DNA from: Fidelibacterota bacterium
GTDB lineage: Bacteria; Fidelibacterota; UBA8477; JABMPR01
Reading direction: 5' to 3'
NCBI GenBank assembly: GCA_016845065.1
Contig: JAERTG010000121.1
Span: forward strand, 62,001 to 126,000
DNA: 64,000 nucleotides
Part shown: piece after piece, positions 1-64,000 of the stretch
Position numbering within the stretch: position 1 is the stretch's first letter
Layout: each line of letters opens with the position of its first letter
Made by a program: the position numbers and the translations under genes
The notes under the pieces: generated by a model
What the model saw: the letters and a program-made list of their open reading frames with translations, nothing else
What the model was told of the DNA's origin: nothing
Databases searched by the model: none

Positions 1-327
1 AATTTCAATGGCCTTGGCGTGAGCCAGGGCCTCTATGGCTTCAGTATTAGTTAGACCCCTCGGAATTGAATAAGCACCTGGATAAATAGATCGAGTTCTA
101 TTAAGTAATTTCGCGGCAAGCTTGAATGATTCTGTGGAGGATATAATTCCCTCGTCATAAAGTTGCTGGGCAATGGCACTTAAGGAACTCCCATCACGAA
201 TAACTATCTGAGCAAGATCATCATCATTACTGCGTGGTCTCGAATCAAAAACAAGATACAGACTTGTAATAGCAGTCAAACATAGAATGATTAGAGCGGT
301 GAGCGCATAGCGCAGAATCCTATTCAA
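1..327 (-). CDS. mltG: Endolytic murein transglycosylase MltG, N-terminal part (cut by window edge)
   Basis: The minus strand is open from a TTG at 327 to the window edge (109 codons). It begins with a short basic stretch and one membrane segment (about residues 4-25), then a periplasmic region with the LysM-like start of the YceG/MltG family: IVIRDGSSLSAIAQQL, then GIISS, and YPGAYSIPRGL. This matches the conserved pattern of an easily initiated repeat followed by 'G-x-Y-x-(I/L)-P-x-G'. MltG cleaves nascent glycan strands in the inner-membrane periplasmic space and sets their length. The start is inferred from a purine-rich AAAGGAAA 6 bases upstream. The catalytic Glu lies beyond the edge, so activity cannot be judged. 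It faces away from the DUF3098 gene. Confidence 0.8.
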   Translation of the reverse strand, partial: MNRILRYALTALIILCLTAITSLYLVFDSRPRSNDDDLAQIVIRDGSSLSAIAQQLYDEGIISSTESFKLAAKLLNRTRSIYPGAYSIPRGLTNTEAIEALAHAKAIEI

Positions 328-456
328 GCACAATTTCCTTTCTAAAGTCTATCAATATAGAAGGGGTCATTTGGCATGTCAACGAGTGTAAATATTTAAA
401 CAAATAAATGGTTTTTATTTGCGCACCTATTTGTCACCATCTATATTCGCCGCGCT

Positions 457-687
457 ATGATAAGTAAAGGCAACAACGACACCAAACACTGGCTCTCTGA
501 GTTACCTTTTACGAGAATAAATTATTTTCTTTTCATAGCAGGGCTTATTGTCATAATTCTTGGATATGTATTGATGGGAACAGGCGAGCTTAACAGTGTG
601 CAAGCTCTATCGGTTTCACCTATCGTATTACTCATTGGGTACCTGGTAATAATTCCAGTGTCCATCATGTACAGGAAAAAAGACTAA
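457..687 (+). CDS. DUF3098 family small membrane protein
   Basis: This 76-residue protein has two predicted membrane helices (about residues 24-42 and 51-69) and a basic C-terminus ending in RKKD. The stretch LGYVLMGTGE followed by a second helix starting VSPIVLLIGYLVI resembles DUF3098, a short family found mainly in Bacteroidota and relatives and often near cell-division genes. No enzymatic motif is visible and no function is known. It stands alone, divergent from mltG and just upstream of tRNA-Asp. The sequence before the ATG has no clear Shine-Dalgarno motif. Confidence 0.65.
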   Translation: MISKGNNDTKHWLSELPFTRINYFLFIAGLIVIILGYVLMGTGELNSVQALSVSPIVLLIGYLVIIPVSIMYRKKD

Positions 688-703
688 GTCATTTGAAATT
701 TTT

Positions 704-778
704 GGGATCGTAGTTCAGCTTGGTTAGAACGCCGGCCTGTCAAGCCGGAGGTCGCCGGTTCGATCCCGGTCGGTCCCG
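704..778 (+). tRNA. tRNA-Asp (anticodon GTC)
   Basis: The cloverleaf folds by eye: acceptor GGGATCG pairs with CGGTCCC at 771-777 with one G-T pair, the D arm is GTTC/GAAC, the anticodon stem is CCGGC/GCCGG around loop CTGTCAA (anticodon GTC), and the T arm is GCCGG-TTCGATC-CCGGT. The discriminator base is G, as expected for tRNA-Asp. The 3' CCA is not fully encoded (the genome continues CA then T), so it would be completed by CCA-adding enzyme. Confidence 0.95.
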
Positions 779-783
779 CATTA

Positions 784-810
784 AGCTCCTGAGAGATCAG
801 GGGCTTTTTT
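784..810 (+). terminator. Intrinsic terminator after tRNA-Asp
   Basis: A 9-bp stem, AGCTCCTGA with TCAGGGGCT around a GAGA tetraloop, runs straight into six T residues. It lies 5 bases beyond the tRNA and would end its transcript. Confidence 0.85.
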
Positions 811-928
811 GTATCCCGAAACCCTCCCGATTACAGAGAATTAAAAAATACTCTCCACCTCATTAGGAAGATGGCAATCGAGCTCTTATCTTTCTATGTT
901 GTTCAGTTGAAGCTGAACCAATTACAGG

Positions 929-961
929 TTTGGGCTGAATAATCTCCTATCAGTAACTTTC
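929..961 (+). promoter_or_regulatory. Possible Bacteroidota-type promoter for the glycan gene cluster
   Basis: TTTG at 929-932, a 21-base spacer, then TAACTTTC at 954-961 match TTTG-N(19-23)-TANNTTTG except for the last base. It sits 22 bases before the GTG start at 983. A perfect 6-bp inverted repeat (GTTCAG/CTGAAC, 901-918) lies just upstream. Only the pattern match supports this call. Confidence 0.35.
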
Positions 962-982
962 ATTATTACAGGAGCTCTTTAA

Positions 983-2500
983 GTGGGTCGATTCAGAAAC
1001 ATATTAACTGCAGTTGTTTTTGCTTCAGCAATCAGCTTCATATTCGCTGCTGCAATCCATTCGCTTGAGGAACCCCTGGAACGGGACCTGACAACCTATG
1101 GATACATTGGTCACGCCCTCCTGTCAGGTGAGCAGTTATACACTGATCTATGGGACCATAAACCCCCAGGGATCCACCTGGCTTACGCACTAGCGGAACT
1201 TATATGGGGTTACGGACAGCATTCCATTTCTTTTATTTGGGTATTGATTTCCATTTTATCAATATTCCAAGTATATCTCATTTTGGATAAACTATCCGGT
1301 TGGCAAGCCGCTCTTCTTGGAGTGGTTTACTATACACTATCAGTAAACTCCATCCATCTAGAGGCAAATCAGCCAAACACTGAAATATTTATCAACTACT
1401 TCACTTTGATCTCGATCTGGGCTCTGGTACAAGTACCTGTACCTCAGAATAGTAATCTCCATATAACGGGTTGGGCAATGGGAGTGGCTACCATGTTTAA
1501 ACCCGTAGCTTTTTTTGTATTGATTCCCATAGTCGTTTACATTTTGCTACGGAGATATTCTGTAGATAAGCGTCTTACCTACCACCAATTTCTACAATCA
1601 TCTTTTACTGTATTATATCCTCTACCCCTCCTGTGGGGAATAATGTTTGGATATGCCCTGCTCCTAGGCAGATTTGACGATTTCTGGGATGTGCTTATTG
1701 TATATAACAATCAATATGCAGGCAACTCTCTAAGAAATATCTGGGCATTTTTAACCCACCCTAATTATCTATTCCCACAAGCGCTCACCGGTGTTTGGTT
1801 GTTGGTTTTACAGGGGTTTGCTTGGCTGTTTGTTGGTTCTCGGCGAACGCATGCAAGGGTACCACATTATTTCATGTTGCTAATCACTCTTGGGGTTCTT
1901 TTTGAAATAGGCAGCCTCGGGAAAAGCTTCGCTCATTATTTTCAGGTTCTTGTGCCAGTGGTGGTGATGAACTCAAGCCTGCTGTCCTATTATGTTTTTT
2001 CTGAAATGAAAGTCAGATCAAGATTCCGCATTCTGCTGAGTACTCTCCTGGTTTCTTGCACGCTGGGAACGATGATAAACCTGCAGATTGATTTTTTTAA
2101 ACTTGACCCCATTGAAATCTCACTTGAAAAATATAAGCGACAATTCCTGGACGCCCGGGAAATTGGTCAAGAGATCAAAGCAATTACTGCTCCTGATGAT
2201 CTCATCTATTATTGGGGATCTGAGTCAGGAGTGTACTATTACAGCCAGAGAAAATCCGCCTCGGGGATATTTTACAATCTTCCCCTGAAGGAAAAAAGGA
2301 ATAGCCAGAAGGAAGCTTTGAATGCACGACTCCTGGCAGATTTGATGGCAACTCCACCAGATGTTTTTATTTGGAACAGTAAAGAGGGTGCCATTGAGAA
2401 TAGTCATCTCCACGATTTTGTGTCTGAGAGCTATTACCTGCTGGGTAACAGGTCAAATTTCCAAATCTACGTAAGCGATCCGGGGAAATATGAGTTTTGA
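983..2500 (+). CDS. GT-C (GT39/PMT-like) membrane glycosyltransferase
   Basis: This 505-residue polytopic protein has about ten hydrophobic helices and a short hydrophilic C-terminal domain. Its first periplasmic loop carries RDLTTYGYIGHALLSGEQLY followed by DLWDHKPPGIHL; the acidic-residue loop and the H-K-P-P motif are typical of ArnT/PMT-like GT-C enzymes that take sugars from polyprenyl-phosphate donors and transfer them on the periplasmic face. The start is GTG at 983 with CAGGAG 8 bases upstream. It overlaps glf by 11 bases, and a GT2 gene follows, so the three probably form a surface-glycan operon. Donor and acceptor cannot be read from the sequence. Confidence 0.75.
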   Translation: MGRFRNILTAVVFASAISFIFAAAIHSLEEPLERDLTTYGYIGHALLSGEQLYTDLWDHKPPGIHLAYALAELIWGYGQHSISFIWVLISILSIFQVYLILDKLSGWQAALLGVVYYTLSVNSIHLEANQPNTEIFINYFTLISIWALVQVPVPQNSNLHITGWAMGVATMFKPVAFFVLIPIVVYILLRRYSVDKRLTYHQFLQSSFTVLYPLPLLWGIMFGYALLLGRFDDFWDVLIVYNNQYAGNSLRNIWAFLTHPNYLFPQALTGVWLLVLQGFAWLFVGSRRTHARVPHYFMLLITLGVLFEIGSLGKSFAHYFQVLVPVVVMNSSLLSYYVFSEMKVRSRFRILLSTLLVSCTLGTMINLQIDFFKLDPIEISLEKYKRQFLDAREIGQEIKAITAPDDLIYYWGSESGVYYYSQRKSASGIFYNLPLKEKRNSQKEALNARLLADLMATPPDVFIWNSKEGAIENSHLHDFVSESYYLLGNRSNFQIYVSDPGKYEF

Positions 2501-3647
2501 GAATTATAAATATGTTGTCGTAGGTAGCGGATTTTTTGGAGCCGTAGTAGCTGAACGTCTCGCCTATGATTTCGGTAAGCCTGTACTGGTACTTGAGAAA
2601 AGGAATCATGTTGGGGGTAACTGCCATTCTGTTGATCATGCTGAGACTGGCATCCACTACCACATATATGGTACTCACATCTTCCATACCAGTGACCGGG
2701 AAGTGTGGGAATACATTAACAAATTTACAGATTTTAATGGATACCATCATCAGGTACTTACAACACACAGGGATAAAGTATACCAGATGCCCATAAACCT
2801 TGAAACCATCAACAGTTATTATGGATTGAATTTGAGACCATTTGAAGTTTCAACCTTCATTGCTGAAGAGGTAGGCAAAACTGGAATCACCAACCCTCGC
2901 AATTTTGAAGAAAAAGCCGTGAGCATGGTTGGCCGACCCCTCTATGAAGCTTTTATAAAAGGATATACAACCAAACAATGGGGTTGTCCACCAGATCAGT
3001 TGCCAGCAACATTACTTCAACGGCTACCCTTTCGGACGAGTTATGATGAGAATTACTTCTTTGATCCATGGCAGGGTATACCACTTCTAGGTTATTCTAG
3101 CATATTTGATAAACTCTTGAACAACCCAAAGATACGTGTGGAATTGAATACAGATTTCTTTTCGATTCAACATGAACTTGCTGGGGATGCATGTGTTGTG
3201 TACACAGGACCACTCGATAAATTATTTGATTATCGTCATGGCCACCTCGAGTGGCGCAGCCTCTCATTTGAAGAAGAAGTTCTGGATGTTCAGGATTATC
3301 AAGGGACCTCTGTAATGAACTACGCCGATGAGAACGTACCATATACAAGAATTCACGAACCAAGGCATCTACACCCAGAAAAGGATTATACAGAATCTCA
3401 AACCTTGACAATTAAGGAGTATTCCCGTCAAGGCAGTAGTGATGATCCTTACTATCCAGTTGGTGGTGACAGGAATAGAGCCATTCTCGAGAAGTATCTG
3501 ATTGATGTGTCGCGAAATAATAATCTCTTTGTAGGCGGTCGCTTGGGGGACTACAAATACTATGATATGGATCAAACAATTGCCGTCGCATTACGAACCT
3601 ATAAACAAATTCGCGATAGAACACAAAATGAACCAAAGCCAAGGTGA
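2490..3647 (+). CDS. glf: UDP-galactopyranose mutase
   Basis: At 385 residues this matches the family length. The N-terminal FAD-binding motif is YVVVGSGFFGAVVAERLA, followed by LEKRNHVGGNCHS, the IHYHIYGTHIFHTS block and the conserved GYTTKQWG segment. The C-terminal part has the FVGGRLGDYKYYDMDQTI stretch that contacts the flavin. The enzyme interconverts UDP-galactopyranose and UDP-galactofuranose in the cytoplasm, supplying galactofuranose for surface glycans. The ATG lies inside the end of the upstream glycosyltransferase (11-base overlap), and its own end overlaps the GT2 start, so the three are likely translationally coupled. Confidence 0.95.
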   Translation: MSFENYKYVVVGSGFFGAVVAERLAYDFGKPVLVLEKRNHVGGNCHSVDHAETGIHYHIYGTHIFHTSDREVWEYINKFTDFNGYHHQVLTTHRDKVYQMPINLETINSYYGLNLRPFEVSTFIAEEVGKTGITNPRNFEEKAVSMVGRPLYEAFIKGYTTKQWGCPPDQLPATLLQRLPFRTSYDENYFFDPWQGIPLLGYSSIFDKLLNNPKIRVELNTDFFSIQHELAGDACVVYTGPLDKLFDYRHGHLEWRSLSFEEEVLDVQDYQGTSVMNYADENVPYTRIHEPRHLHPEKDYTESQTLTIKEYSRQGSSDDPYYPVGGDRNRAILEKYLIDVSRNNNLFVGGRLGDYKYYDMDQTIAVALRTYKQIRDRTQNEPKPR

Positions 3648-4347
3648 AACCCTCTCACTTGTTCTCCCTATCTACAATGAAGCTGAAGTCATTGCAGATG
3701 TAATACAGTCATGGGACAAGTGTTTAGACCAGCTGGGAGTTGAGTATACCATCCATGCTTATAATGATGGTTCAACGGATAAATCTCTCGAGATTTTGCA
3801 TGAGTTGGATCAGGAAATTGAGGCCCTTTGCATCCATACCTCTAAAAATCGGGGTCATGGTCAAACTCTCCTAGAAGGGTATACTCGTTCACTCTCACAG
3901 ACATGGATCTTCCAAACGGATGCTGATAATGAGCTATCACCTGACTCATTCAATGAATTGTGGGAACACCGAATGGATTATGATTTTTTGATTGGACGAC
4001 GATCTCAAAGGTCTCAGCCACTCTCACGGAAACTAATTAGCCTTGTTTCACGTATTGTTGTTCAGCTTTTTTATGGTCGAGGTGTATGGGATGTAAATTC
4101 ACCCTTTCGATTGATGAGAGCTTCAGCTCTACACTCTACCATCTCAAACATCCCAATGAATACCTTCGCTCCGAATCTGATCATTTCTGGGGTAGTCAAT
4201 TTAACTAAATTGACCTACTTTGAAGTATTGGTTCCACATCAGCAAAGACAAACCGGGAAAGTGTCCATCAAGAAATTCCGTCTATTCTTAGCAGCCTTGA
4301 AATCCTTTTGGCAAACCATACACTTCAGGTTGATTAGCATTCGTTAA
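3628..4347 (+). CDS. Family 2 (GT-A) glycosyltransferase
   Basis: The open frame extends further upstream, but the ATG at 3628 is preferred because it places the conserved LSLVLPIYNEAEVI start about 10 residues in and leaves a normal 20-base overlap with glf. The GT2 signatures are YNDGSTDKSLE (nucleotide-sugar binding), KNRGHGQTLLEGY and the metal-binding QTDADNE. The resulting 239-residue protein has no C-terminal membrane helices, so it is a soluble or peripheral enzyme related to dolichol-phosphate-mannose synthase-like transferases. It probably makes a polyprenyl-linked sugar donor or adds a sugar to a lipid-linked glycan with the glf product nearby. The specific sugar is unknown. Confidence 0.8.
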   Translation: MNQSQGETLSLVLPIYNEAEVIADVIQSWDKCLDQLGVEYTIHAYNDGSTDKSLEILHELDQEIEALCIHTSKNRGHGQTLLEGYTRSLSQTWIFQTDADNELSPDSFNELWEHRMDYDFLIGRRSQRSQPLSRKLISLVSRIVVQLFYGRGVWDVNSPFRLMRASALHSTISNIPMNTFAPNLIISGVVNLTKLTYFEVLVPHQQRQTGKVSIKKFRLFLAALKSFWQTIHFRLISIR

Positions 4348-4484
4348 ATCTGTGCACTCCTCACCAACCTGGAGTAGTTTACAGTCTATCTTTTCATCTC
4401 TTCGTACCAATTTCTACATTTTGACTAATTGAATACTCCTACAGATTTCTTATGTTATTGACCAATTATTTGGAGCTTCAGCGT

Positions 4485-7400
4485 ATGAATCGATATCATT
4501 ATGTTCTCACAATTGTTCTTGTGGCATTTCTAATTTCCTGTATATCCAACAAACCTGTGAGTACCGATTATGATTATTCAAATATGGATAGACCCACGAA
4601 AAAAGCCTACCTGGGTGTAGAGCGATTTCTAGCCTCCAGCACTAATGCTAATTCACCACTTCAACTAAACAAATATACAAAAATTGATACTATCATCGTT
4701 GATGCTGATTCAAAGCAACTTGAGATTCACTTCAACAGAAACTTTGCTGACATTCCCATGCGAGAAGATGTGGTCAAGGATGTTCACGCAAGTGTAAGTG
4801 AATTTCTTGGCAGAAAATTTAGAGACTATCGGTTGAAAATTTTTTCTGTTAATCACCCGATTGAAGATCTGATCCCAAATTACTTCCGAGGTAGCAAACG
4901 CAGTTATGATCGATCAAGAATGCCAGCAGCTGAAACAAGGTCGGTTCCATTGGTTCGGAATATCAGCCACAATTGGACCCCTTCATCTGGTCTATACAAT
5001 CGCAACATTGCCCTCTGGCATAGTCACGGTTGGTATTATGAGCAAACGCTAAAGCGTTGGGAATGGCAACGAGCTCGAGTGTTTCAGACTGTGGAAGACC
5101 TACTACCCATGTCTTTCACATTGAAATATCTAGTACCCATGCTCGAAAATGCCGGGGCTCTGGTTTTCATGCCGAGAGAGCGTGATCTTCAGACAAACGA
5201 AGTCATAATTGACAATGACACACCTGGTGTAAAATCAGCCTACCAGGAGTACGACTCCAAATTAGAAAAATGGAAAATGTTGGAACAACCAGGCTTTGCG
5301 ATTGGAACCCCTCCCTATGTCTCTGGAGATAATCCCTTTTTTATGGGAACATCTCGTATCATCAGGGCAGATACAAGTGGGAGCGCCAAAATTCGTTGGA
5401 TCCCCAGTCTTCCTGAAGCAGGGAAATACGCCGTTTACATAGCATATAGCGCAGCTGATAGCAACGTAACCGATGCTCATTATACTGTTTTTCATACTGG
5501 GGGTCAGACGGAATTTTTAGTGAATCAGCAAATTGGTGGCAACACCTGGATTTACCTGGGTACCTTTGATTTCAATCAGGATCTGAATGAGAACATCCAT
5601 CGGGTTGAACTTACCAACCAAAGTCGGGAATCTGGTCTATATGTGAATGCAGATGCGATACGGTTTGGTGGAGGTATGGGTAATGTGTCGCGTGAAGGAC
5701 AGGTGAGTGGCCGCCCAAGATTTACAGAAGCAGCCCGGTACTACCTCCAATATGCCGGAATGCCCGATACCTTGGTTTACAATTTGAACGAAGATGAAAG
5801 CGATTATAAGGACGATTATCAGTGTCGGGCAGAATGGGTCAACTATTTACGTGGAGCCCCTTACGGACCCAATCTAGATCGCCAAACTCCTGGTCTAAAA
5901 ATCCCCATCGATCTTTCCTTTGCCTTTCATACTGATGCTGGTTTTACGCGTAATGATACGGTGATCGGCACTCTCTCTATTTATAGTACGAAAGACTCAG
6001 AAGAGAGTGAAGTATTTCCAGATTCTATGTCACGCATGACGAATCGAGATCTGGCAGATATTCTCCAAACACAGATTGTCAATGATATCCGTGCCAAATA
6101 TGATCCAAATTGGACACGACGTATGCTGTGGGACCGTGGGTATAGCGAAGCTTATCGTCCAAATGTACCATCGGTATTATTAGAGCTGCTCTCTCATCAC
6201 AATTTTCTGGATATGAAATTTGCTAACGATCCACGCTTCAAATTCGATGCAAGTAGATCCATTTACAAAGCAATGGTCCGATATATCTCGACTCAATGGA
6301 ATCTCGAATATGTTATCCAGCCTCTACCGGTATCGCATTTTCAGGCAACATTTGCTGAATCTGGTGTCCTGAGACTCCAATGGCAGGCCGTACTTGACCC
6401 CCTTGAGAGTACTGCCTCCCCAGATAAGTATATGGTTTATACACAAATCGAGGACGAAGGGTTCGACAATGGAATTGTTGTTGATGAGCCCTTCTTCGAT
6501 ATCCCCGCTCTGGAAGAGGGTCTAATATACAGCTTTAAGGTGACTGCCCTCAACGCTGGAGGTGAAAGTTTCCCTTCGGAGATTCTTTCAGCATGCAATA
6601 TGGGTGGAGACAAAGCACCTGTCCTCATAGTAAATGCATTTGATCGAATTTCAGCAGCTGCCACCATAGAAACAGATAAGTATCTTGGATTCGTTGATCT
6701 CTGGGATGAAGGTGTTTCTGATGGATATGATATGAACTATATCGGCTCCCAATATGATATTCTGGCTGATTCACCCTGGCTAGATGATGATGAACCAGGA
6801 CATGGTGCCAGTTTTGGGAATATGGAAACCACTATTATTCCTGGCAACAGCTTTGATTTTCCAAAGCTCCATGGGAAGTCCCTACGTGAAGCAGGTTATT
6901 CATTTGTTTCATCAAGTGACGAGGCTGTCCGGGATGACCAATTGGATATTAATAATTTTACTTTGCTGGATCTGATTTTTGGTGAGGAAAAGGAAGTACC
7001 AGGACCGAAGGATTTCAGTCCAAAGGATTTTCGTGGGTTCCCAAAAAGATTTCAAGAAAAAATAAGGTCCTACACCCAGTCTGGTGGAAATCTGTTCCTT
7101 AGTGGTGCCTATGTAGGATTTGATCTTTTTGACAATGGGAATGACTCCCTGGATATGCAGTTTGGAGAAGATGTGCTGAAGTATAGATTCAGGACGGATC
7201 ATGCAGTGAAAACGGGTAAACTAAGCATTGTTTCTCAAGATTTGCTCCAAATGGAAACCACACAAAACTTAGTATTCAACACCCGTTACCACCCCTCACA
7301 ATACAAGGTTGAATCACCTGATGCCATAGAGCCCTCCACATCGGATGCTATCACAATTCTGCGCTATGCCGAAAATAATACCAGCGCTGCTATTGCTGCT

Positions 7401-7511
7401 TCCGGGGAGTCGAATATTGTGGTCTTTGGGTTCCCATTTGAAAGCATCCTCACCGAAACCAGTCGAGATGAAGTCATGGCTGCAGTGTTAAAGTTTCTTG
7501 ACGCAAAATAA
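4485..7511 (+). CDS. Large lipoprotein with amidase-like domain, golvesin/xanthan-lyase-like insert and FnIII domain
   Basis: The ATG at 4485 is chosen because GGAG lies 9 bases upstream and it gives a clean lipoprotein signal ending FLISC (about residue 20). The 1008-residue product resembles Bacteroidota proteins named golvesin C-terminal-like or putative xanthan lyase. An N-acetylmuramoyl-amidase-like fold is suggested by ALWHSHGWYYE (about 178), FHTDAG (about 483) and VLLELLSHHN (about 565), which resemble the zinc ligands and catalytic Glu of Amidase_3. A golvesin/Xly CBD-like beta domain (about 290-400) interrupts it. An FnIII-like domain (about 617-702) and a Rossmann-like C-terminal domain with YTQSGGNLFLSGAYVG follow. 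Likely an outer-membrane or periplasmic lipoprotein acting on cell wall or glycan; the substrate is unproven. Confidence 0.7.
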   Translation: MNRYHYVLTIVLVAFLISCISNKPVSTDYDYSNMDRPTKKAYLGVERFLASSTNANSPLQLNKYTKIDTIIVDADSKQLEIHFNRNFADIPMREDVVKDVHASVSEFLGRKFRDYRLKIFSVNHPIEDLIPNYFRGSKRSYDRSRMPAAETRSVPLVRNISHNWTPSSGLYNRNIALWHSHGWYYEQTLKRWEWQRARVFQTVEDLLPMSFTLKYLVPMLENAGALVFMPRERDLQTNEVIIDNDTPGVKSAYQEYDSKLEKWKMLEQPGFAIGTPPYVSGDNPFFMGTSRIIRADTSGSAKIRWIPSLPEAGKYAVYIAYSAADSNVTDAHYTVFHTGGQTEFLVNQQIGGNTWIYLGTFDFNQDLNENIHRVELTNQSRESGLYVNADAIRFGGGMGNVSREGQVSGRPRFTEAARYYLQYAGMPDTLVYNLNEDESDYKDDYQCRAEWVNYLRGAPYGPNLDRQTPGLKIPIDLSFAFHTDAGFTRNDTVIGTLSIYSTKDSEESEVFPDSMSRMTNRDLADILQTQIVNDIRAKYDPNWTRRMLWDRGYSEAYRPNVPSVLLELLSHHNFLDMKFANDPRFKFDASRSIYKAMVRYISTQWNLEYVIQPLPVSHFQATFAESGVLRLQWQAVLDPLESTASPDKYMVYTQIEDEGFDNGIVVDEPFFDIPALEEGLIYSFKVTALNAGGESFPSEILSACNMGGDKAPVLIVNAFDRISAAATIETDKYLGFVDLWDEGVSDGYDMNYIGSQYDILADSPWLDDDEPGHGASFGNMETTIIPGNSFDFPKLHGKSLREAGYSFVSSSDEAVRDDQLDINNFTLLDLIFGEEKEVPGPKDFSPKDFRGFPKRFQEKIRSYTQSGGNLFLSGAYVGFDLFDNGNDSLDMQFGEDVLKYRFRTDHAVKTGKLSIVSQDLLQMETTQNLVFNTRYHPSQYKVESPDAIEPSTSDAITILRYAENNTSAAIAASGESNIVVFGFPFESILTETSRDEVMAAVLKFLDAK

Positions 7512-7530
7512 TCCATAACCCAGAGGATAG

Positions 7531-7899
7531 ATGGGATCTCATCCACTCAACTTAGCTATTAGATTTTTACTGGAAATTTCCGCCTTAATATCATTTGGAT
7601 TGTGGGGGTGGAAATTTTCAGAATCAGGCTGGCGCTATCTCCTTGTGTTCCTTGTCCCCCTCATGTTTGCCATCGCCTGGGGTGTATTTAATGTGCCTGG
7701 CGACCCGAGTCGATCAGGGAATGCACCCATTGTCGTCTCAGGAGTAGTCCGACTTTTATTGGAGCTCGTATTTTTTACTTTGGCCAGTCTGGCACTTTTT
7801 CAGCTAGGATATCAGAATTTATGGTGGATTCTAGGAGTAGCCGTCTTCCTACACTACGCCATTTCGTATGATCGCCTCATTTGGCTTTTTGCACGATAA
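7531..7899 (+). CDS. YrdB/DUF2568 family membrane protein
   Basis: This 122-residue protein has four hydrophobic helices. The segment FAIAWGVFNVPGDPSRSG followed by RLLLELVFF matches the YrdB (DUF2568) family, whose role is unknown. The ATG has AGAGGATAG directly upstream. It follows the large lipoprotein by 19 bases and precedes the GNAT gene by 5, so all three may share a transcript. Confidence 0.75.
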   Translation: MGSHPLNLAIRFLLEISALISFGLWGWKFSESGWRYLLVFLVPLMFAIAWGVFNVPGDPSRSGNAPIVVSGVVRLLLELVFFTLASLALFQLGYQNLWWILGVAVFLHYAISYDRLIWLFAR

Positions 7900-7904
7900 G
7901 ATCA

Positions 7905-8768
7905 ATGGATATTCAATTAATAACGCAGTATTGGGATAATCCTGAAGCCAGGGAGGCTTTCAAAGCGTTCATTCAGGATATTCATGGACTCGATTTTTCT
8001 GAGTGGGAAGCACGTGGATATTGGGACGACGCCTATGCCCCCTTCTCTTATTTTAAAGATGGTCGGGTTATTTCCAGTGTCTGCATCTACCTGCTTGATG
8101 CAATAGTCGCCGGGAGGCAAACCAAGTTGGCTCAAATATCTGGTGTTGGTACTCACAAGAATTGGCGCAGAAAAGGTTTAAGTCGAAAGTTAACCGAGTT
8201 GGGATTGCAATGGGCTGAGGGTCGCCATCAAGGTGTGTTCCTGTTTGCCGATGAGGAAGCTATCCCTTTTTATCATAAATGCGGATTTTTATCCATCAAG
8301 GATGGGCTTGAATTTACTCATGCTGATCCTGTCCCAAAAAAGCAGGACATTGTCTCTCTTGATCCCTCAGATCAGAAAGATTTGGATAAGATTTACACAT
8401 ATGCAAAAAATAAGACACCTATCTCTGATAAATTCAGTGTTTCTAGTGCAAAATTGCTCATGTTTCATGCCCTTTACACGATGAGGAGCAACTTGTATGA
8501 GATTCCAGCGCTGGAAAGTCTCGTATTTTTTGCTAGAAAAGGGGACATAGTAAACGTGTATGATATTGTATCTGAATGCATCCCCCCTTTCGAGGAGATA
8601 TATCCCTATTTGTCATCAAAGAGGGATAGTAGAATAAATTTTTACTTTCACACTGACAAACTTGGGATTAGAGGTGTCCAGACAGAAATCAATACAGGGA
8701 ATAACACCTTCGTAAAGAAGTCGTTCCCCGTATCAACACCAGTTTTTCCATTCACATCCATGGCTTGA
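7905..8768 (+). CDS. GNAT family N-acetyltransferase with an extra C-terminal domain
   Basis: The ATG at 7905 (MDIQLITQYW) is chosen over an in-frame upstream start that would overlap yrdB. Residues 1-140 form a GNAT acetyl-CoA-binding domain: the motif-A region reads VGTHKNWRRKGLSRKL, a variant of the Q/R-x-x-G-x-G/A loop, and FYHKCGFLSI is the usual motif-B end. The remaining 150 residues have no recognised domain and are rich in aromatic residues; similar long GNATs acetylate small molecules. The substrate cannot be predicted. It is the last plus-strand gene before the convergent pckA. Confidence 0.75.
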   Translation: MDIQLITQYWDNPEAREAFKAFIQDIHGLDFSEWEARGYWDDAYAPFSYFKDGRVISSVCIYLLDAIVAGRQTKLAQISGVGTHKNWRRKGLSRKLTELGLQWAEGRHQGVFLFADEEAIPFYHKCGFLSIKDGLEFTHADPVPKKQDIVSLDPSDQKDLDKIYTYAKNKTPISDKFSVSSAKLLMFHALYTMRSNLYEIPALESLVFFARKGDIVNVYDIVSECIPPFEEIYPYLSSKRDSRINFYFHTDKLGIRGVQTEINTGNNTFVKKSFPVSTPVFPFTSMA

Positions 8769-8806
8769 TCTGAATCGATAGTGCATTTTTCTCAGAGTAT
8801 GAAATT

Positions 8807-10447
8807 CTATACTTTGGGACCAGCTGCAATCACTTCCGGGGTGACACCATCCTCAAACTGCTTAAAATTCTCCACAAATTTAACTGCCAGGTTCTGGTAT
8901 CGTCTCATGTAATCCTCTTTATCAGCCCACGTTGAAATGGGATCAAGAATTTTCGAAGGAACATCTGGACAACTCTCGGGGATTTCGAATCCAAACACAG
9001 GATCCTGTCTAAATTTAACGGAGTCCAATCCACCTTCCAGAGCTGCATTAAGCAAAGCTCGAGTATGCTGAATACTGATGCGGTTTCCCACTCCAAATGG
9101 TCCACCGGTCCAACCCGTGTTAATAAGCCAACAATTAACATTGTGCTTCAACATCCGGTCCTTCAACAATTGCGCATAAACATAGGGATGATGCACCATA
9201 AAAGGAGCGCCAAAACAGGCACTAAAGGTACTAATTGGATCTGCTCCAAGACCAATTTCAGTCCCACCGACCTTTGAGGTGTATCCAGAGATAAAATGAT
9301 ACATGGCCTGATCAGCACTTAGTCTTGAAATGGGAGGCAAAACACCAGAAACATCGCAGGTGAGCATGAATATGTTCTTAGGGTTGCCACCTCGCGCATC
9401 TGGGACTGCGTTGCTAATAAAATCCAAAGGATATGATGCACGTGTATTTTCTGTATACATATCATCATCCAGATCAAGATGCCGAGAACGACCACCAAAG
9501 ACCACATTTTCGAGTATGGTCCCAAACATTTGGGTCACAGCATAGATTTGCGGTTCAGCTTCTGGATTCAGGTTAATAACCTTCGCGTAGCAACCTCCTT
9601 CAAAATTGAAGACACCATCATCGCTCCAACCGTGCTCATCATCACCGATTAGTCCTCGATTTACATCAGCAGAAAGGGTAGTTTTACCTGTCCCAGACAA
9701 ACCAAAGAAAATAGCAACATCCCCTTTTTGACCTACATTGGCTGAGCAATGCATGGTGAGGACATCTCTCTTTGGCAGGAGGTAATTCATGATTGTGAAG
9801 AATGATTTTTTTATTTCTCCACCGTATTTTGAACCTCCAATAATTGCTAGTCTCTCTTCAAAATTGAGAATGATAAATGTTTCGCTGTGAAGATCATCAT
9901 ATTCTGGATCTGCTTTGAAATCTGGTGCTGATATCAGTGTAAACTCTGGGACATGCTCCTTGAGCTTATCATCATCCCGTTCAACAACAAACATATTACG
10001 AGCAAACAAACTATGCCAGGCATACTGCGTGATTACGCGGATGGGCATACCATAGTTTTCATCAGCACCCACATAGCAGTCCTGGACAAATACATCCTTG
10101 CCCTGCAGGTAGCCCTTTAGTCTATTGGACAGATTGGCAAATTTCTTTTTTGTATATGGTTTGTTATGTTTACCCCACCAAATATCCTTCTTTGTCGAAG
10201 ATTCACGCACCACAAATTTATCATTTGCCGCCCGAGCAGTGTGTTCACCTGTATAGACTAGAAGGGGGCCATTGTGTGCAATTTTTCCTTCCTCCCTATC
10301 CAGGATCTCTTCGTACAGCTCGGAAGTTGATAGATTCCAATAGACATCTTTTAAATGTTTTAGGCCGTGATTTTCCAATCCATGATCGCTAGCTAAGGTT
10401 CCAGCATATTGAGAGTTTTTCATTTCATCGCGTAATTGACGTTTCAT
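8807..10447 (-). CDS. pckA: Phosphoenolpyruvate carboxykinase (ATP)
   Basis: The start is set at the ATG at 10447 (MKRQLRDEMK), with GGGG about 7 bases upstream, rather than 20 codons earlier. The 546-residue length fits the ATP-dependent family. The P-loop reads FFGLSGTGKTTLSAD, followed by the kinase-2 motif LIGDDEHGW, the metal and oxaloacetate-binding region (FEGGCYAKVI) and INTGWTGGPFGVG. The enzyme converts oxaloacetate and ATP to PEP and CO2 in the cytoplasm, the first step of gluconeogenesis, which fits an organism living on amino and organic acids (symporter at 14612, hut genes at 62590). It is a single-gene unit between a convergent GNAT gene and an upstream terminator. Confidence 0.95.
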   Translation of the reverse strand: MKRQLRDEMKNSQYAGTLASDHGLENHGLKHLKDVYWNLSTSELYEEILDREEGKIAHNGPLLVYTGEHTARAANDKFVVRESSTKKDIWWGKHNKPYTKKKFANLSNRLKGYLQGKDVFVQDCYVGADENYGMPIRVITQYAWHSLFARNMFVVERDDDKLKEHVPEFTLISAPDFKADPEYDDLHSETFIILNFEERLAIIGGSKYGGEIKKSFFTIMNYLLPKRDVLTMHCSANVGQKGDVAIFFGLSGTGKTTLSADVNRGLIGDDEHGWSDDGVFNFEGGCYAKVINLNPEAEPQIYAVTQMFGTILENVVFGGRSRHLDLDDDMYTENTRASYPLDFISNAVPDARGGNPKNIFMLTCDVSGVLPPISRLSADQAMYHFISGYTSKVGGTEIGLGADPISTFSACFGAPFMVHHPYVYAQLLKDRMLKHNVNCWLINTGWTGGPFGVGNRISIQHTRALLNAALEGGLDSVKFRQDPVFGFEIPESCPDVPSKILDPISTWADKEDYMRRYQNLAVKFVENFKQFEDGVTPEVIAAGPKV

Positions 10448-10522
10448 TACATCCCCAAAGTTTATGATAAAAATTATCACGCTAGAATAAACATGCGGTT
10501 TCAACATGCAAATAAATGTTTT

Positions 10523-10553
10523 AAAAAAAACTCCGTCATTTCAACGGAGTTTT
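10523..10553 (-). terminator. Intrinsic terminator for the lipoprotein gene upstream of pckA
   Basis: On the minus strand, ACTCCGT and ACGGAGT pair around a 7-base loop and are followed by a run of eight T. It lies about 20 bases after the lipoprotein stop codon at 10573 and separates it from pckA. Confidence 0.8.
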
Positions 10554-10572
10554 AGTACTCAGTGGGATAATT

Positions 10573-11346
10573 TTATCGAGGAAAATTAACTATTGTCCAT
10601 ATCTCTAGGTCACTATTGTTCATCCTTGATCCCTGGTTTCCACCAGGTCGACCTCCACCGCCCATCCCACCGTTTCTGCCACCGTTCATACCTTCGCCCA
10701 TGCCACCAGATCGACCTCTGGAAGGGCTACTCAGCTTGGCGGGTCTTTCAATCGTGGATTTCAGACCAAGTCCTAATTTTTCTTGATCGAAGTTCTCCCC
10801 GAGCATTGCCAAAGGAATTTGATACTCAATAAATATGGTTTCATCAATCGAATTGGCGGATGCCAGAAGATCTGCTGGACCTAAGCTTTTTCCAGCTTTT
10901 GTATCTGTAACAATAAGCGTTAAATCCCCGTCAAAAATTTCTGGATGATCAAAGTTCTTCTCTCGATCCAGGGGAATGTTCTGCTGATTTCTCCTGGATG
11001 AACGAGGGCGTTTCTCAAAAGGCATCGCGCCCTCAAATTTGATTCCAAGATTTTCTCTTTTGCCCCCCTCCACGTCTAGCCATATAGTAAGCCCTCCCAT
11101 GGTCAGGTTTCTCTTGAAATCCTTGTCAATACTGCTGATAGCTACATATAGGTAGTTTTTATTGTGACTAAACCCAATAGCAAAACTCTCACCCTCAGGG
11201 ATCTGAAATCTCCCTGTCCATTCTGATCGTTGGCCATCTATTAAAAACTCTTCTGTAGCCATCTGACTGAGATATGTGGTACTACTACAGGCACTCAAGA
11301 GAAGTCCCAGGACAGCTACCAATACTATATTCCAGTTTCTGTGCAT
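10573..11346 (-). CDS. Lipoprotein with a DOMON/CBM9-like beta domain and Gly/Met/Arg-rich tail
   Basis: The ATG at 11346 is preferred, with AAGGA about 7 bases upstream, giving a 257-residue precursor with lipobox LLSAC near residue 20. The core (IDGQRSEWTGRFQIPEG, then NYLYVAISSIDKDF) resembles the beta-sandwich start of CBM9/DOMON-like domains, which in secreted proteins bind sugars or heme. Near the C-terminus is a low-complexity stretch of Gly, Met, Arg and Asn (about residues 209-243), then a short hydrophobic end. No catalytic residues are visible. It is separated by terminators and gaps from its neighbours, so it is probably a stand-alone gene. Confidence 0.6.
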   Translation of the reverse strand: MHRNWNIVLVAVLGLLLSACSSTTYLSQMATEEFLIDGQRSEWTGRFQIPEGESFAIGFSHNKNYLYVAISSIDKDFKRNLTMGGLTIWLDVEGGKRENLGIKFEGAMPFEKRPRSSRRNQQNIPLDREKNFDHPEIFDGDLTLIVTDTKAGKSLGPADLLASANSIDETIFIEYQIPLAMLGENFDQEKLGLGLKSTIERPAKLSSPSRGRSGGMGEGMNGGRNGGMGGGGRPGGNQGSRMNNSDLEIWTIVNFPR

Positions 11347-11426
11347 TCTAATTCCTTCCATGTAAATAAATCCAGTTCACAACTTTGACATGGATATAGC
11401 TGAAAAGTTAAGATGGAGGATAATTG

Positions 11427-12569
11427 TTAAAGTAACAGAGAAATTCTTTTTATCAAAATTGCTGAAGCTTGCTGCACCAAGGCTTCATCGCAAAATCTCC
11501 CTAAAGTTATTCTGATCGTCCCTAGTTGATAGTTTAATGGAATTTGCATAGCCTCAAGGACCCCCGATCCCTTACCATCTGCACTATGGCAGGCAGCCCC
11601 TGCTGAAACCAGGACTTCATCCAGATTTGCTAAAATCTCCAGAGCATTTAATTGGGCAAAACTTACACTCAGTGTATTAGGAAGTCTGGGAGTATTACCT
11701 GCATTTACTCGAATCTCCGGGAACGCTTGCTTGAGACTGGCTTGCAATCGATCACGGAGATTCTGCTGCCGGAGCATCTCGCTCTCCAATTTCTGGGCAG
11801 CAATTTCCGCTGCCATCCCCAATCCTACTATCTGAGCAACATTTTCAGTACCCGCTCGCAGTCCGTTTTCATGATTTGCCCCATGTATAAGGGGTTCCAT
11901 GTCGACGCCTTCTTTAATATAGATTGCCCCAACTCCTTTGGGTGCATAGAGTTTATGACCAGCAAGAGTCAACAGGTCGCAACCTAAGTCACTGACATCT
12001 ACCGGAATCTTACCAACAGATTGGGCAGCATCTGTGTGAAACAATGCACCAGCTTCATGTGCATATTCAGACAACTCATTAATGGGTTGAATACTACCAA
12101 TCTCATTGTTGGCGTGCATTACTGATACCAGGATAGTTTTTGAAGTAATAATCTCTTCCAGGTCGTCAGCCTGGACAACTCCCTGGGTATCTACTGGCAA
12201 ATAGCTGATTCTAAAACCTTGATGCTGTAAATATTGGACAACATTTAGAATGGCGGGGTGTTCTATTTTAGACACGATGATATGCTGGCCTTGCCCCCCT
12301 TGTTTGGCTGCGATTCCCTTCAGTGCCATATTGTTTGACTCTGACCCACCTGAGGTAAATATGATCTCCTCCGGTTTACACCCTACCAGACCAGCTACTT
12401 GTTCTCTGGCAAAATCTATAGCCTCTCGATTATACTTCCCGAGGCTATGGTTGGATGAAGCATTCCCAAAATGGGAATGGTAATATGGCTCCATGGCTTC
12501 ATAAACCATTGGATCTATGGGTGTGGTGGAATTGTAGTCGAGGTAAATGTTTCCATTGGCTAGTAACAT
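11427..12569 (-). CDS. Cysteine desulfurase (NifS/IscS class)
   Basis: This 380-residue PLP enzyme begins IYLDYNSTTPIDP. It has TSGGSESNNMALKG, the HANNEIGSIQPI block, HTDAAQSVGK and the PLP lysine in TLAGHKLYAPKGVG. The catalytic cysteine is in SAGAACHSADG, placing it with group I desulfurases. The enzyme removes sulfur from cysteine as a protein-bound persulfide for Fe-S clusters and tRNA thiolation. No iscU, iscA or iscR lies beside it, so its acceptor is unknown; Fe-S factors elsewhere in the window are Mrp, MIP18 and a ferredoxin. It is monocistronic and divergent from the Spy-like gene. Confidence 0.92.
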   Translation of the reverse strand: MLLANGNIYLDYNSTTPIDPMVYEAMEPYYHSHFGNASSNHSLGKYNREAIDFAREQVAGLVGCKPEEIIFTSGGSESNNMALKGIAAKQGGQGQHIIVSKIEHPAILNVVQYLQHQGFRISYLPVDTQGVVQADDLEEIITSKTILVSVMHANNEIGSIQPINELSEYAHEAGALFHTDAAQSVGKIPVDVSDLGCDLLTLAGHKLYAPKGVGAIYIKEGVDMEPLIHGANHENGLRAGTENVAQIVGLGMAAEIAAQKLESEMLRQQNLRDRLQASLKQAFPEIRVNAGNTPRLPNTLSVSFAQLNALEILANLDEVLVSAGAACHSADGKGSGVLEAMQIPLNYQLGTIRITLGRFCDEALVQQASAILIKRISLLL

Positions 12570-12708
12570 GGTTCACTTCTTTCTGTCTAAGGTGAATGAA
12601 CATTTGAAAATAACCTTTGAACGCGAACTCCCTTAGATAAATCTAATGAACTTAACCTTCTCAATTTATAGTTGTCTAAAAGCACAGAAAATTGAGAGGA
12701 ACCAAATT

Positions 12709-13191
12709 ATGTACAAAATCACAAGACGTTTCATCATCCCCTTACTCATCATGGTCCTGGCTCTACCTACTTTTGCTCAGAAGAGATCCTTAAAGGATGG
12801 TTCAGGTCCAGGAAAAGAAGACAAATTCCAGAAATTGCAGCTGACTGATGAGCAGGAAGATCAGATGGAAAGTCTGCGCTATGACCATGAAAAAATACTT
12901 ATTGAACTAAAAGCAGATTTGAAAACCGCTCAACTGGATTTAAAGAAATTAAAACGAGCCGATGAGCCCAATAAGAAAAAGATTCATGCCCAGATAGAAA
13001 AAGTTGGAAAACATCGTATTGCCATTGACAAGGCACGGGCAAATCATCATCTAGAGGTTCGCAAAGTGCTCACAGAGGATCAGTTCAAAATGTTTCAGAA
13101 AAAAATGAAAGCTAAGTCCCATCATAGAGGGAAGCGAAAAGGTGGATTCTCAGATGATGAGGGTGAAGGTCGCAGACCCTATCGTAAATAA
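12709..13191 (+). CDS. Spy/CpxP-like periplasmic protein
   Basis: The ATG at 12709 has AGAGGA about 7 bases upstream and starts a clear signal peptide (MYKITRRFIIPLLIMVLALP, cleavage after TFAQ). The mature part of about 140 residues is highly charged and helical, with LQLTDEQEDQMESLRYDHEK and KVLTEDQFKMFQKKM, two LTxxQ-type motifs of the Spy/CpxP/metal-resistance periplasmic chaperone family. Such proteins buffer misfolded envelope proteins or metal stress. An intrinsic terminator follows 15 bases later. Confidence 0.7.
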   Translation: MYKITRRFIIPLLIMVLALPTFAQKRSLKDGSGPGKEDKFQKLQLTDEQEDQMESLRYDHEKILIELKADLKTAQLDLKKLKRADEPNKKKIHAQIEKVGKHRIAIDKARANHHLEVRKVLTEDQFKMFQKKMKAKSHHRGKRKGGFSDDEGEGRRPYRK

Positions 13192-13205
13192 TTCTTCCTC
13201 CCTAG

Positions 13206-13239
13206 AAAAAAAAGCACCCCGAATCCTGGGGTGCTTTTT
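13206..13239. terminator. Bidirectional intrinsic terminator
   Basis: AAAGCACCCC and GGGGTGCTTT form a near-perfect stem with A-run on the left and T-run on the right, so it can stop transcription of both the Spy-like gene (plus) and the convergent metallophosphoesterase gene (minus). Confidence 0.88.
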
Positions 13240-13266
13240 ATTATGAGTCAGTTTTAACCCCTTTTG

Positions 13267-14514
13267 CTAGCTGACGCCACCTGAAACTCCTTGAAGCTTG
13301 AAAAGTGTGATTTCAGAAGGTATTCCCAGGCGAAGTGGCGGCCCCCAATAACCTGTGCCTCGATTTACATAGATCTGCGTTTTGCCTTGTTGATAGAGAC
13401 CTGCATAGTATCTGTGAGCTTTAGCTACTGCCAGATTAAAAGGCATAAATTGTCCACCATGAGTATGCCCGCATACCATGAGGTCAATGGACAGATCCCC
13501 AATAAAATCAGCAGTTCCTGGTTGATGAGCAAGCATAATGCTGGGGATACCATCAGGAACACCGCTCATAGCCTTTTGTGGGTTGCTTTTGTGAGATTTG
13601 ATAGTGTGGTGTGCCATCAGGTCAGTTACCCCTACAATGGCCATTGAAGCTCCATTTAGCTTCAAAATGCGATGTTCATTTTCAAGATGAATCATCCCCA
13701 GTTCACCCACCTTATCCACCCATTGTTGGGCTCCTGAGTAATACTCATGATTTCCAGTGACAAAGTAGGTACCGTATTTTGCTTTTAATCCGCGTAGCGG
13801 TTCTACGTCATCTGCTAAACGATCAACTGAGCCATCCACCATATCTCCTGTGAAAAATATGAGATCCGGTTCAAGGGCATTGACTTGGTCAACCACCGTT
13901 CTTGCGTAGTCAGCTTTAATGGTAGGACCAACATGCAGATCTGAGATTTGAGCAATCTTCAATCCCTGGAATTCTGGTGGCAGATTCTGGATATTGATGT
14001 TTTGTGAGAATATGGTTGCCTTCCTTCTGGCTTGAAACAATCCAATACCACCCAATACTGATGTAACACCGACAATTCCCAAATTCATTGACATCAACAG
14101 AAATTGCCGACGCCCGGGATCCATTTGGATACTGCTAGGATTACTGTTGGTAATTGATCTCAGGATTTTGAACGAAAGTGTGCCTGTTACCCATCCCAAG
14201 TCCCTGATTATAAATGCAATAAAGGCCAGGGAGAACAACCCCATACCGATAAATCCAAGCCATAAAAATATATCGATGAGAAGATTCTCCATCCCTCTGG
14301 ATCGAAAGATCATACCAGCTATGGGTGTGATGGCCAGAAGGACAATAATTGCCCAATATATTATTAGACCCAGACCTGAAAGGTCAAAAGGAGCAACCAC
14401 TCTGGCACCCACGTACCCATAAAGCAGAGTCAAGACAAATACAACTACAATGAAAAACAAAACGATTCCCTTTCTTCCCCAGAATGAACTAAATAAAAAC
14501 CAGCAATGAGTCAA
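13267..14514 (-). CDS. Membrane-anchored metallophosphoesterase
   Basis: This 415-residue protein has about four N-terminal membrane helices, a further hydrophobic segment near residue 145, then a calcineurin-like phosphoesterase domain. The motifs are all present: AQISDLHVG (D-x-H), FTGDMVDG (GD), TGNHEYY (GNHE), and CGHTHGGQ (GHTH) near the C-terminus. It resembles YaeI/YkoQ-type enzymes, some of which hydrolyse lipid-linked diphosphates such as UDP-diacylglucosamine-like compounds. Whether it acts in lipid A synthesis (LpxH/LpxI role, neither otherwise visible in this window) is a guess. It is divergent from the symporter gene. Confidence 0.85.
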   Translation of the reverse strand: MTHCWFLFSSFWGRKGIVLFFIVVVFVLTLLYGYVGARVVAPFDLSGLGLIIYWAIIVLLAITPIAGMIFRSRGMENLLIDIFLWLGFIGMGLFSLAFIAFIIRDLGWVTGTLSFKILRSITNSNPSSIQMDPGRRQFLLMSMNLGIVGVTSVLGGIGLFQARRKATIFSQNINIQNLPPEFQGLKIAQISDLHVGPTIKADYARTVVDQVNALEPDLIFFTGDMVDGSVDRLADDVEPLRGLKAKYGTYFVTGNHEYYSGAQQWVDKVGELGMIHLENEHRILKLNGASMAIVGVTDLMAHHTIKSHKSNPQKAMSGVPDGIPSIMLAHQPGTADFIGDLSIDLMVCGHTHGGQFMPFNLAVAKAHRYYAGLYQQGKTQIYVNRGTGYWGPPLRLGIPSEITLFKLQGVSGGVS

Positions 14515-14611
14515 TCCCTTTCTGGTTCAAATTGCGGGGTGCTTTCAAGCTTAGCAATTCTATATTGTGCCACGTTCACTGCAACAATAATTAAATCTCG
14601 AGGTCGTTTCT

Positions 14612-15874
14612 ATGTCATTGCTACGTCAAGCATTCATGAAGTTCTGGAATTTAGAATTATACTGGAAAGTGTTTATTGGAATGGGTGCAGGAATTATTTA
14701 TGCCCTTTTATTGGGTGAGAAAGCAATGAACGTCGCCCCCCTGGGTGATATGTTTATGCGATTACTGAAAATGGTCATCGTTCCCTTAATTTTCTTTTCC
14801 ATAACTTCAGGGGTAGCCGGAATTGGTGAAAACAAAAGTTTGGGACGGCTCGGAGCAAAGACCTTCGGATACTACTTCCTAACCTCCATACTGGCCATCC
14901 TGATTGGCTTAACACTAACCAATGTCATACAACCAGGGATTGGTGTTGATATAAATGCTGGAGGGAAGGATTTCGACCCTTCCAGTCTGAGTCAACCGGG
15001 AAGCCTTGGCAACATCCTCATCCGCATGATTCCAACGAATCCCATTGCTGCGGCAGCGCAAGGTGATGTGCTTTCTGTCATCTTTTTCTCCATTGTCCTG
15101 GGGATGGCCATCACCGTTTTGCCTGAGAAACAGTATAAAATTGTGCATGAGTTGTTCGATACCTTTTTCAAAGTCATGATGAAAATGACCCAGGGTGTGA
15201 TCCTCTTTCTACCCATTGGTGTGTTTGGCTTAATTGCCAAGGCTGTTGCAAGCACAGGTTTTACTCTATTTAAAGCTGTGGGCTGGTATATGGTGACTAT
15301 AGCTTCAGGATTAACGATTCATATTTTTATTGTGCTACCAATTGTTTTTTTCCTATTCACGAAGATTAATCCCTTGAAACATTTTAAGGCAATTGCTTCA
15401 GCTATGGCAGCCGCCTTCTCCACCAGTTCATCAGGCGCCACTCTGCCTATTACCATGGACTGCATTGAGAATCGGGCAGGTGTCTCAAACAAGGTGACCA
15501 GTTTTGTATTACCCCTGGGAGCAACTATCAATATGGATGGTACCGCTCTATACGAATGTGCAGGAGTTCTATTTATTTCTCAGGCACTGGGTTTCGACCT
15601 TAGCTTCACCCAACAATTACTTATTGTAATTACAGCCTTCTTGGCATCTGTAGGAGCTGCCGCCATTCCTTCCGCGGGTCTGGTTATGATATTTATTGTT
15701 TTGGATGCAGTTGGGCTGGGAGATCACCCCCAGGCTGCTATTATCGTCGGAACCATGCTTGCTGTTGATCGTCCCCTGGATATGTTTCGTACCGTGGTCA
15801 ATGTAACAAGTGATACGATGGGTGCTGTGATAATAGCAAAATCTGAGGGTGAAGAAGTTCTGACTGAAGTTTAA
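14612..15874 (+). CDS. Dicarboxylate/amino acid:cation symporter (DAACS family)
   Basis: This 420-residue polytopic protein carries the GltP/DctA family signatures: the re-entrant serine-rich loop STSSSGATLPITMD, the NMDGTALYE motif in transmembrane segment 7, and VDRPLDMFRTVVNV with TSDTMGAVI near the end of segment 8. These bind substrate and Na+ or H+. The transporter imports glutamate, aspartate or C4-dicarboxylates across the inner membrane. The ATG at 14612 has CGAGG about 9 bases upstream. It is divergent from the phosphoesterase gene and followed by the structured RNA candidate. Confidence 0.92.
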   Translation: MSLLRQAFMKFWNLELYWKVFIGMGAGIIYALLLGEKAMNVAPLGDMFMRLLKMVIVPLIFFSITSGVAGIGENKSLGRLGAKTFGYYFLTSILAILIGLTLTNVIQPGIGVDINAGGKDFDPSSLSQPGSLGNILIRMIPTNPIAAAAQGDVLSVIFFSIVLGMAITVLPEKQYKIVHELFDTFFKVMMKMTQGVILFLPIGVFGLIAKAVASTGFTLFKAVGWYMVTIASGLTIHIFIVLPIVFFLFTKINPLKHFKAIASAMAAAFSTSSSGATLPITMDCIENRAGVSNKVTSFVLPLGATINMDGTALYECAGVLFISQALGFDLSFTQQLLIVITAFLASVGAAAIPSAGLVMIFIVLDAVGLGDHPQAAIIVGTMLAVDRPLDMFRTVVNVTSDTMGAVIIAKSEGEEVLTEV

Positions 15875-16021
15875 AATCTGCTCAGTGATCACGGTCTTTC
15901 AGACTCTTTGAAGGGTCTAGACCTCCTTTAATCATATCAAATCCGATAGCTCTAGGACTTGACAGACCTGAGAATTAAATTTGGCGCATTGGGGGAAATT
16001 TTGGGCGCTTTTTTAAATTTT

Positions 16022-16193
16022 ACTGCAACGATGCTCGGCATTTTTTGAACGAGAACTTACCAACGGGAACCCAACTCCTTGCTGCTAAGGCAGGCCTTTC
16101 CCTCCCCCCAGGGATCAAGGAAGTCTGATCTTTAAGGGCGGTGCCCACCGTGAATAAACACGGTTCAAAAACGTCACATTGTTGCAGTTTTTT
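16022..16193 (+). ncRNA. Structured RNA candidate, 6S-like
   Basis: The gap between two convergent genes holds a nested fold. An outer 12-bp stem pairs ACTGCAACGATG (16022-16033) with CATTGTTGCAGT (16177-16188, one G-U) and is followed by six T, so the closing stem itself ends in a terminator. A second 9-bp stem pairs TTTTTGAAC (16042-16050) with GTTCAAAAA (16163-16171). Inside are TCCTTG/CAAGGA (16076-16081 with 16116-16121), TCCCT/AGGGA (16099-16103 with 16110-16114) and a small CCGTG/CACGG hairpin on the 3' side (16148-16163). About 172 nt with long closing stem, central open region and terminal stem is the plan of 6S RNA, which binds RNA polymerase. No primary-sequence match was tested. 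A TANNTTTG match lies at 15976-15983, without a convincing upstream element. Confidence 0.5.
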
Positions 16194-16214
16194 ATTTGAG
16201 AAAACAGATATTTT

Positions 16215-18140
16215 CTATTCTAACTCATCCAAATTTGAGATTTCTACTGGCTCCACAGATCCTGAGGGCTCTATGCCAAATACACGTGTATAAAAATAGT
16301 ATTCACTTTCGATGGCTTTGATCACTGTCGTGGACTGTCTGAACCCGTGTGATTCTCCTTCAAAAGGTAGATAGGCCACTGGAATTCCATTCCGTATTAA
16401 AGCTGCTACCATGGATTCGGCTTGATTTGGAGGGACAACAGGATCATCCAAGCCCTGCATAAATATGACGGGACAATTTAGCTGGTCCACAAAATTTATC
16501 GGGGATCGGTCCAGATAGAGTTGTTTCTCCTCAGGATAAGCTCCCACCATGCTATCCAGATAACGACTTTCGAATTTGTGAGTATCCTGAGCTAGCAGTG
16601 TCAGATCGCCTACACCGTAATAACTAGCTCCTGCTTTAAACACATCCAAATAGGTGAGCGCAGCCAATGTGGTGTAGCCTCCTGCAGATCCACCCTTAAT
16701 TATCAATCGTTCTCTGTCCACCAGACCTTCATCTGCTAGGTAATTTGCAGCAGCCGCACAATCATGGATATCCCTAATGCCCCAATTCCCTTTAAGACGT
16801 TCACGGTATTCCCTGCCATATCCAGTTGATCCGCTGTAATTCACATCCACAATGGCAAAACCTCGAGTTGTCCAATATTGAATAGCCAGACCAAATGCAC
16901 CAGAGCTATTACCTGTTGGTCCCCCATGACTCAAGACAATGAGCGGGGGCAAGGTGTCTGCCGGTGCAGAATATTCTGCATTTTTTGGTGGATAATACCA
17001 GGCATGTGTCAATTCATCTCGAGCTGTTTCAAAACTTATGTGCTGGGCTATTGAAACATTGGTCTCTTCTATATCGGTCTCTGCTGCTCTCTGGACAATG
17101 TGTGATTCTTCTGTCTTCAGATTCATGACAACCACTTCACCCGGTTGGGAATGAGTGTGACCGATAAAGGCTATGGTCTGTTTTGATCCTCTGATCTGAT
17201 CAATCGTACTGTAGGGAGATCTAACTTCTTTATAAGAACCAGAATCTACATCTATCCTAATCAGGTGCGAGCCCTTCATATCTGAATAAGAAGCGACTAT
17301 ATCGCCAGAATTGAGCACTGTGTATTTACTCATGCCAAAAACCCACTGGGGTAGTCCAAATTCTACCTCTTTCTCGAGGACACATTTGATATAGGTGTCA
17401 GAATACTGATAGATATTCCACCATCCAGTCCGATCGGAAACAAAGTAAATCCTGCCATCAGGGTCCCAAAGTGGCTGAAAGACAGACTCGTCCCGACCAC
17501 CAGCAATCTTTTTAGTGCTGGCGATACTTCCGTCCACGTTCAAATCGGCGAGCATGAGTTGAGTGCCATCCCAGGGCATGTTTGGATGATCCCATGTCAG
17601 GAACAGGAGTTGGTTCCCATCTGGACTGAGTTGTGGGTTGGAGTAGAAATCATGCCCGGCTGCAATGTCCTTCATTTTGCCATTCTCGAGGGAGATACTC
17701 ACGATGGTATTCTCAATTTTTTCAGGTTCAGAATGATCTTCACCTACTGCATACAGTAATCCCCTGGTCGAGTCTAATATCATGTCTGCGAAACGAAATG
17801 CAGATTCGTGACTTATCTGTCTAGAGTCACCATTTTCGATGACTTCATATAGCTGTTGATCAGAATTGTTAATATAGAAGCGACGGCCAGCAGCGCAGAG
17901 AAAGGCACCCCCACCATATTCATGGGTTCGGTTTCGAGCATCGCTAGAAGCGGATGTGATTTCACTAGTCTTACTATCGGTCCAGGTCATAAGAGCGGTT
18001 CGACCCTTCTCAGCCGGTCGTCCCTCGGTCCAAAAGACTGATTCGCTATCAATTTGAATTTGCCCCAACCGTAAACTGTTCTGTACCAGCGACTTACCTG
18101 ATATGGGTGATTTCCAGGATCCATATGGACTCTGTATCAT
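16215..18140 (-). CDS. S9 family prolyl oligopeptidase-like peptidase
   Basis: This 641-residue protein has an N-terminal beta-propeller-like half with repeated short blades (for example SPDGNQLLFLTWD, DPDGRIYFVSDRTGWW) and a C-terminal alpha/beta hydrolase. The nucleophile is in KGGSAGGYTTLA, the acid in QGLDDPVVPP, and the histidine in GESHGFR. This is the layout of dipeptidyl aminopeptidase/acylaminoacyl peptidase-type S9C enzymes. No signal peptide is seen, so it is probably cytoplasmic and releases short peptides or acylated residues. Its start overlaps the stop of the upstream glycosyltransferase by one base (TAATG). Confidence 0.9.
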   Translation of the reverse strand: MIQSPYGSWKSPISGKSLVQNSLRLGQIQIDSESVFWTEGRPAEKGRTALMTWTDSKTSEITSASSDARNRTHEYGGGAFLCAAGRRFYINNSDQQLYEVIENGDSRQISHESAFRFADMILDSTRGLLYAVGEDHSEPEKIENTIVSISLENGKMKDIAAGHDFYSNPQLSPDGNQLLFLTWDHPNMPWDGTQLMLADLNVDGSIASTKKIAGGRDESVFQPLWDPDGRIYFVSDRTGWWNIYQYSDTYIKCVLEKEVEFGLPQWVFGMSKYTVLNSGDIVASYSDMKGSHLIRIDVDSGSYKEVRSPYSTIDQIRGSKQTIAFIGHTHSQPGEVVVMNLKTEESHIVQRAAETDIEETNVSIAQHISFETARDELTHAWYYPPKNAEYSAPADTLPPLIVLSHGGPTGNSSGAFGLAIQYWTTRGFAIVDVNYSGSTGYGREYRERLKGNWGIRDIHDCAAAANYLADEGLVDRERLIIKGGSAGGYTTLAALTYLDVFKAGASYYGVGDLTLLAQDTHKFESRYLDSMVGAYPEEKQLYLDRSPINFVDQLNCPVIFMQGLDDPVVPPNQAESMVAALIRNGIPVAYLPFEGESHGFRQSTTVIKAIESEYYFYTRVFGIEPSGSVEPVEISNLDELE

Positions 18141-19633
18141 TATTCAACTCCCTTATAGTCTGTACACTGATATATATCAATTTTTCGAACCATTTGACCA
18201 AAATTTTCAATTCTAATGCTCCTCAGCTTCTTCACTTCGCTGAAATAGGGTGTGATTTTTTTTGATTTAAAACGATATTCGCGTCTGTCATCTACCACAA
18301 GCAAACCAGTTCTCCCCTTGAGATTCTCGTCTTTCAGCCAGATATCAAATTGAAGCGCATGCTTTCCGATAATATCCTGGGCGTATGTTCTGGGTTGACC
18401 TGGCATATAGAATTTCAATAGGGATGCGGCCTTGTAATTGGTGCTAAAGATAAAGGGTGATTCCCCTTCATTTCTTAAAGAATCCTGCACACTGTTGACA
18501 TCATGCGCTGCTATTTTCCAACCACTCCAGGTATTCCCTTCTCCCAGGGGAACATCGGGAATAGCCACAACAGAGATACCAACGAGGAGAAATATGAGCG
18601 AGGAGAAAACACCGTTTCGCATACGATTAAACCTATTGGGAGTTTGGAAGAGATGATAAATCCCCAGGATTATGAGTGACCAATATGCTGGCGCCAGCCA
18701 ATTCATTTTTACCAAACTACGGAAACTCACTGCAGTAAAAAATACTGAGGTGACTAAGCCACTGCTAAGCAATAGTAATAATTTGTCTTCCATCCCTCTG
18801 ATGAGTTTGCGGCCATATCTAAACAGGGTAGCTATTACAACCACAAACAAATATGGGGATAGAATGAAAAGCTGTGATCCTATCAACTCTCCAAAGTGTT
18901 TAACCTTCCAGTGTCCCATCCCAGAGGCACGTTGAGAACCTTGAAAAGCGAAGGAAATCCAGTCATGTTGTACATTCCAGATCAGTACAGGTGAGAAAAC
19001 CAGTATTGCCAAAAGAACCCCCAGGTAAGGATGTGGAGTGAGGAGCCACTTTCTTTGATGGGTTGAAACTATGGTAAAAAGAAACACTGAAGGCACTAAC
19101 ATAACTCCTGAATATTTTCCTAACCAGGCCAGGCCCATGAACAAACCCGCTACATACCACCAATTCGGGTTTTCTGTCTGAATCAGTTTCCACAATGCAT
19201 AAATTGTTGCTGTCCAGCAAAAGAGTAGGGGCGTGTCTGGCGTGATGACAAATCCATATAGTTCGAATACGATTGAAGCATTGAGGGCAAGCAAAGTCCA
19301 GAAAGTTTGTCGTGAATTGCTGAACATTTCTTGAATCAATCGCGCCCAAATGACATTCATACCGAGATACCAGAGAACAGCTGCAAACTTGATTCCGAAT
19401 ATGGTTTGACCAAAAATAAGGGTTGTGATCCATATGCTGTAACTTGCTAAAGGAGGATGATCAAAGTAGGATAGTGCAAGATCTCGACTCCAACTCCAAT
19501 AATAGGCTTCCTGTGGAGTCAGGGGTAAAAAAAGAGCCAGAAATAAGCGAAAGAATGTGAACCCTAAAATTACTTGCCAGCTTCTTGTAGGGATTCCTAT
19601 GTAGCTTTCTTTCAAAGTGATCTTATCAGGCAT
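18140..19633 (-). CDS. GT-C (GT39/ArnT-like) membrane glycosyltransferase
   Basis: This 497-residue polytopic protein carries the PMT_2-type first periplasmic loop: TPQEAYYWSWSRDLALSYFD followed by HPPLASYSIW. The acidic pair and H-P-P motif match ArnT and related undecaprenyl-phosphate-sugar transferases. Around ten helices follow, then a C-terminal periplasmic domain of about 130 residues. It is coupled to the S9 peptidase gene by a TAATG junction, though no functional link is obvious. It is a second GT-C enzyme in this window, with low similarity to the one at 983. Confidence 0.82.
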   Translation of the reverse strand: MPDKITLKESYIGIPTRSWQVILGFTFFRLFLALFLPLTPQEAYYWSWSRDLALSYFDHPPLASYSIWITTLIFGQTIFGIKFAAVLWYLGMNVIWARLIQEMFSNSRQTFWTLLALNASIVFELYGFVITPDTPLLFCWTATIYALWKLIQTENPNWWYVAGLFMGLAWLGKYSGVMLVPSVFLFTIVSTHQRKWLLTPHPYLGVLLAILVFSPVLIWNVQHDWISFAFQGSQRASGMGHWKVKHFGELIGSQLFILSPYLFVVVIATLFRYGRKLIRGMEDKLLLLLSSGLVTSVFFTAVSFRSLVKMNWLAPAYWSLIILGIYHLFQTPNRFNRMRNGVFSSLIFLLVGISVVAIPDVPLGEGNTWSGWKIAAHDVNSVQDSLRNEGESPFIFSTNYKAASLLKFYMPGQPRTYAQDIIGKHALQFDIWLKDENLKGRTGLLVVDDRREYRFKSKKITPYFSEVKKLRSIRIENFGQMVRKIDIYQCTDYKGVE

Positions 19634-19742
19634 GGGGTATTTCCTATACTATACTGGATTGGCTTCAGGCTAGAAGATAGTAATACGCAATCGTATGTCG
19701 ACTGATATTGTTTTTTCTGGGAGGTAAAAAGTAGTGGAAACT

Positions 19743-19760
19743 AACCCTTATAGAAGGGTT
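19743..19760 (-). terminator. Possible terminator hairpin
   Basis: AACCCTT and AAGGGTT form a perfect 7-bp stem around a 4-base loop, 13 bases after the stop of the minus-strand gene at 19773. The following T stretch on the minus strand is poor, so termination may be weak. Confidence 0.35.
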
Positions 19761-19772
19761 GGTCAGGAGGTT

Positions 19773-20078
19773 CTAGTCGCGACCACTATTATATTTTAGG
19801 CGTTCTACAACTATGTTTCGGTCAGATTTCCCCTTATAGGCTTCCTGTGAAACAATATCCTTCCGTCCGGGATACCCTGCCTTGGAGAGGGTAGTCAGTT
19901 GATCCTCATCATCGTCATTGGGGCAGAAAGCGCAGTGGGCATCTTCATCTTCATCCAAGTCATGAGTGGCAGCACAAGAACTATGGACTTTATTCTCCCC
20001 GGTCATAATGAGTGCAATACTCATGATGAGCATGGCTCCACCAATTATTCCAATTGTGAGCAATAATAACATCGTCAA
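19773..20078 (-). CDS. Small membrane protein with Cys/Asp-rich segment
   Basis: The 101-residue product has one N-terminal membrane helix (about residues 3-25), then a segment with three cysteines and many acids: SSCAATHDLDEDEDAHC followed by AFCPNDDDED. The Cys-His-Cys-x2-Cys arrangement suggests metal or cluster binding, and there is loose resemblance to NqrM-like small proteins, but this is not an assignment. Its ATG overlaps the yciH stop (ATGA), so the two are translated together. Function unknown. Confidence 0.55.
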   Translation of the reverse strand: MTMLLLLTIGIIGGAMLIMSIALIMTGENKVHSSCAATHDLDEDEDAHCAFCPNDDDEDQLTTLSKAGYPGRKDIVSQEAYKGKSDRNIVVERLKYNSGRD

Positions 20079-20389
20079 CCTTTTACTTCGTAACCTTCAT
20101 CGCTCAAGTATACACGAAAACGGTCCCGATGTTCACCCTGGATTTCAATTTTCTCGTTTTTTGTCGTCCCACCGGCACTTACTAGGTTTTTTAACTGTTT
20201 TGCCAGTGCCTTCATATCTGGAACACCTTCCATGTCATACAAGATAGTGATTGGTTTGCCTCTACGTTTTTCCATGCGTAAACGCACAATCCTACTACCA
20301 CTCATCTGTTTACTTGATGAATGATCGTCGGCTGCATTGAAGCTCCAGCCTTCACCTACACTGATTCTTTTGGATTTCTTCCTTGCCAT
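20075..20389 (-). CDS. yciH: SUI1/eIF1-like translation factor YciH
   Basis: This 104-residue protein has a basic N-terminus and a SUI1 domain: VRLRMEKRRGKPITILYDME, AKQLKNLVSAGGTTKNEKIE and IQGEHRDRFRVYL match the family's KxRxGKxVTxIxG, LK-x-C-GxGG-T-x-k and QGD-x-R blocks. YciH-type bacterial proteins discriminate against aberrant initiation complexes on the ribosome, mainly under stress. The stop overlaps the following small membrane-protein gene by 4 bases. Confidence 0.85.
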   Translation of the reverse strand: MARKKSKRISVGEGWSFNAADDHSSSKQMSGSRIVRLRMEKRRGKPITILYDMEGVPDMKALAKQLKNLVSAGGTTKNEKIEIQGEHRDRFRVYLSDEGYEVKG

Positions 20390-20423
20390 ACCTCAATAAT
20401 CTATTCCTCGGTGTTCGGATTGA

Positions 20424-20458
20424 AACAAAAAGTCCCATCTGTTTCCAGACGGGACTTT
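20424..20458 (-). terminator. Intrinsic terminator after the cDPG-synthetase-like gene
   Basis: A 12-bp stem with one mismatch (AAAGTCCC-TCTG with CAGA-GGGACTTT, loop TTTC) is followed on the minus strand by TTTTTGTTT. It lies about 50 bases beyond the stop at 20510. A second small hairpin (TGAAAG/CTTTCA, about 20473-20491) lies in between. Confidence 0.75.
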
Positions 20459-20509
20459 AATTGTCTGAGGCATGAAAGTGTTAAACTTTCATCCCTCTAA
20501 ACCAGAGAT

Positions 20510-21865
20510 TTATGCCTGGTTCTTTTTTACAGCCGCTTCCATTTCCTTGAGAACTTCTGGATTAAGAATTGAAGCCAGTGTAGGTTTCCCAATTTCCTGC
20601 AGTTTATAGGTTACCCGCACGGAAGGTTTTTCGATATTGATGATGCGTCTCAGATCAATGGGTGTACCAATAATCACGGCTTCACATTCAACCTGATTAA
20701 TGGTGGTTTCAAGATCTTTCATTTGCTCATCACCATAGCCCATGGCTGGCAATATTTGACCAATATCGGGGTATTTCTCGAAGGTTTCTGAAAGTTTGCC
20801 AACAGTCCAGGCTCTTGGATCAACCAGACTCTCTGCACCGTATTTCTCAGCCGCTACAACACCTGCGCCATATTGCATCTCTCCATGGGTCAAGGTTGGA
20901 CCATCTTCGACGACCAGTACTTTTTTACCATAAATAACATCCTCGTCATCTACCGATACTGGTGATGCGGCATCCACCACGATGGCTTCTGGATTCACAA
21001 TCCGGATATTTTCTCGGACTGTAGCAATATCATCAATATCAGCAGTATCAATTTTATTGATAACGATAACATCTGCCATGAGGAGGTTAGTTTCACCAGG
21101 ATAATAGGTTAATTCATGACCTGCTCGATGTGGGTCTACAACTGTAATCATAATGTCAGGCATGTAAAACGGCATATCATTGTTCCCGCCATCCCAGACA
21201 ATAATATCAGCTTCTTTTTCTGCTTCCCTCAGAATGGCTTCATAATCAACACCAGCATAAACAACCGTATTGTTCATGATGTGTGGTTCATATTCTTCCA
21301 TTTCTTCTATTGTACAATCATGGTTCTTAAGATCAGTCAATTCAGCAAAGCGTTGCACTTTTTGTTTTACGAGATCTCCATATGGCATGGGGTGACGGAT
21401 GGCAACAACCTTTTTACCCTGGGCCGTGAGGTGGTCACAAACAGCGCGGGTAGTCTGACTTTTACCACAGCCTGTTCTGGCTGCACATATAGCAACCACA
21501 GGTTTGGTGCTTGGAATCATGGTTGACTTTGCGCCCATTAATCGAAAATCTGCACCTGCATAGTTCACAATAGCTGCCTTCGACATGACATAGTCGTATG
21601 GTAGATCACTATAGGAAAATACAACTTCGTCAACATCAAGATCATAAATCAGATCTTCTAACTCCTCTTCATCATGAATGGAGATTCCCTCTGGGTAAAG
21701 ACTACCAGCTAATTCAGCAGGATATTTCCTGCCGTCAATATCTGGAATCTGCGTAGCTGTGAATGCCACCACTTCGTAATCTTCATTTTCTCGGAAGAAA
21801 ACATTAAAATTATGAAAATCGCGCCCGGCAGCGCCCATGATCAATACTTTAACTCGATCGCTCAT
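20510..21865 (-). CDS. Cyclic 2,3-diphosphoglycerate synthetase-like P-loop protein
   Basis: This 451-residue protein begins with a Rossmann-like domain (VLIMGAAGRDFHNFN) and has a P-loop AARTGCGKSQTTRAV near residue 130. WDGGNNDMPFYMPDI and VIVINKIDTAD follow, as in the family of cyclic 2,3-DPG synthetases and related GTPase-like proteins. In thermophilic methanogens the enzyme closes 2,3-bisphosphoglycerate into the cyclic osmolyte; in mesophilic bacteria the role of homologues is unproven. It is a single-gene unit with its own terminator and a 172-base upstream gap. The cDPG reaction should not be taken as established here. Confidence 0.75.
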   Translation of the reverse strand: MSDRVKVLIMGAAGRDFHNFNVFFRENEDYEVVAFTATQIPDIDGRKYPAELAGSLYPEGISIHDEEELEDLIYDLDVDEVVFSYSDLPYDYVMSKAAIVNYAGADFRLMGAKSTMIPSTKPVVAICAARTGCGKSQTTRAVCDHLTAQGKKVVAIRHPMPYGDLVKQKVQRFAELTDLKNHDCTIEEMEEYEPHIMNNTVVYAGVDYEAILREAEKEADIIVWDGGNNDMPFYMPDIMITVVDPHRAGHELTYYPGETNLLMADVIVINKIDTADIDDIATVRENIRIVNPEAIVVDAASPVSVDDEDVIYGKKVLVVEDGPTLTHGEMQYGAGVVAAEKYGAESLVDPRAWTVGKLSETFEKYPDIGQILPAMGYGDEQMKDLETTINQVECEAVIIGTPIDLRRIINIEKPSVRVTYKLQEIGKPTLASILNPEVLKEMEAAVKKNQA

Positions 21866-22037
21866 TGTATCTCCTTTATGTAATAATTTCTAATTTCAAC
21901 TAAAAGTTACATCACGGATCAATGCAAAATTCTCGCCAATGTTGGCAAGTTTGTAATGCAAATATTATAATCCTATTTATTAATATGTATAGAGAATGTT
22001 AGGCATTGATCAAGCCATCCATTCAGAAAACAAGTAT

Positions 22038-23090
22038 CTAGTAATTGTCTTTACTACCGGGGACATTTGGGAAAAGAGCACCTTCCTCTCGATAGGCGAA
22101 GTTTGCTAACTCAGGATCCTTTTCCAACTCTTCGATTATTTTTGAAATCTCACCTTCCATATAGGCAAATTCCATATGTCGATAGAGTCGCTTTCTGTAT
22201 TCTGAAGCACCTGGGAATCCCTTGAGATACCAGCTCAGATGTTTCTTGATGTAATTGGTTGCCCGGTTGTCGCCCATGGCTAATGCCTCAAGATATAGAT
22301 GGCGATGACATAATTTCACACGATCAATCAATCGTACTGCCTCAGGAAGGGTTCCAGTCTCTAAATATTCATTGATCTCACGAAATATCCAGGGATTCCC
22401 TAATGCTCTACGACCAATCATCACACCGTCACACCCGGTTTCATCAATCATGCGCTTTGCATCCGCTGCGCTCTTTATGTCCCCGTTACCAATAAGAGGA
22501 ATACTGATAGCTTTGCGTGTTTCAGCGATTAAGCTCCAATCCGCCTCACCTGTGTACAATTGCTTGGTAGTTCTGGGGTGCAGGGTGAGTGCCTTTATAC
22601 CAGCTTCCTCGAGTGCTGCCGCTGCTACTGGTGCCACAATACACCCTTGGTTCCATCCTGATCGTATTTTGGCCGTCACTGGTATGGAAACAGCTTCCAC
22701 AACGGCTCTGGCCACATCATCCATGAGAGGTAGATCCTTAAGAATAGCCGATCCAGCTCCCCTTTTGGTGACTTTTGGAACAGGACATCCAAAGTTCAGA
22801 TCAATGATGTCGGGTTTAACCACATCTTCTATATATCTGGCACTCTGAGCTAGAACTTCTGGTGTTTCACCAAAAATCTGGACCCCGAGAGGTCGTTCAG
22901 ATTCAGTGAACTTCATCATATCCAAGGTTTTCTGATTCTCTCGGATAATGCCATTAGCAGAAACAAATTCTGTATAGACCAGACCCGCTCCCTGTTCTTT
23001 GCATAGCACTCGAAATGGATGACCCGTCACTCCTGCCATGGGAGCGAGCAGGGCTTTGGATTTCAATTGTATGGGTCCAATCTTAAACAT
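22038..23090 (-). CDS. dusB: tRNA-dihydrouridine synthase
   Basis: This 350-residue protein starts ALLAPMAGVTGHPFR, the FMN-binding opening of Dus enzymes. It has DLNFGCPVPKVTKRGAGSA with the catalytic cysteine, KIRSGWN, LHPRTTKQLYTG and GNGDIKSAADA, ending with a C-terminal helical tRNA-binding region. GCPVPKVTKRGAGSA is typical of the DusB subgroup. It reduces specific uridines in the tRNA D-loop using FMN and NADPH. It is separate from its neighbours by gaps of about 75-170 bases. Confidence 0.93.
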   Translation of the reverse strand: MFKIGPIQLKSKALLAPMAGVTGHPFRVLCKEQGAGLVYTEFVSANGIIRENQKTLDMMKFTESERPLGVQIFGETPEVLAQSARYIEDVVKPDIIDLNFGCPVPKVTKRGAGSAILKDLPLMDDVARAVVEAVSIPVTAKIRSGWNQGCIVAPVAAAALEEAGIKALTLHPRTTKQLYTGEADWSLIAETRKAISIPLIGNGDIKSAADAKRMIDETGCDGVMIGRRALGNPWIFREINEYLETGTLPEAVRLIDRVKLCHRHLYLEALAMGDNRATNYIKKHLSWYLKGFPGASEYRKRLYRHMEFAYMEGEISKIIEELEKDPELANFAYREEGALFPNVPGSKDNY

Positions 23091-23166
23091 CTCAGAACAT
23101 GTTATTCAGCAGGCTTGCTGACAACAAATAAATTTGGATGATGTCTTGGAAAATATGAGGGACGAA

Positions 23167-24594
23167 TCAGTGAGAAAGTTTCTTAATAAACGCTTCACCC
23201 TTGCTTAAGATTGAATCGTGGTCATCTGGTACTGAGAGCTTATTCATTACATTCATGGTATACTCTCTTAACCTGCTCAATGCATCAGGTGAGAACTCAG
23301 TTTGCCATTTATTTAATGAGTAGCCCGGCCAAATCTGACTATGTTGTTCATGGACGCTTCGGTAGTGGGCCAGGGTAGCTTCAGACAACAGGAAACTTCC
23401 ACCGGGTCCCACGGAATGTATATCCTTCAATGGGTCATTATTGTCATCCATTTCAAACCCATTGGCAAATTGCCTTACCTGCCGAATGATTTCATCGGCG
23501 TAAACCACTGTGGTGGGCGAAAAAGCCTGTGAATCAAAATTACCACCTACAAAAGGAGCCAATCCTACCTTTCCAATGGAATTTGTGAGATGGTTTATCC
23601 ATAGGGTACCGCTGGCCAACAGATCGGGTCCCCATCCAGTCCCACTGCCAGATGTTCCGGCATGCGGGAGTTTGTAGTAATCCATCATCTCAGCACAAGC
23701 AAGGTTTACCAGCATGGTTTGGGATGTGTAGGCGGAAATCATATTCTGCATTTCAAATACAGAAGGTAGACTTCCCAAAATGACTGGCGTCCCCGGCTTA
23801 ACTAATTGAGAAAATACAAGACCCGCCAACAATTCAGCATTGAGCATAACAAGGGTGCCCTCTGCAGTGATGGGTGCTGTCGCTCCCGACATCCCATAAC
23901 TGGAGAAAATAAACGGTAAATCCCGATCGATGGTTGAGAATATTTTATCAGTTGTGTCCTCATTCAAAACCAGCGGTGTAATTGGATTGAAATAGGGGAG
24001 CACAAATGGATCCTGAGCAAGATCACCATGAAGATGCTCCAACATCCGAAGGGTTTGTTCAAATTGTCGTGGTTCGGATATGAGAATAATGATTGGTTTG
24101 CTCGTGTTCGCCATCATCTCAAGAGCGGCTGTCACCTCTCCCACTTTTGAGTTGTCGTTCTGGATCACGCCAGGAGTTGAGACAAGATCAAACTGGGAAA
24201 GCGTGTTACCCAGAGCTGTGGCAAGCTCAACATGATTCCTTAAAAATGGAGTTGCCGCATCATTTTCAGCATTTTGGTACCAGGAGTTGGTTACTCCGAT
24301 CCCATATATTGTTCCAGTTTGCTGCTGTCCTCCCAATGAGAAGGCCAGGCTTTTATCTCTTCTGTAAACATTGATTTTTGGTGGTGCGGAATGGAGAGCC
24401 TGCTCTACCAATTCGTCGGGAATTCGAATTAGATCCCCATCAATTGCTCCACCTAAAGCTTTTGAGAAGACGGCTCTAGCCCGTCCGGAGTCTACCCGTA
24501 TCCCCGTATGGGACAGTACTTTAAGGGAATCCTGATGAATTTTCAGGATTTGATCCTGATCGAGTATTGCTATTTTGGGTTGTATACTGTTCAT
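23167..24594 (-). CDS. MttB-family (non-pyrrolysine) methyltransferase
   Basis: The 475-residue product matches the trimethylamine methyltransferase (MttB) superfamily in length and in its N-terminal pattern: ILKIHQDSLKVLSHTGIRVD, IPDELVEQALHSAPP, then GTIYGIGVTN and the barrel segment AGTSGSGTGWGPD. The gene is uninterrupted, so it has no amber codon and no pyrrolysine; homologues without pyrrolysine include glycine betaine (MtgB) and other quaternary-amine demethylases that pass a methyl group to a corrinoid protein. No corrinoid protein, MtgA-like partner or activator is nearby, and the substrate is unknown. Flanked by dusB and rsgA, with small gaps. Confidence 0.8.
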   Translation of the reverse strand: MNSIQPKIAILDQDQILKIHQDSLKVLSHTGIRVDSGRARAVFSKALGGAIDGDLIRIPDELVEQALHSAPPKINVYRRDKSLAFSLGGQQQTGTIYGIGVTNSWYQNAENDAATPFLRNHVELATALGNTLSQFDLVSTPGVIQNDNSKVGEVTAALEMMANTSKPIIILISEPRQFEQTLRMLEHLHGDLAQDPFVLPYFNPITPLVLNEDTTDKIFSTIDRDLPFIFSSYGMSGATAPITAEGTLVMLNAELLAGLVFSQLVKPGTPVILGSLPSVFEMQNMISAYTSQTMLVNLACAEMMDYYKLPHAGTSGSGTGWGPDLLASGTLWINHLTNSIGKVGLAPFVGGNFDSQAFSPTTVVYADEIIRQVRQFANGFEMDDNNDPLKDIHSVGPGGSFLLSEATLAHYRSVHEQHSQIWPGYSLNKWQTEFSPDALSRLREYTMNVMNKLSVPDDHDSILSKGEAFIKKLSH

Positions 24595-24645
24595 GGATTC
24601 AAGTCTTGATTGAAAATAGGGTTATTTTAAACTACGGATGACAAC

Positions 24646-25728
24646 CTATCTTCTTTTTTTGCCTTTGTGCTCTCGGGCATAACGTCTTTGTTCTTTGCTT
24701 ACGGCTCTCCACCTCTCCTTTTCAGCCCGTTCTGCTCCGGCATCCACTTTCCGTTCCAGATAGGAGAGTTCCTTTTTCAACTTTTTGTAATTATTAATTC
24801 TTTCCTCGGATAGATCGCCACTTTCCACGGCAGCATTTACAGCACAACCAGGTTCAGTATCATGTGAACAATCAGAAAACTTGCACTCCACTGCAATCTC
24901 GTCGATGTCTGAGAAACTTTTATCAAGGTTGTCGTCCGGACGCCAGAGCTGAAGCTCGCGCATCCCGGGAGTGTCGATCAAGAGACCACCATTTGGTAGA
25001 AATATCAGTTCACGATGAGTAGTTGTATGCCGACCTTTACCGTCCTTTTCTCGCACAGAGGCTGTATGAAGGAGCTCATGTCCTACAAAGTGATTAATAA
25101 GCGTGGATTTGCCAACCCCTGAGGAACCTAACAGGGCGATTGTCTGGCCGGGAGAGATATACTTTCTCAGATCACTCAAACCCACCTCGGCTTTGGCACT
25201 AACGGAGTAGATGGGCACATTCTGAATCCTTTGCTGAAGTGAATCTATGATAGGTTCTGTAGAATCTACGAGATCAGACTTAGCCAGGATAATCACTGGT
25301 TTTGCTCCACTTTCGACAACGAGGGCAACATACCTTTCCAATCGAGCTGGATTTAGGTCAGCCCCAAATGTTGATACTATCCATACTGTATCCAGGTTGG
25401 TCGCCATGACTTGTTCATTGGAATTCTTTCCGGCTACCTTGCGGGAAAACGTAGATTTTCGCGGCAAGACACAACGGATAGTTGCTTTCCCTCTGGCATC
25501 TGTATCATCCACAACCACCCAGTCCCCTACAGCAGGCAATTCTGTTTGCTTGAAGGGTGCATGATATAGTCTTCCAGCTGCCTTAGCAGACATATCATGA
25601 GCTCCTGTATGAACCTTGTATTCACTTCGATGCTCGGAAATAACGCGTGCGGGAATTCCTCTGCCATCCTCTGCAAATGCTAACTTATCAGCCCAGGATT
25701 CATCCCATCCATAGTCTTCAAGACTCAT
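24646..25728 (-). CDS. rsgA: Small ribosomal subunit biogenesis GTPase RsgA
   Basis: This 360-residue protein has an N-terminal OB-fold-like part, then a circularly permuted GTPase: the G4 motif AKSDLVD comes before G1 (GSSGVGKST) and G3 (DTPGMREL). A C-terminal zinc-binding knuckle reads CKFSDCSHDTEPGC, and the tail is lysine/arginine-rich. RsgA (YjeQ) assists late maturation of the 30S subunit. The start at 25728 gives a normal N-terminus. Confidence 0.94.
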   Translation of the reverse strand: MSLEDYGWDESWADKLAFAEDGRGIPARVISEHRSEYKVHTGAHDMSAKAAGRLYHAPFKQTELPAVGDWVVVDDTDARGKATIRCVLPRKSTFSRKVAGKNSNEQVMATNLDTVWIVSTFGADLNPARLERYVALVVESGAKPVIILAKSDLVDSTEPIIDSLQQRIQNVPIYSVSAKAEVGLSDLRKYISPGQTIALLGSSGVGKSTLINHFVGHELLHTASVREKDGKGRHTTTHRELIFLPNGGLLIDTPGMRELQLWRPDDNLDKSFSDIDEIAVECKFSDCSHDTEPGCAVNAAVESGDLSEERINNYKKLKKELSYLERKVDAGAERAEKERWRAVSKEQRRYAREHKGKKRR

Positions 25729-25867
25729 TTATCCGGTCCCGTATTTAATCATACTTTCATTTGACGATTTCATTTTTTTGGTAAATCCTCGTATTAGTCT
25801 TAATTCTAAGCGAGATGTCGTGTAGAACCAGAAATAAAATCCTGAGATGACCAGAGGCATTGATGTC

Positions 25868-26998
25868 CTATGTTGTCTTCAATAAGAATCTACGAGCATA
25901 ATAATATCCAGAAACGATGAGATTACTGGAAGAATAGGTTATTAAAATAAGTAGTGGATATTTTGCCAGTGCGGGTAATCCTGTTTTCATAAGCAGTGTA
26001 CCAAAAAATCCGATGACGATAACATGGACAATATATACTCCATATGAATTCTGATTCAGCATACGCCAGAATTTTCCAGAACGATTAAAATATCTCCAGA
26101 AAGTGCCCAAAATAGTGAACATCATCGCAACCAGCGAAAGATTGAAGCTAATCCACCAGAGAGAACGATAAAGTGGTGTGACACTGAATCCCTCCGGAAA
26201 TATAAAAGGGTAGAGACGTAACAAAATGTGTGAGGTAACTGGTATCCAGGCGATACCATTCAGGACATTGTACAGAAGCTTCCTGGGGGAATTTTGTGTA
26301 AACAATTTTTCCTGAAAGCTTAAAGCTCCCAATAGAAAAACCATGAAATAGATGAGGAGTCTTTCGTTCTCAAAGTCTAACAACGCACTGTGTGACCAAC
26401 TTCGGAAACCAAACCAGGAACCAATAATATAGCTATATATAAATCCAAAACTTACAGCAAGCAGAACCCCGCCTTTGATGGACAATGAGGGTAATCTGAA
26501 TCTAGATTTCAAGAGAACAGCATAGATGACATTAAACAGAAACAACACGGGCAAAAACCACAACCAGTTCTGAGTATTTTCACTCCCAATATGAAAGTAG
26601 GTAGTCCAGGTTTCCTGGGGTAATCCTCTTGAGTAGAGAAAGAAAAATTTGTACATCGGGATTAAAGTGACAACCGCAATCAACCAGGGTAACAGCAATC
26701 TTCTCAGCTTGTTTAGCAAAAAAAGCTTTATCGTCCGATTTTTGATTGATTCAGGCACTAAATACCCGGCTATAAAAAACATGAGGGGCATGACAATTAT
26801 GTCAAACATGATACCAACTATTCCAACCCATGTGATAGTTGTGGGATCATCAACTATCCAGAAGCTACTCCACATACCTGCTGCTTCATATACACCACCA
26901 ATGTGATAGAGCACCACTAAAAATATTGTGAAGGACCTTAGATTGTCCATCCAATAGAGTCTATCTCTCTGATTCTGCTGATCTACGGAGATGCTCAT
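25868..26998 (-). CDS. Acyltransferase family 3 membrane protein
   Basis: This 376-residue polytopic protein begins RLYWMDNLRSFTIFLVVLYH, the Acyl_transf_3 opening with the conserved His after the first helix. About ten membrane helices follow. Members O-acetylate or succinylate surface glycans or glucans. It overlaps the 68-residue membrane-protein gene by 4 bases (ATGA) and lies downstream of the selenoprotein gene on the same strand. The acceptor is unknown. Confidence 0.78.
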   Translation of the reverse strand: MSISVDQQNQRDRLYWMDNLRSFTIFLVVLYHIGGVYEAAGMWSSFWIVDDPTTITWVGIVGIMFDIIVMPLMFFIAGYLVPESIKNRTIKLFLLNKLRRLLLPWLIAVVTLIPMYKFFFLYSRGLPQETWTTYFHIGSENTQNWLWFLPVLFLFNVIYAVLLKSRFRLPSLSIKGGVLLAVSFGFIYSYIIGSWFGFRSWSHSALLDFENERLLIYFMVFLLGALSFQEKLFTQNSPRKLLYNVLNGIAWIPVTSHILLRLYPFIFPEGFSVTPLYRSLWWISFNLSLVAMMFTILGTFWRYFNRSGKFWRMLNQNSYGVYIVHVIVIGFFGTLLMKTGLPALAKYPLLILITYSSSNLIVSGYYYARRFLLKTT

Positions 26999-27201
26999 TT
27001 TTGTTCGTCCTCCCCTATTTTCCCGCGATGATAATCTGCCCAGAAAAAGGTAGTTTTTGCCATTTCCTCCACACCTGGTATACTCTCTTGAGGTTTTATC
27101 TTCTTCTTGTAGCTTAAAAGAATCGCAACTGCTACAATTAAAACTGCGAGAAGTCCCAGGAGGATATATACGAGGGTTAGAGTTTCAATAAAAAGTGACA
27201 T
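26995..27201 (-). CDS. Short single-pass membrane protein
   Basis: This 68-residue protein has one strong membrane helix (about residues 7-29) and a charged cytoplasmic tail containing TTFFWADYHRGKIGEDEQK. No family is recognised. The stop overlaps the acyltransferase start by 4 bases, which argues that it is translated with it. AGAAGAA directly precedes the ATG. Confidence 0.5.
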   Translation of the reverse strand: MSLFIETLTLVYILLGLLAVLIVAVAILLSYKKKIKPQESIPGVEEMAKTTFFWADYHRGKIGEDEQK

Positions 27202-27245
27202 TTCTTCTCATATTGAAGCTTCTGAAGACTGCTTACCGAACAGTT

Positions 27246-28085
27246 TTAACTCGCCAATTGATCAAGAATTTTGGAACACCCTCCACATGCAATGTAATCG
27301 GCATGATCTTCCACATCTCTAAATTTTCTACCTACGATATCTGAACACTCGAATTCGTAATCACTGACCTTTAAAAAACTCTCCATGGCCTCCAAAGTTG
27401 CTTGATTGTTAAAGTTAAGCATATCACCGGAGTCTGAACTACTCTGCAAACCTTTTAACCAGATGGATGCACCCAACGCACCACAAGCGCCACCACTCAA
27501 ACCAATTCCTCCTGCAAGACCAGCTGCCATAACCTGGTGTTCCTCTGAGAGACCCATTTTTTTAGCCAAAAGAGAAGCACAACTGACGGGTTGTGAGGGA
27601 ACAGTTGGTAATTCTTTTGCTAGAACCTTATCGATTTCGGTGTAGGCTTCAGGTGCGAATTTTGCAGCCATTCGAAAACACCCGATTGTTCCGCCTTTTA
27701 GCAAAAAGAAAGTCACCATTTTCAATGTAGAAGAATTTTTATCGATATCAGTGATCTCGAGGCAATTGATGTGTTTGTTCTGTGCTCGAAAGGATTCAAC
27801 TAATTGTTGAGATGCTAAGACTGCTTTGGTTTCTGCTTTCGATCCTGAACCATCTAGTCTGAACGCCTCAGTCCCTGCAGCAAGAGCTGCTCCCCAAATC
27901 ATGCCACATTGATATCCATGCTGCATGATGCCCCCAGCAAGAGAGGCTGTCGCCTTTTCTTCGGGAGTCTTACTGTTTTCAAAGCCCTGGTTGAGAACTC
28001 TCAACAAGGTTTCTGATCATGTACCAGCTTTAAGGAATGTCTTAACTGCTCCCATTCCTGTTACATTACTATTTGGATTAGTCAT
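27246..28085 (-). CDS. C-GCAxxG-C-C family selenoprotein (in-frame UGA read as Sec), tandem-domain form
   Basis: Read through one in-frame UGA (28017-28019, residue 23), the gene encodes 279 residues from the ATG at 28085, with GGGGAGG 4 bases upstream. UGA falls where the family has its first redox cysteine: KAGT-Sec-SETLLRVLNQGF. A stem-loop with apical GU follows, as in bacterial SECIS elements. The sequence then repeats the family pattern: copy 1 has Sec23, C60 (QCGMIWGAALAAG), C108 (NCLEI) and C136; copy 2 has C169 (SCASLLAKKMGL), C201 (ACGALG), C247 and C267/C270. The spacings match, so it looks like a tandem duplication with Sec only in copy 1. A caller that stops at UGA would start at TTG 28007. 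These proteins are putative membrane-associated or secreted redox proteins; the substrate is unknown. No selA-D genes lie in the window. An SAM methyltransferase gene ends 23 bases upstream. Confidence 0.8.
27986..28019 (-). promoter_or_regulatory. UGA codon with SECIS-like stem-loop
   Basis: The UGA occupies 28019-28017. Downstream on the minus strand, C28009-C28008-T-T-G-T-T-G-A-G28000 pairs with C27995 to G27986 with one T-C mismatch, leaving apical loop AGTT; the loop G is nucleotide 22 and the T nucleotide 23 counted from the U of UGA. In E. coli fdhF the conserved apical G and U are at about 23-24, so the distance and loop fit a bacterial SECIS element that binds SelB. The fold was made by hand and not tested by a covariance search. 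Confidence 0.65.
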
Positions 28086-28108
28086 CATCCCTCCCCTAGA
28101 ATCTCAGC

Positions 28109-28783
28109 TTATTTTTTATACGCCAGCACGATATCCACTGGCAATCCGAACATGGACATTTCATTCACACTTCTGATATTAAATCCACCCTCGCTGATTG
28201 ACTGCTCAACATAAATGGGTCGACAATCTACATATTTAGTGAAGTTTTTCTGTGTCCATTCATATAGTCTGACCATATAACTATTTCTGGACTTTTTTGC
28301 CATAGACACAATGCACAGTTTCCCACCAGGTTTTAAAACTCGATGACATTCTGTAAGTACGACTGGTATTTCAGGTGTGTCGAATAGCTCTAAAGTAAAA
28401 CTTGAAAACAATGCATCGAATGAATTGTCGGAATAGGACATTTCAGTTGCATCTCCCAGGGTTAGGTCGACCAAATCTTCGAGTCCTGCCTTTAGCAATC
28501 TGGATCGAGCCACATCCAACATTCCGGGAGATAGATCCACACCGAAAACTCTACCATTTCTCCCTACAGCCTCCCCCAAAGCAACGAGGCACTGTCCTGT
28601 ACCACACCCAACTTCAAGAACCCATTCCTCCACTTGGCAATCGAGGGTCTGTAAACCCATCTCTTTATACTTCTTTTCGGAGAAACCTGCCAGCCAATCA
28701 TAGGAACCACTCATTTTGTCATAACTGGATCTGGCCTCATCCCGCGACCTTAATACTCGATTTATAGGAGATGGGTTACTCAT
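28109..28783 (-). CDS. Class I SAM-dependent methyltransferase
   Basis: This 224-residue protein has motif I in WVLEVGCGTGQCLVALGEA, motif II in VFGVDLSPGMLDVA, and motif III-like FDALFSSFTLELFD, then HRVLKPGGKLCIV. This is the UbiE/Methyltransf_11 type. C-terminal positions are not predictive of substrate. It lies 23 bases before the selenoprotein gene and 16 bases after rnd, suggesting one transcript. Methyltransferases of this type recurring next to C-GCAxxG-C-C proteins would be a useful clue but was not checked. Confidence 0.78.
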   Translation of the reverse strand: MSNPSPINRVLRSRDEARSSYDKMSGSYDWLAGFSEKKYKEMGLQTLDCQVEEWVLEVGCGTGQCLVALGEAVGRNGRVFGVDLSPGMLDVARSRLLKAGLEDLVDLTLGDATEMSYSDNSFDALFSSFTLELFDTPEIPVVLTECHRVLKPGGKLCIVSMAKKSRNSYMVRLYEWTQKNFTKYVDCRPIYVEQSISEGGFNIRSVNEMSMFGLPVDIVLAYKK

Positions 28784-28799
28784 TATGACTTCTCAGCAG

Positions 28800-29936
28800 T
28801 TATGTCCTCTTGACTATCCCAATTTTTCCATGTGATAGGGTCAGAGAAATATCCCCCTCTAATAGTTCCTCTGCCAGCTTCCCGAATAGATCATATCGCC
28901 AACCTCCAGATAGCCTTGTTTCCAAACCCAGAGTTATCTGTTCCAGGTCGGATTTTGAGGCCACAAGTTTAGGCGCAACATTATTTTTTTCACAGACATG
29001 AGTCAGAAGTGCCCTCAATAAAACAATAGCATTACCATTGATTTCCTCATCCTTGGAGGAATCCTTGACTTGCGGACATTCAGAGAGGGGTAACTGTTTG
29101 GCTTTGTGGATACTGTTGAGAATTTCTTGTCCGGTCCTACCCTGGGCATTGCCTCCAATCCCTCGCACACGTTTCAAATCATTTATATGTTCAGGGGGAT
29201 TCGAAACCAGATCACGTAAAGCGAGATCCTTTATGACCCAACCCCGTGGAATATTTTGAATTTTCGCACGGTCTTCGCGCCAGGTCACCAACCCATGGAG
29301 CATGGCCATACGACGGGGTGTCATATTCCTTAGTTTGAGCTTCTTGGCCTGGCTTTCTGGATTGAACTCAAAGCGTTTGGTGCCAGAAAGTGCTTTCATT
29401 TCTTCTGCAACCCAGCTGACACGGTCTCGTTTATCGATTTCACTTGTAAGTCGTTCGTAAACCTTACAAAGATGGGTTACATCTGCAATGGCGTATTCAA
29501 GATGGCGTTCTAGCAGCGGGCGTTTTGACCAATCCACTATCTGTGAACTTTTGTCGATCCTATTTCTTGTAAAAGTTTTTACTAACTGGGCATATGATAC
29601 TTGATCTCCAAACCCACAAACCATAGCTGCAATCTGGGTGTCGAAAACTGGAGAAAGAGAAAGTTTGTAATCATTCCACAATATGACGAGATCCTGCTCC
29701 GCAGAATGAAAAACTTTAACCATTTTTGGGTCCATAAGAAACTGGATGAGTGGTTCGAGATCAATATCTGCTAGTGTATCAATAACTGCGACATCCTCTC
29801 CGTGAGCTAATTGAATGAGACAGAGTTGTGGGAAATAGGTTTTTTCAGAAAGAAATTCTGTATCCAGAGCTACATATGGTGGTGTCCCCATGGTATGAAG
29901 AAAACTGGCAAGATCCTGGGTGTTCTTTATTAGCAA
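28800..29936 (-). CDS. rnd: Ribonuclease D
   Basis: The start is taken as TTG at 29936 because AGGAGG lies 9 bases upstream; an ATG 27 bases earlier has no such site. The product of about 378 residues has the DEDDy exonuclease motifs ALDTEFLSEKTY, HSAEQDLVIL and HLEYAIADVTHL, then an HRDC-like C-terminal region. RNase D trims tRNA and other small RNA 3' ends in the cytoplasm. The methyltransferase gene follows after 16 bases. Confidence 0.88.
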   Translation of the reverse strand: MLIKNTQDLASFLHTMGTPPYVALDTEFLSEKTYFPQLCLIQLAHGEDVAVIDTLADIDLEPLIQFLMDPKMVKVFHSAEQDLVILWNDYKLSLSPVFDTQIAAMVCGFGDQVSYAQLVKTFTRNRIDKSSQIVDWSKRPLLERHLEYAIADVTHLCKVYERLTSEIDKRDRVSWVAEEMKALSGTKRFEFNPESQAKKLKLRNMTPRRMAMLHGLVTWREDRAKIQNIPRGWVIKDLALRDLVSNPPEHINDLKRVRGIGGNAQGRTGQEILNSIHKAKQLPLSECPQVKDSSKDEEINGNAIVLLRALLTHVCEKNNVAPKLVASKSDLEQITLGLETRLSGGWRYDLFGKLAEELLEGDISLTLSHGKIGIVKRT

Positions 29937-30130
29937 GTACGTCTGCCTCCTGATAGATATCATTTAATGTAGCTTGAAGCTCATGAATATCCGAGGATGG
30001 TCTTATGGTCAATCAAGTTTTATGTGATTTTGATCAAAATATTGAATCACGAGGTGAAGCGCTATTTTGATCGCACCATTCATTAAAAACAATACCTTCA
30101 GCAATCTTAGGGGGATTGGATGAAATATTC

Positions 30131-30161
30131 TTTGACACAGGGACATGTCCGTCTATATTTG
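30131..30161 (+). promoter_or_regulatory. Promoter of rpmB, TTTG-N19-TANNTTTG type
   Basis: TTTG (30131-30134), a 19-base spacer, then TATATTTG (30154-30161) fits the Bacteroidota consensus exactly. The same stretch also reads TTGACA-N16-TATATT, so a classical sigma-70 reading fits too. The start codon of rpmB is 26 bases downstream, leaving a leader of about 20 bases. Confidence 0.6.
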
Positions 30162-30186
30162 CGCGCTTTAGAATGGGAGTATGAAA

Positions 30187-30378
30187 ATGGCAAAACGATG
30201 TGATATATGCGGAAAAGGTCCGGTTACGGGCAACAATGTGAGTCACTCACACAAAAAATCTCGTCGCAGATGGTTACCTAATCTGCAGCGTGTACGTGTT
30301 TCTATTGGTGGACAAAACACACATAAAAAAGTTTGCACGAGCTGCATTAAGTCAGGAAAAATTGTTAAAGCTGCCTGA
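30187..30378 (+). CDS. rpmB: 50S ribosomal protein L28
   Basis: The ATG at 30187 (MAKRCDICGK) is preferred, with GGGAG 7 bases upstream; an in-frame ATG two codons earlier is too close to it. The 63-residue protein is of the zinc-binding type with CDICGK and CTSCIKSGK pairs, and has the typical NVSHSHKKSRRRWLPNLQ stretch. It binds near the E-site of the large subunit. A strong terminator follows after 27 bases. No rpmG lies beside it. Confidence 0.95.
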   Translation: MAKRCDICGKGPVTGNNVSHSHKKSRRRWLPNLQRVRVSIGGQNTHKKVCTSCIKSGKIVKAA

Positions 30379-30404
30379 TTTTTTCCAATATCTAGAAAAA
30401 ATTT

Positions 30405-30433
30405 AAAAAGCTCCGGAAATCGGAGCTTTTTTT
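30405..30433 (+). terminator. Intrinsic terminator after rpmB
   Basis: AAAAAGCTCCG and CGGAGCTTTTT form a near-perfect stem around a 5-base loop, ending in seven T. Monocistronic rpmB transcription is implied. Confidence 0.9.
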
Positions 30434-30501
30434 GTACCAATACATCCCACGAAAGATAGATTTTTACATGTCAAGAATTCCTCAAAAACAAGTGATACGA
30501 T

Positions 30502-31464
30502 ATGACTGAATCTGAAGCAGCTACATCTCAGCCTCAAATTCAAATTGAGAGCAATCAGGGAAATCCAGCGCTGGCATGTTATGGTATTTCTAAGCGTTTT
30601 AAAACTATCCAGGCGCTGGATAATGTGAGTTTAAGTGTACCGAGAGGATCCATATTCGGGTTTCTTGGACCCAATGGTGCCGGGAAATCTACACTTATTA
30701 GAGTGGTTGCCGGTCTCATCGCTGCGGACGAGGGTAACTTTGATGTTCTTGGTACTTCAAGCCTCTCAGGACATAGGGTTCGAAGGGATATGAGTGCTTT
30801 AGTTGACCGAGCAGATTTCTATAAGAACCTCAGCGCTTATCAGAACATGAAAATCCTGGGTAGAATCACTGGACATGATAGTGATGAGCACATCAACAGG
30901 CTGCTGGATTTGCTAGGTTTATATGAACGTCGTACGGATAAGGTGAAAACATTTTCTCAAGGAATGAAACAACGCCTTGGACTGGCTCAATCACTTCTTC
31001 CGGATCCAAAACTCCTGGTTTTAGATGAACCTACTACTGGACTTGACCCACAGGGGATGCACGAGATTCGAGATTTCATTCTAAAAATCGCTACTGAACA
31101 AAATGTAACGATTTTTCTTTCGTCACACCTTCTCCACGAAGTTGAACTCATATGCTCTGATATTGCACTCATTTTTAATGGAAAACTTGCTGCCCAGGGA
31201 TCGATGCAGAACATATTTCGTGAAATTGATAATGTGACCATTGAGCTAGAAGTTGAGGATTCAAAGGCTACGTTGACTTTTCTGGAGAAGACAGATCTGG
31301 TTTCTCAAATTATCCCCCTGGCAAATGCCATCAGTATCGAGATTCATTATAACCAGATTCCTGAGCTCATTCGACGAATGACTGCTGAAAAGATCAATAT
31401 CTTTTCTGTCTCTCAGAGGAATCGTCTAGAAAATTACTTTCTCTCACTTATGGAGGGAAAATGA
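30502..31464 (+). CDS. ABC transporter ATP-binding protein
   Basis: This 320-residue ATPase has Walker A GPNGAGKST, signature FSQGMKQRLGLAQSL, Walker B LLVLDEPTTGLD and the H-loop SSHLLHE. The C-terminal extension of about 100 residues is like that of DrrA/CcmA-type exporters. It overlaps the permease gene by 4 bases (ATGA-like), so the two form one transporter with the ABC-2 permease. No clear Shine-Dalgarno precedes the ATG. Confidence 0.92.
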   Translation: MTESEAATSQPQIQIESNQGNPALACYGISKRFKTIQALDNVSLSVPRGSIFGFLGPNGAGKSTLIRVVAGLIAADEGNFDVLGTSSLSGHRVRRDMSALVDRADFYKNLSAYQNMKILGRITGHDSDEHINRLLDLLGLYERRTDKVKTFSQGMKQRLGLAQSLLPDPKLLVLDEPTTGLDPQGMHEIRDFILKIATEQNVTIFLSSHLLHEVELICSDIALIFNGKLAAQGSMQNIFREIDNVTIELEVEDSKATLTFLEKTDLVSQIIPLANAISIEIHYNQIPELIRRMTAEKINIFSVSQRNRLENYFLSLMEGK

Positions 31465-32303
31465 TACTTTTTAAACTCACTCAGAATGAGCTGTACAAAA
31501 TCTTCTCACTCATACGGTCGTATATAGGCTTCATCTTATTCACTGGTATTGTGCCCCTCATCCTCTGGGGTTATGGCATGGGGACCTCTCATATTGAAGG
31601 ACAAATCGAAAGTTCCGTTTCAGATATGTTCTTTATAGAGGGTTCACCAACCAATGGTTTTACGGCAGCATATTTCATTATGAATTTTTTCTGGATCCAT
31701 ATCCCGTTTTTACTGGCTCTGGTAGGTGGTGATATCTTTGCTGGAGAACATGCAAATGGGACATTTCGAGTTTACGCAACCAGACCAATTTCCCGATTGA
31801 GTATTTTTACTTCGAAGGTATTTGCTACGTTTATATATACTTTCATCTTTGTCTTTTACTTTGGTCTTCTAACGCTTGGATTGGGTCTGATCTGGCATGG
31901 TGGTGGAGATATGTTGGTTTTTCACAATGGTGTCTTGATACTGGAATCCAGCGATGCGCTGGCTAGATTTTTTATCGCCTACTTCTTTTCATTTATGAAT
32001 ATGGTCCTGGTAAGTTCCATCGCTATTTTCTTCTCAACCATGGTGAGAAACGCTGTCGGTCCTGTTATTGGTACCATGGCTCTGTTTATATTCATTCTTA
32101 TGGTGTCTTCTCTCCCACTTGAAGTGTTTGAAGGTATTCAACCTTATTTATTCACCACCTATTTTTCTAATTGGGAGCAGGCATTTTATGATCCCATTCC
32201 ATGGGATGATTTGTTCCGTGGGCTGGGTCTTGTTTTATCCAATGTGATAATGTTTCTTGGAATCGCACTCATCATATTTCGTAGAAAGGACATCCTTTCA
32301 TGA
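31461..32303 (+). CDS. ABC-2 type transporter permease
   Basis: This 280-residue protein has six hydrophobic helices, with the conserved pattern of a periplasmic loop after the first helix (SSVSDMFFIEGSPTN) and GGDIFAGEHANGTFRVYATRP, the ABC2_membrane block. It is translationally coupled to the ATPase and to the following secreted protein by 4-base overlaps. The substrate is not evident. Confidence 0.85.
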   Translation: MILFKLTQNELYKIFSLIRSYIGFILFTGIVPLILWGYGMGTSHIEGQIESSVSDMFFIEGSPTNGFTAAYFIMNFFWIHIPFLLALVGGDIFAGEHANGTFRVYATRPISRLSIFTSKVFATFIYTFIFVFYFGLLTLGLGLIWHGGGDMLVFHNGVLILESSDALARFFIAYFFSFMNMVLVSSIAIFFSTMVRNAVGPVIGTMALFIFILMVSSLPLEVFEGIQPYLFTTYFSNWEQAFYDPIPWDDLFRGLGLVLSNVIMFLGIALIIFRRKDILS

Positions 32304-33025
32304 GTCAGACATATAAAAGAATTCTTACAATAACTATGATATGCATCTCCATGAGCAGCATTGGGCAGGAATACCCTAGCCAGCAAGAGTTGAATAATCT
32401 CATGCTGGGCAACTGGGAACGCATTGAAGATTATGAAGTAGATATCAATTTAGCGCTGGACATTCCTGGATTTCGAATGCCATCACGCAAGATTCACTAC
32501 ATGTATAAATTTCCTGATAAAAGCAAGGTCGAGGTGAAGGGATTCGCCATTGTGCCAAAACAGGGCATTCAACCTTTCTTTACGTTTCTAAGGGATTCGG
32601 TTTCCCTCAAGATCTTAAATGACTCTCTGATAAATGGGGAGTCATTTTTTGAAGTTTCTCTTGAGGACACGTTTATGAACGAGCTCGGAACCATAAACTT
32701 TCTTGTGGAGCAAGAGACCGGGAATATCACAGATGCATGGGTGGTTCACGATGAGCAGGAATTCTTCCGACTTTCATCAGAGTATGAGCAGGTAGATGGT
32801 ATCTACTTGCCGGCATCAACCTCAATTAAGATGACCTTTCCTCCTGACTTTAAAAACCTTCAACGACTTGGTAAGAAACCAACAGACATGCGGGAATTCG
32901 ATGCTAGCATGACAGACGAATGGTTGGATGGATCTATTACAATTAAATTTAGTAATTATAAGGTCAATCGAGGAATTCCAGACTATAAGTTTGAGGATGA
33001 AACAGAAGACGCTATCCAGGACTAA
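32300..33025 (+). CDS. LolA-like secreted protein
   Basis: The 241-residue product has a signal peptide (MSQTYKRILTITMICISMSS, about 22 residues) and a beta-rich body: IHYMYKFPDKSKVEVKGFAI and INFLVEQETGNITDAWVV resemble the LolA/LolB/LppX fold used to carry lipids or lipoproteins in the periplasm. The fold call is by pattern only. Its start overlaps the permease stop by 4 bases, so the product may work with the exporter, for example handling a lipidic cargo. Confidence 0.5.
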   Translation: MSQTYKRILTITMICISMSSIGQEYPSQQELNNLMLGNWERIEDYEVDINLALDIPGFRMPSRKIHYMYKFPDKSKVEVKGFAIVPKQGIQPFFTFLRDSVSLKILNDSLINGESFFEVSLEDTFMNELGTINFLVEQETGNITDAWVVHDEQEFFRLSSEYEQVDGIYLPASTSIKMTFPPDFKNLQRLGKKPTDMREFDASMTDEWLDGSITIKFSNYKVNRGIPDYKFEDETEDAIQD

Positions 33026-33144
33026 CACGCTTCCGTAATTGCCATTAAGTTGTACAAATTTTTAACCCTGAGTTTCTGGATTTGGGTTGAGTTTCATATC
33101 ACAGCAAATACATTACTTCGCTTTTAATCTTGGAGGAGAAAATA

Positions 33145-34083
33145 TTGCGAAAAGCAGTTGTAGCCTTGGGTGGAAATGCCATTTCCCCACCTGGAGAAGT
33201 CGATTCAATCCGGAACCAGTTTAAGCATACGCGAGCCAGTCTGGGATCTATCGTAGATTTGTTGAAACAGGACATCATTCCTGTCATTACCCATGGCAAC
33301 GGACCACAGGTGGGTAACGCAGCTTTACGTACAGAAGAGCTAGCGGAATCTATACCCTATTTACCTCTGGGAATAAACGTCGCAGATACTGAAGGTGGCA
33401 TGGGTTACATGATCGAGCAATCCTTGATTAACCGTCTGAGAGCTGACGGGATTCAACGTCAGGTCGTAACTCTCATTTCCCAAGTTTTAGTAGATGAACA
33501 TGACCCTTCTATAGAGAATCCTACAAAATATATCGGGACTGAACTTCCAGAGGAAGAGGCTCATAAAAAAGCTGCCCAATTCGGATGGAGTATCAAGGAT
33601 CTGGGGAACGGTAAATGGAGACGGGTTGTACCCTCACCTGAACCGATTGACATTATTAATTCCAAGGTCATCAACGAGCTCATCGAGGCGGGTCATATCG
33701 TGATTGCTGTGGGTGGTGGAGGCGTCCCCGCTTTTAGAGATATTGATCATAACCTAGAAGGACTTGATGCTGTTATCGACAAGGATAAGGCATCTGCATT
33801 GCTGGGTACTCAGATCGGTGCTGAGCTGCTGTACATTTTCACTAATGTGGAACGAGTCTCCTTGAATTTTGGAAAAAGCGATGAGGAATTGCTAGGAAAA
33901 CTCACTCTTGCTGAGGCAAAACAATACCTGGCTGATGGTCATTTCCCTCCAGGGAATATGGGACCTAAAATTGAAGCCAGTATTAGCTTTCTCGAAGGTG
34001 GTGGAAAGCAGGTCATTATCACCAGCATAGAGGGTATTCAAAAGAATTCATCCGGACAAAATGGCACTATTATAACACTTTGA
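33145..34083 (+). CDS. arcC: Carbamate kinase
   Basis: The start is TTG at 33145, with GGAGG 8 bases upstream; a further TTG lies 15 bases before it. The 312-residue protein matches the carbamate kinase length and carries VVALGGNAISPPGE, THGNGPQVGNAAL, VAVGGGGVPAF-like IAVGGGGVPAFRDIDH and AVIDKDKASALLG. The enzyme interconverts carbamoyl phosphate and ADP with carbamate and ATP. No arginine deiminase or ornithine carbamoyltransferase genes are near. It sits between the ABC cassette and sucCD, 59 bases before sucC. Confidence 0.92.
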   Translation: MRKAVVALGGNAISPPGEVDSIRNQFKHTRASLGSIVDLLKQDIIPVITHGNGPQVGNAALRTEELAESIPYLPLGINVADTEGGMGYMIEQSLINRLRADGIQRQVVTLISQVLVDEHDPSIENPTKYIGTELPEEEAHKKAAQFGWSIKDLGNGKWRRVVPSPEPIDIINSKVINELIEAGHIVIAVGGGGVPAFRDIDHNLEGLDAVIDKDKASALLGTQIGAELLYIFTNVERVSLNFGKSDEELLGKLTLAEAKQYLADGHFPPGNMGPKIEASISFLEGGGKQVIITSIEGIQKNSSGQNGTIITL

Positions 34084-34142
34084 TATATGCATTTAATATC
34101 TCATTCATGTTTGAGATAACTGACAAAAAAAGGAAGTAATAC

Positions 34143-35306
34143 ATGAATATTCACGAGTATCAGGCGAAAGAGATCTTTCGGAAGTACAATGTCCCAGTTC
34201 CTAATGGTGGCGTTGCCTATTCCGCTGAAGAGGCTCTAAACGTAGCCAAATCTCTCGACTCAAACATTTTTGTAGTAAAAGCCCAGATTCATGCAGGGGG
34301 GCGCGGTAAGGCTGGCGGTGTAAAAATCGCTAAAAACCATGACGAAGTCACTCTGTTTGCCAACGAAATATTAGGTAAAACTCTGGTAACGCATCAGACA
34401 GGTCCTGGTGGTAAAGTTGTGGGACGCCTGCTTGTTGAGGAAGGTATCGATATTGCCAGAGAGCTCTATATGGGAATCGTTCTGGATCGGCAAACAGGCC
34501 AGTTCGTTTTCATGGTTTCTGTGGAAGGTGGTATGGAAATCGAAAAAGTTGCCTCTGAAACTCCAGAAAAGATTATCAAGGAATGGATTGAACCCGGCAT
34601 GGGTCTCCAGGCCTTTCAGGCCCGCAAATTGGCCTATGCCCTTGGTCTTGAGGGTGTTCAGGTCAGAGAAGCAGTCAAGTTTATGTTTGCGCTGTGGAAT
34701 GCATTCAGTGCTTCCGATGCATCGCTGGTAGAAATCAACCCACTCGTTGTCACAGGAAACGGACATGTCATGGCATTAGATGCTAAAATGAATTTTGATG
34801 ACAATGCACTCTATCGCCAGAGCGAAATACTCGAGTTTCGTGATCTTAGTGAAGAGGAAGCTTCAGAAGTTGAAGCATCCAGTTACAACCTCAACTACAT
34901 CAAATTAGATGGAAATGTCGGTTGTATGGTTAATGGAGCTGGTTTGGCCATGGGGACCATGGATATCATCAAATTGTATGGTGGGGAACCTGCAAACTTC
35001 CTTGATGTGGGAGGTGTTGCTAACCCTGATACTGTATCTAATGGTTTTCGTATAATAATGAGTGATTCCAATGTAAAAGCGGTGTTGATCAACATCTTTG
35101 GTGGAATTGTTCGATGTGATCGAGTGGCTATGGGCATTATTCTAGCTCTCGAAAAGGTCAAAGTAGATGTCCCCATTGTAGTGCGACTTGCAGGTACCAA
35201 TGCAGAAGAGGGTGCTCGACTTCTGGCTAATTCTGATATTGATTTTATAGTTGCCACTAGTTTGGCCGAAGCTGCGGAAAAAGTAACTGCAGCCATCAAG
35301 GAGTAA
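34143..35306 (+). CDS. sucC: Succinyl-CoA synthetase beta subunit (ADP-forming)
   Basis: At 387 residues this matches SucC. The N-terminal ATP-grasp domain has [19 protein letters not shown], and later [11 protein letters not shown] and the C-terminal [13 protein letters not shown] segment that contacts the alpha subunit's phosphohistidine region. The heterotetramer makes ATP from succinyl-CoA in the TCA cycle. GGAAGTAAT precedes the ATG. sucD follows after 4 bases. Confidence 0.95.
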
Positions 35307-35310
35307 TCCC

Positions 35311-36183
35311 ATGATTTTAGTAAACAATGATACAAAGCTGGTTGTTCAGGGCATTACGGGTAGTGAGGGATCCTTTCACACGGCTCAGATGTTGGAGTAT
35401 GGGACTCAAGTGGTAGCTGGTGTCACACCTGGAAAAGGTGGACAATCAACCGAAAATGGAGTTCCGATTTTCAATACTGTTCAGGAGGCAAAAGACAAAG
35501 TTCTAGCGAACACCTCAGTGATTTTCGTACCACCCCCTTTCGCTGCTGATGCCATTATGGAGGCTGTAGATGCGGAGTTAGATCTGGTAATCTGTATTAC
35601 TGAAGGTATTCCCACAGCTGACATGGTTAAGGTTCATGCGTATATGGCTGGGAAAAAAACCCGAATGGTTGGTCCAAATTGTCCTGGTGTGATTTCGCCT
35701 GGTGCAGGTAAAATTGGTATCATGCCAGGATTTATACATCAGGAAGGAAAAGTGGGTGTAATCTCAAGAAGTGGAACGCTTACTTACGAGGCGGTCCATC
35801 AGCTAAGCTCTCGCAATATTGGCCAATCAACCTGCATAGGTATTGGTGGGGATCCAATTATCGGTTCAAATTTTATTGATCTACTCAAGCTGTTCAAGGA
35901 AGATGAGGGAACCGACGCTGTGGTGATGATCGGTGAAATTGGTGGAACTGCTGAAGAGGAAGCAGCAGAATGGGCCCAGAAGAATTTCACCAAACCAATT
36001 GTGGCGTTTATTGCTGGAACTACAGCTCCTCCAGGACGTCGGATGGGTCATGCTGGTGCGATCATTTCTGGTGGCAAAGGGACTGCATCAGATAAGATTG
36101 CAGCTCTCAAGGCTGCAGGGATCGCAGTTTCAGAAAGCCCGGCAGGAATCGGTGAACTTATGGAAGAAATTTTAAACAAATAG
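35311..36183 (+). CDS. sucD: Succinyl-CoA synthetase alpha subunit
   Basis: The 290-residue protein has the CoA-binding [17 protein letters not shown] segment, [15 protein letters not shown] and the active-site histidine in [18 protein letters not shown]. It is coupled to sucC (4-base gap). ndk follows after an intergenic inverted repeat, linking substrate-level nucleoside triphosphate formation. Confidence 0.95.
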
Positions 36184-36190
36184 AGTAATT

Positions 36191-36263
36191 CATCCTGAGC
36201 TTGTCGAAGGATGCAAACAAGACGAATCATGTGTCATACTTCGACTTGCTCAGCAAGACACAT
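36191..36263. repeat. Inverted pair of CTTCGAC-GCTCAG repeats
   Basis: CTGAGC-TT-GTCGAAG (36195-36209) faces CTTCGAC-TT-GCTCAG (36239-36253). The two arms are complementary except for the central TT, so the pair can form a long hairpin. Around the right copy are ATGTGTC/GACACAT and an inner CTTGC/GCAAG hairpin. The CCTTCGACAAGCTCAGG core is known from intergenic regions of many unrelated bacteria and is a REP-like element. No nearby mobile gene is seen. Confidence 0.7.
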
Positions 36264-36285
36264 GCAATAAATAGGAGTAAGGATT

Positions 36286-36714
36286 TTGGGTAATAAAACA
36301 TTCGCAATGATCAAACCCGATGCAGTTGCATCAGGCAAACTTGGAAAAGTCATCGATGCTACGCTACAGGCTGGTTTTTCTATCAAAGGGGGTCGTCTGA
36401 CTCTGATTACGCGCGCACAGGCAGAAGCATTTTATGCCGTCCATAGTGAGCGTCCATTTTATGGTGAATTAGTTGACTTCATGTCATCTGGACCAACATT
36501 CGTTATGGCCTTGGAAAAAGATAATGCAGTCCAGGCTTGGAGAGATACGATTGGTGCCACGGATCCAGCTGAAGCTGCAGAAGGTACAATCCGTAAAATG
36601 TATGCAGAGAATAAGGGTAGAAATGCTGTTCATGGCTCTGACTCAGATGAGAATGCTGAGAAAGAGATTGCATTTTTCTTTAGTGAGGCTGAAATTATCG
36701 CCTCTAATCTCTAA
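36286..36714 (+). CDS. ndk: Nucleoside diphosphate kinase
   Basis: The start is TTG at 36286, with AAGGA just upstream, and places KTFAMIKPDAVASGKLG normally. At 142 residues it matches Ndk. The catalytic histidine is in NAVHGSDSDENAEKEI. It equalises nucleoside triphosphate pools, using for example the ATP from SucCD. It follows the repeat and precedes the SPOR lipoprotein gene by 26 bases. Confidence 0.95.
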   Translation: MGNKTFAMIKPDAVASGKLGKVIDATLQAGFSIKGGRLTLITRAQAEAFYAVHSERPFYGELVDFMSSGPTFVMALEKDNAVQAWRDTIGATDPAEAAEGTIRKMYAENKGRNAVHGSDSDENAEKEIAFFFSEAEIIASNL

Positions 36715-36740
36715 TTATTAGCCTGTATCAGGAGGCAGAA

Positions 36741-37580
36741 ATGACTAATAATGTTCTACTTAAGCGCGCTTTATTAATACTGATAGTTGTAAGCATTATT
36801 GTCAACTGCGACATGTGGAATAGCCGATTTGGACGCGAAGAGGTCAATCTGGGTGAATATATCACTCTGGAAGTTGAAGAACCTGTCGAGGGACAAAAAA
36901 TAAACTGGATCTTCACCCAATTGCCAGATAGCAGCAAATTGCTCGGATTTCTGCCTGCTGATACGCTTGATTTAGTTTCATTTAAACCAGATTTTGAGGG
37001 TAAGTATGATGTGGTCCTCGAAGTAACCATAGATGGTGAAATAGAACAGACCAATTATTATTTTGAAGCTTTGATGGGTGAAGATAATACGCTAGTAGAT
37101 GCTGAAATTCCTGATCATATCATAGAAGCATCAAAACCTGTGGATACAACAGTAGCAGATACACCCGCTGTAAGTTTAACAGATGAAGGTGTTCAGCGAC
37201 GTTATCTTTCAAAAATGAAATCTCCGGATGAAGCGAAGAAACCACGGAAAAGTGTTACTAAAAGAAAAAAACCAAAAAAATCAAAACCAGCTGTTACCAG
37301 TCGGGGTAATCTTATTCCCCTTGCTGCAAGGACATATACAATCCAGGTTTCATCCTGGCCCTCCTTGGATGAGGCTCAATCTGCTTCACATGATCTTCAA
37401 CAGAAGTATGGCATTGATAGTTACATCCAGAGGGCATTCTTTAAGGATAAGGACGAAATCTATTATCGGCTTCGTGTGGGGAACTTTCAGGAATCAAAAG
37501 ATGCTGAAGCCTATGCAAAAGAAATACAGGATATGACTAGCCTGCCTGTCTGGGTTGATTTCGTTCGACAGGAAATGTAA
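36741..37580 (+). CDS. SPOR-domain lipoprotein
   Basis: The ATG has CAGGAGG about 8 bases upstream. The 279-residue precursor has lipobox VSIIVNCDMW near residue 24, then a beta-like domain (VNLGEYITLEVEEPVEGQKI), a lysine- and proline-rich linker (KKPRKSVTKRKKPKK) and a C-terminal SPOR domain beginning YTIQVSSWPSLDEAQSA. SPOR domains bind denuded septal peptidoglycan, so a role in cell division or envelope remodelling is likely. Probably co-transcribed with ndk. Confidence 0.82.
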   Translation: MTNNVLLKRALLILIVVSIIVNCDMWNSRFGREEVNLGEYITLEVEEPVEGQKINWIFTQLPDSSKLLGFLPADTLDLVSFKPDFEGKYDVVLEVTIDGEIEQTNYYFEALMGEDNTLVDAEIPDHIIEASKPVDTTVADTPAVSLTDEGVQRRYLSKMKSPDEAKKPRKSVTKRKKPKKSKPAVTSRGNLIPLAARTYTIQVSSWPSLDEAQSASHDLQQKYGIDSYIQRAFFKDKDEIYYRLRVGNFQESKDAEAYAKEIQDMTSLPVWVDFVRQEM

Positions 37581-37622
37581 CCTCAAAACATATTTTAATC
37601 ATCTCAATACGGAGAATCACCC

Positions 37623-38894
37623 ATGCTTGAAACTCAACTGTATTTCAATTTCAAGGATTTATTTCGTGCGCCGCGTCTGGCCCTCGGTCGACGCATGCTG
37701 GTTATGCTGGAGGCTTTACTAGCCTCATACATCGTCTATTTATTTATGACGTATCTTGCACTCCTGGTTGAAGGTCATTCACTAGGAAGTATCTGGAATG
37801 ATTTTCACCTCATGCCAACTTCTATTCTATGCCTTGCAGATAGCACCCTGGGACACATCCTGGTAGCGCTGTCATATACTTTTTCTATTTTCTTCCTCTG
37901 GATGGGACTTACTGCTGTCGCCAAGATTACTATTAAAGAATATAAGGGTGACTTGTTTTATTCATCTAGAGATGGGTGGAACTGGGCAATGAAGAACTGG
38001 TTCCCTGTGTTTTTCGGACCCATATCAATCGGAATCATAGTTGGATTTTTTGTTCTTTTGGCAGCTCTGTTTGGATGGTTGGCGCAATGGCCGGTTTTGG
38101 ATGTCATTTTTTACGGACTTCTCTTTGTCATCTTTCTACCTACAGCACTCTTTCTGACTTTTTCCGCATTGGCTTTTGGTGTAGGGCTATTTATGTCGCC
38201 CAGTATTGTGGCATGTGCTGAAGAAGACACTATGGGCTCCATGTTTGGATCCTATACTCTACTCTGGAATCAACCAGTTCGTCTCATTACTTATACGCTT
38301 ATGACAGTGATTGCGGCTATGATAGGGTATCAAATCTTTTATGTTTTTATTCTATCTGCATTCAAATTCATTGAAATGGTCTTCGGTCATGAGATGATTA
38401 TGGGAAATGCATATGTTGCCATTAAGCAGGTTGGTATGGATTTATTCGGGAACTATAGTTTTCTACCTTCCAATTTATTTGCAGGATATTGCCATGATAC
38501 CGCTTGTCTTCTGATGCCTGGCTGTCTAAACAGTATCTATGAGCCTGTCGCCGCAGGCTGTGGTGGTGGAGGCTGTGGTGGTTGTGCATCCACAACACCT
38601 GCAGTTGTGTCGGCTAGTATCACGCAGACCATCACAGGTGTTTTAGTGGGCATATTCACACTTCTAGCGCATTTGGCTGTTCCTGCATATGCCCTGGCCA
38701 CAATGGCAACTGGTTTTGCCACCTCATTCATCGTACTGACGAAGCACAAAGATGATCAAGATTTGATCACGCGTAAAGATGCGGATGAGAGGGCAGAAGC
38801 AGAAGCTGCTGAAGCTGAAGACGAAGAAGATACCCAAGTTGAGACTCCTACGGATGAAGAAGAAACCAAACCTGATGAGACTGAATCCAAATAG
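37623..38894 (+). CDS. Polytopic membrane protein with Cys/Gly-rich loop and acidic tail
   Basis: This 423-residue protein has about six to seven hydrophobic helices. Between them lies a long loop with CHDTACLLMPGCLNSIY and AAGCGGGGCGGCASTT, a Cys-rich segment that could bind a metal or form disulfides. The C-terminus is nearly all acidic and alanine-rich (about 40 residues). GGAG lies 9 bases before the ATG. No family was recognised. It follows the SPOR gene by 42 bases and is closed by a bidirectional terminator. Confidence 0.6.
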   Translation: MLETQLYFNFKDLFRAPRLALGRRMLVMLEALLASYIVYLFMTYLALLVEGHSLGSIWNDFHLMPTSILCLADSTLGHILVALSYTFSIFFLWMGLTAVAKITIKEYKGDLFYSSRDGWNWAMKNWFPVFFGPISIGIIVGFFVLLAALFGWLAQWPVLDVIFYGLLFVIFLPTALFLTFSALAFGVGLFMSPSIVACAEEDTMGSMFGSYTLLWNQPVRLITYTLMTVIAAMIGYQIFYVFILSAFKFIEMVFGHEMIMGNAYVAIKQVGMDLFGNYSFLPSNLFAGYCHDTACLLMPGCLNSIYEPVAAGCGGGGCGGCASTTPAVVSASITQTITGVLVGIFTLLAHLAVPAYALATMATGFATSFIVLTKHKDDQDLITRKDADERAEAEAAEAEDEEDTQVETPTDEEETKPDETESK

Positions 38895-38914
38895 GAATCA
38901 ATTGTTATAGAAAC

Positions 38915-38946
38915 AAAAAAAGGCTGAGATTTACTCAGCCTTTTTT
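38915..38946. terminator. Bidirectional intrinsic terminator
   Basis: AAAAAGGCTGAG and CTCAGCCTTTTTT pair around ATTTA with A-run before and T-run after, serving the plus-strand membrane-protein gene and the convergent minus-strand gene at 38964. Confidence 0.9.
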
Positions 38947-38963
38947 GTTTGTTTTAATTAATC

Positions 38964-39464
38964 CTAGCTCCTGTGAAACCAATCCTCATTCTCTTGTCGA
39001 GCGCGGGGCTTGCCTAGAATCTCATGTAATATGATACCCTGCTCCACTTTTGAGTATGGTTCAAGAATCTCTTCCAGGGATTGGCCCTCTGAAATTTCCT
39101 CTTCCAACTCAATCGTGTCTAACAGCGGGTGCCGATGATCGTGAGGCAATGAGCCTTCAGTAAAGTGTTGGGGTGCTTCTGCCTCTATGACAGGTTCAGA
39201 TACCTCAACCTCCTCTTCTTCTTCATATTCCGGCTCTGTCTGCTGAAAAACGAGAGGTTCCTCATCAATCTCAAACAACTCTTTCTTGAGCTGATCTAAG
39301 ATACCACCTACCTCCTGCAATGGTTTGGAGATAGGAGATGAGGGCTGTGCCTTGGGTTTTTCAGTTGCTCCGGTTCTCTGCCTGGCTTTTTTTTGTTTAG
39401 ACCAGGCAGAGATTGCCATATAAGCAATAAAGAGAGCTATTGGACCTATATTGTCCAAATCCAT
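38964..39464 (-). CDS. Membrane-anchored acidic protein, FloA partner
   Basis: The 166-residue protein starts with one membrane helix (about residues 5-20), then a Q/P-rich and strongly acidic linker with EPEYEEEEEVEVSE, and ends in SKVEQGIILHEILGKPRARQ. An ILxEILGxPRA-like tail is known from small proteins encoded beside FloA-type genes. It lies 12 bases after floA. Function unknown; likely part of the NfeD-FloA membrane-domain assembly. Confidence 0.5.
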   Translation of the reverse strand: MDLDNIGPIALFIAYMAISAWSKQKKARQRTGATEKPKAQPSSPISKPLQEVGGILDQLKKELFEIDEEPLVFQQTEPEYEEEEEVEVSEPVIEAEAPQHFTEGSLPHDHRHPLLDTIELEEEISEGQSLEEILEPYSKVEQGIILHEILGKPRARQENEDWFHRS

Positions 39465-39476
39465 CCGGTTTAGACC

Positions 39477-40451
39477 TTACTTCTTATCTGATTTGTCTGG
39501 ACCAGAGAGATTCTTCCTCATGGACGAATCAGCCTGGATATTTTCCATACGATAATAGTCTAGAATTCCCAGATTTCCCTCGCGGAATGCTTCAGCCATA
39601 GCTCGTGGAACCTCGGATTCAGCTTCCACAACCTTTGCCCGCATCTCCTGGGTCTTAGCTTTCATTTCCTGTTCTTCAGCAACAGCCATGGCACGACGTT
39701 TCTCAGCAACAGCCTGGGCGATATTCTTATCAGCATCAGCTTGATCCATTTGGAGCGTAGCACCAATATTCTTACCAACATCAACATCTGCGATATCAAT
39801 AGAAAGAATTTCGAATGCTGTTCCTGCATCAAGTCCTTTGGCTAATACATTTTTAGAAATGATATCAGGATTTTCCAATACTTGCTTGTGTGCCTGTGAT
39901 GAACCGATTGAACTTACAATTCCCTCACCAACACGAGCCAGCACAGTTTCCTCCCCTGCACCACCAATAAGACGATCGATGTTGGCACGAACAGTAACCT
40001 TAGCTACTGAAAACAGCTGAATTCCATCCTTGGCAATAGCTGAAACACGTGGGGTTTCAATGACTCGGGGATTCACACTCATTTTGACAGCATCCAATAC
40101 ATCTCGACCTGCCAGATCAATGGCAGCAGCGCGCTGGAATTCCAGATCAATCCGAGCTTTATCAGCAGCAATTAAGGCAAGAACAACCTTGTTCACATCG
40201 CCACCTGCCAGATAGTGGGCTTCCAATACATTGGTATCCATATCCAAACCAGCCTTGCGAGCACTCACTAACGAATTGATGATGAGTGGTGGTGGAATCC
40301 GACGAAGTCTCATTCCGATAAGGGTTAATAAGCCAACATATACCTGTGCAGCAGCTGCACTAATCCACAATCCAATTGGTATGAAGTAGGTAAATAGTAC
40401 TAGAAAGGCCACAAGGCCAATCAGTACAAACATTAAGGGTATAGCTTCCAC
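39477..40451 (-). CDS. floA: Flotillin-like protein FloA
   Basis: This 324-residue protein starts at GTG 40451 with AGGAGG 4 bases upstream. Its short N-terminal membrane hairpin (about residues 5-50) is followed by the conserved RARIGGxxx-type region: [20 protein letters not shown] and [20 protein letters not shown], and a coiled-coil rich in alanine and glutamate. This is UPF0365/FloA (YqfA). It scaffolds lipid-raft-like inner-membrane domains together with NfeD, encoded 23 bases upstream. Confidence 0.92.
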
Positions 40452-40474
40452 AATTCCTCCTGTGTTATTAATTA

Positions 40475-41812
40475 TTAAGCTTTTTTATCAACAACCACCC
40501 GGTTTCCATCGATCCGGATAATTGTAATTTCAGTTTCCTTGTCAATAAAGTTACCAGGGGTAACTACGTCTATTCTTTGTCCTTCAATCAGCGCCGTTCC
40601 AGCTGGACGAAGTGAAGTCATAGCAACTCCACTCTTCCCCACCAGTTCTTCCAGGCCTAAACTGCCACTATAACCTTCCTCATGTGATTCAGATTCAGGG
40701 AGACTGATGCGCTGCCAGGCTTTTGTTTTTAACATTCGCTTAACCATGAGCCCCAATCCAATAACACCACCAATTATGGCGATGACTAAACCCCACAAAG
40801 CAGCATTAATATCACCAGAGGTAGGTGCCACTGGAAGAAGCATAGTAAACATGGCATAAATCATGACAATGATACCCAGGATTCCTACCACTCCGAAACC
40901 GGGTATCACAAATGCTTCTATACCCAGTAGAATGATTCCGCCGATTAGAAACAACAGTTCCATCATACTGGCCAGATCTGCAATAAAGGATGTTGAGAAA
41001 AATAAAAACAGCGCCAGCAGTCCAATACTTCCCGGAATTCCCCACCCTGGACTCTGGATTTCAAAAATAAGTCCCAAAAATCCTAGTGTCATGAGGAGTG
41101 AACTCACGATGGGATCGGTGAGGAAGCGCACAATGGCTTCAGACCAGGTTGGAACCACCTCAACGATCTCCATGTCCGAAAAACCAAAATGATCGATGAC
41201 TTCATCCAACGAATTCATCTGATAGTCAGCCATGCCATATTTTAAGGCTGTGGAAGTCCGCAATGTCAGCAACTTGCCAGCATTGGCACCCTCAATATCG
41301 TCAAGAAATATGGTATCACCCTCAGCTGTGACCAGTGTATCAATATCTAGAGATTCATCCACCATGGCCATGGCAATATCCGGGTCGCGTCCTTTTGATT
41401 CAGCAGTTGAGGCCATTTCTTCGCGCATATAGGATTGGGCTTTCTCACCTGCCTTCTGACTTTGCCCATCTACGACCGTAGTTGCCCCCATAGTCGCTCC
41501 AGATCGCATAATAATGGTATCACATGCCAGTGATATAAGAGAGCCTGCTGAGATGGCCTTGGTGTTGATAAACGCATAAGTCTTAATTTCCGAATTGAGG
41601 AGGGCATTCTTCATCATGGTCGCTGCATCAACTCTACCACCAAAAGTATCCATATCCAGAATTATGGCGTCTCCACCGGTTTCGTTCAAGACAGGTATTT
41701 GGCGTTCAAAGAAATATGCCAATCCCATATCAATAGTTCCCTTTACCTCCAGGACATAGACCTGAGGAAAAATGAGGATGGGCAGTAACAAAAGCAGGAG
41801 TAATCGTCGCAT
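40475..41812 (-). CDS. NfeD family protein with ClpP-like protease domain
   Basis: The ATG at 41812 is preferred because it begins directly with [10 protein letters not shown] and GGGA lies 6 bases before; an ATG 12 bases earlier is possible. About 445 residues: signal peptide, then a ClpP-class serine protease domain ([27 protein letters not shown] with the nucleophile), four C-terminal helices and a soluble OB-fold NfeD tail ([25 protein letters not shown]). This is the long NfeD1b form, which works with FloA/stomatins at the inner membrane. It lies 23 bases before floA. Confidence 0.88.
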
Positions 41813-41904
41813 AGCTGGTCCCATAATTTTTTTATTTCTTGAGCATAATAATAGTAGGCAAAGATAACCTGTAATCTCTCAGGTCGGTATCGTTTTCGAA
41901 AAGA

Positions 41905-42576
41905 TCAGGGATCATCCACACGCATTTGTACGTTTCCGTACTTGGTATCAATTTCAATCTTTAATGGAGTATGTGGGTAGGATTTTGAATAGAACATAGA
42001 AAGTTGAATCTGATTGGCTCTGGATTTTCTCGTACTATTGAGTGGTGTCAATCGCCAACCCGGTTTTTCAAATGGTTTGAAGAGAGATGGTTTGCCAACT
42101 TTTTCAACAAGTAGCATCAAGACGCCAGAACCCCTACCATCCCACATCCGATACTGGAGTGTATCGCCGTGGTGAAATTTAGTAAATGACAAATCATAAA
42201 GCAGACTGGGGATATCCCTCAACCCCTTGGTTTCGACGTCCTTCTGCTTACCATTTACTATCGCGTAGTTGCTGTCGCTAAATGTCACTTCATAGTTTCG
42301 ATGATACGATCCCTCATGAATTGCTTTGGTGTGTCTGACAAGACGACCCACATCAATCATATACTCTGTCATCACGGAATCAGAAAGTGTCCATAGCGTA
42401 GACAGCCATGGAGAGGATTCTATCACAAAGATGCTATTTAATACATCATCTTCAACGGTATGGATCAGTGTGGCAACACCAGCCTGTACTAAACCATATT
42501 TAACCTTATAGGAATAAGTTTGCGCAGACACGATGGTTGCGGATAAAAACATGAGTACGAGTAATATTTGTTTCAT
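41905..42576 (-). CDS. DUF3108 domain secreted protein
   Basis: The ATG at 42576 follows a GTG nine bases earlier; either is possible. The signal peptide ends at TIVSAQ (about residue 20). The body begins YSYKVKYGLVQAGVATL, the DUF3108 pattern, and continues with YHRNYEVTFSDSNY and IPSLLYDLSFTKFHHGD. The family is periplasmic or outer-membrane with a LolA-like beta fold and unknown role. It is divergent from the GtrA gene. Confidence 0.78.
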   Translation of the reverse strand: MKQILLVLMFLSATIVSAQTYSYKVKYGLVQAGVATLIHTVEDDVLNSIFVIESSPWLSTLWTLSDSVMTEYMIDVGRLVRHTKAIHEGSYHRNYEVTFSDSNYAIVNGKQKDVETKGLRDIPSLLYDLSFTKFHHGDTLQYRMWDGRGSGVLMLLVEKVGKPSLFKPFEKPGWRLTPLNSTRKSRANQIQLSMFYSKSYPHTPLKIEIDTKYGNVQMRVDDP

Positions 42577-42665
42577 CTTATTCACAGATTCAGAAGCTAG
42601 ACGGGATGCTCACAATCCTCAAGCTTTTTGTCTATCCATTCCTAACGATACAATTAAATTCTGCC

Positions 42666-43091
42666 ATGCAAATGAAGCTTCCCAGGCGTTTTATTTCCTT
42701 CACATTTGTGGGAATTTCAGGTATTGTTGTTAATTCCGCGATTTTGTATTACGCCAAGGAATATCTGTATGTTCCCATCCCCATCGCGTCTCTCATCGCC
42801 ATTCAGATTGCCATATTCAATAATTTTTTCTGGAACCATCGGTTCACCTGGACTGATCGGGAGATGAAGGGGTTTCACGCCATTCGAACTGGACTGATCA
42901 GGTTTACACTTGTCAGCTGGATTGCAGGTGGGCTCAATTGGATTATATTGCTACTGCTACACCACTATGCTGGCATTCACTATATCCTCGCCAATCTTAT
43001 TGCCATCTTTATTGCATCAATTTTGAATTATTTTTTGAATGATTTGTGGACGTTTCGTCACCCTGGAAGTGACGTAAAGGCTGAGGTCTGA
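42666..43091 (+). CDS. GtrA family membrane protein
   Basis: The ATG at 42666 is chosen to place RRFISFTFVGISGIVVN near the N-terminus as in the family; an in-frame ATG at 42606 would add 20 residues. The 141-residue protein has four helices, with NNFFWNHRFTW and YFLNDLWTFRHPG, the GtrA signature. It is thought to flip undecaprenyl-phosphate-linked sugars. It ends 4 bases from the convergent msbA-like gene. A transferase and mutase for surface sugars are encoded near 983-4347. Confidence 0.82.
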   Translation: MQMKLPRRFISFTFVGISGIVVNSAILYYAKEYLYVPIPIASLIAIQIAIFNNFFWNHRFTWTDREMKGFHAIRTGLIRFTLVSWIAGGLNWIILLLLHHYAGIHYILANLIAIFIASILNYFLNDLWTFRHPGSDVKAEV

Positions 43092-43095
43092 CCTA

Positions 43096-44925
43096 TTAGA
43101 CTGTATCACCCTTGGCATACTGCAAGCGATACAATTTTTCGTACAATCCACCTGCTTTACTCAAACTGGCATGATTCCCCTGCTCTACGATTTCTCCTTG
43201 ATCCATGACTAATATCTTATCAGCACTTAAGATAGTTGAGAGACGGTGTGCAATGACAATTACAGTTCGACCCTTCATCAAGGTCTCGATGGCGGACTGA
43301 ACTGCTTTTTCTGACTCAGTATCAAGAGCAGATGTTGCCTCATCAAGGATAAGAATTGAAGGATCCTTTAATAAGGCTCTGGCAATGGCTATGCGTTGTT
43401 TTTGACCTCCAGAGAGTCGGGCTCCATGCTCACCGAGCACGGTTTCATAACCCGCTTCCAGATTTTGAATAAAATCATGAGCATTTGCCTTTTGAGCGGC
43501 TGCTTCAACGTCCTGGTAATTACACTCCATACCATAGGCTATATTGTTGTACACTGTGTCATTAAAAAGAATGGTTTCTTGAGAGACAATTCCAATTTGT
43601 CGGCGAATACTGGATCGTGTAAGCCTGCGGATGTCATTACCATCAATACTTATACTACCAGCATTGATATCATGAAAACGTGGAATCAGATCAGCCACAG
43701 TCGATTTACCAGCACCTGAAGGTCCTACTAGCGCTACCACTTCACCTTTACTAATGGTTGTATTCAGGTTCTTGATAGCCTGCATCTCTGAATTGTCGTA
43801 AACGAAATCAACAGAATCAAATCGAATTTCATTCTGAAAAGGTGGAAGATCCTGACTCCCACTTTCATCACGAATGGCTGGTTCAATATCCAGGACTTTA
43901 AAGACACGTCCACCGGCTGCCACACCAGTCTGAATACTAATGTTAACCTTAGCCAAATTCCTTATAGGCTGATAGATAGCAAAAAGAATTACGATAAACC
44001 TTAAAAAGTCAGAACTGGTGATAGTCCCATATTCCAATACCTGCACACCACCCAGCCATAGTAGGACTACAGCCATGCTGACACCTAACATCTCAGTCAC
44101 AGGCAGGGATAGACTCTGAAGACTGATCTGTCTGAACATGAGTCGAAATAATTTCTGGGCTTCACTGCCAAAACGTTTGCTCTCATTGGACTCGTTGACA
44201 AATGCCTTGATAATCCTTATCCCAGAGATCAACTCTGTGAATCGGGAGGTAATTTCTCCCAGTTGAGTTTGAACACGAACAACTTTGCGACGAATGCTCT
44301 TACTGATTACCGTAATAAACAAGGTAGTAATGGGAATAATGAGGATAGAAATCAGGGTGAGTTGCCAGTTTATGATGAAGAGGATAGTCAGGTAGGTAAC
44401 AATGTAAAGTGGCTCAATCACAAGTGGATGAAAAGTAGTCGCCAAAGCCTGGTTCACCTTTAACACGTCATTCATGGCAAGAGAAATGAGGTCTCCACTA
44501 CGCCGTGTTTGAAAAAAACTAAGTGGTTGGGATAGGAAATGTTGATACAACCGCAATCGCAGGTCTTGCACAATTTTCGCCTGTACATAACCAGTGAACA
44601 ACTTATTGCCATAATAGGCAATCGATTTAATGAGATAACTAAAGAGGATAACCAGCGCCAGAGTGGCTAAAGCATCAACTGGGGTACCAGAAAAGAAGTA
44701 CTCACTGGTTAGTTGCTTTAATTTTTCATTGAGATCAATATTCCCAGTCACAGATTCCGCAGGCGTCGCGATTTGCTCATCAGGACTGGCAAAAATAGTT
44801 GTGATGAATGATGCTGACAGCCACAAAGTTAGAGAATGGAAGACCACATTTATTATTGAAAAACCCATACCAACACTTATTTGCGCCCAGTACGGTTTGA
44901 TCAATTTAAGTATTCGTAAATACAT
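43096..44925 (-). CDS. ABC transporter/lipid flippase (MsbA-like), fused permease-ATPase
   Basis: This 609-residue half-transporter has six N-terminal helices and a C-terminal ATPase with LVGPSGAGKSTVADL, signature LSGGQKQRIAIARAL, ILILDEATSALD and the H-loop AHRLST. The MsbA/LmrA class exports lipid A or other hydrophobic molecules. It is the last gene of the envelope operon, 7 bases after tsaC, which supports a lipid A-core flippase role. Confidence 0.85.
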   Translation of the reverse strand: MYLRILKLIKPYWAQISVGMGFSIINVVFHSLTLWLSASFITTIFASPDEQIATPAESVTGNIDLNEKLKQLTSEYFFSGTPVDALATLALVILFSYLIKSIAYYGNKLFTGYVQAKIVQDLRLRLYQHFLSQPLSFFQTRRSGDLISLAMNDVLKVNQALATTFHPLVIEPLYIVTYLTILFIINWQLTLISILIIPITTLFITVISKSIRRKVVRVQTQLGEITSRFTELISGIRIIKAFVNESNESKRFGSEAQKLFRLMFRQISLQSLSLPVTEMLGVSMAVVLLWLGGVQVLEYGTITSSDFLRFIVILFAIYQPIRNLAKVNISIQTGVAAGGRVFKVLDIEPAIRDESGSQDLPPFQNEIRFDSVDFVYDNSEMQAIKNLNTTISKGEVVALVGPSGAGKSTVADLIPRFHDINAGSISIDGNDIRRLTRSSIRRQIGIVSQETILFNDTVYNNIAYGMECNYQDVEAAAQKANAHDFIQNLEAGYETVLGEHGARLSGGQKQRIAIARALLKDPSILILDEATSALDTESEKAVQSAIETLMKGRTVIVIAHRLSTILSADKILVMDQGEIVEQGNHASLSKAGGLYEKLYRLQYAKGDTV

Positions 44926-44932
44926 AGGGCTG

Positions 44933-45565
44933 CTAGTTTAGGAAATCCTTTAGGGCTTGGCGAGAGATTTCACCCTCTCTAAAGATTTTGAATGGCGAGG
45001 TCGAAACATCAATTACCGTACTTCCCTTTGATGGTTTAATGGGTCCAATATCAATCATGAGATCAATCTGATTCTCATAATATGATTCTACATCAGACCT
45101 AGAGGATGCAGGTTGCATTCCTGCTGGATTTACACTCGTGGTCGTGATAGGTTTCCCAAGTAACCCGGGTAATTGTCGGGAAATTGTATCTCCGGGGACC
45201 CGAAAACCAACAGTTCCCGCTTGAGAGATTAGCTGGGGAGCGAAACCATAATTACTTCTGCAGATAACGGTAAGAGGTCCAGGCAGAAAGATATTTATCA
45301 GTTCGACAGCCTTTTGGTTCAGCGCTGTGGCCATCTCAATCAGCTGGTGCTTAGATGAGAGGAGCACAGAAACTGGTGAATTCTCGCGGGATTTGAGGGA
45401 GTAAAGCTTGTCCACCGCTTCAGTTGAAGTGGTATCAGCTCCCAATCCATAGAGGGTGTCAGTAGGATAGACTATGACCTGACCTGTCTGGAGGGCGGTT
45501 CTAATTTCTGAACTTGCCTTTGCTGAAAAAGAGTTGTCTTCGTTGCTGGGATTGATGATTTTCAT
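44933..45565 (-). CDS. tsaC: L-threonylcarbamoyladenylate synthase (TsaC/YrdC)
   Basis: This 210-residue protein has the YrdC pattern: QVIVYPTDTLYGLGAD, KSRENSPVSVLL, LPGPLTVI and TVGFRVPGD, with TSVNPAGMQPASS near the C-terminal half. It makes the activated carbamoyl donor for t6A37 of tRNA. It overlaps the lpxL-like gene by 4 bases and is the only non-envelope gene in the tail of this operon. Confidence 0.93.
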   Translation of the reverse strand: MKIINPSNEDNSFSAKASSEIRTALQTGQVIVYPTDTLYGLGADTTSTEAVDKLYSLKSRENSPVSVLLSSKHQLIEMATALNQKAVELINIFLPGPLTVICRSNYGFAPQLISQAGTVGFRVPGDTISRQLPGLLGKPITTTSVNPAGMQPASSRSDVESYYENQIDLMIDIGPIKPSKGSTVIDVSTSPFKIFREGEISRQALKDFLN

Positions 45566-46506
45566 GAAGACGACTTCGCTTTTCTTTCCTGACGATCAAG
45601 ATCCCTCCAACGTCGATGAAACCAGAAATACTGCTCAGGATACTTGCGAATTTGTTCTTCCAATTTCGAAGTAAGTGTCTGAGTAAGTGCCTGTACCCAC
45701 TCATCGGTCATGTTATCAGGAAGATCATAATCAATCTCCTCGATTCTTATCTTGTAGCGACCCCGGTGTTGTGTACACGCCAGAACGACTAATTTGGGTT
45801 TTACACGATAGGTCAATACTGCAGCCCCACGCGGTGTAGATGAGGAAATTCCAAAGAAATCAACTTGAACTCCCTTCTTTCCCTTATACTGATCGCCTAC
45901 CACTGCCAGCCCGAAGGTTCGCCTTAATGCTTCTTCAAAGGCTGACATGCCTGACCATGAATTGACCAACTCCAGCTGATGATATTCACGAATTTTAGTA
46001 AGAAACCAATCCACAAGAGGATTCTTCTGAATGCGATAAATGGAAGCTGCTCCATCACCAAGACCACCAACATAACGACCAGCCATTTCCCAGGAACCAA
46101 AATGTCCTGTAAAATATAGGATGGGTTCCTGTCGTTCTATGGATCCCAGGACATAATCATCAAGCCCTGGCGCATCAACAATGGATCGCGCTTTTCGTTG
46201 GGTAATCATCCATAGCTTCAGAGTCGAAATAAATCCTTCTCCCCAATGGAGATAACATCCCTTGATAAGTAATTCAACTTCTGCTTCACCCATATCGGGG
46301 AAAGCTCTGCGGATATTCCGAGCAACTGTGGATTTTCGTTTAGTGAGCAATTTATAGGCAATCCAGCCGAAGCCTCGTCCAAGACGCCACGTGAAAGCCC
46401 ACGGTAGGATAAATAGGACTAGATTGAAAACCATCATGAACAGGAATTCAATCGTATACCTGAAGTATACCAGAGAAAACACCGATTTATTTTTGGGAGC
46501 TGGCAT
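45562..46506 (-). CDS. LpxL/HtrB-like lauroyl acyltransferase
   Basis: This 314-residue protein has an N-terminal membrane segment (about 15-45), then a lysophospholipid acyltransferase-type core. The H-x4-E-like motif is in TGHFGSWEMAGRYVGGLG; YRIQKNPLVDWF, GDQYKGKKGVQVDFFG and the EQYFWFHRRWR end are typical of LpxL/LpxM late acyltransferases. It adds a secondary acyl chain to lipid A precursors. It overlaps tsaC by 4 bases and follows rseP by 15. Exact chain choice is unknown. Confidence 0.9.
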   Translation of the reverse strand: MPAPKNKSVFSLVYFRYTIEFLFMMVFNLVLFILPWAFTWRLGRGFGWIAYKLLTKRKSTVARNIRRAFPDMGEAEVELLIKGCYLHWGEGFISTLKLWMITQRKARSIVDAPGLDDYVLGSIERQEPILYFTGHFGSWEMAGRYVGGLGDGAASIYRIQKNPLVDWFLTKIREYHQLELVNSWSGMSAFEEALRRTFGLAVVGDQYKGKKGVQVDFFGISSSTPRGAAVLTYRVKPKLVVLACTQHRGRYKIRIEEIDYDLPDNMTDEWVQALTQTLTSKLEEQIRKYPEQYFWFHRRWRDLDRQERKAKSSS

Positions 46507-46521
46507 AATCAGCTAAAATCT

Positions 46522-47721
46522 CTAAAGCCGAGAAATGTCCTGAATCGTAATAAACAACACCATACCCAATAAGAACAGCATCCCAACCTGCTGAATAATC
46601 AGTTTTACATTCAGGGGTAGGGGTCGACGAATAATACCTTCAATACTGATGATGATGAAGTGTCCACCATCCAGACCAGGTATAGGTAAAATATTTATAA
46701 AGGCAAGGTTCACGCTAATAATGGCCATAAAGTAAAACACATCCAGCCAGCCACGACGTGCCATATCCCCTGCCATCTTGGCGATCATGATTGGTCCGCC
46801 AACCTGATCCATAGAGGTAGCACCGGTCACCATAGACCAGAAACCACGGGCCATGAGGGTTCCAAACATGTAGGTACTGCGGGCTCCATAGGCAACAGAT
46901 TCGACAAAACCCAGGTCTATATGCTCTGTCACCCTACCGATTCCAATCATTCCTATATCTATGGTTCCTTCTGCCGTAGGTACAGTCTCTTTAACTACTG
47001 TAATTGAATCACTATATCGGATTCCATTTCTTAGCCATTCCACTGAAATCGTTTTTCCAGGTTGCTCATGTACAATCCCGGTTAGCTCCTCCCATTCAGT
47101 TACTGACTGACCGTTAATCATGACGATCTGATCGTTCTCCATGATACCCGCTTCTTCAGCAGGAAAAACTTCTCTTTCTTCAGTACTAACCAGCGAACCG
47201 ACAAATGTGCCTTCTACAGGTTCATCCATTCCGGTTGAGTAGATGAGGGCCGTAAATATGAAGAAGGCAAGGAGGGCATTCATGATAACACCACCAGATA
47301 TGGTCAACAGCTGTTGCCATCTCTTCTTGCTGGTAAATTCCCATGGTTTTCCCGTGATTTCCCCATCCATGGATTCATCAATCATCCCGGACATTTTGAC
47401 ATATCCACCAAAGGGAGTCCAGCTCAATGCATACTCTGTATCGCCAGCAACGGGGCGCTTCCTGGGAATTCGGAATTCAATTGTGGTTGCGTTGGCAATG
47501 CGTTGGATGAACCATGGTATAAAAAGTTTTATCCAGAGCCCATCTACTTTGTTCTGGATACTCAGAAACCTAGGTGGCATTCCAATAGAGAAACGTTCTA
47601 CACGGATACCTACCATTCGAGCCACAAGGAAGTGACCCAGTTCATGTATTAAAATGAGAATGCCCAGCGTGAAAATCGCTGCGGCAATAGTTATTAATGT
47701 ATCGATTGAAAAGAAACCCAT
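46522..47721 (-). CDS. rseP: Site-2 metalloprotease RseP
   Basis: This 399-residue protein has the HExxH motif in ILIHELGHFLVARMVGIRVE, a PDZ domain (about 180-250, AGIMENDQIVMINGQSV), and NILPIPGLDGGHFI carrying the third zinc ligand. It cleaves anti-sigma factors and signal-peptide remnants in the inner membrane. The order dxr-rseP is conserved with E. coli, where bamA, skp and lpxD follow. Position in this operon points to envelope-stress signalling. Confidence 0.94.
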   Translation of the reverse strand: MGFFSIDTLITIAAAIFTLGILILIHELGHFLVARMVGIRVERFSIGMPPRFLSIQNKVDGLWIKLFIPWFIQRIANATTIEFRIPRKRPVAGDTEYALSWTPFGGYVKMSGMIDESMDGEITGKPWEFTSKKRWQQLLTISGGVIMNALLAFFIFTALIYSTGMDEPVEGTFVGSLVSTEEREVFPAEEAGIMENDQIVMINGQSVTEWEELTGIVHEQPGKTISVEWLRNGIRYSDSITVVKETVPTAEGTIDIGMIGIGRVTEHIDLGFVESVAYGARSTYMFGTLMARGFWSMVTGATSMDQVGGPIMIAKMAGDMARRGWLDVFYFMAIISVNLAFINILPIPGLDGGHFIIISIEGIIRRPLPLNVKLIIQQVGMLFLLGMVLFITIQDISRL

Positions 47722-47730
47722 TTAGCTTCT

Positions 47731-48876
47731 TCAACTCCTTTTTATAAATGCCTGCGTCCATTGTTCCAAAGCTAAGATATCATTCAGCTCTGGGTGTTCA
47801 ACGAATTCGTGGGCATCAATTGCTTTTGTTATTAGTTCGGGTATTGCGTTAAATGAAATTTCTTCATTCAGAAATCTGTAGACTGCTTCCTCATTTGCCA
47901 CATTCAATACAACAGGTACACTTCCCCCCTCTTCCAATGCATCAAAAGCCAATTGAATGCATTTGAATTTCTTCAAATCGGGAGCTTCAAAGGTCAGAGA
48001 ACCGATTTTCGCTAGATCGAGCTGCTCCCAATCCTGTTTGAGGTGACGAGGATAACTCAGCGCATACTGAATTGGTATTTTCATGTCAGGTAGGCCTAAC
48101 TGCGCCTTGACAGACCCATCAAGAAATTCTACCATGGAATGGATAATACTCTGAGGATGGATAACGATATCAATTTTTTCCGCAGGGAGATGAAATAGCC
48201 AGCGAGCTTCAATGACTTCCAGACCCTTGTTCATCATGGTGGCAGAATCAATGGTAATTTTACGACCCATTGCCCAGTTTGGATGATTCAGAGCTTGATC
48301 TACAGTAATATTAATAAATGATTCAATTGGTAAAGTACGAAACGGGCCACCTGAGCCAGTTACCACCAAGCGTTTGATATCTTCTGGTGATTCTCCCAGC
48401 AGACACTGCCAGATCGCCGAATGCTCACTATCAACAGGATACAGATCCACTTCATACTTTTTAAGCAGTCCATTGATGTAGTCACCAGCCATCACAAGAG
48501 ATTCCTTGTTTGAAAGTGCTATATCCACGCCTGCCTGGATACTCTTGATTGTCGGTTCCATTCCAGCGCTCCCTACAAGAGCATTTAGCATGGTGTCGAC
48601 ATCATCCCGACCTGCCAGTTCAAGCAAACCGTTTCTTCCAGAAAGAACTTCCACTTCAGGCAGAGCCTGCTTGACTTTCTCGTATTGATTTGCATCGCCA
48701 ATTGATACAGCCTTCGGAGAGAACTCCAATGCTTGCTCAATGAGTAGATCGGCTTGGGAATGGGCTGTTAGATACTTGATGCGGTAAAGGTCTGGGTAGC
48801 TACGGACTACATTAAGCGCATTTACACCGATACTACCCGTTGCACCCAGTACCGAAATATTTTTTGTCACACTCAT
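47731..48876 (-). CDS. dxr: 1-deoxy-D-xylulose-5-phosphate reductoisomerase
   Basis: This 381-residue protein has the NADPH loop LGATGSIGVNALNV, SNKESLVMAG, DSEHSAIWQCL, TGSGGPFR and HPNWAMGRKITIDSAT. It converts DXP to MEP, the committed step of the non-mevalonate isoprenoid pathway that feeds undecaprenyl phosphate (made by uppS at the head of the operon). It directly abuts the upstream gene and precedes rseP by 9 bases. Confidence 0.96.
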   Translation of the reverse strand: MSVTKNISVLGATGSIGVNALNVVRSYPDLYRIKYLTAHSQADLLIEQALEFSPKAVSIGDANQYEKVKQALPEVEVLSGRNGLLELAGRDDVDTMLNALVGSAGMEPTIKSIQAGVDIALSNKESLVMAGDYINGLLKKYEVDLYPVDSEHSAIWQCLLGESPEDIKRLVVTGSGGPFRTLPIESFINITVDQALNHPNWAMGRKITIDSATMMNKGLEVIEARWLFHLPAEKIDIVIHPQSIIHSMVEFLDGSVKAQLGLPDMKIPIQYALSYPRHLKQDWEQLDLAKIGSLTFEAPDLKKFKCIQLAFDALEEGGSVPVVLNVANEEAVYRFLNEEISFNAIPELITKAIDAHEFVEHPELNDILALEQWTQAFIKRS

Positions 48877-49566
48877 TTATTTACGCTTCCCAATCAACCA
48901 TTCACTTCCTAGAACAAGACCTGGTCCAGTAGAGTTATAAGGCATCATAATTGATACTCTCAAAGTCTCCGTGAACAGCCAACTAATATATGGAATAGCG
49001 ATATAAATGGTTTCATCATAATCAGGAATTCCATTGCCGTCCTCAACCACCAGGTGGTGTAGATCAATCATGGCAATAAGTCCTAAGTTGAACCTTTTGA
49101 TATTGTAGGCATACAGTCCATGAATAGATATATCTCTTTGTGTATAGCCCTCATCATAAATAGAGTTCCATGATATTCCAATCGCCTGTCTGCGCTGAAT
49201 ATCCTCCCCTTTAAATTCAACTTGCAGTCCTGTACCTACTGAGAAATTTGGATCTGATCCTGGCCAGCGTGCAAATTGCACCCAAAGATTGTAACCTGGG
49301 TTTGGATACATACTCAAGCGAGCTGCAGGCATGCGTTGATATGTCCCAGAATTTGAGAATATCTGGGATCCAGAGAGTTGCACTCCAATAAAGTGATCTG
49401 ATTCTGTAAGATTTGGTAGATTTGTAACCAGTGTGGCGCGCCTTAGATCCTGTTTAAACAAGTTTGCATAATCCCAGGTAGGGAAGCCACTCCCAGCATG
49501 TAAGCTAGAGCTGAAAACAAGGATGGAGATTAGGAATATGAGATGCTTGGTGGATGACAATAACAT
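48877..49566 (-). CDS. Predicted outer-membrane or secreted protein of unknown family
   Basis: This 229-residue protein has a signal peptide (MLLSSTKHLIFLISILVFSS, then LHAGSG), and short alternating hydrophobic strands ending in basic KRK. Segments such as PGYNLWVQFARWPGSDPNFS, HGLYAYNIKRFNLGLIAMID and ETLRVSIMMPYNSTGPGL look like antiparallel strands of a small beta-barrel, but no family was recognised. Its stop abuts dxr, and it sits between lpxA and dxr in the operon, where E. coli has lpxB, rnhB or other genes. Confidence 0.5.
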   Translation of the reverse strand: MLLSSTKHLIFLISILVFSSSLHAGSGFPTWDYANLFKQDLRRATLVTNLPNLTESDHFIGVQLSGSQIFSNSGTYQRMPAARLSMYPNPGYNLWVQFARWPGSDPNFSVGTGLQVEFKGEDIQRRQAIGISWNSIYDEGYTQRDISIHGLYAYNIKRFNLGLIAMIDLHHLVVEDGNGIPDYDETIYIAIPYISWLFTETLRVSIMMPYNSTGPGLVLGSEWLIGKRK

Positions 49567-49608
49567 GAGTCGTATATTACAAAGAATGAAGGATATCCTT
49601 CAGGCCAG

Positions 49609-50391
49609 TTAGCCTCGAATAATTCCTCTTGTACTCTCATCAATAAAATCGAGGATATCTTGAACTTCAGGGGAAAGTTCGTTGTTTTCCTTGATTTCTT
49701 TAACTGCATGAGAAACATTCATATGACTACGGTAGATCTTTGTATAAGCATGTTTAATCTGATTGATAACTTCACTGGGGAAGCCTCGTCGGTGTAAACC
49801 AACAGAATTGAGCCCATTGTATGTCAATGGTATGTTTGAAGCGCGGATATATGGAGGTACATCCTTGGTAATTCTAAAACCCCCAGCAATAAAGGCATGT
49901 TTCCCAATTTTCACAAACTGATGGATAGGAACAGCGCCACCAATGATTACAAAGTCACCGACTTCAACATGACCACCCATGTTACATGAATTTGCAATAA
50001 TAACGTTATCACCAATATCGCAATCATGACCAATATGACAGTAGGCCATAATGAGGACATTGTTGCCAATGCTGGTTTTCCATCTGTCAGTGGTTCCCCG
50101 GTGAATTGTGCAATACTCACGGACTGTTACATTATCCCCCAGTATCGTCTCGGTTTCCTCGTCTGCATATTTGAGGTCCTGTGGTATCTCACCTACAACT
50201 GCTCCATTAAACAAACGACAATTCTTACCAAGTGTAGTACGAGCGCCAACCAGGGCATGGGCTTTTATAATACAACCATCACCGATGATGACGTTTTCTT
50301 CAATAATCGCATAAGGCCCAACTGTAACATTTTTCCCAATTTTTACATTATCAGGACTAATCAGTGCAGTTGGATGAATGCGAGAATCCAT
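49609..50391 (-). CDS. lpxA: UDP-N-acetylglucosamine acyltransferase
   Basis: This 260-residue left-handed beta-helix protein opens IHPTALISPDNVKIGKNVTV. The catalytic His region reads LIMAYCHIGHDCDIGDNVII and the C-terminal GLNSVGLHRRGFP helix domain is typical of LpxA. It adds 3-hydroxyacyl chains to UDP-GlcNAc in the first lipid A step. It lies 3 bases after lpxC/fabZ. Confidence 0.96.
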   Translation of the reverse strand: MDSRIHPTALISPDNVKIGKNVTVGPYAIIEENVIIGDGCIIKAHALVGARTTLGKNCRLFNGAVVGEIPQDLKYADEETETILGDNVTVREYCTIHRGTTDRWKTSIGNNVLIMAYCHIGHDCDIGDNVIIANSCNMGGHVEVGDFVIIGGAVPIHQFVKIGKHAFIAGGFRITKDVPPYIRASNIPLTYNGLNSVGLHRRGFPSEVINQIKHAYTKIYRSHMNVSHAVKEIKENNELSPEVQDILDFIDESTRGIIRG

Positions 50392-50394
50392 TTG

Positions 50395-51801
50395 TTATCT
50401 GTCCACAATGGAGGCCATAAGATCTGCCTCAACTACCAGCTTACCATCAACAAATCCCATGCCTCTCAGCTTGGCTGAGCGAAGACGGAATTTTACCAGC
50501 TCAACTTCAAAGATGATCTGATCGCCAGGTTCGATAAGTTTACGGAATTTTACATTATTGATGGCAGAGAACATCACCAGTTTAGTTTCGGGTTCTTCAC
50601 CAGCATTCAATAATAATGCACCACCAGCCTGAGCCATGGCCTCAAGTGTGAGAACTCCTGGCATCACCGGTTTTCCTGGGAAATGTCCCTGAAAAAACTG
50701 CTCGTTCATGGTCACATTCTTGATAGCGGTGATCTTTTCACCTGGTGTAAAGTCAATGATTCTATCGATTAGCAAGAAGGGGTATCTGTGTGGTAGTATG
50801 CGCATGATAGCTTCAGTGTCGAAAACAATCTGGCGCTCTCTCGGTCGTCGCTGAAAACGTTTGGCGAGAATCTGCTTCTCATACTCTTTTTTGAGGAGAC
50901 GTACTAGCTCAACATTACTGGCATGACCGCTTCGAGCTGCAGTGATATGACCCTGGATGGGCATTCCAAGGAGGGCGAGATCACCGATCAAGTCCAGAAT
51001 CTTATGACGAACTGGTTCAGTCTTAGATCGCAGTTCCTTGCCATTCAGGATCCCATTTTCACTTTGGACTAATTTTTTATCAATATTGAACAGTTTTTGC
51101 AGTCGATCCAGTTCAGACTCTTCAATTTTTCTATCTATCATCACCAGGGCGGTATCCGCAGAACCACCTTTAATGAGACCCTGAGCCTTTAATTCCTCAA
51201 CTTCATGGAGAAAGCAAAAGGTACGGGCAGGAGCGATCTGCTCTACGAAATCCTGTTCCAATGAATAGAATGACATGTACTGAGTTCCCAAAGACTGTAA
51301 TTTATAGTCGATGAGAAATGTGACACGAAATTGATTTGAAGGAAGGGCATGAATATCTACCCCCTTGTCTGGATCTGAATAGGTAATGGTCTTATCAAGT
51401 ACCAGATATTCTCTAGCTGCATCCTGTTCTTCAAAACCGGCATCAAGTAGAATGTCTACGAAGGGAATTGCAGATCCATCCATTACTGGTGGTTCTTTAT
51501 TGTCCAACTCTATCAGAATGTTGTCAATTTCGAGACCACTTATCGCGGCCAATACATGTTCAGTTGTATGGATACGCGATCCATTGTGCTCCAAAGTAGT
51601 TCCCCTGGAAATGTCAACGACGTGATCAATATCTGCTGGAATGGGTTTCGCATTGGGAACATCTGTTCTTAAAAACCGAATTCCTGTGTTCTGGGCGGCA
51701 GGCTTGAAAGTCATGCGAGTTTGAACACCCGTATGCAACCCGATACCGGCAATTGATACGGCCTTTTTAATACTTCTCTGATTTTCTCGTCTATCCTGCA
51801 T
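50395..51801 (-). CDS. lpxC/fabZ: Bifunctional LpxC deacetylase / FabZ dehydratase fusion
   Basis: Residues 1-320 form LpxC: SIAGIGLHTGVQTRMTFKP, IHTTEHVLAAISG with zinc histidines, DGSAIPFVDIL, and RHKILDLIGDLALLG. Residues about 325-468 form FabZ: ILPHRYPFLLIDRIIDF and QGHFPGKPVMPGVLTLEAMA with the active His and Glu. The first enzyme deacetylates UDP-acyl-GlcNAc, committing to lipid A, and the second dehydrates 3-hydroxyacyl-ACP, which competes for the same acyl pool. This fusion is known from Bacteroidota and relatives. It is 35 bases after lpxD. Confidence 0.96.
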   Translation of the reverse strand: MQDRRENQRSIKKAVSIAGIGLHTGVQTRMTFKPAAQNTGIRFLRTDVPNAKPIPADIDHVVDISRGTTLEHNGSRIHTTEHVLAAISGLEIDNILIELDNKEPPVMDGSAIPFVDILLDAGFEEQDAAREYLVLDKTITYSDPDKGVDIHALPSNQFRVTFLIDYKLQSLGTQYMSFYSLEQDFVEQIAPARTFCFLHEVEELKAQGLIKGGSADTALVMIDRKIEESELDRLQKLFNIDKKLVQSENGILNGKELRSKTEPVRHKILDLIGDLALLGMPIQGHITAARSGHASNVELVRLLKKEYEKQILAKRFQRRPRERQIVFDTEAIMRILPHRYPFLLIDRIIDFTPGEKITAIKNVTMNEQFFQGHFPGKPVMPGVLTLEAMAQAGGALLLNAGEEPETKLVMFSAINNVKFRKLIEPGDQIIFEVELVKFRLRSAKLRGMGFVDGKLVVEADLMASIVDR

Positions 51802-51836
51802 CTATTTCAGTTCCTTCATTACCAGTCAGCGTTCAC

Positions 51837-52853
51837 TTAGTCTTTATTTACTTGTTTTTCAAGCATTTTAACAGTCTTATACAACTCTGGTAATTTCTTC
51901 AATATCGCTTCAATTCTTAGTTCATCTCTATGGGGACGTGCAGGAAAACCACTAACCATGGTCCCATCTGGGATGTCACGCGTTACGCCACCTCGTGTGG
52001 CGATAGACACATCATTACCCACTTTGAGATGACCAATCACGCCACTTTGGCCTCCCATTTGAACCCGATCACCCAGATCTGTGCTGCCAGCAATGGCGAC
52101 ATGCGCAGTAAGAAAGCAGTTTTTTCCAATGCGAACATTATGGGCGATGTGGACCTGATTATCCAGCTTTGTACCATTGCCTATGCTGGTTGGTCCGATG
52201 GATCCACGATCAATGGCGCAATTCGCACCAATCTCTACTTCATCTCCCAGGATGACATTACCGGTTTGCGGAATTTTCTCAATTTTACCTGATTCGACTG
52301 CGAAGCCAAAACCATCGCTACCGATGACCGAACAACTATGGATAATACAATCACGTCCCAGAACCGAGTCCTCATAGAGAACAACATTTGGGTAAAGCCG
52401 ACTTCCTTCACCTATGACACAGCCATTCCCGATCACAGCATTTGCCTCGATTATCACATTCTCGCCCAGTTTGACAGCTTCATCAATAAATACTCCTGAT
52501 CCGATTTCCACAGACTCAGGGATCTGGACAGATGGATGCACAATTGCAGAGGCATGAATACCAGGGCGCTGGATGCGTTCCTTGTAATTCAACAATTGCA
52601 GTGCTTTTTGCATAGCCTTCTGCGGGTTGGATGTCCTTAAAAGGTTTTTAAATTCAATATCCATGTCTTCAGAAACAATCAACGCGGCTGCATGTGTAGT
52701 TTCTGCATATTTCAGATATTTTGGATTTGAGATGAAGGAGATTTCATCGGATGCGGCAACCTGGATCTCATTCAGTTTCGAGATCTCCACGCTCCCATCT
52801 CCCTCTAATCTGGCGTCGAGAGCCTGCGCCAGTTCACCGAGTTTTAAAGTCAA
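51837..52853 (-). CDS. lpxD: UDP-3-O-acyl-glucosamine N-acyltransferase
   Basis: This 338-residue protein has an N-terminal uridine-binding domain (KLGELAQALDARLEGDG), hexapeptide beta-helix repeats, and the catalytic His in NQVHIAHNVRIGKN. GVTRDIPDGTMVSGFPARPH is the LpxD C-terminal signature. It adds the second acyl chain after LpxC. It precedes lpxC/fabZ by 35 bases and follows ompH by 15. Confidence 0.96.
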   Translation of the reverse strand: MTLKLGELAQALDARLEGDGSVEISKLNEIQVAASDEISFISNPKYLKYAETTHAAALIVSEDMDIEFKNLLRTSNPQKAMQKALQLLNYKERIQRPGIHASAIVHPSVQIPESVEIGSGVFIDEAVKLGENVIIEANAVIGNGCVIGEGSRLYPNVVLYEDSVLGRDCIIHSCSVIGSDGFGFAVESGKIEKIPQTGNVILGDEVEIGANCAIDRGSIGPTSIGNGTKLDNQVHIAHNVRIGKNCFLTAHVAIAGSTDLGDRVQMGGQSGVIGHLKVGNDVSIATRGGVTRDIPDGTMVSGFPARPHRDELRIEAILKKLPELYKTVKMLEKQVNKD

Positions 52854-52868
52854 AGGAATGACGGGCTC

Positions 52869-53375
52869 CTATTTCTGGAGCTCCTTTAAAACCTTTTCAG
52901 TAAGATCATATTTTTCCTGGGCATAAAGGATATTCCCAGCGACTACATCAAAGATGAAATCGTAGGCGCCATCTTCACCAACTTTTTTTATAGCAGTATT
53001 GATTTTCTGCAAAACTGGATCAGCAAGAGCTTGTTGCTTTTGATAAAATTCACCCTGTGGTCCAAGTTTTTGCACCTGGAACTGTTGAATCTCTTCAGCA
53101 AGACGACGCATGTCATTTTCTTTAGCAGCACGATTATTTTCTGTCATTAAAAATTTCTGACGTTCATATTCCTGTTGCATGCTGTCCAGTGAAGCCGCCA
53201 TATCGTAATACTGTTTTTCAAGTTTGCGACCTTCTACTTCGAGTTTGCTCTGTGCCTCGCGATACTCTTCGAACTGAGAAAGAATGTACTCAGAATTGAT
53301 GTATCCAAATTTCTGTCCAAATGCAGCTATGGACAGCGTTAATAATAGGACTATGCGGATCATGCTCTTGTTCAA
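52869..53375 (-). CDS. OmpH/Skp family periplasmic chaperone
   Basis: The start is TTG at 53375, with AAGGAG 8 bases upstream; ATG at 53363 is possible. The 168-residue precursor has a signal peptide ending at AAFGQK, then FGYINSEYILSQFEEYREAQ with long coiled-coil arms (LEKQYYDMAASLDSMQQEYE). This is the Skp/OmpH pattern. It holds unfolded outer-membrane proteins for BamA, encoded 26 bases upstream. Confidence 0.88.
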   Translation of the reverse strand: MNKSMIRIVLLLTLSIAAFGQKFGYINSEYILSQFEEYREAQSKLEVEGRKLEKQYYDMAASLDSMQQEYERQKFLMTENNRAAKENDMRRLAEEIQQFQVQKLGPQGEFYQKQQALADPVLQKINTAIKKVGEDGAYDFIFDVVAGNILYAQEKYDLTEKVLKELQK

Positions 53376-53401
53376 AATGGTATCTCCTTAACCAATATTT
53401 C

Positions 53402-55759
53402 TTAAAATTGCTGACCGAAAATAAAATGATATTCCGGTGTTTTCCAGGTGGGTACTGGATCGTTGTCAAACCCCCAACCAATGTCAATACCCAACATGCC
53501 AAGTGGTGGCATGATAACTCTTCCACCAAACCCTGCTGAACGTTTCAGATCAAAAAGGCTACTTGAATCAAAATTATCCCAAACATTACCTGCCTCGGCA
53601 AAACCTATCAAGTACATCATAGGGTTTGGTGAGAGCAGAAAGCGCATTTCAAGTGTATACTTGAAAGATGCCATTCCGCCAAAATAAGCGTTACCCTCTA
53701 GAGTTCCAACAGATCGTTCAGCATAGCCACGTAAGGCACTACCGTAGATTAAACCTGCTCCTCCCATGAAAAAGTACTCGTCATAGGGAATGATATGGGT
53801 GGAATCATCCTCTAGTTGCTCAAGAATTCCCCCTTCAAAATAACTGCGCATGGCCAATTTATCTTTCCAGATAGGTGTATACCATTCAAGGCTGGCTTTC
53901 TGTTTGAAAAAGCTCTCATTCCCACCTAGAAACTTACCACTATAGACTGAGTTGAGTGTGAGAACCGATCCACTGGTGGGAAATTCAGGTGCATTTCTGG
54001 AGTCTCGAGTGATAATTTGATTCAAACTTATGCCAGAGGTTTTCTCCAGATGTGCAGGATTGACCCGATCGAATACACTTTGATAATAGACTTTATCCAG
54101 ATCATATCTATCAACAGCAGCTCTAAAAGTCCAACGACCTCGAAAATAATTGTCAGGCCACTGAAAGCGGCGGCCAAATGTGATCGATCCACCTGTTGTG
54201 TGGACGTCATAAGGTGTGGAGTAGCTTGAGGAGTAACTTAAATATGATGAGCTATTCCCTTGGCTGCGATCCTGATCAAAGAGGCTGACACCCAACAGGT
54301 TAGGTGTATTGAATAGCCAGGGTTCTACAAAGCTGATAGAAAGCGCTTCATAGCTGTATGCCCGCTGAAAGCTGAATGACAATTGCTGCCCATTCCCTCT
54401 GAAATTGGGAAATTGAAGACCGACAGTTCCAATAAAACCATCTCGCTCACTATAACCGGCACTTGCCGTAGCTGTACCTGTATTCTTCTCTTCAACTTCA
54501 AAGACAAGATCGATTTCATCTTCATCATAAGGGATGACATCTGGTACGACATTTCCAAAATAGTTAAGAATCATAACTTCACGCTGCGAGCGCATCAGTG
54601 CAGTTCGACTGAACAGGTCCCCGGGAAAAATCCGTAATTCTCTTCGAATCACACTTTCCTTTGTCTTATCGTTACCAACGATGTTGATATGACGGATATG
54701 AACTGGATTCATCTCGGCAATTTCCAGGGTCAGTGAGATAGTATCAGCAGCTACAGGTAACTCTACAGGGTTAATTTGACAATAAAGGTAGCCTTTGTCC
54801 ATATATGGGCTTCTGACACCCAGCTCAATAGCTTCCATGAGCTTCTCTGAGTTGTATTGGTCACCGCGTGATATACCAAGTGCCGATAGAATATCTTCAC
54901 TTTCAAAAATGGTATTTCCAGTAACTCTCACTTCCCCGTATTTGTACTTGTCTCCTTCATAGAGGTGAATATCGAAGTACATTTTTTTCAAATCTTCTGA
55001 ATAATAAAGACTATCACCTAAAACTTCAGCATCACGGTACCCAATGGAATGCATGTATTCTTCTATCAATCGCTCGTCTGAGCGGAGATTATCAATGGAG
55101 AATTCAGTATCGGCCCAAAATTTCCACCAACGCTCCTCTTTGATCTGGTCCATCTTTTTTTTGAGTTTCCGATCAGATAGCTGAGTATTCCCAGTGAACC
55201 GAATCTCGCCAACAGAAACTTTTTTATTTTCAACAATAGTAAATTTTACACCACGTGAATTCTCTTTTTCACCTTCAAAGGTGCTGGGTTCGATCTCTGC
55301 AAGCAGATACCCATCTTCATAATACAGATCCTGGATGATACGCTTACTTTCATAAACGATAAAGGGTGTCAGTGCCTGACCAGGGTGCAGATTCAAGGCT
55401 TCATCTATCTCATCTGTCTTTAGCTTCTTGTTTCCCTCTAAAACCACTTTTGAAAGACGAGGATATTCTTCAACAGAAATAATTAAGAAAAGACCTTCTG
55501 GGGATTCCCTGTCTGAAAGAATTTTGACATCGGAAAAAAGACCAAGGCTCCAAAGTTGTTTAACACCCTCAGAAAAGTCTTCCTGGGTGGCCTCCATGCC
55601 TGCACTTAAACCAGATGCTGCAATAACCACAGTAGGAGTGGCTGTTTTTGTTCCAATTACATCAATACTTGCGATTTTGATTTTGACTGCCTGCTGCTGT
55701 CCCGAGGTAATGGAGACTAACAGGATCAGGCTTGCGATGTGAATAATAAATTTTTTCAT
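53402..55759 (-). CDS. bamA: Outer membrane protein assembly factor BamA
   Basis: This 785-residue precursor starts with a signal peptide ending ITSGQQQ. About five POTRA repeats (residues 25-400) are followed by a 16-strand-type barrel with ASAGYSERDGFIGTVGLQF, the (L/V)RGY motif in SALRGYAERSVG, and a C-terminal FIFGQQF strand ending in Phe. BamA inserts beta-barrel proteins into the outer membrane. It lies 15 bases after uppS and 26 before ompH, the bamA-skp-lpxD order seen in E. coli. Confidence 0.94.
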   Translation of the reverse strand: MKKFIIHIASLILLVSITSGQQQAVKIKIASIDVIGTKTATPTVVIAASGLSAGMEATQEDFSEGVKQLWSLGLFSDVKILSDRESPEGLFLIISVEEYPRLSKVVLEGNKKLKTDEIDEALNLHPGQALTPFIVYESKRIIQDLYYEDGYLLAEIEPSTFEGEKENSRGVKFTIVENKKVSVGEIRFTGNTQLSDRKLKKKMDQIKEERWWKFWADTEFSIDNLRSDERLIEEYMHSIGYRDAEVLGDSLYYSEDLKKMYFDIHLYEGDKYKYGEVRVTGNTIFESEDILSALGISRGDQYNSEKLMEAIELGVRSPYMDKGYLYCQINPVELPVAADTISLTLEIAEMNPVHIRHINIVGNDKTKESVIRRELRIFPGDLFSRTALMRSQREVMILNYFGNVVPDVIPYDEDEIDLVFEVEEKNTGTATASAGYSERDGFIGTVGLQFPNFRGNGQQLSFSFQRAYSYEALSISFVEPWLFNTPNLLGVSLFDQDRSQGNSSSYLSYSSSYSTPYDVHTTGGSITFGRRFQWPDNYFRGRWTFRAAVDRYDLDKVYYQSVFDRVNPAHLEKTSGISLNQIITRDSRNAPEFPTSGSVLTLNSVYSGKFLGGNESFFKQKASLEWYTPIWKDKLAMRSYFEGGILEQLEDDSTHIIPYDEYFFMGGAGLIYGSALRGYAERSVGTLEGNAYFGGMASFKYTLEMRFLLSPNPMMYLIGFAEAGNVWDNFDSSSLFDLKRSAGFGGRVIMPPLGMLGIDIGWGFDNDPVPTWKTPEYHFIFGQQF

Positions 55760-55774
55760 ACTTAGACGAACGTG

Positions 55775-56536
55775 TTAGTGCTGAATTTGTTCACTAACTT
55801 GTCCATATCTACGCTCCCTTTTTTGATAATCGCGTATGGCTTCCAAAAAATCCTTCCCCTCAAAAGCTGGCCAATAGACAGGAGTGACAAAAATTTCCGT
55901 GTAAGCCAACTGCCACAGTAAGAAATTACTCAGCCTGAATTCTCCACTGGTACGGATTAATAGATCCGGGTCTTGCATATCTGAGGTATAGAGATACTTC
56001 GAAATGGTGTTATCACTAATTTCTGAAACATCGAGTGTCCCATTCGCCACATCAGTTCCAATGGATTGAACGGCGGTGAGAATTTCCTGGCGACTTCCAT
56101 AGTTCAGGGCCAGGTTCAAGTTTAGTCCGGTGTTCCCTGAGGTTTTTTCAATTCCAGCCAGCATCCCTGATCTGGGACCCTTCGGCATTGAATCAAGATC
56201 ACCGATGACCGTTAGACGAACATTGTTGCGATGAAGATCGTCAACTTCTTTTGTAATTGTATCAAGCAAGAGATTCATAAGGGCCGAAACCTCAAGCTTC
56301 GGTCTTTTCCAATTTTCACTAGAGAACGTGTAAAGGGTCAATGTGTCCAGGCCCAGTTCTCCAGCCAGTTCCGTAATTCGTCGAACTGATTTCACTCCAG
56401 CTTTGTGACCAAAAATTCTTGGTTTGGATTTGGTTTTTGCCCAGCGTCCATTCCCATCCATAATAATGGCAACATGTTTGGGTAGATTCCCGTGAGCGAG
56501 AACTTCAGTTTTTAGTTGATCAAACTCAGTGGACAT
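55775..56536 (-). CDS. uppS: Isoprenyl transferase (undecaprenyl diphosphate synthase)
   Basis: This 253-residue protein has HVAIIMDGNGRWAK with the catalytic Asp, then FGHKAGVKSVRRI, TLYTFSSENWKRP and LIRTSGEFRLSNFLLWQLAYTE. It elongates FPP to C55-PP, the lipid carrier of peptidoglycan and O-antigen. It starts 8 bases after the MIP18 gene and is followed by bamA. The usual cdsA partner is absent here. Confidence 0.95.
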   Translation of the reverse strand: MSTEFDQLKTEVLAHGNLPKHVAIIMDGNGRWAKTKSKPRIFGHKAGVKSVRRITELAGELGLDTLTLYTFSSENWKRPKLEVSALMNLLLDTITKEVDDLHRNNVRLTVIGDLDSMPKGPRSGMLAGIEKTSGNTGLNLNLALNYGSRQEILTAVQSIGTDVANGTLDVSEISDNTISKYLYTSDMQDPDLLIRTSGEFRLSNFLLWQLAYTEIFVTPVYWPAFEGKDFLEAIRDYQKRERRYGQVSEQIQH

Positions 56537-56544
56537 ATCTTTGA

Positions 56545-56844
56545 TTATTCCATACCCAATGCAATTCGACCTTCAGGACTAATCATCTCAGGATTCCAGC
56601 GAGGTTCCCAGACGATTTCCACAACTGCTTCATTTACACCCTCAAGAGCCTCTACTGCTGCCTTCACATTCTGAGAAATAACAGTATGCATTGGACAAGC
56701 CGTTGCGGTCAAGGTCATCTTAACATTCACCTTACCATTCTCAATACTGGTGCTATAGATCAATCCAAGATCTACCAGGTTGACAGGAATCTCTGGATCG
56801 TAAACCTTACGCAAAGCATCTAATATGGTGCTCTCATTTATCAT
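56545..56844 (-). CDS. MIP18/DUF59 family Fe-S assembly factor
   Basis: This 99-residue protein has ILDALRKVYDPEIPVNLVDL and TLTATACPMHTVIS with the conserved cysteine, as in the MIP18 (DUF59)/PaaD/SufT family. Members help insert Fe-S clusters into client proteins. It lies 11 bases after mrp, whose own N-terminus is a DUF59 domain, so the pair probably works together. Confidence 0.92.
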   Translation of the reverse strand: MINESTILDALRKVYDPEIPVNLVDLGLIYSTSIENGKVNVKMTLTATACPMHTVISQNVKAAVEALEGVNEAVVEIVWEPRWNPEMISPEGRIALGME

Positions 56845-56855
56845 AAGTGATAGAT

Positions 56856-57893
56856 TCAGCTTACCAATTCATGCAATTTGTCGGCAACTTCTCTAAACAT
56901 CTGAGCTGCTTCTGATTCCGGAAGGTGGATAACCAATGGTTCGCCATTTTCCCCAGCCTTCATTATTTCCTCATTGAGAGGAATCTTCGCCAGAAGTGGA
57001 ACACTCAAACGGGTACTCTCCTTGGCACCACCACCAGTTGAGAATATCTGCGACACATGGCCACAATTTGTACAGACGTGGTAAGACATGTTTTCAATAA
57101 TACCGAGAACTGGAGTATTGACCTTTTCAAACATGTTTGCTCCACGTTCCACATCTTTCAATGCGAGATCCTGTGGAGTGGTTACTATCACAGCACCGGT
57201 TAAGGCTACCTGTTGCACAAGTGTTAGTTGTACATCGCCTGTACCAGGAGGGAGATCCAGAATGAGATAGTCCAGGTCACCCCAATTTACATCAAAAAGA
57301 AATTGTGAGACCATTTTGCTTACCATTGCTCCCCTCCATATGACAGGCGAGCTGTCAGTGAGTAAGAAACCCAATGACATGAGGGACATATCATACTGCC
57401 TAACAGGTTGAAGTTTGTTTCCCTCCAATACCTTTGGGACTTCATGGATACCCATGGTAATGGGTAAACTTGGTCCAAAAACATCAAGGTCTAGTATACC
57501 AACACTATGGCCTTGTTTCCTCAATGCAGCTGCCAGATTTGCCGCTACAGTTGATTTCCCTACTCCACCTTTACCACTGGCAACAGCGATGGTGTTTTTG
57601 ACACCGGGGATTGATGGAGGTGCTGTAGGTGTCTCTGTACCTGGAGCTGGTTGAGCACTTGCCTGTACAACTTCAATACTGACCTCATCATAACCACCTC
57701 CGCGGAGAACCTTCTCGATGTTTGAGAGAATTTCCTGGCGCACCTCTTCTTTTTCAGTAGAAAATTTGACACCAAGCTCCACACTTTTACCTGTCTCTTT
57801 TACATTTTGGATGAGACCAAAAGCAACAACATCTTTATTAAAACCAGGATACTTAACCTGCTCTAAAAGGGATTTAAGTTTATCTTCACTCAT
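56856..57893 (-). CDS. mrp: Mrp/NBP35 family Fe-S cluster carrier ATPase
   Basis: This 345-residue protein has an N-terminal DUF59 domain (about 1-85; LLEQVKYPGFNKDVVAFGLI), a P/T-rich linker, then the ATPase: VASGKGGVGKSTVAANLAAA (deviant Walker A), DLDVFGPSLPITMG, DYLILDLPPGTGD and the bound-cluster motif NMSYHVCTNCGH. It carries Fe-S clusters to apo-enzymes. It is the first gene of the minus-strand operon that runs through lipid A synthesis. The 5' region before it is about 160 bases. Confidence 0.94.
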   Translation of the reverse strand: MSEDKLKSLLEQVKYPGFNKDVVAFGLIQNVKETGKSVELGVKFSTEKEEVRQEILSNIEKVLRGGGYDEVSIEVVQASAQPAPGTETPTAPPSIPGVKNTIAVASGKGGVGKSTVAANLAAALRKQGHSVGILDLDVFGPSLPITMGIHEVPKVLEGNKLQPVRQYDMSLMSLGFLLTDSSPVIWRGAMVSKMVSQFLFDVNWGDLDYLILDLPPGTGDVQLTLVQQVALTGAVIVTTPQDLALKDVERGANMFEKVNTPVLGIIENMSYHVCTNCGHVSQIFSTGGGAKESTRLSVPLLAKIPLNEEIMKAGENGEPLVIHLPESEAAQMFREVADKLHELVS

Positions 57894-57970
57894 TGTATTT
57901 ATATTCCTCTAACTTTCATAGCCCGCTAATATAGTTTTCATTTCAGCAGATGCAGGAAAAATGATACACT

Positions 57971-57990
57971 TGAGTCGGAAAATTGACTCA
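57971..57990. promoter_or_regulatory. Inverted repeat upstream of the mrp operon
   Basis: TGAGTC (57971-57976) and GACTCA (57985-57990) form a perfect 6-bp dyad around an 8-base AT-rich spacer, about 80 bases before the mrp start. It could be an operator or a hairpin in the leader of this long operon. No promoter match could be fixed with confidence. Confidence 0.3.
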
Positions 57991-58057
57991 CTAACGAGAG
58001 CTAGAATTGATAGGGTGAATGATGGGATTTCATCTGAAACGAACCATCAGTCACAAT

Positions 58058-58090
58058 AAAAAAAAGGTCCCCCATTCGGGAGACCTTTTT
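58058..58090 (-). terminator. Intrinsic terminator after the ferredoxin gene
   Basis: On the minus strand AAAAAGGTCTCCC pairs with GGGGGACCTTTTT around ATTC-like loop and ends in a run of eight T. It lies 35 bases past the ferredoxin stop and shields the mrp operon from it. Confidence 0.85.
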
Positions 58091-58124
58091 CAAAAATGTC
58101 TAACTAAAACTGTAGCTTAGGTAA

Positions 58125-58678
<554 letters not shown>

Positions 58679-60466
58679 ATGAAGATTGCTTATCTAGATG
58701 GAATTCGATTGTATCGAGTTTTATACGCCGGTATCCAGAGTCTATTGGATGAGCAAGATTATCTCAACAAAATAAATGTGTTCCCTGTTCCTGATGGAGA
58801 TACAGGTACGAATATGGCCTTCACGCTCATGGGGATAATTGAGCACATTAAGCCACACGGAAATTCGAAGTTAAATGAGCTAAGTGATCTCGTAGCCGAA
58901 GCAGCTCTTGATAATGCCAGAGGGAATTCGGGCGTCATCATGGCGCAATTCTTCCAGGGTCTTAGCATGGGCTTAAAGCCATATGCTGAAGTAAATACCA
59001 GTCAGTTTGCTGAGGCGACAAAGGTTGCTGTGGATGAATCATACACTGCTCTCATGGATCCCATCGAAGGTACTATATTGTCTGTTATAAGAGCCTGGAG
59101 TGAGAGTCTTAGAGAGGCTTCCAAAACCAGCCCTGACTTTCAAAAAGTTTGGAAAACCTCCCTTGATGCAGCCCAGAAAGCGCTGGATTACACACCTGAG
59201 CAACTAAAAGTTCTTAAAGACGCTGGAGTGGTGGATGCAGCCGGACGAGGATTCTTGAGCATTCTAGAAGGTGTCATGAACTTTATGGCCACTGGAGATA
59301 TCCGTAAATTACCGAATATCGATACGGGATTTTCTACAATTGCTTTAGAGGTAGGTGAAATAGATGTTGATAGTCTCTCCTATCCTTTCTGTACTGAGTG
59401 CATAATCGTGGGAGAGGATATTCCCCGTGACAAACTGAGTCAGAAAATAAAGTCACTTGGTGACAGTATCGTCATTGCCGGCTCTAAGCATCGAGCAAAA
59501 GTCCATATCCATACGGATGATCCTGCCAGTTTGTTTGAGACCCTTGCGACTTACGGAGAAGTTCAACAGCAAAAAGTTGATGACATGCGAGAACAAAATA
59601 AAAGTGTACATTCTCAACATAAAATTGCACTTGTCGTAGACTCCACCTGTGATCTACCAGTGGATGTAATCGGAAAACATCATATACATGTTGTGCCTGT
59701 CAGATTAAACTTTGGTAAAGAGCAATTCATAGATCGTGTGACCATCTCCAATGATGAATTCTACGCAAAGCTTGCTAAATCTATCCACCATCCACAGACT
59801 TCACAACCACCACCGGCTGATTTTAGAAGGATGTATCAATTCCTCTCTTCCCATTATGAGTCAGTGATTTCCCTACATCTTCCTCAGGTGTTGAGCGGTA
59901 CCTATCAAAATGCCAGTGCCGCATTGGAAAAAGTCAAATTTAGGAAGCATCAAACTGTTCTCGATTCATTATCTGTTTCAGCTGGTACTGGGGTTATTGT
60001 TATGGAACTTGCTGAAGCAATTGAACAAGACATGAGTTTCCCTGAATTGATCGAACTTGCTGATGAAACAATCGAAAAAACTGAAATCTTTATCGCTTTG
60101 AAAACGCTGGATGCCGTTCAAAAAGGAGGTCGGCTAAGCGTTGGGAAAAAGCGTATCATCGATTTTCTTGGATTAAATTTGGTCCTCAGCATAACACAAG
60201 ACGGATTATTAAAACCCTGCGGTATGACACTTGGGCGAAAAAACATATTTAAGAAATTTGAAAAGTTTGTTTTAAAGAGGGCAAAAGGTAAATCGATCAA
60301 ACGGATTGGAATAGTTCATGGTGTGAATCCTGAAACTGCAGAATCCATGAAAACTGTTTTCCGAACAGCTTATCCTGACGCCCAGATTTTCATATCTGAT
60401 TTCTGCCCTGCCCTTGGAGTCCACGCCGGTGTTGGAGCAACCGGTATCGCACTCCAATATGAGTAG
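58679..60466 (+). CDS. DhaL-DegV fusion protein (FakA/FakB-like fatty acid kinase)
   Basis: This 595-residue protein joins three parts. Residues 1-200 form a DhaL-type kinase domain with FPVPDGDTGTNMAFTL (metal-binding aspartates) and NARGNSGVIMAQFFQG. About 205-305 match the FakA middle domain (SYPFCTECIIVGEDIPRD, with KVHIHTDDPASLF). From about 314 to 595 is a DegV domain: LVVDSTCDLPVDVI, SLHLPQVLSGTYQNAS, LDSLSVSAGTGV and LDAVQKGGRLSVGKK, the lipid-binding fold of FakB. FakA phosphorylates fatty acids held by FakB to make acyl phosphate. plsY, which uses acyl phosphate, is 78 bases downstream. The gene is intact and not a chimera by frameshift. Confidence 0.82.
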   Translation: MKIAYLDGIRLYRVLYAGIQSLLDEQDYLNKINVFPVPDGDTGTNMAFTLMGIIEHIKPHGNSKLNELSDLVAEAALDNARGNSGVIMAQFFQGLSMGLKPYAEVNTSQFAEATKVAVDESYTALMDPIEGTILSVIRAWSESLREASKTSPDFQKVWKTSLDAAQKALDYTPEQLKVLKDAGVVDAAGRGFLSILEGVMNFMATGDIRKLPNIDTGFSTIALEVGEIDVDSLSYPFCTECIIVGEDIPRDKLSQKIKSLGDSIVIAGSKHRAKVHIHTDDPASLFETLATYGEVQQQKVDDMREQNKSVHSQHKIALVVDSTCDLPVDVIGKHHIHVVPVRLNFGKEQFIDRVTISNDEFYAKLAKSIHHPQTSQPPPADFRRMYQFLSSHYESVISLHLPQVLSGTYQNASAALEKVKFRKHQTVLDSLSVSAGTGVIVMELAEAIEQDMSFPELIELADETIEKTEIFIALKTLDAVQKGGRLSVGKKRIIDFLGLNLVLSITQDGLLKPCGMTLGRKNIFKKFEKFVLKRAKGKSIKRIGIVHGVNPETAESMKTVFRTAYPDAQIFISDFCPALGVHAGVGATGIALQYE

Positions 60467-60544
60467 AATGGAATGGCGATTTTATGGGAGAACCCTCTGA
60501 TGAGTCGGATATATTTTGCGCAAAGTAAATAAAAGGATTTGAAA

Positions 60545-61204
60545 ATGGTTGAACTGCTTATTCTCATCGTGATTGCTTACGTAGTGGGATCAACTCCTAC
60601 AAGCATCATTGTCTCGAAGTTAAAGTATAAAACAGACATCCGTGAACACGGCTCTGGGAACGCTGGTGCAACTAATGTTTTCCGAACGTTTGGTTGGAAA
60701 CCTGCCCTAATTGTGACAATTATTGATGTGTTTAAAGGATGGTTACCATCCTATGTAGCAGGTCATTTAAATTCAGACTCCATCCTTTTTGCATCAAATC
60801 CAGATGCATTGATGATCATAGCAGGTTTTGCTGCTGTCCTGGGACACACATATACAGTATTTGCTGGATTTAAAGGAGGTAAGGGTGTTGGTACTTTGGC
60901 CGGAATGCTCATAGCACTCTTCCCCATCGCCCTTCCCATATGTCTATTGGCCTTCGCTATAACCCTCGTATCCACGGGAATCGTTTCACTGGGAAGCATG
61001 ATTGCAGGTATTGCTCTTCCAATAACTCTCTACATTATTGAAGGTATCAATCCTAATGTACAGGTATCTTTGACTTTGAGAGTATTTTCACTATTGATCC
61101 CGCTGTTTGTGATCTTCACACATCGCAGCAATATCAAGCGAATGTTGGAGGGGACAGAAAACCGTTTTGAGAAGGCTCGAATTTTCAAAAAGAATCAGGA
61201 GTAA
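60545..61204 (+). CDS. plsY: Acyl-phosphate glycerol-3-phosphate acyltransferase
   Basis: The ATG at 60545 has AAAAGGA 7 bases upstream; an in-frame TTG six bases earlier is less likely. The 219-residue protein has five to six helices and the PlsY motifs GSGNAGATNVFRTFG, FKGGKGVGTLAGML and IFTHRSNIKRMLEG. It transfers the acyl chain from acyl phosphate to glycerol-3-phosphate, making lysophosphatidic acid. Its neighbour is a fatty acid kinase-like fusion, which could supply acyl phosphate from exogenous fatty acids. Usual partner plsX is not in view. Confidence 0.94.
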   Translation: MVELLILIVIAYVVGSTPTSIIVSKLKYKTDIREHGSGNAGATNVFRTFGWKPALIVTIIDVFKGWLPSYVAGHLNSDSILFASNPDALMIIAGFAAVLGHTYTVFAGFKGGKGVGTLAGMLIALFPIALPICLLAFAITLVSTGIVSLGSMIAGIALPITLYIIEGINPNVQVSLTLRVFSLLIPLFVIFTHRSNIKRMLEGTENRFEKARIFKKNQE

Positions 61205-61266
61205 ATTCAGGGGTATTCCTGTGTATTGCTAGTGTTTTGGGTAAGTGGTTAGCAAATCCCTACCAA

Positions 61267-61983
61267 CTACTTCCCCCAGAAGGCATTCATCTTTTTCTTC
61301 ACTGTTTCAATTTTTTTAATATCTGCATTGGCCTGATTTAAAAAGGCTCCACCCGGTTCAATTCGAATTGCTTCATAATAATCTTCAAGTGCAGCATCAT
61401 AATCTGTACGATTATTCTTATATCTCGCCTGGCCCATCAGGAAATAAGGCAAACCTGAACTTTTGTCATAGTTGGCGGCCTTACTGTAGTCACTGATAGC
61501 ATCCCACAATCCTTTGTGGGCCCCCCTGTCAAATTTCTTCTTTCCGGCGAGAACGAGGGTACAGAATTTGTCCTGATTTGAACCATCCGCCAGATCGGCT
61601 ATGTGAGAGGCTGCTTTTCGGGCTTCTGCCCAGTTATTACTACCCATGGTTGCTAAAGCCCTTTCATACCAGAGATTCGTCGCCAGTGAAACAAGTGAAT
61701 CTGGCTCGAATCCGGCTTTTATCGCCTCCTTATAGTACTTCCCAGCAGTGACACGTTTTCCAGCTTTGAAGGCGCTTTCATAAGCCAGTCGGTAGACTTT
61801 GGCATTGGCCTTTCCCTCTTCAATTATGGTCTCGTAATGGCTTAATGCTGCTCCATATTTACCTTCTTCAAAAAGAGCAATTCCAGGTTTGATATCTGGA
61901 CCCATGAGAGATGCACAACCCACTATTATGCTACATACGGCTAATACGGCTGTACGCCTATGTCTCTTTACTGAAAACCTCAT
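61267..61983 (-). CDS. TPR-type lipoprotein
   Basis: The ATG has GAGG about 6 bases upstream. The 238-residue precursor has lipobox SIIVGCASL near residue 23 and a helical, TPR-like body: FEEGKYGAALSHYETIIEEG, NNWAEARKAASHIADLA and TDYDAALEDYYEAIRIEPGG. It is probably an outer-membrane or periplasmic scaffold. Convergent with plsY and followed by no close gene. Confidence 0.72.
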   Translation of the reverse strand: MRFSVKRHRRTAVLAVCSIIVGCASLMGPDIKPGIALFEEGKYGAALSHYETIIEEGKANAKVYRLAYESAFKAGKRVTAGKYYKEAIKAGFEPDSLVSLATNLWYERALATMGSNNWAEARKAASHIADLADGSNQDKFCTLVLAGKKKFDRGAHKGLWDAISDYSKAANYDKSSGLPYFLMGQARYKNNRTDYDAALEDYYEAIRIEPGGAFLNQANADIKKIETVKKKMNAFWGK

Positions 61984-62006
61984 ATTACCTCAATTTTAAT
62001 ACTAAA

Positions 62007-62036
62007 CAAAAGCGAGGCATAATATCCTCGCTTTTT
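62007..62036 (-). terminator. Intrinsic terminator after the secreted-protein gene
   Basis: AAAAGCGAGG and CCTCGCTTTT pair around CATAATAT; on the minus strand TTTTGTTT follows. It lies 26 bases beyond the stop at 62063. Confidence 0.72.
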
Positions 62037-62062
62037 AAAACCTTTAACGTGTGTTCAGTTGA

Positions 62063-62491
62063 CTAATGCCAGGTCAAACGTCCCATAAATGTTGATACAT
62101 CCATCTTTTCCTTGTACAATTTGACTACATCCCCTGCATCAGCTGTAGCAGCTATGGAAACTTCTTCTTTATATTGGACTTTTACCACGACGCTCACCCT
62201 GTCAATTGCAGCGCCGGTTTTATCGATGGCGGATCCGCTGGCTGCATAGGCAACCAAAAGTGCTTCATCGAACCGATTTCTACCTGATTTCACTATTACT
62301 AATAACTGAAGAACATTTTTTCCATCTTCTTCATAGGTTTTCATCTGAAAATCGGCATAGTCTACTTCGTAGCGATAACTCTTAAATATTTTTAGTGCTT
62401 CCTTGTACATGGCCGAACTGGATTGGGCCAGGCTAAAAGAAAAAAGGAGTAGTAGATTTAGTACAATTATAGTCAGTTTTTTGAATTTCAC
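62063..62491 (-). CDS. Small secreted protein of unknown family
   Basis: The start is GTG at 62491, with GGAGG 7 bases upstream; a longer in-frame ATG has no such site. The 142-residue precursor begins with a signal peptide ending at FSFSLAQ. The body is beta-rich with VLQLLVIVKSGRNRFDEALL and SVVVKVQYKEEVSIAAT. No family was recognised. It is on the same strand between hutI and the TPR lipoprotein, without clear coupling to either. Confidence 0.55.
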   Translation of the reverse strand: MKFKKLTIIVLNLLLLFSFSLAQSSSAMYKEALKIFKSYRYEVDYADFQMKTYEEDGKNVLQLLVIVKSGRNRFDEALLVAYAASGSAIDKTGAAIDRVSVVVKVQYKEEVSIAATADAGDVVKLYKEKMDVSTFMGRLTWH

Positions 62492-62589
62492 GATTTTCCT
62501 CCACCAATCAAAATTTACGATTGGGCAATATACGTTTTGCTTGGTCTGAATCAAGCGATATGGGGTGGGAACTTTGCAGTTTCAGTGGT

Positions 62590-63801
62590 TCAAAGACTTG
62601 GTTTGGCACCAACGACAACTTGGTGAACCCTATTGCTTCCATAGAAATAAGGCAATTGACGGTAGTTGTCAGCCTGCCACAGAACTGCATCTGCTGTATA
62701 TCCTGGCGAAATGGAACCAGTACTTTTTTCGATCCCCATGGATTTGGCCGCGCCTGAAGTTGCTGCCTGGAGCGCTTCCAGAGGCGTCATATGCAAGTAA
62801 ATCACTGCCAGGGTCATGACAAATGGCATCGAAAGGCTCATGTTGCTTCCGGGATTAAAATCAGTGGCTAAAGCCACGTTTACACCAGCATCCAGCAGTT
62901 TTCGTGTTGGAGCCCAGGTATCACTCCCTAAAAAGAATGTTGTCCCTGGAAGCAGTGTGGCAACTGTATCTGAGGCGGCTAAAGCTGCAATACCAGCGTC
63001 TGAAATGGCCATGAGGTGATCAGCTGATAATGCTCCCATTTTGGCAGCGAGTTCAGCTCCCCCACTTGAGACGAACTCATCAGCATGAAATTTTAATTGC
63101 ATTCCATGCGCTCTAGCTGCAGACAGAATCTTCTCAGTTTCCTTTATTGTGTAGACACCTTCTTCACAGAATACGTCACAGTACTCTGCCAACTTTTGCT
63201 GAGCCACTGCTGGTATCATTTCATTGATGATCAGATCAATATAGGTTTCGCGATCATTACGGTATTCATCTGGAATCTCATGTGCTCCAAGGAGGGTTGA
63301 GAAAGTTTGAAGTGCCGTTCTTTCAGAAGCGCTTTGAATAGCCCTGAGGGATTTAATTTCTGCCTCAGTTGAAAGACCATATCCACTTTTGCACTCTGCC
63401 GTGGTAGTCCCATGGCTCAGCATGAGATTGAGTCGTTCTTCCACAAGGTCGACCAGGTCGGTATCTGATATTTCACGTAATTTTCTCACAGAATTTCGAA
63501 TACCACCACCGGCTGCAGCAATTTCCTGGTAGGTTTTCCCCAGAGATCGCATTTCAAATTCAAGCTCGCGTGTCGTTGCGAAAGCAGGGTGTGTGTGGGA
63601 ATCGATAAGCCCAGGTGTCATCAGGCGACCTTCAGCATCCAAAAATTCTTGATCGTTAAAGGATTTTGGGCTGTATTCGGAGAAGAGACCATCCTCCATA
63701 GACCAGGTGCCACCCTTCCCCATTTCCATCATATTTGTCACAGGATTCCAAGTTACCCACTGGCCGAGGTTTGTAATCCCTTTTATAGTTGAGTTTCTCA
63801 T
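62590..63801 (-). CDS. hutI: Imidazolonepropionase
   Basis: This 403-residue amidohydrolase has the metal-binding LIDSHTHPAFATTRELEFEM, the KSGYGLSTEAEIKSL block, KFHADEFVSSGG, ADHLMAI and ATDFNPGSNMSLSMP. It opens the imidazolone ring in histidine breakdown to formiminoglutamate. It starts 16 bases after hutU ends, so the two form an operon. The ATG has no clear Shine-Dalgarno motif. Confidence 0.95.
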   Translation of the reverse strand: MRNSTIKGITNLGQWVTWNPVTNMMEMGKGGTWSMEDGLFSEYSPKSFNDQEFLDAEGRLMTPGLIDSHTHPAFATTRELEFEMRSLGKTYQEIAAAGGGIRNSVRKLREISDTDLVDLVEERLNLMLSHGTTTAECKSGYGLSTEAEIKSLRAIQSASERTALQTFSTLLGAHEIPDEYRNDRETYIDLIINEMIPAVAQQKLAEYCDVFCEEGVYTIKETEKILSAARAHGMQLKFHADEFVSSGGAELAAKMGALSADHLMAISDAGIAALAASDTVATLLPGTTFFLGSDTWAPTRKLLDAGVNVALATDFNPGSNMSLSMPFVMTLAVIYLHMTPLEALQAATSGAAKSMGIEKSTGSISPGYTADAVLWQADNYRQLPYFYGSNRVHQVVVGAKPSL

Positions 63802-63816
63802 AGCAGGAGATTTGAA

Positions 63817-64000
63817 CTATCCGTTTATCATGGGAAGTTTCACACCTCGCTCATTGGCGACATCTATAGCTCTCTCATATCCTGCATCAGCATGTCGAGC
63901 CACACCCATTCCCGGATCTGTTGTAAGGACTCGCTCTAGACGCTCATCCATTTCTTCGGAACCATCGACGAGTATGACCATCCCGGCATGAATGGCATAA
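63817..64000 (-). CDS. hutU: Urocanate hydratase, C-terminal part (cut by window edge)
   Basis: The last 60 codons before the TAG at 63817 read [20 protein letters not shown], then [20 protein letters not shown] and end GVKLPMING. The HADAGYE stretch and the DGSEE/RLERVL block are the conserved C-terminus of HutU. The enzyme hydrates urocanate with bound NAD+ before the HutI step. The catalytic region lies beyond the window. Confidence 0.9.

Follow-up and report, generated by a model that had tools for sequence, protein, structure and literature searches.

An in-frame UGA very probably decoded as selenocysteine in a tandem C-GCAxxG-C-C protein of a Fidelibacterota bacterium

Reading frame and UGA codon

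A 279-residue protein with two tandem C-GCAxxG-C-C domains is encoded on the minus strand of the window (the whole 64,000-nucleotide stretch of DNA that was analysed), and comparison of its sequence indicates that UGA codon 23 is very probably read as selenocysteine (Sec). The frame described by the initial annotation was confirmed: it begins with an ATG at 28085 preceded by GGGGAGG, contains a single in-frame TGA (codon 23, 28019-28017) and ends with a TAA at 27248-27246. An additional in-frame ATG is present at 28088. The proposed decoding as Sec was supported by homologues carrying UGA or Cys at the site, and by tRNA-Sec, selA, selB and selD in the genome.

27246..28085, minus strand: two-domain C-GCAxxG-C-C gene, 279 aa, predicted selenoprotein with Sec at residue 23
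28017..28019, minus strand: in-frame UGA, codon 23, very probably read as Sec (UGA or Cys in homologues; sel genes)
28090..28096, minus strand: Shine-Dalgarno-like GGGGAGG (from the sequence)

The context of the UGA in translation is KAGT-U-SETLLRVL, which had been matched to the opening Cys block of the family. Homologues have UGA or Cys there. Translating the UGA as a residue improved the PF09719 match from 70.4 to 77.2 bits, and the best stretch now starts at residue 23. The program-called ORF 3' of the UGA does begin at TTG 28007, as anticipated for automated annotation, and comprises 253 aa without codon 23. Residues 1-22 are largely conserved among the homologues, with the consensus ISSxGTVGTFLKxGT before the UGA site. 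Given this conservation, the part of the frame upstream of the UGA is no chance extension.

Homologues and domain structure

A scan of GTDB genomes identified 31 homologous loci with a best-segment identity of 46-84%, giving 32 rows with the window. By record title they belong to Neomarinimicrobiota, Zixiibacteriota, Nitrospirota, Calditrichota, Fibrobacterota, Cloacimonadota, Myxococcota, Chloroflexota, Acidobacteriota, Gemmatimonadota, Bacteroidota and others. Alignment of the homologues at the UGA position, a check suggested in the initial annotation, showed TGA in 21/31, a Cys codon (TGC or TGT) in 10/31 and any other codon in 0/31; the in-frame UGA is thus aligned with Cys in homologues. 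In one locus (L044), counted as a UGA form, the TGA lies directly before the reported match. Cys60, 108, 136, 169, 201, 247 and 270 are Cys in all of the 32 rows that reach them, and the Sec/Cys variation is limited to position 23 among the eight Cys/Sec positions.

27639..28019, minus strand: domain 1, with predicted Sec23, Cys60, Cys108 and Cys136 (PF09719, 49.2 bits, residues 1-149)
27246..27590, minus strand: domain 2, with Cys169, Cys201, Cys247 and Cys270 (PF09719, 36.3 bits, 27246-27638)

The protein scored 61 bits with TIGR01909 (cut-off 47.4) and 77.2 bits with PF09719 (cut-off 27), and each half passed PF09719 separately. Four conserved Cys positions were found in each domain (U23/C60/C108/C136 and C169/C201/C247/C270), with parallel spacings. 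Alignment of domain 1 with domain 2 by hhalign was weak, with a probability of 2-5% (Neff 2.2 and 2.7). The global run paired the Sec23 region with the last Cys, and PF09719 by itself did not place C169 on U23; the match of U23 to C169 is therefore based solely on Cys spacing. In the genome, TIGR01909 found only the two domains of this gene, neither of which reached the cut-off on its own. A search of the plasmid collection with the 253-aa protein gave no match. In one homologous locus, a second PF09719 protein is encoded directly upstream of the homologue (L048:4011-4955). It starts with RRKFLKG, which we take to resemble a Tat signal for folded export.

Within Neomarinimicrobiota, 15/245 genomes had a match, including the window's own. 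A TGA form (L064) and a TGT form (L063) come from one genus, and three further loci (L065-L067) are Cys forms. One same-genus genome has a second paralogue (L070), also with TGA. Of two partial loci, L068 ends short of codon 23 and L069 has one in-frame TGA that was not assigned to a codon. A Cloacimonadota locus (L042) has an in-frame TAA at codon 30 besides its TGA at codon 20, which may be a sequencing error or decay.

The tree was built from 39 proteins (25 Sec, 14 Cys) with the Sec/Cys site masked. It left out L052 (partial, residues 1-104), L055, L056, L058-L061 (the window's gene and same-genus copies) and the partial L068 and L069; the domain alignments also omitted L052. The profile A1 comprised 28/32 sequences, without L023, L026, L042 and L052. 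The best tree required 5 Sec/Cys changes (bootstrap range 5-6), and 0/500 shuffles were as low. The well-supported branches force 2 changes, with 11/36 inner branches open. Repeated exchange is therefore well supported; the exact number is not.

Hairpin downstream of the UGA

A hairpin resembling a bacterial SECIS element follows the UGA directly.

27979..28016, minus strand: SECIS-like hairpin (MFE -16.5 kcal/mol, pair counts, frozen codons)
28005-28000 with 27995-27990, minus strand: upper stem of the hairpin, with loop AGUU at 27999-27996

According to PMC13188914, the bSECIS model has a loop of 3-9 nt, a stem of 4-16 bp, a G among the first two loop nucleotides, a spacing of 16-37 and an MFE of at most -7.5. 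The window hairpin agrees with this, having a 6-bp upper stem, a 4-nt loop, 17 nt from UGA to loop, a G in the second loop place followed by U, and the MFE given above. No departure from the model was found for the window. The SECIS-like element 3' of the UGA is thus present, but the model fit by itself is not specific. In our own version of the model, a 6-bp stem arose in 48% of 500 synonymously recoded versions of this stretch of the window, so that the fit alone is weak evidence. The fold energy is unusual in the window, where 0.4% of the recodings were as low, and much less so across the set of 22 UGA forms, with a median of 12.9%. Within the genome, the 16-nt hairpin core was found a single time, at this gene.

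The hairpin sequence is shared among the UGA forms. GUUGAG or GUCGAG, the loop AGUU, and CUCAAC or CUCGAC were found 17 nt after the UGA in 18/22 UGA forms (window included), and this sequence was absent from 10/10 Cys forms. Other loops than the window's occur in the remaining UGA homologues: L050 has GAUCAA-CGUGC-UUGAUC at the same place, and L039, L043 and L047 have hairpins of other kinds. By eye, a second hairpin type, GAUCMA-CGUGY-UKGRUC, was noted in L050, L062 and L070. Both arms of its stem show changes, and these three loci form one branch of the tree. The MFE of the 45 nt after codon 23 was at or below -7.5 in 22/22 UGA forms (window included) versus 2/10 Cys forms, namely L040 (-10.4) and L048 (-9.2). 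L040 sits among mainly Sec forms in the tree and folds its hairpin at the SECIS place (L040:5067-5117), which may be a relic of a former Sec form.

Codon usage is frozen at this place. Leu-28 is always TTG and Arg-29 always AGA in the UGA forms, wherever those residues occur. Among rows with the same amino acid, codon identity at positions 28/29 was 1.00/1.00 in the UGA set versus 0.56/0.38 in the Cys set, with gene-wide means of 0.49 and 0.44, respectively. Codons 28-33 scored 0.86 and were the most frozen six-codon run of the UGA set; when the six Neomarinimicrobiota rows were removed, they came second (0.81) after the first codons of the gene (0.85).

Base pairing was assessed in an alignment (A3) of 19/22 UGA forms, from which L039, L043 and L047 were left out owing to their other hairpins, and in which L050, with its hairpin in another register, was kept. 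Over the 18 distinct rows, 97.2% of the cells were paired versus 17.6-50.9% in slid versions. Double changes were present in 4 cells of the paired stem, and 0/500 shuffles were as high. The third upper-stem pair was UA in 13 rows, CG in 4 and UG in 1. Two of the five pair measures did not stand out from the shuffles, of which 386 and 495 out of 500 reached as high a value. In L028, L032, L036 and L045 (GUCGAG/CUCGAC), both sides of one pair are changed and LLRVLN becomes LSRVLD, so that two residues change (Leu to Ser, Asn to Asp) while the pair is kept. As these four do not form one supported clade, the number of double-change events is not fixed by the tree.

Selenocysteine machinery

All four components of the Sec machinery that had been suggested for a genome search were found in the same genome. 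The tRNA-Sec scored 72 bits (gathering score 47) and was reported by ARAGORN as tRNA-SeC with the anticodon TCA. SelB (347.9 bits), SelA (517.7 bits) and SelD (370.2 bits) were each above the cut-off, with selA and selB on one contig. The selD gene (L018, contig C50) itself contains one in-frame TGA in the context AAG-U-AGKIGPGDL, presumably at the place of SelD's catalytic Sec/Cys. In Table 1 of PMC13188914, Sec-containing SelD is given the motif UxxK. The genome's own selD probably encodes a Sec form. One in-frame TGA was also observed in 3/14 AhpC-TSA matches of the genome, which are candidate selenoproteins (G000:C9:1191-1586, C32:12892-13251 and C32:131463-131819). An Rfam scan of the window found one tRNA.

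Among 36 genomes tested, selB was above the cut-off in 20/22 with a UGA form and 10/14 with a Cys form. The UGA-form genomes below it were G248 (L025; best match 97 bits) and G275 (L052), where the match is a 119-bit piece at a contig end. Of the Cys-form genomes below it, G254 has pieces of 139 and 108 bits on one contig, and G256, G264 and G272 have best matches of 185-197 bits covering the first 264-267 positions only.

Two other readings of codon 23 were considered. Were the UGA a true stop, the gene would start downstream at TTG 28007 and the upstream frame would be noise, as the program-called ORF of 253 aa would have it. This is very improbable and was rejected, given the conserved N-terminal frame, the 10/31 homologues that have a Cys codon there and are read through without a stop, and the GGGGAGG before ATG 28085. 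No evidence was found in support of a changed genetic code with UGA as a sense codon for Trp or Gly. TGA ends 12/48 of the non-overlapping ORFs of >= 180 aa in the window, the homologues have Cys and never Trp or Gly at the site, and the genome has the Sec machinery; this reading was rejected as well, with a probability close to nil.

Gene neighbourhood, structural model and proposed function

A methyltransferase gene lies directly upstream and is probably co-transcribed with the selenoprotein gene.

28109..28783, minus strand: UbiE-like methyltransferase (Pfam), ending 20 nt before the first ATG of the selenoprotein gene

The methyltransferase is upstream in 6/6 close Neomarinimicrobiota loci (window included), all with the order RNase D-like, methyltransferase, selenoprotein gene, RsgA-like, MttB-like and Dus-like; in 4/6, an acyltransferase lies between the selenoprotein gene and the RsgA-like gene. 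The names MttB, methyltransferase and acyltransferase were taken from Pfam, and those of RNase D, RsgA and Dus are our own presumptive assignments from the sequences. The MttB-family protein (window 23167-24594) is a single open frame, scored 220 bits with TIGR02369 (cut-off 525) and is syntenic in 6/6 close loci. The neighbours differ outside Neomarinimicrobiota. No neighbour family was common to most of the 32 loci, zinc-type dehydrogenase occurring in 6 and methyltransferase in 9.

The AlphaFold2 model is almost wholly helical (mean pLDDT 84.4, pTM 0.87); in it, all eight Cys/Sec residues lie close to or at the start of a helix. A phmmer search of the PDB with the 253-aa protein gave 0 matches at E up to 1. 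An hmmsearch of the PDB with profile A1 gave 3 matches (best E 0.11), which were not credible. Foldseek against the PDB gave 114 matches at E <= 10 and 0 at E <= 0.001, with a probability of <= 0.08 in the best 50 of the 114.

In the proposed mechanism, SelB and tRNA-Sec(UCA) would decode UGA 23, directed by the hairpin right after it. Of the four conserved Cys positions in domain 1, Sec23 would take the first; domain 2 has Cys at all four. The exchange of Sec and Cys at position 23 leads us to infer that Sec23 probably supplies the selenol that attacks in a selenol/thiol redox centre. A nearby Cys would be the resolving or co-ligand residue; our guess would be Cys60 of the GYQCG motif. As judged from sequence, a selenol/thiol oxidoreductase with Sec23 as the attacking residue is a somewhat probable function.

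Two other functions for the selenoprotein were weighed. Sec23 and the Cys residues might instead bind a metal or Fe-S cluster, for electron transfer or metal handling. Such binding would fit the presence of four conserved Cys/Sec in each domain, placed by the model close to or at the starts of helices, and also the tandem relative in L048, whose RRKFLKG start we presume to be Tat-like. However, Sec and Cys exchange at a single position, the remaining seven being Cys in every row that reaches them, and exchange confined to one position is more typical of a catalytic residue; metal binding is a possibility that we regard with some doubt. The protein might also act together with the neighbouring methyltransferase, their substrate being a compound that contains a methyl group, sulfur or a metal(loid). 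The position of the methyltransferase gene directly upstream in 6/6 close loci, methyltransferases directly downstream in L030 and L033, and the NCBIfam C-GCAxxG-C-C and methyltransferase families named by the neighbouring locus tags DVU_1555 and DVU_1556 point to such a partnership, but a methyltransferase of the same cluster is near in only 9/32 loci, and we consider it unlikely.

Relation to known selenoproteins

The initial annotation had stated that Sec forms exist in this family, and published sources agree. C-GCAxxG-C-C is listed as a selenoprotein family in PMC9312934, PMC13188914 has forms 1 and 2 (MGD8741185.1 and WP_012158890.1) in Table 1, and the NCBIfam name of TIGR01909 contains '(seleno)protein'. 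A search of the available literature with the family name and selenoprotein or selenocysteine found nothing beyond these two papers. The family name is absent from PMC12013277 and from the main text of PMC2398784, the source of form 2. Selenium forms of C-GCAxxG-C-C proteins are thus already known, and the window protein, of the same family by profile, is a further member. Its two domains lie in tandem, and predicted Sec is confined to the opening Cys/Sec position of domain 1; the protein was compared with forms 1 and 2 by their listing alone. The DVU_1555 family (NF045669) was matched at E <= 1e-5 by 28/28 members scanned; the window protein scored 46.5 bits, below the cut-off of 103, and lies outside it. 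The HUGP/GUXX-star fusion selenoprotein (NF045501) gave a weak match over domain 1, with 5/28 members at E <= 1e-5 and 22.7 bits for the window protein against a cut-off of 325.

Discussion

A wider reading is offered tentatively. The proteins might form a distinct, widely spread tandem C-GCAxxG-C-C selenoenzyme subfamily with at least two types of SECIS hairpin, and be a new redox enzyme whose fold is unmatched among solved structures. No specific NCBIfam model covers the tandem subfamily (28 members scanned). It is conceivable, if doubtful, that the coding sequence in this subfamily has been bent to keep an RNA fold (LLRVLN/LSRVLD), with Sec and Cys exchanging repeatedly. With similar reserve, one might regard the hairpin sequence as retained by UGA forms and lacking in Cys forms, L040 perhaps having a relic fold.

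The gene adds a well-supported case of Sec recoding from a phylum with few cultured members. An annotation ending at the UGA would miss the N-terminal part together with the predicted Sec. With natural Sec/Cys pairs such as L063 and L064, which share a genus, one could study the benefit of selenium in a family of proteins that gave no match to a solved structure.
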